A DNA stretch of 20,746 bases from the IMG/VR virus record IMGVR_UViG_3300017708_003286, positions 1-20,746 of that record; one strand, given 5' to 3'. The notes under the pieces are model-generated. The model ran no database searches. It was not told where the DNA came from and was given only the letters and a program-made list of their open reading frames with translations. The position numbers and the translations under genes were made by a program. This DNA is from a virus. Every line of letters begins with the position of its first letter. Positions within the stretch are counted from its first letter, which is position 1. Positions 1 through 20,746 of the stretch are shown in pieces.

Positions 1-1776
1 ACTACTATTAGCAACCATTGTCCCCCGCTTACCACTACCAAATGCAAAGTTTGGGATGACAACAGGTTTTGCAGAAGCGGGTGCGCCACCTACACCTCTA
101 GAGATGTCAGATTTTTCCGCGCCAACAGGTAAGAATCCTCCAGCAGCTCTTCTGCCACGACTTGAGGCTGTTCCCATCATAACTCCGGGGGCGACAGTCC
201 TAGCGATGCCTTGCATCTTTTGCATGACCATCAACTGCTCATTTAAAGCCTTTGTAAAGAACTGGGTCTGTAATTTTTTCTTTTCACCCGCAGATATATT
301 CTGCTTTTCAATCGACAAGATGGCATCTCGGACACCTTTATCGTTTAGAAGTGATGCCGCTATCTGGCCTTGTAAAATTTTCTGAGCTTCAGCAGCTTTA
401 TTTAAACCAAAGAAAGTGCTTAAAGCTTTAGTGCCAAACTTAGCAAAATCTAAAAGTAATTTACCAATAGCAAGCAAAGCTAAAGCTAACCCGGGTCCAG
501 CGATTACATTACTTATTCCTTTAATTAATCCTTTGGCGAACTTAGATCCCATTCCGTCACCATCTAAAACTTTAGTAATACTAGATGCTATATCATTAAA
601 GACCCCAATTATCTTTGATAAGTTTTCAGTTACGCCTATTTCCCCCAAAGCGTTAGCTAATTCCTTAAGATTCACAGTAGCTGTGTTTATAGCGGTTGCT
701 AAAGTTTTATTTAGCACCTCATTACGTTTGTAAGCTTCGTTACTGGCGTTAAAAGAGGTTGTGGCAACTTCTCCACTCCTAGAGATTTTTTGATTAAAAT
801 CTTCCAGTAAAGCGAGGAAAGGAGCAATTTGAAATTTACCAACAAGGTTATCAGCTAAGTTAACTTTTGACGCTTGATCTAATCTAGCAAAAGTCGGAGC
901 TAGATTTTCAATAATTTTGCTAGATGATAACACATTACCTTCTAAGTCTGTGACTTGCACACCTAAATCTTTTAGTGAATTAAGTCTATCTAGGTCTTGA
1001 ATTCTAGTGAAAATTGTTTTAAGCGAGTTACCAATGACAGATCCGCCACGCGCAGTTCTTTCTTGAAGTGCAGAGATAATACCAATCAATTCATCAAACT
1101 TTACGCCAGACGCAACAGCAACTGCACCCGATCTCTTAAGACCTTCAATCAAATCCCTATCAGAAACAGCCGCGCTTGCAGCAGCAGCAGAGATTTTATT
1201 AAGTACGTCAGAGGTTGTCAGGCCAGCTTTTGAAAAAGAGTTTACCGCAGCAGTTAATCCAGCCACAGAATCCGCAGCGCTCAAACCAGAAAGTCGAGAG
1301 AGGACAAGAGAATCATTAAGTCTTTTAGTGACCTGTTCAGCTGTTAAACCTTGGCGAGACAGTTCTAAAGCTGCTTCAGCTACGATATCAAAAGTTTGAC
1401 CTGTATTTCTAGCAATATCAAAAATTTGATCTTTAAAACCATTAAGTTGAGATTCTGATTGCTTAAGAATCGAGTTAATGTTGGTTAAGCTTTTTTCAAC
1501 TTCGATACTCGTCGTAACCAACTGTTTTAAGGCATTTGAAACAGCAGCAATAACACCAACAGATGCACCGAACGCCAAAACACGGGCGTTGGCCGCTTCC
1601 ATAGATTTAGTAAACTCATCCGCTTTACCAGTTAATCTACCCAAAGGTCTAGTTAAACCCTCGATACTTTTGGCCCCCGGCCCCATATTGATTTTAAGAT
1701 TCTTACCAGCTCTCTTAGCTGCTTTATCAATACTTTGTTCGAAACCCGTTTGTACGGTTGGTAATTTGATGGGCAT
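1..1776 (-). CDS. Phage tail tape measure protein, TP901-type (C-terminus outside window)
   Basis: The reading frame is open from an ATG at 1776 down to base 1 (592 codons seen, no stop), so the C-terminus is missing. Tape measure proteins fill the tail tube, set its length and help DNA cross the host envelope. The segment LQERTARGGSVIGNSLKT (about residues 237-254), followed by IFTRIQDLD, is typical of the TP901 core, which here spans roughly residues 60-330. Around residues 410-445 lies a hydrophobic Gly/Ala/Leu-rich stretch that could span a membrane. Near the visible end, AAGGFLPVGAEKSD and Gly-rich repeats resemble the GF-P...E motifs seen in many tape measures. The start is supported by an AAAGGA Shine-Dalgarno site 8 bases upstream. 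It is the last of a run of tail-assembly genes on this strand, the usual place for a tape measure. Confidence 0.88.
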   Translation of the reverse strand, partial: MPIKLPTVQTGFEQSIDKAAKRAGKNLKINMGPGAKSIEGLTRPLGRLTGKADEFTKSMEAANARVLAFGASVGVIAAVSNALKQLVTTSIEVEKSLTNINSILKQSESQLNGFKDQIFDIARNTGQTFDIVAEAALELSRQGLTAEQVTKRLNDSLVLSRLSGLSAADSVAGLTAAVNSFSKAGLTTSDVLNKISAAAASAAVSDRDLIEGLKRSGAVAVASGVKFDELIGIISALQERTARGGSVIGNSLKTIFTRIQDLDRLNSLKDLGVQVTDLEGNVLSSSKIIENLAPTFARLDQASKVNLADNLVGKFQIAPFLALLEDFNQKISRSGEVATTSFNASNEAYKRNEVLNKTLATAINTATVNLKELANALGEIGVTENLSKIIGVFNDIASSITKVLDGDGMGSKFAKGLIKGISNVIAGPGLALALLAIGKLLLDFAKFGTKALSTFFGLNKAAEAQKILQGQIAASLLNDKGVRDAILSIEKQNISAGEKKKLQTQFFTKALNEQLMVMQKMQGIARTVAPGVMMGTASSRGRRAAGGFLPVGAEKSDISRGVGGAPASAKPVVIPNFAFGSGKRGTMVANSS

Positions 1777-1793
1777 AATCTTGTTCCTTTAGT

Positions 1794-1816
1794 GTGTATA
1801 TACACTAATATTACAC
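1794..1816 (-). promoter_or_regulatory. Palindrome and late-promoter-like motif before the tape measure gene
   Basis: On the minus strand GTGTAATATTAGTG (1803-1816) matches the motif found before several other structural genes and overlaps the stop codon of the upstream gene. It is followed by the perfect 12-base palindrome GTGTATATACAC (1794-1805). Unlike other copies it lies 26 bases before the ATG, leaving room for the Shine-Dalgarno site. It may be a promoter or an operator; the function is inferred. Confidence 0.4.
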
Positions 1817-2800
1817 ATCATGACCTGCTAATCTCATCATTTGTTTCATGTCTAACTTGCCACCAGCTTCTTTAGCGGCTTCTGATAAAGAAATAGTCTT
1901 AGCATCTTTAGCTACAGTTTTCATGTCGTCATTAGTTGCCCCAAATACGGCTGAAGCATCAGCATCGTCTTTTATTCCTCCTTTATTGGAGTCTTTATTT
2001 CTCTGACTTTCTGAATAAGCTAGTAATTTGTCTGGATCTTCCCTAATATTATCTGGGATATCTTCGGTATATTGAAAAATACTGTAAAATACCCTAGCAT
2101 ACATATTAGTCTTCATTTGATAAGCAGAAAGATCAACTATAGGCTTTCCATAAAAATCACTAGCATTCTCACTGTTTGAAATATACATACTAAAGAATGG
2201 TTTTAAAACAGCATGCTTAATATTATCCTCAGATATTTTGTTGGCGTTATCTGTTATAATATTGTTTAGCAATATTACTTCACGGACTTCAAGTTCCGCA
2301 AATTCATCTTCAGTATATAGCTGTTCACTAAATTCAGAATCTTTGAAAATGCAAAATCTAACCATTTCGTCGTTAGATCTTTTTGAAGCATAACCTTCCG
2401 CCGTCAAACCAACTATCTCATCTTTTTTATTTTTTAAATCGTATAACTCAACAGACTTCTCTTCGATGGTCTTTTGAAAAGACTCTTTTTGAGAAGGCAA
2501 GAATATAGACTCTTTTGTTTTTGTAAGATTTTTAATTTCTTCTGCGAGAGACACTATCTTCATATCATCAGACTCCTCCCACAAGCTCTCTTGCTTGATA
2601 TAAGCCTCTCGCTCTTCTTGAGACTCAATACCTTTAGATAAAGCAATATTCTTATACTTTTCGTAATAAGAATTTATATACTTTTGGTCTCTTATGTTTA
2701 TGTGTTTAACGAATACGTCCCGACCTTCAAAGGTCGAGACGCTATATCCGTCAAATATCTCCCCTATAAGGGAGGTATAAAATTCGTCACTATAACTCAC
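1811..2800 (-). CDS. Tail-assembly protein of unknown family, upstream of tape measure
   Basis: I do not recognise a named family in this 329-residue protein. It is acidic and largely helical, with a charged coiled-coil-like region at about residues 75-125 and no signal peptide or membrane segment. It begins at a GTG and overlaps the preceding gene by 11 bases; an in-frame TAG just upstream prevents a longer version. Its place directly before the tape measure, in tight coupling with the preceding gene, is where tail-assembly chaperones normally sit, so that role is inferred. The C-terminal part (LSEAAKEAGGKLDMKQMMRL) could be a short helical tail. The stop codon TAA lies inside a promoter-like GTGTAATATT motif. 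Confidence 0.6.
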   Translation of the reverse strand: MSYSDEFYTSLIGEIFDGYSVSTFEGRDVFVKHINIRDQKYINSYYEKYKNIALSKGIESQEEREAYIKQESLWEESDDMKIVSLAEEIKNLTKTKESIFLPSQKESFQKTIEEKSVELYDLKNKKDEIVGLTAEGYASKRSNDEMVRFCIFKDSEFSEQLYTEDEFAELEVREVILLNNIITDNANKISEDNIKHAVLKPFFSMYISNSENASDFYGKPIVDLSAYQMKTNMYARVFYSIFQYTEDIPDNIREDPDKLLAYSESQRNKDSNKGGIKDDADASAVFGATNDDMKTVAKDAKTISLSEAAKEAGGKLDMKQMMRLAGHDV

Positions 2801-3545
2801 CCTTATCTACTTTTTCCATGATTTCCTCAAACTCCTTTTGTGAAGAAGCTTGGTTGTAAAACCAAAAAGCTAGTGTGGTAGAAACTTGTTTGATAACCTG
2901 CTGATAAACATCGGAGTTTTCTTCCTCCTTATCATAATAATCCTCAAGCTTTTCGTCATAATCAGAACCTTTAAAATACTGGATAGGCTCTTCATCTTCT
3001 TCCTTTTGGATATAAGTTAAATGAAGAGCATACCACAGTAAGAGTTTGTTTTGAGCTTTAACATCAGCAGTATGTTCAAATAAACCTTGTAGATTTGTCT
3101 CTACTTCAACCAACTCTCTTTTGACTCTGGCGATCTCTTCCTTAAGGAATTCAAGCCTTTTTTTCTGCTTTGCGTCAAGTTTGGAGGCTGAGTCAAGTTT
3201 GATATATTCATTCTGAAACTCTAAAATCTGCTTGTATAGCTTACCATACTCTTTTTCCCCCTCTTCAGTAAAAGCTCCTCCAGTATCGCTATATTTTTTT
3301 GCAAGCATTGCTTTTGTGAGGATGCCCTGCTTAATACACTTACTCATTTCGATAGTGTATTGAAGCTCAGCATCTTCCAACTCGCGACGAGAAGGTTTCT
3401 TGATTTTTACTTCAAGAGGTACTTTTTCCTTTACCTTTTTCTTAGTAATCGTAACTTCACCAGTCTTTCGGTTTTTCCTAGAGGATTCTTTTTCTACCTC
3501 TTTAACTTCATCGACGGTGAACTGATATAGTAATTTTAATTCCAT
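2790..3545 (-). CDS. Putative tail assembly chaperone-like protein
   Basis: The likely product is 251 residues, starting at the ATG at 3545 (MELKLLYQF). An upstream in-frame TTG at 3569 exists, but the ATG is preceded by an AGGA site and lies just after the stop of the upstream gene. The N-terminus is a lysine-rich segment followed by VKIKKPSRRELEDAELQY, which looks like the substrate/tail-chaperone type of N-domain found next to tape measure genes. The middle (about residues 105-145) is a strongly charged coiled coil, and the C-terminal third is acidic (EEDEEP, YYDKEEEN). I infer a chaperone that keeps the tape measure soluble during tail assembly. The downstream gene lies in the +1 frame relative to this one, so a classical -1 frameshift product is not indicated. 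Confidence 0.6.
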   Translation of the reverse strand: MELKLLYQFTVDEVKEVEKESSRKNRKTGEVTITKKKVKEKVPLEVKIKKPSRRELEDAELQYTIEMSKCIKQGILTKAMLAKKYSDTGGAFTEEGEKEYGKLYKQILEFQNEYIKLDSASKLDAKQKKRLEFLKEEIARVKRELVEVETNLQGLFEHTADVKAQNKLLLWYALHLTYIQKEEDEEPIQYFKGSDYDEKLEDYYDKEEENSDVYQQVIKQVSTTLAFWFYNQASSQKEFEEIMEKVDKGEL

Positions 3546-3549
3546 ATTC

Positions 3550-3837
3550 CTACTTAAATATAAATTCAACTTTGTAATTTTCTATTTCATTTTGCACATT
3601 ACGCAAACTTTCGTTGCCAAAGTCCAAAATTCTCTTCCTAATCCACGAAACTTTATCTGGGGTGAAGTGATCAGCCGCTTTGATTATTGGGTGATATTTT
3701 TCTGGGATACCTTCATACAGCTTCTGATAGTGAAAATCATGATCTTTCTTCATATCTTCCACCATAATTAACATCATCTTGAACAATGAAGATACTTCAT
3801 CTCCAGACTTTTTATTTAAATTATTTTTGGCATTCAT
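3550..3837 (-). CDS. Small hypothetical tail-region protein
   Basis: This is a 95-residue protein with no family that I recognise. It has an N-terminal Asn/Lys-rich segment, then a helical charged region (MMLIMVEDMKKDHDFHYQKL), and the phrase EKYHPIIKAADHFTPDKVSWIRKRILDFGNE in the C-terminal half, which looks like a compact helical domain. The ATG at 3837 has AGGATAAAGG directly upstream, a usable Shine-Dalgarno site. It is the first gene of the minus-strand tail unit (this gene, the chaperone-like gene, the 329-residue gene, tape measure) and is transcribed divergently from the plus-strand block. By position it may be a tail assembly factor. Confidence 0.6.
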   Translation of the reverse strand: MNAKNNLNKKSGDEVSSLFKMMLIMVEDMKKDHDFHYQKLYEGIPEKYHPIIKAADHFTPDKVSWIRKRILDFGNESLRNVQNEIENYKVEFIFK

Positions 3838-3851
3838 CCTTTATCCTAGTT

Positions 3852-3857
3852 ATTATA
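3852..3857 (-). promoter_or_regulatory. TATAAT box for the minus-strand tail unit
   Basis: A perfect TATAAT sits on the minus strand 14 bases before the ATG at 3837, with the Shine-Dalgarno site between them. It shares a 43-base divergent intergenic region with the plus-strand promoter. I see no clear -35 box. In AT-rich DNA such a box can occur by chance. Confidence 0.35.
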
Positions 3858-3866
3858 ACAAAAAAT

Positions 3867-3880
3867 GTGTAATTATCTAC
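3867..3880 (+). promoter_or_regulatory. Late-promoter-like motif before the plus-strand tail block
   Basis: GTGTAATTATCTAC lies immediately before the ATG at 3881. It is nearly identical to GTGTAATTACTTAC at 18459-18472 (minus strand) and shares the GTGTA core and exact 14-base spacing with copies at 7442, 7815 and 20053. There is no Shine-Dalgarno site, so the mRNA may be leaderless. Confidence 0.5.
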
Positions 3881-4345
3881 ATGGCTGGTTTTTTATCTTC
3901 TAATATGGAGTCTGCGATTAATGCAACGTATGATACATTGCATGAGACTTTCGCACGGACTATCACGGTTTTTAAAAATTCGAAAAGAACGGTGATCTCT
4001 ACAAATGCTAAATATAACAGCATTTATGGTAGGACTAACACAGGCTCTAGATCAAATGTACAATATGCTACAGAATCACAAACTTTTGATGCTAGAGTTT
4101 ATTATGTTAATATGGATGAAGAGTATTTATCGAATAATGAAAATCAACGAGGTACTCAAAACAAAATCATTCTACCAAATGGTTCTGTAAAAATTGTGGT
4201 AAAAAGTGATGCTTATGAGTTTTTGCAGGAAGCTAGGAGGGTTGAATTAGACGGAATTAGATTCGCAATCAAAAGTGATGGCTCCCCCCGTGGATTAACC
4301 ACAAATAAATTTTATACTTTTTTACTCACTCCAACTGACGAATAA
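3881..4345 (+). CDS. Putative head-closure (stopper) / head-tail connector protein
   Basis: The product is 154 residues. I chose the ATG at 3881, directly after the promoter-like motif, although the frame stays open upstream to 3779; the upstream part would overlap the divergent gene and its promoter. The layout resembles small neck proteins that plug the portal: an N-terminal helix (TYDTLHETFARTITVFKN) followed by beta-rich segments with ESQTFDARVYYV, LPNGSVKIVVKSDAYEFL and ARRVELDGIRFAIKS. The family call is from these features and position, not from a firm motif. Its TAA stop overlaps the ATG of the next gene (TAATG), pointing to translational coupling. It is the first gene of the four-gene plus-strand block that ends with the tail tube. 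Confidence 0.6.
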   Translation: MAGFLSSNMESAINATYDTLHETFARTITVFKNSKRTVISTNAKYNSIYGRTNTGSRSNVQYATESQTFDARVYYVNMDEEYLSNNENQRGTQNKIILPNGSVKIVVKSDAYEFLQEARRVELDGIRFAIKSDGSPRGLTTNKFYTFLLTPTDE

Positions 4346-4917
4346 TGGCTACCTTACCTAAAGATGTGCAAATGGCTATACAAAGACAAGCCCCGAAAGC
4401 TTTAAAAAGACCATTTGAAAAAGAGTTTAAGAAAAAGTTTCTTGAAGTTAAATCTGGGATGATCAAGGAATTCCTTAGTCATCCAGTAACCATTGAACTA
4501 ATAGCTGGACCAAGCAGCAGTAATACTAGCGGCACTTTAGGTGGCATCTCTAATCTCTTTGCTTTTATCGGCTTTGATGCTTCAGATCAACCAATACAGC
4601 CTATACTCCAAATGCTGGAAAATATGAATTATAATTATGCAGGAGAAGCTAAAATTGGTGTAACATACAATGTTACTATCCCTGAAGCCTCAGACATTTT
4701 CAAAGCGACCCCATTGCCGTGGGCTTCAGGAAGGAGTTGGGCGCAAGGAATAGAGACGGGTATATCGGGACTCGGCTACTTACTCCGAAAAGATGATGGT
4801 CGATCAGGTAAAGCTGTACAATCAAAAACCAGAGTAAGATCTGGTAGATTTCAAAACACTCAATATATTTCTGCTTTGATTAATAAATATAAAAAACAAT
4901 TCAATAACATCAAATGA
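4345..4917 (+). CDS. Putative neck / tail completion protein
   Basis: The product is 190 residues with no strong family match by eye. The N-terminal 50 residues are basic and helical (KRPFEKEFKKKFLEVKSGMI), then comes FLSHPVTIELIAGPSSSNTSGTLGGISNL, then a beta-rich region (IGVTYNVTIPEASDI), WASGRSWAQGIETGISGL, and a basic Arg/Lys-rich C-terminus. Basic N-helix plus beta core is common in neck and tail-completion proteins of the HK97 gp10 type, but this is only an analogy. It is coupled to both neighbours: its ATG overlaps the previous stop and its TGA overlaps the next ATG (ATGA). Between a stopper-like protein and a tail-tube unit, a role in the head-tail joint is the best inference. Confidence 0.6.
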   Translation: MATLPKDVQMAIQRQAPKALKRPFEKEFKKKFLEVKSGMIKEFLSHPVTIELIAGPSSSNTSGTLGGISNLFAFIGFDASDQPIQPILQMLENMNYNYAGEAKIGVTYNVTIPEASDIFKATPLPWASGRSWAQGIETGISGLGYLLRKDDGRSGKAVQSKTRVRSGRFQNTQYISALINKYKKQFNNIK

Positions 4918-5744
4918 AAGAGCAATTTGTACATACTCTGACCAATTCGTTTATGCTTTGGTTTGATAACTTTTTATTAAAAAAAGGTGAAGCATTTTCA
5001 AATCAAACAGGAACTTTCTATCATACCCCAGATGATTTTTTAGACAATTCTTACGTTCCATTTTCTAGCCCCTACAAACAATTTGTAACAGACTCATCGA
5101 TTGCTGGAGCAACCCTACCAACAAGCATTGCAGGAAATTCTCACTATATCGACTACAATAATGGGCGCATTGTAGAAACAGGATCTAATTATACATCAAG
5201 CTCTACAATCACAGGAACTTTCGCGGTTAAAGATTTCAACATTTACTTTACAAACGAAACGGAAGACGATCTAGTCGTAGAAAACAAATACGAAGTTAAT
5301 TCTAGAATACCAACATACAATGAGTCTGGAATAGCTCCATATGACCAAGTTGTACCAGCGGTATTTTTATCTACAGCCTCTATGGAAAATCAAGGGTTAG
5401 CTTTTGGGGGAGAAGAGTCTACCACAGTCAGAGCTAACGCCGTAGTTCTCTCAGACGACCCATACAAATTAGATGGAGTCTTATCAATTTTCGGAGATTC
5501 TCATAACGAGGTATTTTATCCAATACCTATGAGTGGGCATCCCAACAACGAATATGGAGACCTAAAAGACGGTACATATTCATACGATACGCTATCTAGC
5601 GAGTATAGCAACAACAAACCTTTTTTAGTAGATACTGTAACTACTTCAAAATTAACAGACAAAGCGAGGAAGTCTTTAGCTAATGATCTTTATGTCGGAT
5701 TTATTGATTTTGACCTAAAGATTCATAGATTTAGATTTTCTTAA
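4914..5744 (+). CDS. Neck or tail structural protein, unknown family
   Basis: This 276-residue protein overlaps the previous gene by four bases (ATGA). The N-terminus (KEQFVHTLTNSFMLWFDNFLLKKGEAF) is helical; the rest is rich in Ser, Thr, Asn and Tyr and predicted beta, as is usual for virion proteins. It contains many acidic loops (NETEDDLVVENKYEVNSR) and no signal peptide or membrane helix. The C-terminus LYVGFIDFDLKIHRFRFS is well ordered and hydrophobic. Its place between a completion-like gene and the tail tube fits a tail terminator or neck protein, although the length is more than usual for a terminator (about 130-200 residues). I cannot give a more precise function. Confidence 0.6.
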   Translation: MKEQFVHTLTNSFMLWFDNFLLKKGEAFSNQTGTFYHTPDDFLDNSYVPFSSPYKQFVTDSSIAGATLPTSIAGNSHYIDYNNGRIVETGSNYTSSSTITGTFAVKDFNIYFTNETEDDLVVENKYEVNSRIPTYNESGIAPYDQVVPAVFLSTASMENQGLAFGGEESTTVRANAVVLSDDPYKLDGVLSIFGDSHNEVFYPIPMSGHPNNEYGDLKDGTYSYDTLSSEYSNNKPFLVDTVTTSKLTDKARKSLANDLYVGFIDFDLKIHRFRFS

Positions 5745-5791
5745 TTTCACAAAACATCAAAAATATTGTAAACATTAAAAAATAACTTATT

Positions 5792-6898
5792 ATGGCCAGA
5801 AATAGAGTAATTTATCAATCGGAAGCTCTTTACGTTAGTGAAGACGCAGGTTCTACTGGGGTGACCAAACATCACCAGTTAGAGAGCATTCAAAGTGCTA
5901 ACTATAACTTTTCAGTCACTAGGCAGGATATCAACTGCTTCGGCAAAGCAGCTCGCACTGATAGCATTCTAATGGATGCTCCCACTGTCGGTTTAGATTT
6001 TTCATACTATCTTACAGATGGAGGAAACGAAAAAGCTTTAGGATTTAACATTAGTGGATCTAATCAGTTCGCATCGGGACATATGGTTCAAAGTTCTGGA
6101 GCTAACCTTTTCATCTTAACTGTTGACGAAGGAAAAGACGCTTTAGGCGCAAGCACTGGAGATAGAAAATCTGTAATTGGTTTAGGAAACGCATTTGTGA
6201 GCGACTACTCTTTAGAGCTTGCAGTTGGTTCCTTGCCGACTGTTTCAGTTTCTATGGAATGTTCGAACATTAATTCAGATACTGAATTAAGCGGAACCGC
6301 CGCAGAGATTAGCGGAGTGAGTCTTCCATCTGTTGATATTACTGATGGGTCTATTGTAGACCGAACTGGAGTTTTACCAGCCCCTGAATCTGGTGACACT
6401 AGCGTTACCGCTCTTCGCCCGGGTGATATCACAGTTGATATTAGCAATTTAAGTGGAGCCGCCCTTTCGGATCTTAATGGTCCAAATACTGATGATGCAA
6501 TCCACATTCAAAGCGCATCCTTATCTATCCCATTAAGCAGAACTCCTCTTCAGCGTCTTGGAACTCGATTCAATTACGCTAGAACTGTTGATTTCCCTGT
6601 TAACGCTACTCTTAGTGTCAACGCTATCTGCAATGACGTAACAGCTAAAAACCTCGCAACGATTATCGACAATGATGATGCTAAAGAAGTAACCCTTACA
6701 CTGAAAGATGAAGGTGGAACTAATACTAAAATGCTTTACACGCTTAAAGGTTGTAGACTTGACAGCGAAAGCTTCTCCTCTAGTGTTGGATCTAATAAGT
6801 CTGTAGATTTGACATTTTCCACTCAAGTTGGTGGAGTTAATGACACTTCAAATGGAATTTTTGGATCTGGGGCATTTACCAATGCGGTATTCAGTTAA
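5792..6898 (+). CDS. Major tail tube protein (candidate)
   Basis: The product is 368 residues. The N-terminal part QSANYNFSVTRQDINCFGK (about residues 34-52) followed by APTVGLDFSYYL is the pattern of tail-tube proteins: beta strands, a reference to a fixed core motif and an FGK turn. A second strand set includes NAFVSDYSLELAVGSLPTVS (133-152) and LSRTPLQRLG (248-257). It shares these landmarks in order with the protein at 19222-20052, which I take to be a paralogue. The gene begins 47 bases after the preceding one, with an A-rich leader and no Shine-Dalgarno site. A strong hairpin terminator follows the stop. Codons look C-ending and favourable, consistent with a highly expressed virion protein. 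Tail tube is inferred from pattern and position. Confidence 0.7.
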   Translation: MARNRVIYQSEALYVSEDAGSTGVTKHHQLESIQSANYNFSVTRQDINCFGKAARTDSILMDAPTVGLDFSYYLTDGGNEKALGFNISGSNQFASGHMVQSSGANLFILTVDEGKDALGASTGDRKSVIGLGNAFVSDYSLELAVGSLPTVSVSMECSNINSDTELSGTAAEISGVSLPSVDITDGSIVDRTGVLPAPESGDTSVTALRPGDITVDISNLSGAALSDLNGPNTDDAIHIQSASLSIPLSRTPLQRLGTRFNYARTVDFPVNATLSVNAICNDVTAKNLATIIDNDDAKEVTLTLKDEGGTNTKMLYTLKGCRLDSESFSSSVGSNKSVDLTFSTQVGGVNDTSNGIFGSGAFTNAVFS

Positions 6899-6920
6899 TA
6901 AACCCTAAAACCTTAAACAA

Positions 6921-6952
6921 AAAGGGCGGTAGAAATACCGCCCTTTTTTTTT
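6921..6952 (+). terminator. Rho-independent terminator, possibly bidirectional
   Basis: An 11-base perfect stem (6921-6931 with 6936-6946), centred on GGGCGGTA and its complement, closes a GAAA loop and is followed by nine T residues to 6952. It lies 22 bases after the tail-tube stop. On the minus strand the stem is followed by TTTTTGTTT, so it may also stop transcription of the converging gene at 6974. Confidence 0.88.
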
Positions 6953-6973
6953 ATGTATAACGTTTATTTAATA

Positions 6974-7441
6974 TTAAGTATTGACACTGCCAGTGAAAAT
7001 TTCCCCCTCAATACCACCCACCTGTTGAGGCGCAGCCTCATAAATATTGTAACGTGCCACTAAATCGCCTAGTTTGTCCTTAGAATCGTTCGCAAGCCCT
7101 CTATAGACCTTAGACACCTCATTGCGGTTAACGAACGTCACAGACGATTCTCCGTCCTTTAAAGATAGTATCTTATTATCGCTAGTTGAAGATGATATGC
7201 CCCTCAACGCATTCCTAGACTGCTTTCTATAATAACTATGTAAATAAAGCTCCTTATGGATAGATTGAGCCTCAGTGTCTAGATCAGCGCTCGCGCCACT
7301 AAAATCTTTATAGATTAAATTATTTAATTCACCCAAGTTATTTTCTAACCAAGCTTGAATAGAACCTGATGTAGCAATACCTGTATCGCTATCAAATTCG
7401 TCTGTAAAGATGCCAGAGGCTAAATCGCTAATTACACTCAT
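6974..7441 (-). CDS. Putative head-tail connector / head completion protein
   Basis: The product is 155 residues. It is mostly helical, with an N-terminal SVISDLASGIFTDEFDSD, then WLENNLGELNNLIYKDFSG, a charged helical middle (IHKELYLHSYYRKQSRNALR) and a C-terminal helical part LANDSKDKLGDLVARYNIY. This size, helical content and position after the capsid gene suit the gp6-like connector that binds below the portal, but no diagnostic residue is present. The ATG at 7441 follows a promoter-like motif by 14 bases (7442-7455). It converges with the tail-tube gene, with a shared hairpin between them. Confidence 0.6.
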   Translation of the reverse strand: MSVISDLASGIFTDEFDSDTGIATSGSIQAWLENNLGELNNLIYKDFSGASADLDTEAQSIHKELYLHSYYRKQSRNALRGISSSTSDNKILSLKDGESSVTFVNRNEVSKVYRGLANDSKDKLGDLVARYNIYEAAPQQVGGIEGEIFTGSVNT

Positions 7442-7455
7442 GCTTTATATTACAC
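7442..7455 (-). promoter_or_regulatory. Late-promoter-like motif before the connector gene
   Basis: GTGTAATATAAAGC abuts the ATG at 7441. It aligns base for base with GTGTAGTATAAGGT before 20052: the same 14-base length and the pattern GTGTARTATAARG. No Shine-Dalgarno site is possible in this space, so the transcript would be nearly or fully leaderless. Confidence 0.5.
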
Positions 7456-7457
7456 TA

Positions 7458-7814
7458 TTAATTGCCCTTTTTCTTGGAGTTCTTCTTTTTAGACCATTTC
7501 TTTTTGGCTTTTTCGTCGGCATTCACTTTACCCACCGACTTAATCATATCTTGAATCTCTTCAGAAGCTTCAGAAAACATGGGCTTTGGGGCGGGGATAG
7601 GTGAGTTTTTAGCTTTATAAGATTCAAACTCTTTAAGAATCATATTCTTAAGAATAGCGGATGTGTAATTTGGATTCAACCCAACCTTAGAAGCCAAGCC
7701 TCTAAGTTCAGCCTTTCCACAAGATGCTAGCTTCTCAGTAAGCTCAGCTGTGGTTTCTGCGCCAAAATAATTGTTCTGACCATTACCGAATGATACGTTC
7801 TCAAAATTGTCCAT
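7458..7814 (-). CDS. Small Lys-rich head protein with SAP-like region
   Basis: The product is 118 residues, of unrecognised family. Residues about 23-65 (LTEKLASCGKAELRGLASKVGL then AILKNMILKEFESY) resemble the helix-extension-helix layout of SAP/HeH DNA-binding motifs; this is a visual likeness only. The C-terminus is strongly basic (KAKKKWSKKKNSKKK) and likely disordered. Together these point to nucleic acid binding, or to a decoration protein with a basic tail facing packaged DNA. It lies directly after a terminator that follows the capsid gene and has its own promoter-like motif, so it is probably transcribed separately, and is followed by the connector gene. Confidence 0.6.
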   Translation of the reverse strand: MDNFENVSFGNGQNNYFGAETTAELTEKLASCGKAELRGLASKVGLNPNYTSAILKNMILKEFESYKAKNSPIPAPKPMFSEASEEIQDMIKSVGKVNADEKAKKKWSKKKNSKKKGN

Positions 7815-7828
7815 ACATTATTATACAC
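7815..7828 (-). promoter_or_regulatory. Late-promoter-like motif before the Lys-rich gene
   Basis: GTGTATAATAATGT abuts the ATG at 7814 and contains a perfect TATAAT five bases before it. It is again 14 bases long and lies just downstream of the capsid terminator, where a new start of transcription is expected. Confidence 0.5.
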
Positions 7829-7845
7829 AATATATAGAAAAATAA

Positions 7846-7881
7846 ACAAAAAAAAGAGCCGCCCCCGAAGGAGCGACTCTT
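7846..7881 (-). terminator. Rho-independent terminator after the capsid gene
   Basis: On the minus strand AAGAGTCGCTCC pairs with GGGGCGGCTCTT around a TTCG tetraloop (7854-7865 with 7870-7881; the only non-Watson-Crick pairs are G-T), followed by a run of eight T residues at 7846-7853. It lies 22 bases after the stop codon at 7904. A UUCG loop is unusually stable, so this should be an efficient stop. Confidence 0.93.
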
Positions 7882-7903
7882 AAATATTAATTCAATAGTT
7901 GAA

Positions 7904-9043
7904 TTATGCAGAAACGATACATCCGACAAGAGCGCGATTGTCAAGAACCATGCGGCCCTCTTCAAGCGATCCGAAGTATCCGATCTTCTGCTGGCGAATG
8001 CTGTACTGATCATCAGCGATGAGGTTAAACTCACCACCAGAATCTTCATCAACAGCAACAGCGCGAATAAGGGACTCACGGGAGCGGTCGATACCAACAA
8101 CGAGATCGTCATTAGTAGTGAACAACGCAGCTCCAGTAGAAGCACCAGATGCCTGAGCAGCATCAAACACATTAGTGAACCTCTTATTAGCTCCAAGCTC
8201 AAGGATTTCCATGATGGAAATGCCGTAGAACTCAGGAAGGCCAGCGTTGTTGTAAACGCTCATGCGAAGCTCATCAGGAGCGGCAACGCTAGAACTGGTT
8301 GAGGTATCAGAATCTCCACCCGCTGTCCTTACGCCACCAGTAGTATTAATTGGATTGTAAGCCATAGCACGAAGCTTTTCGACAACTTCAGGAGAAACGA
8401 TAAGGTCAGTAATTCCTTTAGCGGTTCCACCAGCAGGTGATCCACCAAGGAAAGAAGACTGAATACGCTTAGCTTTAGTCATAAGCTTGTTAATGTCGTC
8501 AAGGACGAAATTCAAGCCACCGTGACCGTTTTCAAAAACGTGATCAACACTGTTGGTTTGAGCCTCAGAAAGCGCTCCCATAACCAAGCTAGCAGAGGTA
8601 GTCTCCTGCTTAGCAAGGATTTCCTGAGCGGCACGGGTGAAGGTCTTAGAGACAACATCCATGCGAGACTTAGCAGCGTAACGACGATCAAAGCTAACAG
8701 CAGTATCAAGACTGTAGGTAGCGATTTTCATCTCAGATGCAGTAGGAAGCACCTGATTGGTAGGAAGACCACCAGCATGAGACTGGCTGTAAACCTTGAT
8801 GTAATCCTCGTCGTTGACATCATGATAGAGATCAAGAGGGATCGAGGGATTGTCATCAGCATTAAACTGAAGAGTGGTGAAAAGGCTGGAAAGCGTAGGA
8901 GCTTGATTGATTACCTCTGCAAGCACAGGTCCAATAAACTCAGCAAGAGCTACTTGAGCTTCGTAAGCGACAGTGCGATTACGAGAAGCCATAGCTTTAA
9001 CCAACTCGATTTGTTCTGGAGTTCTTTTTAAAGTGATTTTCAT
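7904..9043 (-). CDS. Major capsid protein (HK97-fold candidate)
   Basis: The product is 379 residues. It begins with an N-arm, followed by IPLDLYHDVNDEDYI, a long helical region (MDVVSKTFTRAAQEILAKQE), then the spine-like helix MTKAKRIQSSF and a C-terminal part LPEFYGISIMEILELGANKRF and FNLIADDQYSIRQQKIGYFG. This architecture, abundant Ala/Gly, the size and position after the protease-scaffold and decoration genes suit an HK97-fold capsid subunit. I do not see the diagnostic residues of a specific subfamily. Codons are C-ending and unlike those of the portal or the protease part, as expected for an abundant virion protein. There is no clear Shine-Dalgarno site; the gene follows the decoration-like gene by 19 bases. 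A strong terminator ends the unit. Confidence 0.82.
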   Translation of the reverse strand: MKITLKRTPEQIELVKAMASRNRTVAYEAQVALAEFIGPVLAEVINQAPTLSSLFTTLQFNADDNPSIPLDLYHDVNDEDYIKVYSQSHAGGLPTNQVLPTASEMKIATYSLDTAVSFDRRYAAKSRMDVVSKTFTRAAQEILAKQETTSASLVMGALSEAQTNSVDHVFENGHGGLNFVLDDINKLMTKAKRIQSSFLGGSPAGGTAKGITDLIVSPEVVEKLRAMAYNPINTTGGVRTAGGDSDTSTSSSVAAPDELRMSVYNNAGLPEFYGISIMEILELGANKRFTNVFDAAQASGASTGAALFTTNDDLVVGIDRSRESLIRAVAVDEDSGGEFNLIADDQYSIRQQKIGYFGSLEEGRMVLDNRALVGCIVSA

Positions 9044-9062
9044 TTTTTAGATTCTTTCTAGA

Positions 9063-9683
9063 TTAGTTGAATTTAAAGACAAGGTACTCACCAGCAAACT
9101 GATCGGTAACACCGTTTTGAGAGGTGCGACTACCAGTTCCAAGAATGGTTCCAAAACATGCGCTATCAGTAGGAAGGCAACCAGTTACCGTTCCACCAGC
9201 AGCAGATTTAATTCCGCTTCCGATAGAAAGATCGCCACCAACAGCGCCTTGGAAAGCGGAGGTAGCAATAGTGAAGATGCCTTTAGTGGCAACAGGAACA
9301 GCCTCTCCGGGGAGAGCAGCCTGAAGTTCAGCAGCTTTTTGAGGATTGTAGAGAAGTTTCTCTCCGTTCTCGTCGTTCTTGGCAGTCTGAAGAAGAGTAA
9401 TACCAAGAGGAATGTCCCCACTGACAGCTGGCTCAACCTGAAGGCTTACTTTTGGATACTGATTACGTCCAACAAAAGGATAATCAGTTTTACCAAGATA
9501 GTCGTCACCTGCATAAGCTATAGGGTCAGCAGAGAAGTTACCAGCAGAAACCTTCACGAAAGTTCCAGCATCGCCAGAACCAGCTCCAGTTGTGCTATCG
9601 AGTACCATGCCGTCAGCGACTCGATAGAGATTAACGACATCGTGGTCGTCATATTGTCTAAAAGGAAGAATTTTAAGTCCCAT
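9063..9683 (-). CDS. Putative head decoration / capsid-associated protein
   Basis: The product is 206 residues and is Gly/Ala/Thr-rich and beta-type. The N-terminus LKILPFRQYDDHDVVNLYRV, then FVKVSAGNFSADPI, then SLQVEPAVSGDIPLGITLL and GIFTIATSAFQG look like short beta-hairpins. Two cysteines (CLPTDSAC) sit close together near residue 170. Genes between scaffold and major capsid often encode decoration proteins (as gpD in lambda), so that is the inferred role. Codon choice matches the capsid gene, not the surrounding genes. The ATG is preceded by TAAAAT and six bases, without a Shine-Dalgarno site. Confidence 0.65.
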   Translation of the reverse strand: MGLKILPFRQYDDHDVVNLYRVADGMVLDSTTGAGSGDAGTFVKVSAGNFSADPIAYAGDDYLGKTDYPFVGRNQYPKVSLQVEPAVSGDIPLGITLLQTAKNDENGEKLLYNPQKAAELQAALPGEAVPVATKGIFTIATSAFQGAVGGDLSIGSGIKSAAGGTVTGCLPTDSACFGTILGTGSRTSQNGVTDQFAGEYLVFKFN

Positions 9684-9695
9684 AATATTATTTTA
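9684..9695 (-). promoter_or_regulatory. Possible TAAAAT box before the decoration gene
   Basis: TAAAAT followed by AATATT and then the ATG at 9683 matches the box-6-bases-ATG spacing seen at portal, phoH, zinc-ribbon and early genes. It lacks the GTGTA element, and AT-rich DNA makes chance likely. Confidence 0.3.
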
Positions 9696-9702
9696 GTTTA
9701 AG

Positions 9703-11163
9703 TTAAGAAATTTCGATGTTCTCGCGAGAGAACGCTTTTTTAAATTTGTCAACAAGGCTTTCTTCTTGAGAAGCGAGAGCCTCGTTATTGTTTGAAATGT
9801 CAGCGTCAACTTGTTGCGCGTTGTCGAGAGCTTGCTCAACATCAACTTCTTCCGAAGTATTAGCAACACGCTTAGCAACTTCCTCATCAATGCGAGCCTG
9901 AATTTCAGCCTCGAAAGCTTCTTTATTAGCTTTGCTCTTATGCTTCCAAAGCACTTCAAGCTTATCAGAGTAAGAAGCAAACGCTTCTTCAGCCTCGTTA
10001 AGAGACTTCACTTCTTCAGCAAGGAACTGACGATCTTCATCGGAGAGTTCAAACTTGGAATCAAGTTCGTCCATACGCACATTGAAACGAGCGACAGCTT
10101 CTTCAGCCTTTTTCTCATTTTCAAAAACGTTAATCCGATCATTTGCTTCGGTGAGCTTAGTTTCAAGCTCAGAAACAGAAGCTTTAAGATCTTCGTATTC
10201 CTTTTTGACGGCTTCCTTTTCGCTCGTAAGAGCCTCTTTTTCCTTCAAAAACTCTTCGTTCTTTTCGCGAATCGCCTCTGAAAAAGTCTGAGTCATGGAA
10301 GCTACAGTCTCCTCACCGATTTTTTTCTCAGTAAGAAGATCCTTTAGTTCGTTAACAATGTTTTCCATAGCTATGTTATTTTCTTTTGTTACAGTTTTTT
10401 TATCTTTTTGTGAAAATTTATCTTGATCACTATCTTCTTGATCTTTATAGATGCCTTTTACATCTGCGGCTGGATTAGAAGTGAAACCAATACCCAATGG
10501 ATATATCTTTCCAGTAATCAATCTATATATTGGTTCACCCTTATCAGTTTTACCAGAACCACCATAAGCTTTTAAGAAACCATTCATTTCTTTTATCTTA
10601 CGAGGGTCTGATACTATTTCAGCTTCGTTAAGCTTATCGCTTCCTACAGCCAAAACATAATTAGAGAAACCAACTTCCCAACTTGCAGATATTTTTTTAT
10701 AATAAGATTCGTCTTCAGGGTCAGTTGATTTTTCTAGAAGTCGAGCAAACTGTTTGTTTGCAGATCTATAGACAACAGCACCCAATGCTATATTAAACGG
10801 ATCTTTTTTGTTTTCTAATTCTTCATTAGATAAAATTTTATTAGAGCCATAGTCGCTGAAACCAGCGGTAACAATATGCCCCACAATCTTATCTTTATTA
10901 TGCTCTATATTAGTGGGTTTATGTATAAACTGATCGTTATACTGTAAAGCGGTGGCGGTATCAATACCGTCACCGTTTCTATTAAACACATTAACAACAG
11001 CAGCGTTAAATGATACACCTAGTAGGTCTACATTCTTCTCAAAGTCAATGTTTTTAGGGACTAGAGAAGCTAATTCATTTAGCGAAGCCTTAGATACAAA
11101 CTCATCATCCACTTGATGAGCAAAAATTTCAGATTCAAAAGTAGTTGTATACTTATAAGGCAT
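9703..11163 (-). CDS. Prohead protease fused to coiled-coil scaffold
   Basis: The product is 486 residues, starting at the ATG at 11163 (MPYKYTTTFE); the longer frame to 11280 would run through the upstream gene. An AAGGAG site precedes this ATG. The N-terminal part (about residues 1-240) has NRNGDG (61-66), KPTNIEHNKDKIVGHIV (His88) and YYKKISASWEVGF (Ser159 or Ser161), a layout like phage prohead proteases that use His and Ser; the exact nucleophile is inferred. After an acidic linker (about 241-262) comes a Glu/Lys-rich coiled coil from about 266 to 400, ending with an acidic C-terminus, as in scaffolding core proteins. Codon use changes at the linker: the scaffold half resembles the capsid genes. 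Protease activity would remove the scaffold after shell assembly. Confidence 0.78.
   Translation of the reverse strand: MPYKYTTTFESEIFAHQVDDEFVSKASLNELASLVPKNIDFEKNVDLLGVSFNAAVVNVFNRNGDGIDTATALQYNDQFIHKPTNIEHNKDKIVGHIVTAGFSDYGSNKILSNEELENKKDPFNIALGAVVYRSANKQFARLLEKSTDPEDESYYKKISASWEVGFSNYVLAVGSDKLNEAEIVSDPRKIKEMNGFLKAYGGSGKTDKGEPIYRLITGKIYPLGIGFTSNPAADVKGIYKDQEDSDQDKFSQKDKKTVTKENNIAMENIVNELKDLLTEKKIGEETVASMTQTFSEAIREKNEEFLKEKEALTSEKEAVKKEYEDLKASVSELETKLTEANDRINVFENEKKAEEAVARFNVRMDELDSKFELSDEDRQFLAEEVKSLNEAEEAFASYSDKLEVLWKHKSKANKEAFEAEIQARIDEEVAKRVANTSEEVDVEQALDNAQQVDADISNNNEALASQEESLVDKFKKAFSRENIEIS
10366..10368 (-). other. Possible internal start for a separate scaffold protein
   Basis: An in-frame ATG encoding residue 266 of the protease-scaffold protein lies where base composition changes from AT-rich to richer codons. 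Starting here would give a 221-residue scaffold without the protease, as lambda Nu3 inside gene C. The preceding bases (AAGAAAATAACATAGCT) hold no strong Shine-Dalgarno site, so this is tentative. Confidence 0.3.
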
Positions 11164-11164
11164 T

Positions 11165-11605
11165 TTACTTTTTCTCCTTAACCTCCAGTTTTTCACCTTT
11201 TGGATCAGGCTCTTTTTCATCATCTTTTGATAAAAGTTTCTTTTCGGCAGCTTCAGAGTCTTCTTTACTAATCTTTCCATCCTTCTTCATCTTATCGAGG
11301 ATGACTTTTTGTAATGCGGGTGGAAGTTGCTTTTGCTTATCAGTAAGCTCCCCTTTGCTATCGTCCATCATCATGGCTCGCATCTTGTCGTATTGAACGG
11401 CGCAAGCTGCATAAGTACTCTTTTTATCCATTCCTTCAGTATCTGTAAGGGCTTTATCGTCAGATGCACAAACGCTCATATAAGATTTATACAAACCTGC
11501 TTCTGATCCGCTATACTTGCTAGCGATGGATACTTCTGCTTCCCCATTTTTAAAACTAACAGTTTTCTCAAGGGGTAATTCAATGTCTTCTGGATTAATT
11601 TTCAT
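11165..11605 (-). CDS. Small charged head protein, unknown function
   Basis: The likely product is 146 residues, starting at the ATG at 11605 that overlaps the end of the portal gene by 11 bases. A longer frame to 11662 would lie fully inside the portal gene. I do not recognise a family. The N-terminal half contains LYKSYMSVCASDDKAL and KKSTYAACAVQYDKMRAMM, two cysteine-containing helical segments; the second half is a Lys/Glu/Asp-rich disordered region ending with PKGEKLEVKEKK. The stop is followed at once by the protease-scaffold ATG, with AAGGAG inside the 3' end of this gene. Position between portal and protease suggests an assembly role such as a core or initiation factor. Confidence 0.6.
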   Translation of the reverse strand: MKINPEDIELPLEKTVSFKNGEAEVSIASKYSGSEAGLYKSYMSVCASDDKALTDTEGMDKKSTYAACAVQYDKMRAMMMDDSKGELTDKQKQLPPALQKVILDKMKKDGKISKEDSEAAEKKLLSKDDEKEPDPKGEKLEVKEKK

Positions 11606-13571
11606 GACTATGGTATAAAATTGCTGATGGATAAACTTCCAAGTTATGTTTATTAGATACACTCAAAACCTCATTCATTACATTTAATTCTTCTATAAGT
11701 TCGAAATTATCAATACAAGCTTCAAGGGTTTGATTCCACTGTTCACGCTTGGAGGCACAAATAATCGACTCACAAAGCTTGGTGACCATCTCTTCTTGTT
11801 GTTCATTTAACTCTCCACCAAACTTCTCTTCAGCCCTCTCCCTAGCTATAGAATTAAAGGCTTCTACGGCATAAATAGTAGATTGAATGTTTGTTCTAGA
11901 GTATTCTGCGTTAGACAGTTTTGGCTCATCTACTGTGGTAGTGCCATGTGGCCTACCAGCAGCTTCAGGGGTTTTAGCCTTATCAGGCTCTTCGTCCTCA
12001 ATCATTGGCACACCGCCAACAATAGGATTGTAAAAACCTTCTTTTCTTTGTTCTATAAAGGCTGTTTGTGCTGGCGCGATATCTTCCGCATTTGGGAACT
12101 TGCCATTATGGAACATCTCCATTCCTTGTTGAGGAGTAAGAATACCAAGCTCCATAAGGCGGGTAGAAACACGCATAAGCTGGGTTTCATCACGCATGTC
12201 GATATCCTTCATTGTAGCAGTCGGATATGACTTGAACCCAAGAGTATTAGCAATACGCTTTATCTCCTTCTGTAAAAAATCATTCAAGAAACAACTTCTA
12301 GCTTCTTTTAGACGGTCAATAAAGATTTGGGCTTTAACTTGTGTTGAATTGTATTTCTCATCTCCAACGACAATGTTTTGCAGACCTTGCTTGATATCAT
12401 CATTCAGAATCTGATACTTTGCGGGTCCAAGAACTTTATTCAGATCTGGAATAACAAAATCAGCTTTAGTAGTATAATCTGATATCAGAACCCGACCGAC
12501 ACTCTCATTCTTAAAGAGGTGTTGCATTGCGTTAATGTTATTGGCGTTCACTCCACCTTTCTCAGGTTCAGCGCCCATAGTGATAAGAAGAATGACATTC
12601 TCAACAGTACGGGTAATTGCTTGATCCATTTTTTTAAGCTCAAGCTTAGCATTGATATCTTCTAATACTGGATACCCAAATGGTATTGCAAATGGCTCAT
12701 AATCTTGTTTCTTATAGAAAGAGAAGCTAAGACGTTTGGGGTCTAATTCAATTTTGATTCCATCTGTGTAGTATGAACCATCCTTGATCAGCTTCTTCAT
12801 CTCAGGGTCTAAAGAATCATAAATTAACTGATCTTCTTCTGTAGATGGGTTCTGTAAGCGAGAAAGCTCATACTCAGATAAAACTTTTTCATATGCCCCA
12901 ACATTAAATGTGGTAGCCCTCTTAGATACAATATCGAAAGGGTTTAGTAGCACATACTTGACTGGAATCTTATTAGCGGAAGGATTAATAGAGCCAACTT
13001 GATTCATAAGTCGAGCATAATCCTCCACGTTAAATTCCCCATCAAATCTATAGACAAAAATATTACCACTACGATAATACTCACGGAAGTATTGATCTTT
13101 TAGGTTTTGAAGGTTAATGCGCTTGAAGAACTGTTGGAAGAATTCACGACTCTTTTTTGTCCCTCCCTCTAAGTAGATTTCAGTGTTCGCGAACTCAGAC
13201 ATAACGTCCACAGCGTTTCTGAATACAGCAACGTTGGCGTAAGCTTTCTGGCATAGCTCGATTCCTTCACGAACATTTACGCCATCAGCAGCATACTGGT
13301 AAGGTAACATACCCTTTCGTATGCTAGAGAATCTGTCGATAGTATTACTTACTGCTGAGCGATTAACCCTTGTAGCCTTTGAAGAGCTAGCCCTGTTAGT
13401 TCTAGCTGTAGACACACTTTTATACGAAGCGTCTGATGTATAAAATGATTCACCTAGCAATTCTGGGGTATATGCTTCTTCAGAAGCTTGGCTCATAGCT
13501 AAATCTTCCAAGTTATTGTTTTTATTGAACTTTTTCCAATAGTCTGATTTTTTTGTATACTTCCTAGCCAT
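11595..13571 (-). CDS. Phage portal protein
   Basis: The product is 658 residues. Portals form the dodecameric ring at one capsid vertex through which DNA is packaged and ejected. The order here suits the family: a basic, Ser-rich N-tail; QYFREYYRSGNIFVYRF and KYVLLNPFDIVSKRA in the first wing; YPVLEDINAKLELKKMDQAITRTVENVILLITMG leading into the central helical part; DRLKEARSCFLNDFLQKEIKRIANTLGF as the stem helix; and a helical crown with a long acidic, variable C-terminus. It is on the strand downstream of the terminase and has its own TATAAT-containing motif immediately upstream, without a Shine-Dalgarno site. The portal call rests on size, layout and gene order. Confidence 0.85.
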   Translation of the reverse strand: MARKYTKKSDYWKKFNKNNNLEDLAMSQASEEAYTPELLGESFYTSDASYKSVSTARTNRASSSKATRVNRSAVSNTIDRFSSIRKGMLPYQYAADGVNVREGIELCQKAYANVAVFRNAVDVMSEFANTEIYLEGGTKKSREFFQQFFKRINLQNLKDQYFREYYRSGNIFVYRFDGEFNVEDYARLMNQVGSINPSANKIPVKYVLLNPFDIVSKRATTFNVGAYEKVLSEYELSRLQNPSTEEDQLIYDSLDPEMKKLIKDGSYYTDGIKIELDPKRLSFSFYKKQDYEPFAIPFGYPVLEDINAKLELKKMDQAITRTVENVILLITMGAEPEKGGVNANNINAMQHLFKNESVGRVLISDYTTKADFVIPDLNKVLGPAKYQILNDDIKQGLQNIVVGDEKYNSTQVKAQIFIDRLKEARSCFLNDFLQKEIKRIANTLGFKSYPTATMKDIDMRDETQLMRVSTRLMELGILTPQQGMEMFHNGKFPNAEDIAPAQTAFIEQRKEGFYNPIVGGVPMIEDEEPDKAKTPEAAGRPHGTTTVDEPKLSNAEYSRTNIQSTIYAVEAFNSIARERAEEKFGGELNEQQEEMVTKLCESIICASKREQWNQTLEACIDNFELIEELNVMNEVLSVSNKHNLEVYPSAILYHSHEN

Positions 13572-13589
13572 TACAATATTATATTACAC
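13572..13589 (-). promoter_or_regulatory. Late-promoter-like motif before the portal gene
   Basis: GTGTAATATAATATTGTA abuts the portal ATG. It contains TATAAT exactly six bases before the ATG. It shares its first 14 bases with the motif before the PhoH-like gene (19198-19215) and, like that one, is 18 bases long. Confidence 0.55.
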
Positions 13590-13603
13590 AAAAAGTAACT
13601 TTC

Positions 13604-13619
13604 TAACTTTTAAAAGTTA
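13604..13619. repeat. 16-base perfect palindrome at the terminase stop
   Basis: TAACTTTTAAAAGTTA is its own reverse complement. It covers the TerL stop codon and lies 15 bases from the portal promoter-like motif. It is too AU-rich and lacks a T-run for a good terminator; an operator or RNA hairpin is possible. Confidence 0.5.
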
Positions 13620-15482
13620 AGAAATAAACATTGGGGTAAACGTCTCTGTAATATCAGACCCTTGATCATCTAACATGTCAAAATATACATTCATGCCCCA
13701 GTTACCTAGAACTAAAGCGGAGTAGGAGTCTTTTCGAGCTTTGTCAGCACCTCTCTGCTTACGAAGGTTAGGAGGTAGATCAAAACTTTGTGTTCCTTGT
13801 GGCGAAGTGGTAACTTGTACTAAAGCACACTGTACTTTTATAAGATCCATCATATCTCTTTGATGCTCAACAAAGTCAATCATCTTAGCTCCTTTGTTTT
13901 TCTCTTCAGCATCTTGATTTCTCAAGAACTTCAAATTTTCAATGGGGATATTAGCTTTTCTCTGCATATTGTAGTTGTCATCCATAGCAGACCCAGCAAA
14001 GTATAATCTTTTATGATCGAATGCTGATTGTAAACTTTCGTTAGCGAAACGAATCCATGTAGAGCTAGGCTTTCTTAAAAACACAAATTTTCTTGATGAT
14101 TTATCTATTTGACTCTTAAGCTTCCTAATACCTTTGGCATAATCTTTAGGGTTATCTAAATCAGCTTCTACAGTATCTATTTTTAAATTTAATTTTTTAA
14201 ATATACCACTTTCCTTACATGCACTCAAAAATTGAACACCACCATTATAATCGCCAACCACCATTTCGATATTGAAGTGGGTCAACACATAAGCCATGTA
14301 TCTAATGTGTGTTTGAAGGTTTGAGCCAGAAACAGCATAGCTATGCACTACAACGCCTTTCCTTGTCTCTGGGTGGATCTTTATCAAAAGTATGGCGAAA
14401 TCGTCTGAGCTTTCACTCTCAGACCAAGAAGGGTCAAATGCAAGGATGTATTTGGAGGAGGGGTCGCCAATTACCTCGACACACTGCCCTTCACCATCAG
14501 GGAGAGTACATGAAGCCATTTTACTAACTTTAAAATATCCAGAACTATCATCTGTGAACACAGCTCCAAATTCTCGGTCAAACTGAGACTGGCTCATTGT
14601 TGATTTAGATTGATTAATCAAATTTTGATCATATAGCTGTGGAGGCGCACAATCATAACTAAAATGCATAATTACCCTATGAGCGCCATCTTGTTTATTC
14701 TCATTGATAATTAGAGATTCATATTGTTGATAAAGCTTGAATAAATATTCAAATTTATACGATGCAGAAGATAAACCAATGATTTTGTTATTTGGCCATT
14801 GCTTCCTTTCCTCTTCGGTCATCTCGCCCTCTGCGATCATTTGAGTTTCTAAATCATAGATCTCTTGACGTTCAGTAGGGTTCTCAACAACAGAAAGGAA
14901 TGGCATAATGACCTCATTGAAGATCTTTTCTGGCATAAGAAGAAGCTCGTCGATAATCATACGTTGGAAGCGAAAACCACGAAGCTTTTCGCCATCGCCT
15001 AGAGGCAAAGCTCTGATACTACTAGAACCTATCTCCATGACCCATTCATCATTCATTTTTGATGTCCTAGTTATACATTGAGATAAGAACTCAGCTTTTG
15101 GGCTTCTAGCAATATCCTCAATCTTTTTAAATATCATCTTGGACTGACGGAATGATTTAGATATGATTCCTATCTGCACACCTTGATTCATGATAGCGTC
15201 TAGAATAGCAAATATAGCAGTAGAGAAAGATTTACTCATACCACGACTCCATATGCCCAAAAAGTAGTCCGTCTCCATCATGGACTTGACAGCCATATGT
15301 TGAAACGGAAATAATTTCACACCTGTGAATAACTCACAAGCAAAAGATGGATTATCTCTTAAAAACTTATAAAGTAAAAGCTTAGCCTCTCCTTCTTCGA
15401 TGTATCCTTCTTTGGAAAGTATCTCTTGGTTTACTTCTTTGAACTTCTTGTACAGGTCTTGATTGCCTTCTATCCAAGCCAT
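13617..15482 (-). CDS. terL: Terminase large subunit (packaging ATPase and nuclease)
   Basis: The product is 621 residues, a normal length. It cuts the replicated DNA into genome units and pumps it into the prohead through the portal. Visible motifs: an adenine-binding-like FQHMA (60-64); a Walker A of the deviant type WSRGMSKSFS (78-87), with SKS in place of GKS/T as in many terminases; Walker B MIIDE (175-179) with its catalytic Glu; a coupling motif GLSSAS (about 236-241); and nuclease acids in ILAFDPSW (Asp350), VVGDYNGG (Asp411) and KMIDFVEHQRD (Asp536 and/or Asp543). The start ATG is inside a run of seven A residues and overlaps the upstream nuclease frame by 101 bases; an AAGGA site lies about 11 bases upstream. 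The overlap may couple their translation. Confidence 0.96.
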   Translation of the reverse strand: MAWIEGNQDLYKKFKEVNQEILSKEGYIEEGEAKLLLYKFLRDNPSFACELFTGVKLFPFQHMAVKSMMETDYFLGIWSRGMSKSFSTAIFAILDAIMNQGVQIGIISKSFRQSKMIFKKIEDIARSPKAEFLSQCITRTSKMNDEWVMEIGSSSIRALPLGDGEKLRGFRFQRMIIDELLLMPEKIFNEVIMPFLSVVENPTERQEIYDLETQMIAEGEMTEEERKQWPNNKIIGLSSASYKFEYLFKLYQQYESLIINENKQDGAHRVIMHFSYDCAPPQLYDQNLINQSKSTMSQSQFDREFGAVFTDDSSGYFKVSKMASCTLPDGEGQCVEVIGDPSSKYILAFDPSWSESESSDDFAILLIKIHPETRKGVVVHSYAVSGSNLQTHIRYMAYVLTHFNIEMVVGDYNGGVQFLSACKESGIFKKLNLKIDTVEADLDNPKDYAKGIRKLKSQIDKSSRKFVFLRKPSSTWIRFANESLQSAFDHKRLYFAGSAMDDNYNMQRKANIPIENLKFLRNQDAEEKNKGAKMIDFVEHQRDMMDLIKVQCALVQVTTSPQGTQSFDLPPNLRKQRGADKARKDSYSALVLGNWGMNVYFDMLDDQGSDITETFTPMFIS

Positions 15483-16398
15483 TTTTTTCTAATTCCTTTT
15501 CCCAAAAATATTGTAAGTCAACATTCCACAGCTTCTTACCACAGCAGAGGATCTTGGGTATTAACTCCTCACTGCCTTCTCTAGACCCACTAAACACAAA
15601 TTGGCAACAGTCACTAAATTGCGCCTCGATAGATCTCATTCTGCTAAACACAAATCCCATATTGAATTTTTTGTAAGCAGCACTATTTGTTTTATAAATT
15701 TGATTATAATCAGCCTCAACAACGATAAATAAGAAACACCCCAAACTTTGGCATCTTTCTATCTCTCTAACAAACCTAGCATAACCATTTGTTACAGTGG
15801 CAGCAAAATCTTGGAACGACTTTCTTTCTGCATGAGTATGGGTGTAGTTTTTCGGGGGTAGAGTGTAATCACCGAAGTCTAGTTTAAAAACATAAGAATT
15901 TTTAAAGTTTAGAGGCTTATTCTCTCTTGTGTCGATCCAAACCTCTTCACTGCTATAATTTTCAAAAAACTCTTTACATACATTCTTTCCATACGCAGGA
16001 CTCACCCCTATTTGCTCACAGAATGCGTTGTAACCGCCGAACAGCTTTTTTATGATGTCCAACGTAGGCCAATCGCCCGTCTTCAGATATAGGCTCGATG
16101 GAGCTTGTTTGAGGTTCTTGTCTTCTATTCTTTTTTTGAACTTCTCCAAAATATATTTTTTTACCTCATCTTTGGGCGCTTTCTCAAACCAAAGGTTCAT
16201 GTTATTGGTTGTGTTGAAATCTGTAGAGAAGTACTGCTTGGCGTTTTTGAATTCGATAGGTTTTTCAGTCAGCCTGTCGAAACGTGGATAGTGTTTGACA
16301 TAGTAGTCACCAAGAAGCATATCGTGCTTCTTAATGTGCATATGTAGACCACGTTGCGTATCGAACGTCTGACCACACTCTTTACATTCAAATTGCAT
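15382..16398 (-). CDS. C2H2 zinc finger - ERCC4-type nuclease
   Basis: The product is 338 residues. The N-terminus holds a C2H2 finger (Cys5, Cys8, His21, His25). A middle part with GDWPTLDIIKKLFGGYNAFCEQIG (about 108-131, read as shorter pieces GDWPTLDI and GGYNAFCEQIG) resembles repeats that accompany homing-type nucleases. From residue 155 the ERCC4 core appears: IDTREN (Asp156, Arg158, Glu159), LDFGDYTL (Asp177), AERKSFQDFA (Glu191, Arg192, Lys193, Asp197), then FIVVEAD. These match the DxRE...GDY...ERKxxxD pattern of XPF/Mus81-type nucleases that cut branched DNA. It overlaps the upstream gene by 11 bases and TerL by 101. The last 33 residues are Arg-rich, encoded by DNA of the TerL start, and may be non-functional. 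A role in clearing branched replication DNA before packaging is inferred. Confidence 0.82.
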   Translation of the reverse strand: MQFECKECGQTFDTQRGLHMHIKKHDMLLGDYYVKHYPRFDRLTEKPIEFKNAKQYFSTDFNTTNNMNLWFEKAPKDEVKKYILEKFKKRIEDKNLKQAPSSLYLKTGDWPTLDIIKKLFGGYNAFCEQIGVSPAYGKNVCKEFFENYSSEEVWIDTRENKPLNFKNSYVFKLDFGDYTLPPKNYTHTHAERKSFQDFAATVTNGYARFVREIERCQSLGCFLFIVVEADYNQIYKTNSAAYKKFNMGFVFSRMRSIEAQFSDCCQFVFSGSREGSEELIPKILCCGKKLWNVDLQYFWEKELEKNGLDRRQSRPVQEVQRSKPRDTFQRRIHRRRRG

Positions 16399-17437
16399 CG
16401 TCCTGACTAATACCTAAGATTCGCGCTTTCCACTCTGCCATACCCTCCATCCGCTCAGCCTCTTCCTTAATTAACTTTTTTTGCATTTCTGCCATGCGAA
16501 CCATATTCTTTCGCTCTTCCTCTTCTTGAAACATCTGAACGATGGATAAAAATGACGCATTGTTCTTCTGAGACTTCTTCATGCGTTCAGCACGGTCACC
16601 TTGTAACTTCTTCGTTAAGTTCTCAATACGGGTTTCACATTGATGATATTCTTGCGATTTAGCTTTGATGATCTCCGCGAGACGCACGGTCATTTCGGTT
16701 TGATCATCAGCAACGTCAAACATATCGTTGAGTTTGTTTAGGTGAGCAGACACAACTTCTAAGTTAATAACCTCTTTGCAGACGTTAAGGTATAGGTTAA
16801 TCTCGTCTGCGGTTAAATCAGGCTTGTCCCAACTTAAACGAATAAATTCTTGTTCGAATAACTCTCTGTCTGGCTTGTTAAGATAATTATTGATGATTTT
16901 TAAAAATCTACTATTGGATAGATTGATTTGAAGCTTGTCTACACAGACTTGCTTTTGCCTGTTTAGTTTGCGATCATCTAACTCTAATCCTGTAGCATCA
17001 TTGATTTTCTTTACCACACGACTTGGGCTTTTGGGCGGAACGTAATCATTTACGGCAGCGGAGTCTTGCGATGGAACGAAATCGGGATTGACCTCGTTGA
17101 TGTGCGCCAGAACCGTTCTCTGCTCATTACTTAGTGGCTTTACTCTCTTTTCTGGAAATATAAGCTTGGCAATCTCCAACGACGACATTCCCTCCTGAGC
17201 TTGCTGGATAATGAACTCTTTTTGAGAATCGTTTAGTTCTATTTTGTCCTGTGGTTTGCGGCGGGTTGTTTTATAATCAATATTATTCTCTATTAAGTAT
17301 TTTCGAACAGCCCGACCCTCTTTCGTTCGACCATCTAAATCATCATCCCTAAAACATTTTTGGGTGAGTTCATTTAAATTTGTGACTTTATCCACATTGT
17401 TTTTTATATAGTCTTTTTGATCATCTGTTAAATCCAT
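16388..17437 (-). CDS. Duplicated HTH-like module protein, terminase small subunit candidate
   Basis: The product is 349 residues. Two clear tandem copies of a ~54-residue module occupy residues 2-55 and 67-120: each starts L-D-QK--I, has L-E/I-----F in the middle and ends R-V----I--N--D-F/Y. They look like helix-turn-helix DNA-binding units. The middle (about 150-260) is helical and could form the ring found in TerS proteins; the C-terminus (about 255-340) is a charged coiled coil. TerS proteins recognise phage DNA for packaging and usually have about 150-200 residues, so this one is long. The place two genes before TerL and the binding modules support the candidate, but no signature proves it. 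Its start overlaps the previous stop (TAATG) and its end overlaps the nuclease by 11 bases. Confidence 0.6.
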   Translation of the reverse strand: MDLTDDQKDYIKNNVDKVTNLNELTQKCFRDDDLDGRTKEGRAVRKYLIENNIDYKTTRRKPQDKIELNDSQKEFIIQQAQEGMSSLEIAKLIFPEKRVKPLSNEQRTVLAHINEVNPDFVPSQDSAAVNDYVPPKSPSRVVKKINDATGLELDDRKLNRQKQVCVDKLQINLSNSRFLKIINNYLNKPDRELFEQEFIRLSWDKPDLTADEINLYLNVCKEVINLEVVSAHLNKLNDMFDVADDQTEMTVRLAEIIKAKSQEYHQCETRIENLTKKLQGDRAERMKKSQKNNASFLSIVQMFQEEEERKNMVRMAEMQKKLIKEEAERMEGMAEWKARILGISQDDAI

Positions 17438-18114
17438 TACAAATCCCTTCCATCTTTTAAAATTTTTACTGCAATCTTATGAAATTTACACTTGAGATTC
17501 TTTACTTGTCTGTAGCCAATCTTACGATTGTTATCAGACAGTTTATACCCCATATACTTTGCTACATCTTCTTCTGTACAATCCTCGAAATATAACATAT
17601 GATATGCCCCGTATTGTTTCTCTCCAAGTTTTTTTAGCATTTTCTCGTTAAGCTTCTGTGTATCAGCATCATAATCAAAATATGAATTACACTTAACGTT
17701 TATAACATGCTCAGTATCATCCAGACTAGATGCAGTTTTCAATTCTAGTCCAAATTTTTTCTTCTTTGACCATCTAGCATAATCTTTGCACGAAACATCT
17801 TGGTTACCACTTACGGTCTTAGCACATAATTCATCCCGTGCATGTATGCATGTCGAACAAGGTTTGATATAAGACCCATAATGGTTTCTTATAAGATTCC
17901 ACATCCTATTGGTGATTACACGACTAAGCCACGGCTCCAATGGACGCGACTGATCCCACATGTGCCACTTTTGGGCGATGTGTGATTTTACCACCTGCTC
18001 AACATCTTCGAAGTCAAACCACTTGATAGCATCTAAACGCCACCTTGATCTCTGCTTCTTAACTGCTCGATCTATGATGTCTTGGTAGTCTTCATACTTC
18101 TTCTCTTCGGGCAT
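17437..18114 (-). CDS. Sigma-70-family-like transcription factor with Cys cluster
   Basis: The product is 225 residues. Residues about 25-80 resemble sigma region 2: FEDVEQVVKSHIAQKW, then PLEPWLSRVITNRMWNLIRNHYG, the pattern of ECF-type factors that bind core polymerase and the -10 box. An insertion follows with Cys86-x2-Cys89-x7-Cys97-x11-Cys109, which could bind zinc. The C-terminal part (about 155-215; YHMLYFEDCTEEDVAKYMGY then VKNLKCKFHKIA) has the layout of a sigma region 4 helix-turn-helix. Phages such as T4 use a small sigma factor (gp55) for late genes; I infer the same here, and the shared GTGTA motif is the candidate target. The gene is coupled to both neighbours by TAATG overlaps. 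It might alternatively be a divergent DNA-binding protein without sigma activity. Confidence 0.75.
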   Translation of the reverse strand: MPEEKKYEDYQDIIDRAVKKQRSRWRLDAIKWFDFEDVEQVVKSHIAQKWHMWDQSRPLEPWLSRVITNRMWNLIRNHYGSYIKPCSTCIHARDELCAKTVSGNQDVSCKDYARWSKKKKFGLELKTASSLDDTEHVINVKCNSYFDYDADTQKLNEKMLKKLGEKQYGAYHMLYFEDCTEEDVAKYMGYKLSDNNRKIGYRQVKNLKCKFHKIAVKILKDGRDL

Positions 18115-18437
18115 TAAGGTTTAGAAGTGAAATCATTCAGGTCGTACGATCCCTTCCCCTTATAGTCAGGTGGTGTGTTTTGACCCGCTAAAGAACCAAT
18201 GGTAAAAGTTTTAGGTTTTTCAATTTCTACCTGCAACCCCCGCAGTTGTGGGACGAACTCTGCGTCGGTTTCGTCATCTGAAACTACAGAGGCTTTGGTT
18301 TGATTGGGAACCTGCTCCACCGCAGCTTGAGATTGTTGCTCCCCTCCAAAACTTGCCCCACATTTAGAACAAAAATTAGGTTTAGCAAAATTATATTCAA
18401 TCTTAACCCCACAACTATAACAAAATATGTGACTCAT
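18114..18437 (-). CDS. Zinc-ribbon protein with disordered C-terminus
   Basis: The product is 107 residues. Cys6-x2-Cys9 and Cys23-x2-Cys26 form a classic zinc ribbon (FCYSCG ... FCSKCG). The rest, with GGEQQSQAAVEQ, acidic DDETDAEF and LAGQNTPPDYKGKGSYDLNDF, is probably disordered and ends in a short motif that could bind a partner. Similar short zinc-ribbon proteins occur in transcription and replication complexes. The stop overlaps the sigma-like gene's ATG, so the two proteins are made together; a role as a partner in phage transcription is inferred. It has a TATAAT box exactly six bases before the ATG. Confidence 0.65.
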   Translation of the reverse strand: MSHIFCYSCGVKIEYNFAKPNFCSKCGASFGGEQQSQAAVEQVPNQTKASVVSDDETDAEFVPQLRGLQVEIEKPKTFTIGSLAGQNTPPDYKGKGSYDLNDFTSKP

Positions 18438-18472
18438 CTTACAATTATATGAAAATTAGTAAGTAATTACAC
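18438..18472 (-). promoter_or_regulatory. Promoter region before the zinc-ribbon/sigma/packaging unit
   Basis: Two elements are seen on the minus strand. GTGTAATTACTTAC (18459-18472) nearly copies the motif before 3881. TATAAT (18444-18449) lies six bases before the ATG at 18437. The first overlaps the stop codon of the PhoH-like gene. Either or both could start the long unit running to TerL. Confidence 0.5.
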
Positions 18473-19197
18473 TATTTTTCACCTTCTAACTTTTTAATAA
18501 TGAATTTTAATATTTTACTACGCACAATATCGCCTTCATTAAAGCTAAATGTGTGAATGCCCATATCTTTGGATTCATCATCATTGAATTTTTCGAACAT
18601 TGGCTTGAATCCACTTTTTCCATTGATATCGCTTTGAAAAAAATCGCCTCCAATAATGATTTTACTGTTTTCACCTATGCGAGTGATCAAAGTAGTTAAT
18701 TCTTTTAGCGTAAAATTCTGCGCTTCATCTGCAAAAACTAATTTATTCTGCCAACTCGCGCCACGAAGGAAGTTTATTGGAACCGCTGACACTTTTTCGC
18801 GTTGTTTTAAGTAGATCGCGTCCCCAGAAGCAACGATTTCTTCCATTTTATCATAAAGTGGACACAAAAAAGGATCAAACTTGTCTGCAATATCCCCGGG
18901 TAAGCTTCCCAACCCCGTATCAGCGCTTTCAGCAATACTTCGAACATATAAAATATCTTTAGAGAAATCCTCCTCCAATAATTTTAACATCCCATACAGG
19001 GACATGTAGGTCTTTGAGCTTCCCGCAGGGCCAGAAACAAAAATAATCTTAGACTCTTCGTTTAGTATAAGGTCTAAAAACTTCTTTTGCTTGGGGCTGA
19101 ATCTAAAATTTCTTTTATTAAACTTTATCGATCTTTCAAAATCCGCTAGCAACTCAAACGGAACCTCTTTTTCCTTACCAACCTTTTTTCGGGCCAT
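18472..19197 (-). CDS. phoH: PhoH-like ATPase
   Basis: The product is 241 residues. PhoH-family proteins are P-loop ATPases related to superfamily 1 helicases and are common in marine phages, though their role is uncertain (RNA metabolism or helicase-like activity is suggested for the family). Motifs: Walker A GPAGSSKT (56-63), RSIAESADTGLGSLPGDI (85-102) typical of the PhoH core, Walker B VFADEAQN (153-160) and GGDFFQSD (182-189) like the sensor in this family. The N-terminus is basic. The ATG is preceded by the 18-base GTGTAATATAATATACAT motif without a Shine-Dalgarno site. The next gene starts 34 bases after its end, with its own promoter-like motif, so it may not be strictly co-transcribed with the sigma unit. 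Confidence 0.9.
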   Translation of the reverse strand: MARKKVGKEKEVPFELLADFERSIKFNKRNFRFSPKQKKFLDLILNEESKIIFVSGPAGSSKTYMSLYGMLKLLEEDFSKDILYVRSIAESADTGLGSLPGDIADKFDPFLCPLYDKMEEIVASGDAIYLKQREKVSAVPINFLRGASWQNKLVFADEAQNFTLKELTTLITRIGENSKIIIGGDFFQSDINGKSGFKPMFEKFNDDESKDMGIHTFSFNEGDIVRSKILKFIIKKLEGEK

Positions 19198-19215
19198 ATG
19201 TATATTATATTACAC
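19198..19215 (-). promoter_or_regulatory. Late-promoter-like motif before the PhoH-like gene
   Basis: GTGTAATATAATATACAT abuts the ATG at 19197, with TATAAT exactly six bases before it. The first 14 bases are identical to the portal motif at 13572-13589. Confidence 0.55.
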
Positions 19216-19221
19216 TTGTTT

Positions 19222-20052
19222 TTATAGAATAACTTCTCTAATGTCAGCTTTTGTTTCTAAGGTACTGCCTCCAACAATAGAGTAGCCTTCGTTAATTACA
19301 TGCGCTCCAGAATTTACAATTAAATCAAAATTAGATCCACCGCGAGTTATCCCAGAACCGCCAACATCTCTTAGACCGATCCCAAAATCACTAGATAATT
19401 TATTGCCACTAAAATTAATCAACTGATTCAATCCTGTAGACTGGACATTCATATCCACCTGTACACTGTCAACAATTTGGCTTGTCGCCTGTTGCGAACC
19501 TAAAGTATAAATTGGAGTTCTTGAATATGTTTTAGAATAATTAAGTTCATTGATAATATCAGAAGCTACCACATTACCTGCACCACTTAATAAGCAATTA
19601 TGACCATAGACTACATCGTTTGTACTTAGAAAACTATCTTGTGCAGTATTGGAGCCAGATAAAGGTGAATCACTAGGATTATAACTACTAAACGTAGCCC
19701 TACCCACCACTGGCTCAAATGGTTTAACCGACACAGTAAAGTTATCAATAAAACAAGAATTATAAGTATTACCCCCAAGAAATAATGTCATAGCGCTCTG
19801 CCCAGTGTTGTGAGAACTATCAAATAAAAATTTAACGAACTCATCACTACCAGCGCTAGTGGGAGTCCTCACTAGAAAATCCAAACTTATCTTGCAATCT
19901 ACATCACCATTAAACCTCAACTGATCGCCAGCGTCGATATTCGCGCCCAATTGTCTTTTTACTTGATTTTTAGTAGAGAAATCTACCCCAACTTTCGTTG
20001 CCAATACGGGATCGCCTCCATCTAATCTTACCGCCATATTCCGATATGTCAT
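19222..20052 (-). CDS. Tail-tube-like virion protein (paralogue)
   Basis: The product is 276 residues, beta-rich, Ser/Thr/Gly-rich. It shares ordered landmarks with the tail-tube candidate at 5792-6898: CFIDNFTVSVKPFEPVVG (100-117) aligns with FVSDYSLELAVGSLPTVS (135-152 there); YSRTPIYTLG (176-185) aligns with LSRTPLQRLG (248-257 there); and both end with GA/GC-x-hydrophobic strands. I therefore read it as a divergent tail-tube-fold paralogue, possibly at the tail tip or a baseplate hub, or a minor tube subunit. The gene lies far from the tail block, at the start of the minus-strand series and 25 bases before phoH's start. Its ATG is immediately downstream of GTGTAGTATAAGGT, so it likely has its own late promoter. 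Confidence 0.65.
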   Translation of the reverse strand: MTYRNMAVRLDGGDPVLATKVGVDFSTKNQVKRQLGANIDAGDQLRFNGDVDCKISLDFLVRTPTSAGSDEFVKFLFDSSHNTGQSAMTLFLGGNTYNSCFIDNFTVSVKPFEPVVGRATFSSYNPSDSPLSGSNTAQDSFLSTNDVVYGHNCLLSGAGNVVASDIINELNYSKTYSRTPIYTLGSQQATSQIVDSVQVDMNVQSTGLNQLINFSGNKLSSDFGIGLRDVGGSGITRGGSNFDLIVNSGAHVINEGYSIVGGSTLETKADIREVIL

Positions 20053-20066
20053 ACCTTATACTACAC
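20053..20066 (-). promoter_or_regulatory. Late-promoter-like motif before the tube paralogue
   Basis: GTGTAGTATAAGGT abuts the ATG at 20052. It is 14 bases long and aligns with GTGTAATATAAAGC at 7442-7455. Confidence 0.5.
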
Positions 20067-20264
20067 GTTTTTGTATATTATATTCGCGGCATATTAGTTT
20101 ATTTTTTTATTCTGGTCTTTCTCGGGCATGCACTTTCCCCCAAAATAACCCCGCTATTTTTTTCCATCCAACGCCCAACTATAATAATTTAATGATTTAG
20201 TTTTTGAGAAAAGACTCCCCCCCCGACTCTGCGCGTATATTAGGGACCAAAACTTTTAAAAAAT

Positions 20265-20287
20265 GGGGTGGGTGTTATGGGGGTGGG
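20265..20287 (+). other. G-quadruplex-like motif
   Basis: Four runs of three or more G occur here: GGGG-T-GGG-TGTTAT-GGGGG-T-GGG. Loops of 1, 6 and 1 bases fit the standard intramolecular G4 rule. It stands out against the AT-rich surroundings. Confidence 0.65.
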
Positions 20288-20336
20288 TATGCTGTATGAC
20301 AGGTCAAAAAAAAAGCATTTTATACGTAAAAAAAGC

Positions 20337-20365
20337 TTTTAATTCGTGCGGATCTGTGCTAAAAT
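20337..20365 (+). promoter_or_regulatory. Putative early promoter of the 91-residue gene
   Basis: TAAAAT (20360-20365) lies six bases before the ATG at 20372. The -35 position holds TTTTAA (20337-20342) with a 17-base spacer, a weak match. The element TTTTATACG, AGCTT at equal distance, and TA-AATAC-C-CATG are shared with the next promoter, which supports it. Confidence 0.6.
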
Positions 20366-20371
20366 ACACGC

Positions 20372-20647
20372 ATGGCAACGATATACTTCTCAGGAGGAAA
20401 AATTAAGCACGCAAACGAAACCAAGAGTTTCGTCATCATCTCGAAAACCGCTCAAGGCGAAGAGTTCGCTTGGGGTGAGACTGCCGACGCAAAAAGAGTT
20501 GAGCAGATCAAGAATGGCGAACACTGGGCTTTCCCCGAAGGGAAGTTCGTTCGCGTCGAGGAGTTCGAAAACCGTAAGGCTTCGTGGGCTTCCAAGCATA
20601 GAGAAAGGCTGGAAATTCTTTACGGTCGCTTTTACTCCCCCCGTTAA
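20372..20647 (+). CDS. Small early protein, unknown function
   Basis: The product is 91 residues. No family is recognised. It contains MATIYFSGGKIKHANETKSF, a beta-like segment SFVIISKTAQGEEFAWG, a helix TADAKRVEQIKNGEHW and a basic C-terminal region (KASWASKHRERLEILYGRF). It is small, soluble, mixed charge and without signal or membrane segments. The gene is clearly richer in G and C than its surroundings and uses C-ending codons, unlike most neighbours, suggesting high expression or recent acquisition. The ATG has no Shine-Dalgarno site and is six bases from TAAAAT, so its mRNA is probably leaderless. Being the first plus-strand gene after the divergent region, it may be an early protein that acts on the host; this is inference. 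Confidence 0.65.
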   Translation: MATIYFSGGKIKHANETKSFVIISKTAQGEEFAWGETADAKRVEQIKNGEHWAFPEGKFVRVEEFENRKASWASKHRERLEILYGRFYSPR

Positions 20648-20676
20648 AAAAAGTTTTCTTTTTATACGAAAAGAGC

Positions 20677-20705
20677 TTGCATCACTTAGAAAAATAAAGT
20701 AGAAT
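20677..20705 (+). promoter_or_regulatory. Sigma70-like promoter at the right edge
   Basis: TTGCAT (20677-20682), a 17-base spacer and TAGAAT (20700-20705) match the bacterial housekeeping consensus well. The ATG at 20712 lies six bases after it. The upstream TTTTATACG/AGCTT elements are shared with the promoter at 20337-20365. Confidence 0.78.
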
Positions 20706-20711
20706 ACCCAC

Positions 20712-20746
20712 ATGACAGCAACCGAAGAAGCACTAGCAGCAATGGC
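20712..20746 (+). CDS. Start of a second early gene (partial)
   Basis: Only the first 11 codons are in the window (MTATEEALAAM), followed by two bases. The ATG follows the sigma70-like promoter by six bases, without a Shine-Dalgarno site, the same arrangement as the 91-residue gene. No function can be given. Confidence 0.5.
   Translation, partial: MTATEEALAAM

Follow-up and report, generated by a model that had tools for sequence, protein, structure and literature searches.

The window analysed here, a contig of 20,746 nucleotides (20.7 kb) from an uncultured virus, encodes a large terminase, a PhoH-like protein, a sigma-like protein and structural genes, and several of its genes carry a GTGTAA motif just in front of the ATG. 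This raises the question of whether the motif marks promoters and, if so, whether transcription begins at the start codon. The original prediction described late promoters at fixed distances of 14 or 18 bases from the ATG, with a TATAAT box that would place the first transcribed base at the ATG. The proteins that we call portal and capsid-like lack a family match, and these labels were therefore assigned by size and gene order.

Relatives of the contig

We retrieved 80 relatives via the terminase and a second set via the sigma protein. The longest related contigs are 91-104 kb, and one long related contig encodes DNA polymerase III alpha, DnaB, primase and ribonucleotide reductase. Among isolates, no close relative was found for the terminase (<30% identity) and no relative for the capsid-like and sigma proteins; Rfam returned no match. 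A host assignment from MAG contigs was discarded, the bins being in conflict (Flavobacteriaceae vs Verrucomicrobiales). Many of the sequences are close relatives of each other, and the independent support for the results below amounts to roughly 18 gene families of the late and 20 of the early class.

GTGTAA in front of start codons in the window

Two genes belong to the 18-base class. The portal gene (ATG at 13571) is preceded by GTGTAATATAATATTGTA at 13572..13589 on the minus strand, with GTGTAA at 13589-13584, and the PhoH-like gene (ATG at 19197) by GTGTAATATAATATACAT at 19198..19215 (minus strand). The 14-base class has four members: GTGTAATTATCTAC at 3867..3880 on the plus strand, and GTGTAATATAAAGC (7442..7455), GTGTATAATAATGT (7815..7828) and GTGTAGTATAAGGT (20053..20066), all on the minus strand. 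All six sets of coordinates agree with the original prediction. So does the placement of TATAAT six bases from the ATGs at 13571 and 19197, and at 18449-18444 (minus strand) from the ATG at 18437. The last of these belongs to a zinc-ribbon gene whose upstream (18438..18472, minus strand) also holds GTGTAA at 18472-18467 and which heads a gene run that includes the sigma gene. TATAAT lies 6-7 nt from the zinc-ribbon ATG here and in most near relatives, and in another clade TATAAATATATAGT directly adjoins the ATG; a separate type of promoter may serve the sigma operon.

The proposed count of motif-to-ATG distances against shuffled sequence gave a clear excess. GTGTA stands exactly 14 bases upstream of 4 of the 18 starts in the window, against a mean of 0.021 (maximum 2) when the upstreams were dinucleotide-shuffled 20,000 times, and 14-21 bases upstream of 6 of the 18 (shuffle mean 0.159, maximum 3). 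A scan of the window with a generic sigma-70 consensus showed no excess (55 found vs 53 expected). The exact motif GTGTAADATAA was set aside as too strict, with one copy in 91 kb.

Next to the portal promoter, at 13590-13621 (minus strand), TTAACTTTTAAAAGTT, with (A)GAAAGTTAACTTT or a similar sequence after it, forms two adjacent AT-rich palindromes over the terminase stop codon. They are nearly invariant across clades at the terminase-portal junction of 78 relatives, and each contig has a single copy of the first one. An operator, a packaging site and an element upstream of the promoter are possible roles.

The conserved core and its spacing

In 14 related contigs, the distances from GTGTA to ATG numbered 4 at 13, 41 at 14, 11 at 15, 15 at 16, 7 at 17 and 20 at 18, followed by few per position. 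Distances below 14 came mostly from internal or spurious ORFs, or from ATGs just upstream of a conserved start, and controls with reversed and reverse-complemented GTGTA were flat when counted per gene family. Both spacings of the original prediction are thus real and far above chance, but they are not strictly fixed: at credible gene starts, 14 is the lower bound and a tail of longer distances reaches 21. Some families are invariant (14 bases in 7/7 distinct upstreams of the 3867 gene family and in 10/10 of the 7442 family), and relatives of the 7815 and 20053 promoters show 14 or 16 and 14 or 15 bases, respectively. In 30 further contigs, GTGTAW-N8-ATG occurred 37 times vs 8 times read backwards; as these contigs and the first set are related, this counts as within-group replication and not as fully independent evidence.

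Conservation identifies GTGTAA as the core of the motif. All 78 portal upstreams contain GTGTAA or GTGTAG at a distance of 18, 20 or 21, and TATAAT is found at -12 in 36 of them and is absent from that place in 42. Upstream of the PhoH-like gene, nearly all relatives retain GTGTAA, at a distance of 15-21 that is mostly 18, and most of these upstreams lack TATAAT. Position 6 of the motif, anchored on GTGTA, is A in 87% across 18 gene families. The TATAAT of the 18-base class is a local variant, and it does not have the key role given to it in the original prediction. It is also very unlikely that the sites are ordinary host sigma-70 promoters whose TATAAT boxes adjoin the ATG, with GTGTAA as a flanking extension. 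Such a reading would account for the boxes six bases from the ATGs at 13571, 19197 and 18437, and the early genes described below do use a TATAAT-next-to-ATG design; however, it is GTGTAA that is retained in the portal and PhoH upstreams where TATAAT is missing, most members of the 14-base class have no TATAAT at -12, and the late class has no conserved -35.

The search for a -35 conserved with the late class was negative: the information lies in GTGTAA and the start region, the upstream being AT-rich, and a k-mer-by-distance count to -60 showed no partner element for the GTGTAA class. Genes for ribonucleotide reductase and a Clp-like protein also carry the motif, and since "late" was deduced from gene content, middle/late is the safer label. 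We found no report in the literature searched that links GTGTAA to late promoters of such phages.

Predicted transcription starts and leaders

We consider it highly probable from these sequence patterns that the GTGTAA sites are promoters with a transcription start at, or 1-7 nt before, the start codon, giving mRNAs that would be leaderless or nearly so. In the proposed mechanism, GTGTAA would be a -10-type element, located at about -14 to -9 from the start and recognised by the host RNA polymerase with a phage sigma factor encoded at 18114-17437, and transcription would start on a purine 14 nt past the first G of the motif.

The bases around this point agree with the model. In the alignment anchored on GTGTA (18 gene families), position 14 is a pyrimidine in 81% and position 15 a purine in 90%; the purine is still seen in 84% (family-weighted) of the cases in which the base is not dictated by the ATG, and the pyrimidine at position 14 in 100% of the 14-base class. 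A purine at position 15 fits a transcription start there, which in the 14-base class is the A of the AUG. The pyrimidine at -1 alone is not specific, since a dipyrimidine before start codons has been reported for some bacteria (PMC3160421), and a pyrimidine precedes the ATG in 59% of these phages' other genes.

A promoter element that ends 8 nt from the ATG leaves a leader of at most 8 nt, whatever the exact start. With the fixed 14-base offset, the predicted start is the A of the ATG at 3881, 7441, 7814 and 20052, and the 18-base class would have a leader of about 3-4 nt, as at the portal gene. Transcription from the AUG itself, as originally proposed, is therefore well supported for the 14-base class, and the 18-base class is better described as not strictly leaderless. 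Over all families, we infer zero leader in members of nine and 1-7 nt in others. For the PhoH-like gene, the distance from motif to ATG varies while ACAT beside the ATG is mostly kept, so that the exact start is uncertain there.

The tape measure gene shows a different layout. Its upstream (1777..1805, minus strand) has GTGTAT at 1805-1800, a predicted start near 1791, a leader of about 15 nt with the SD-like AAAGGA, and the ATG at 1776. In its relatives the motif is 27-31 bases from the ATG, the predicted leader is 13-17 nt and an AAAGG-type SD is present in 7/7. The original prediction had set leaderless genes against genes with Shine-Dalgarno sites elsewhere. The tape measure leader bears this out; however, in the remaining genes of these phages SD motifs are no more frequent than expected (0.11 observed vs 0.10 shuffled), so the contrast rests on few genes. 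The frequency of 4-mer SD motifs is 0.05 in the late and 0.00 in the early class, not above shuffled.

These data also bear on the idea that GTGTAA is no promoter but a translation-initiation or RNA-processing signal within a longer mRNA, which we regard as improbable. The near-fixed distance from start codons and the lack of SD enrichment in GTGTAA genes would suit such a signal. Against it, the tape measure gene combines motif and SD, as expected of a promoter plus leader, a phage sigma factor gene lies nearby, and the early genes, which have complete -35/-10 promoters, keep the same register to the start codon. In addition, an intrinsic terminator at 7854..7881 (minus strand; a 12-bp stem, then a T-run) lies between the capsid-like gene and the 7828 promoter, about 25 bp upstream of the latter, so the next gene needs a transcription start between the terminator and its ATG. 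Two genes also tolerate out-of-frame ATGs at distance 9-10 from the motif, 4-5 nt upstream of the true start; one of them, at 7818, would lie outside the predicted mRNA of the 7814 gene. Elsewhere in the window, at 6919-6948, a strong palindromic terminator, AAAAAGGGCGGTAGAAATACCGCCCTTTTT, lies between converging genes and is likely bidirectional.

The promoter reading depends on correct start codons. In some ORFs another ATG closely follows the first (e.g. MTYRNM, MAGFLSSNM), as would be the case if real starts lay downstream and had normal leaders. We hold such mis-assignment to be extremely unlikely: 76% of the substitutions in codons 2-16 are at third positions, a bias that begins at codon 2 and marks the start codons as genuine, N-termini are conserved between clades and the ORFs are mostly open at the assigned ATGs. 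Phage tRNA-Met genes of the relatives were also considered as initiators that would favour leaderless mRNA, and were rejected: the two examined are not initiators because positions 1/72 pair and the three G-C pairs adjacent to the anticodon loop are missing.

A candidate phage sigma factor

The gene at 17437..18114 (minus strand) encodes a putative sigma factor, the likely reader of GTGTAA, for which the evidence from Pfam, AlphaFold2 and PDB folds is weak but consistent. Sigma70_r2 was detected in 15/16 homologues (best E 1.8e-4), and the protein of the window itself scored 19.5, under the Pfam cut-off of 24. Its AlphaFold2 model (pLDDT 72, pTM 0.39) gave weak matches in PDB (best E 0.03), most of them to sigma factors with two domains. 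GTGTAA is probably read by this phage sigma factor, as suggested by the co-occurrence of gene and motif. Between the two helical parts of the model is a low-confidence linker with several cysteines, which possibly binds metal.

Early sigma-70 promoters adjoining the ATG

A k-mer-by-distance count without a prior motif gave a second, stronger signal, with CTATACTAC at 14-9 and TTGCA at 34, which comes from early genes of the larger contigs and corresponds to complete sigma-70 promoters. The early genes would thus use host-type promoters of the form TTGHNN-N16-18-TATANT with the -10 ending 6 nt from the ATG, a position from which +1 would be the A of the AUG. The -35/-10 layout presumably resembles that of alpha-proteobacterial promoters. 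In a scan unconditioned on distance, the -10 ended 6 nt from the first ATG of the ORF in 29 promoters and 5 nt from it in 12; none were found at 6 or 5 nt in shuffles, and none at the ATG in T4, phiYS40 and HTVC008M (50 kb each). The base preceding the ATG is a pyrimidine in 30/30 distinct selected early promoters; these were conditioned on distance, and the claim rests on the unconditioned scan. TATAST-N6-ATG was found 54 vs 8 times in the 30 further contigs, and T4, phiYS40, P-SSM2, syn9 and KVP40 showed no comparable excess of TATAST-N6-ATG or GTGTAW-N8-ATG.

The same geometry in the early genes means that the early and the GTGTAA promoters are both in register with the start codon. The leaderless idea is thus well supported and extends to early genes. 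With both classes starting at or near the AUG, the phages would rely on leaderless initiation, by direct binding of the ribosome to the 5'-terminal AUG (mechanism in PMC9031893). The early regions (contig G001 79.9-88.2 kb; G043) consist of small genes in arrays, and in many of these genes a separate sigma-70 promoter is fused to the ATG; G043 has 11 TATAST-N6-ATG on one strand within 8 kb.

Comparison with known systems

T4 late promoters, TATAAATA, serve late genes with a -10-only element read by the phage sigma gp55. The GTGTAA promoters resemble them in all three features, with GTGTAA in place of TATAAATA. The T4 consensus itself is not used in this way here, as TATAAATA-N5-ATG is absent from the related contigs G001 and G002; the T4 genome has a single copy. 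The gp36 promoters of phiEco32 (tAATGTAtA) likewise have a single -10-type element, a phage sigma and no -35, with the start 6-8 bp downstream (PMC8948821). The combination of a single -10-type element, a phage sigma gene (on weak evidence) and no conserved -35 is common to these phages and ours. The sequence differs (here GTGTAA), and the passages cited for phiEco32 do not mention promoters that abut start codons.

For the Thermus phage phiYS40, most middle and late mRNAs are without leader according to a summary of earlier work (Sevostyanova 2007, summarised in PMC3594737), a likeness to the mRNAs predicted here. However, leaderless genes are common in its host, Thermus, neither pattern is in comparable excess in phiYS40, and the phages here pair two classes of promoter and also encode a sigma factor. 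Leaderless phage mRNAs are already known from phiYS40, and the conserved fusion of predicted promoter and start codon seen here is a new variation on them. In Deinococcus-Thermus ORFs with an adjacent -10 motif and in TA-led genes, a -10 box 6-7 bp before the ORF gives leaderless mRNA (PMC12340547, PMC3160421). The early promoters share that geometry, but those cases are from cellular genomes, whereas here it occurs in phages, with a -35 and with a second promoter type in the same register. As in leaderless genes, the -10 element lies 6-8 bp from the start codon more often than by chance and SD motifs before the start are no commoner than in shuffled sequence, although other genes are not SD-enriched either.

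A parallel in Pelagibacter phage HTVC008M

An unrelated phage, Pelagibacter phage HTVC008M, shows the same two-mode layout with a T4-type motif. In 8 of the 37 starts inspected, exactly 5 nt separate the annotated ATG from the end of TATAAATA or of a 7/8 match, and two further genes have TATAAATA 18 nt away and a leader with the SD GGAG. Genome-wide, TATAAATA-N5-ATG occurs five times and never read backwards; GTGTAW-N8-ATG occurs 9 vs 2 times. By analogy with T4 late-promoter geometry, the ATG-adjacent genes are predicted to give leaderless mRNA. No report of leaderless genes in HTVC008M was found in the literature searched.

We lean slightly towards a broader reading, that this marine phage lineage uses leaderless translation as a main mode of expression, with early promoters for the host sigma and late promoters for a phage sigma both fused to the ATG, and that the T4-like pelagiphage converged on the same arrangement via its own late promoter. 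If true, leaderless initiation would be general among the phages that infect some marine bacteria, and this would be a case of phage gene expression depending on it outside Thermus. For many genes in an uncultured marine phage group, promoter and translation start would form one short unit, giving a simple rule to locate promoters and correct start codons in viral metagenomes, together with a new candidate phage sigma/promoter pair. HTVC008M is cultured, so the idea is directly testable there, and its ATG-adjacent TATAAATA sites include those at 6280, 7562, 18916, 31132 and 49760.

Follow-up and report, generated by a model that had tools for sequence, protein, structure and literature searches.

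The window analysed here, a 20,746-base virus record that we judged to be a fragment, carries a gene for a 338-aa protein that joins a C2H2 zinc finger to an ERCC4-type nuclease domain (Table 1). The reading frame lies between the gene of a 349-aa helical protein and that of the terminase large subunit (TerL), and it overlaps one neighbouring frame by 11 nt and the other by 101 nt, in keeping with the tightly coupled unit proposed in a preliminary description of this DNA. That description had also set the nuclease between a TerS candidate and TerL. The TerL part of this setting was confirmed by two family matches, and the start of TerL was conserved in the aligned relatives. In contrast, the 349-aa protein matched no terminase family in Pfam or PHROGs, so its TerS label is a guess. 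In the model of the 349-aa protein, two groups of three helices form the N-terminal part and a long helix lies at the C-terminus. This model gave no Foldseek match at E<=0.001, and its Z values of 9-11 against helical proteins were uninformative. Four cultured phages that are distant relatives (Stahl, MaeS, TR-TP2 and phiCDIF1296T) have genes immediately 5' of TerL that matched neither of the two profiles, the 349-aa one or the ERCC4 one. On the other side of TerL, the 658-aa protein had no convincing family match in Pfam or PHROGs.

Table 1. Genes and protein regions of the C2H2-ERCC4 locus, in positions of the window
Feature	Position	Strand	Basis
C2H2-ERCC4 protein, 338 aa	15382..16398	(-)	Pfam and PHROGs; single match per long record
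C2H2 zinc finger (putative), residues 3-25, ligands C5, C8, H21, H25	16324..16392	(-)	Pfam and ligand invariance
Helical middle, residues 64-147, weakly HNH_repeat-like	15958..16209	(-)	Model helices; PF18780 in relatives
ERCC4/XPF-type nuclease domain, residues 150-305	15484..15951	(-)	Pfam, PHROGs, predicted structure, fold matches
Disordered tail, residues 309-338, out of frame inside TerL start	15385..15474	(-)	pLDDT, dN/dS
TerL, terminase large subunit, 621 aa	13617..15482	(-)	phrog_2 E 2.3e-22; PF03237 above cut-off
349-aa helical protein, candidate TerS, directly upstream	16388..17437	(-)	Adjacency, predicted structure
225-aa protein, same operon	17437..18114	(-)	Weak sigma-70 region 2 (PF04542 E 0.00085, below cut-off); conserved order
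107-aa zinc-ribbon-like protein, same operon	18114..18437	(-)	Weak zinc-ribbon matches; conserved order
PhoH-like ATPase, head of conserved block	18472..19197	(-)	PF02562 E 2e-44; conserved order
658-aa protein after TerL, presumed portal by position	11595..13571	(-)	Follows TerL in relatives

The motifs IDTREN, LDFGDY and ERKSFQDF, from which an XPF/Mus81-type core had been proposed, were all found in the 338-aa frame, and the family searches bore the assignment out. The Pfam ERCC4 family (PF02732) matched the protein with a score of 27.1 bits, above its cut-off of 24 (E 4.5e-6), and phrog_3490, 'ERCC4-type nuclease', matched it with an E value of 1.1e-9. The GDXnERKX3D site is complete, with G176-D177, E191-R192-K193 and D197 in place. 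The site was also conserved among the relatives: D156, R158, E159, D177, R192, K193 and D197 were invariant in all 208 distinct complete proteins. Position 191 was Glu in 98 and Asp in 110 of them (ERK to DRK), and Ala replaced G176 in five. Seven families were matched by the window protein at E<=1, none of them an HNH, GIY-YIG or LAGLIDADG family, and endonuclease VII (PF02945) gave no match at this threshold either.

The predicted structure was confident, with a mean pLDDT of 87.8 and 267 of the 338 residues at 90 or more, and it showed the ERCC4 fold. The top 19 PDB rows returned by Foldseek were XPF, Hef, Mus81, FANCM, ERCC1 or repair complexes holding XPF; the rows ranked below this family, small GTPases among them, were discounted as unrelated. 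With VIA-align, the best match was Aeropyrum pernix XPF with DNA (Z 11.8, rmsd 2.7 over 124 residues), Hef gave Z 11.1, and the first restriction enzymes appeared at about Z 5. Hef (1j22, E 1.7e-4) also came up in a profile search of PDB sequences, alongside many zinc fingers. By sequence, active site and predicted fold, the window protein thus belongs to the ERCC4-domain nuclease superfamily. The archaeal Hef and XPF structures (1j22/1j24, 2bgw and 2bhn; Z 10.9-11.8) share both the fold and the GDXnERKX3D site with the model. Unlike them, the phage protein has neither a tandem HhH domain nor a helicase that we could see, but an N-terminal C2H2 finger and a helical region instead, and its gene sits in a phage packaging operon. 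Pfam matched no tandem HhH domain after the nuclease, the folded part ending near residue 305, and the partner subunit used by cellular XPF and Mus81 was not seen here.

The finger had also been recognized in the preliminary description, and it stood up well in the relatives. In the window protein itself the Pfam matches were weak (zf-C2H2 E 0.00029, others weaker), each falling below its own curated cut-off. Among 47 diverse relatives, zf-C2H2 and ERCC4 were both matched at E<=1 in every one, with best E values of 2.2e-5 and 1.6e-16, respectively. The ligands C5, C8, H21 and H25 were invariant in 208 of 208 distinct complete proteins, far beyond chance. Cys2-His2 ligands with finger spacing are therefore present, and the region is a putative zinc binder. 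Positions 14, 16, 17 and 20, the usual base-reading positions of such a finger, varied among relatives, and H19 and Y32-Y33 were invariant. This combination of varying base-reading positions with invariant ligands, H19 and Y32-Y33 slightly favours a finger that would read shape or contact a protein over one that reads a single site. The weakest of the earlier claims was a homing-nuclease-like repeat. The HNH_repeat family (PF18780) was matched in 18 of the 47 relatives (best E 0.0014) but not in the window's own protein.

The C-terminal residues 309-338 had pLDDT values under 50 in the model. The start codon of TerL (15482) immediately follows the codon for residue 305, which places the end of the folded nuclease at the beginning of TerL. 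Within the window clade, the core had dN/dS values of 0.05-0.09 in the four of seven comparisons with measurable dS. For the tail, four of the seven comparisons had a dN above dS (those with L018, L023, L027 and L035), dS was 0 in a fifth (L009), and the remaining two (L012 and L036) gave ratios of 0.52 and 0.89. The tail was shorter or absent in deep relatives. We read it as a probable passenger of the TerL reading frame.

Gene order was examined in loci fetched with TerL as the query, 80 from each of four clades (320 in total, with no overlap found between sets), of which at least 22 had surfaced earlier in ERCC4 scans. The C2H2-ERCC4 gene stood directly 5' of TerL on the same strand in 309 of the 320 loci: 80 of 80 in the first set, 151 of 160 in the second and third, and 78 of 80 in the fourth. 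In 10 of the 11 misses, under 300 nt of DNA lay upstream of TerL. The one real exception, L413, had 785 nt upstream and held there a different frame of about 250 residues. Three loci of the first set matched the end of the gene only, because their upstream DNA was also under 300 nt. Where the N-terminus was present, the finger pattern was found in 136 of 136 loci of the second and third sets and 71 of 71 of the fourth. The start-to-start distance between ERCC4 and TerL was 916 nt in all 80 loci of the first clade (extrapolated for partial matches), and the overlap with the 349-aa gene was identical in 147 loci. A 349-aa-like gene was adjacent wherever it was found (135 loci in the second and third sets and 71 in the fourth); in the remaining 16 and 7 loci, the ERCC4 frame starts no more than 300 nt from the end of the locus. 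Close relatives kept the order 276-aa gene, PhoH, zinc-ribbon-like, sigma-like, 349-aa, C2H2-ERCC4, TerL and 658-aa (portal-like). The same series from PhoH to the portal-like gene, with a 349-aa-like gene, was seen in the deep relatives L177-L179 from metagenome-assembled genomes (MAGs). The place between the 349-aa gene and TerL is thus fixed rather than random, and the C2H2-ERCC4 gene is not mobile.

The three neighbouring genes were also inherited together. All three were complete in 204 loci, which were dereplicated at 90% to 71 representatives. Across these, the Mantel correlation of ERCC4 distances was 0.892 with TerL and 0.947 with the 349-aa protein, against null maxima of 0.113 and 0.105. 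Within three clades the correlations ranged from 0.85 to 0.97, with none of 999 shuffles as high, and the ERCC4-TerL values within each of these clades were 0.90-0.93. TerL identity among the four clades fell to about 37%. Of the 44 well-supported splits in the ERCC4 tree, 33 recurred in the TerL tree and 8 conflicted with a well-supported TerL split; these conflicts imply that some exchange or error exists. They were at about the same level as the 7 conflicts between the TerL and 349-aa protein trees.

Relatives were numerous among uncultured viruses. A first protein scan of IMG/VR gave 44 loci, an alignment scan gave 352 encoding stretches (80 were retained), and one scan of a bacterial and archaeal genome collection gave seven loci. 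Four of these seven were full-length with the finger (L176, 88%; L177, 38%; L178, 35%; L179, 41%), and in the other three (L180-L182) the nuclease part matched and the finger part did not. The MAGs holding L176-L178 were labelled Flavobacteriaceae or Flavobacteriales. The host is only hinted at by these labels, since two different phage contigs (L176 and L177) share one bin. A collection of 50,697 phage records yielded no close cultured relative. Searches of it with the 349-aa protein, with residues 1-151 of the window protein and with the first 140 aa of a deep relative gave no match, and the whole window protein matched six halovirus records weakly. The TerL matches listed covered 44-66% of its length, all at less than 30% identity. 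No match was found in 72,556 plasmids. Among the papers listed on ERCC4 in phages and marine viruses and on nucleases encoded beside terminases, in a literature collection with few subscription papers and no bioRxiv preprints, we found no description of this C2H2-ERCC4 gene or of its place beside TerL.

Long relatives exceeded 100 kb and carried bacterial replication genes. One of them, G001 (104 kb), had Pfam and PHROG matches to DNA polymerase III alpha (E 1e-61), DnaB, DnaG, a RecA-family protein and ribonucleotide reductase, together with tape-measure and Phage_tail_L matches. It also holds a PDDEXK_1 nuclease and an HNH_3 endonuclease. This gene content indicates a tailed bacteriophage, probably one with a long, non-contractile tail. 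No polymerase was matched among the 10 window proteins scanned against Pfam and PHROGs. Among 11 long records (55-170 kb), ERCC4 exceeded the Pfam cut-off in 10, once in each. The eleventh does hold the gene, found with the lineage profile (locus L333) in a form below the reach of Pfam. The RuvC, RusA and endonuclease VII families were matched in none of the 11, with controls that rang for RuvC and RusA and, for endonuclease VII, below the cut-off only. A search for T7 endonuclease I gave no hit, but its positive control failed as well, so it was uninformative. As support for a debranching role of the ERCC4 protein, the missing resolvases are weak evidence, because the records are fragmentary, diverged RuvC-like enzymes can escape Pfam, the families searched do not cover every known resolvase, and the controls for endonuclease VII and T7 endonuclease I were poor. 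The lineage is a large one of widespread, uncultured marine tailed phages.

Other viruses carry parts of this architecture. The haloarchaeal tailed viruses HF2 (NP_542526), HRTV-27 (YP_010358264) and HSTV-2, the last being the top BFVD match of our model, have the same nuclease domain at 31-36% identity over part of its length. Their proteins are fingerless and stand alone at about 145-160 aa, and no terminase was annotated within 6 kb of the gene in the two records inspected. A finger is also N-terminal in an HNH endonuclease of HGTV-1 (YP_008059421; its length suggests that BFVD row R4TMX2 is probably this protein). This protein was rejected as a relative, being an HNH enzyme encoded at 119 kb, far from TerL at 2-3 kb. 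Magroviruses are marine tailed viruses, and PMC10160649 reports an ERCC4 nuclease in almost all of them, listed with replication proteins. Compared by description, they differ in having DNA polymerase B and archaeal hosts, against the bacterial polymerase III alpha of G001. A magrovirus origin was set aside on the matches of G001 to bacterial polymerase III alpha, DnaB and DnaG. PMC10535572 gives ERCC4 as ORF14 and the terminases as ORF24-25.

Several functions might be considered for such a protein. Zinc fingers fused to homing enzymes occur, and the HNH_repeat-like middle of 18 of 47 relatives could point to a mobile homing-type nuclease lodged between the terminase genes. This idea is largely refuted and appears very improbable: 309 of the 320 TerL loci carry the gene at one and the same place, the only other locus with enough upstream DNA has a different gene there, within clades the ERCC4 distances follow those of TerL and of the 349-aa protein, and the window protein lacks any match to the homing families searched. 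A general recombination or repair nuclease, acting mainly during replication and located in the late operon by chance, would suit the RecA-family, DnaB, DnaG and polymerase III matches in G001 and the grouping of the magrovirus enzyme with replication proteins. In haloviruses, the regions around the ERCC4 genes include primase or helicase genes and HNH genes. We nevertheless consider this role unlikely, as the gene adjoins TerL in every TerL locus with room except L413 and the long records have one ERCC4 match only.

The main rival is a helper in genome-end maturation, which together with TerL, and perhaps the 349-aa protein, would cut the concatemer at the start of packaging. The finger, of a DNA-binding type, the HNH_repeat-like middle, and the fixed adjacency and coupling to TerL are compatible with this role. 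The nuclease gene beside terminase genes is in the same position class as HK97 gp74, whose gene adjoins the terminase genes. The likeness to gp74 is one of position: gp74 is likewise a nuclease tied to TerL, but of HNH fold, and Pfam matched no HNH domain of this type in the window protein. In PMC9410871, gp74 is reported to promote cos cleavage by TerL in vitro. Several observations nonetheless argue against end cutting, which we regard as possible but doubtful. ERCC4 enzymes are known for cutting by structure and not by site, and the presumed base-reading positions of the finger differ among relatives. TerL keeps its own candidate nuclease aspartates D350, D411 and D543, invariant in aligned relatives, which would be nuclease residues by comparison with terminase motifs. 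Finally, none of the records examined had end repeats that could fix the packaging type of the lineage.

With moderate confidence, we favour a structure-specific endonuclease of the XPF/Hef-like ERCC4 type that belongs to the packaging machinery and clears branches from the DNA entering the motor. We infer the packaging role from the position of the gene and the predicted fold. The nuclease would be made together with TerL, and its N-terminal finger and helical region would bind branched DNA in place of the tandem HhH of cellular XPF and Mus81. It would then cut flaps, Y-forks or four-way junctions that replication and recombination leave behind, and the motor would thereby take in unbranched DNA. 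In this it would resemble T4 endonuclease VII (gp49), which does the same work with a different fold; the T4 gene for gp49 is not known to belong to a terminase block. According to PMC10893049, T4 without endonuclease VII is impaired in forming heads full of DNA, and Y-DNA that has stalled in the motor is released by the resolvase. Some observations speak against a debranching nuclease of the packaging machinery. Gene adjacency need not mean a shared pathway, and PhoH and a sigma-like gene stand in the same block. L413 has another frame in the place of ERCC4, G001 has other nucleases, and no HhH domain or partner subunit was seen. A stronger version, which we put forward only tentatively, is that a finger-guided XPF-type nuclease is a permanent third component of the terminase throughout the lineage, riding with TerL and clearing or cutting junctions at the motor entry. 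Both grounds on which the preliminary description would have been refuted, a predicted structure lacking the ERCC4 fold and a random location in relatives, were contradicted by the results. Overall, the observation made in the preliminary description held in sequence, fold and position; its interpretation was supported in part, the TerS label and the homing-type repeat being the weakly supported elements.

At the onset of packaging, phage DNA carries branches, and the route by which these are cleared is known for a few model phages only. With a junction-type nuclease gene that stays beside TerL in four clades, a connection of debranching with packaging can be tested directly. If the connection is true, the XPF/Mus81 nuclease fold would be used outside repair. 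The C2H2-ERCC4 gene would also serve as a marker for an uncultured and widespread lineage of marine phages, and the finding suggests that these phages may clear or trim their DNA while packing it.

The genes of the nuclease and TerL overlap out of frame (see the table below). The nuclease frame ended at residue 338 in all 13 of the close relatives listed, and between residues 334 and 338 in the wider clade.

Coordinates of the features in the window and in related loci
Feature	Location	Strand	Remark
Nuclease and TerL gene overlap	window 15382-15482		out of frame, 101 nt
Sigma-70 region 2-like protein	window 17437-18114	-	PF04542, E 0.00085
276-aa gene, PhoH neighbour	window 19222-20052	-	
Frame of ~250 aa preceding TerL	L413:1-784		in place of ERCC4
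Stand-alone ERCC4 protein	L182:3608-4081		157 aa; Spartobacteria MAG contig
Sugar and capsule-type gene run	G001 38001-57500 (L163)		

Among close relatives, the identity of the 276-aa gene was just 33-80%, and that of PhoH and the 349-aa gene upstream of the nuclease was 75-99% and 79-99%, respectively. TerL was likewise much better kept than the 276-aa gene, which is a fast-evolving gene adjoining a conserved block.

The L413 frame appeared methyltransferase-like by eye. In L182, a 785-aa frame, also labeled by eye as primase/helicase-like, lies upstream of the ERCC4 gene. The gene run in the 104-kb relative G001 included matches to GDP-mannose dehydratase, epimerases, NeuB, a cytidylyltransferase and an aminotransferase.

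The sigma-70 region 2-like gene is coupled with the packaging genes, an order that was kept in deep relatives. The encoded protein is possibly a late-gene regulator.
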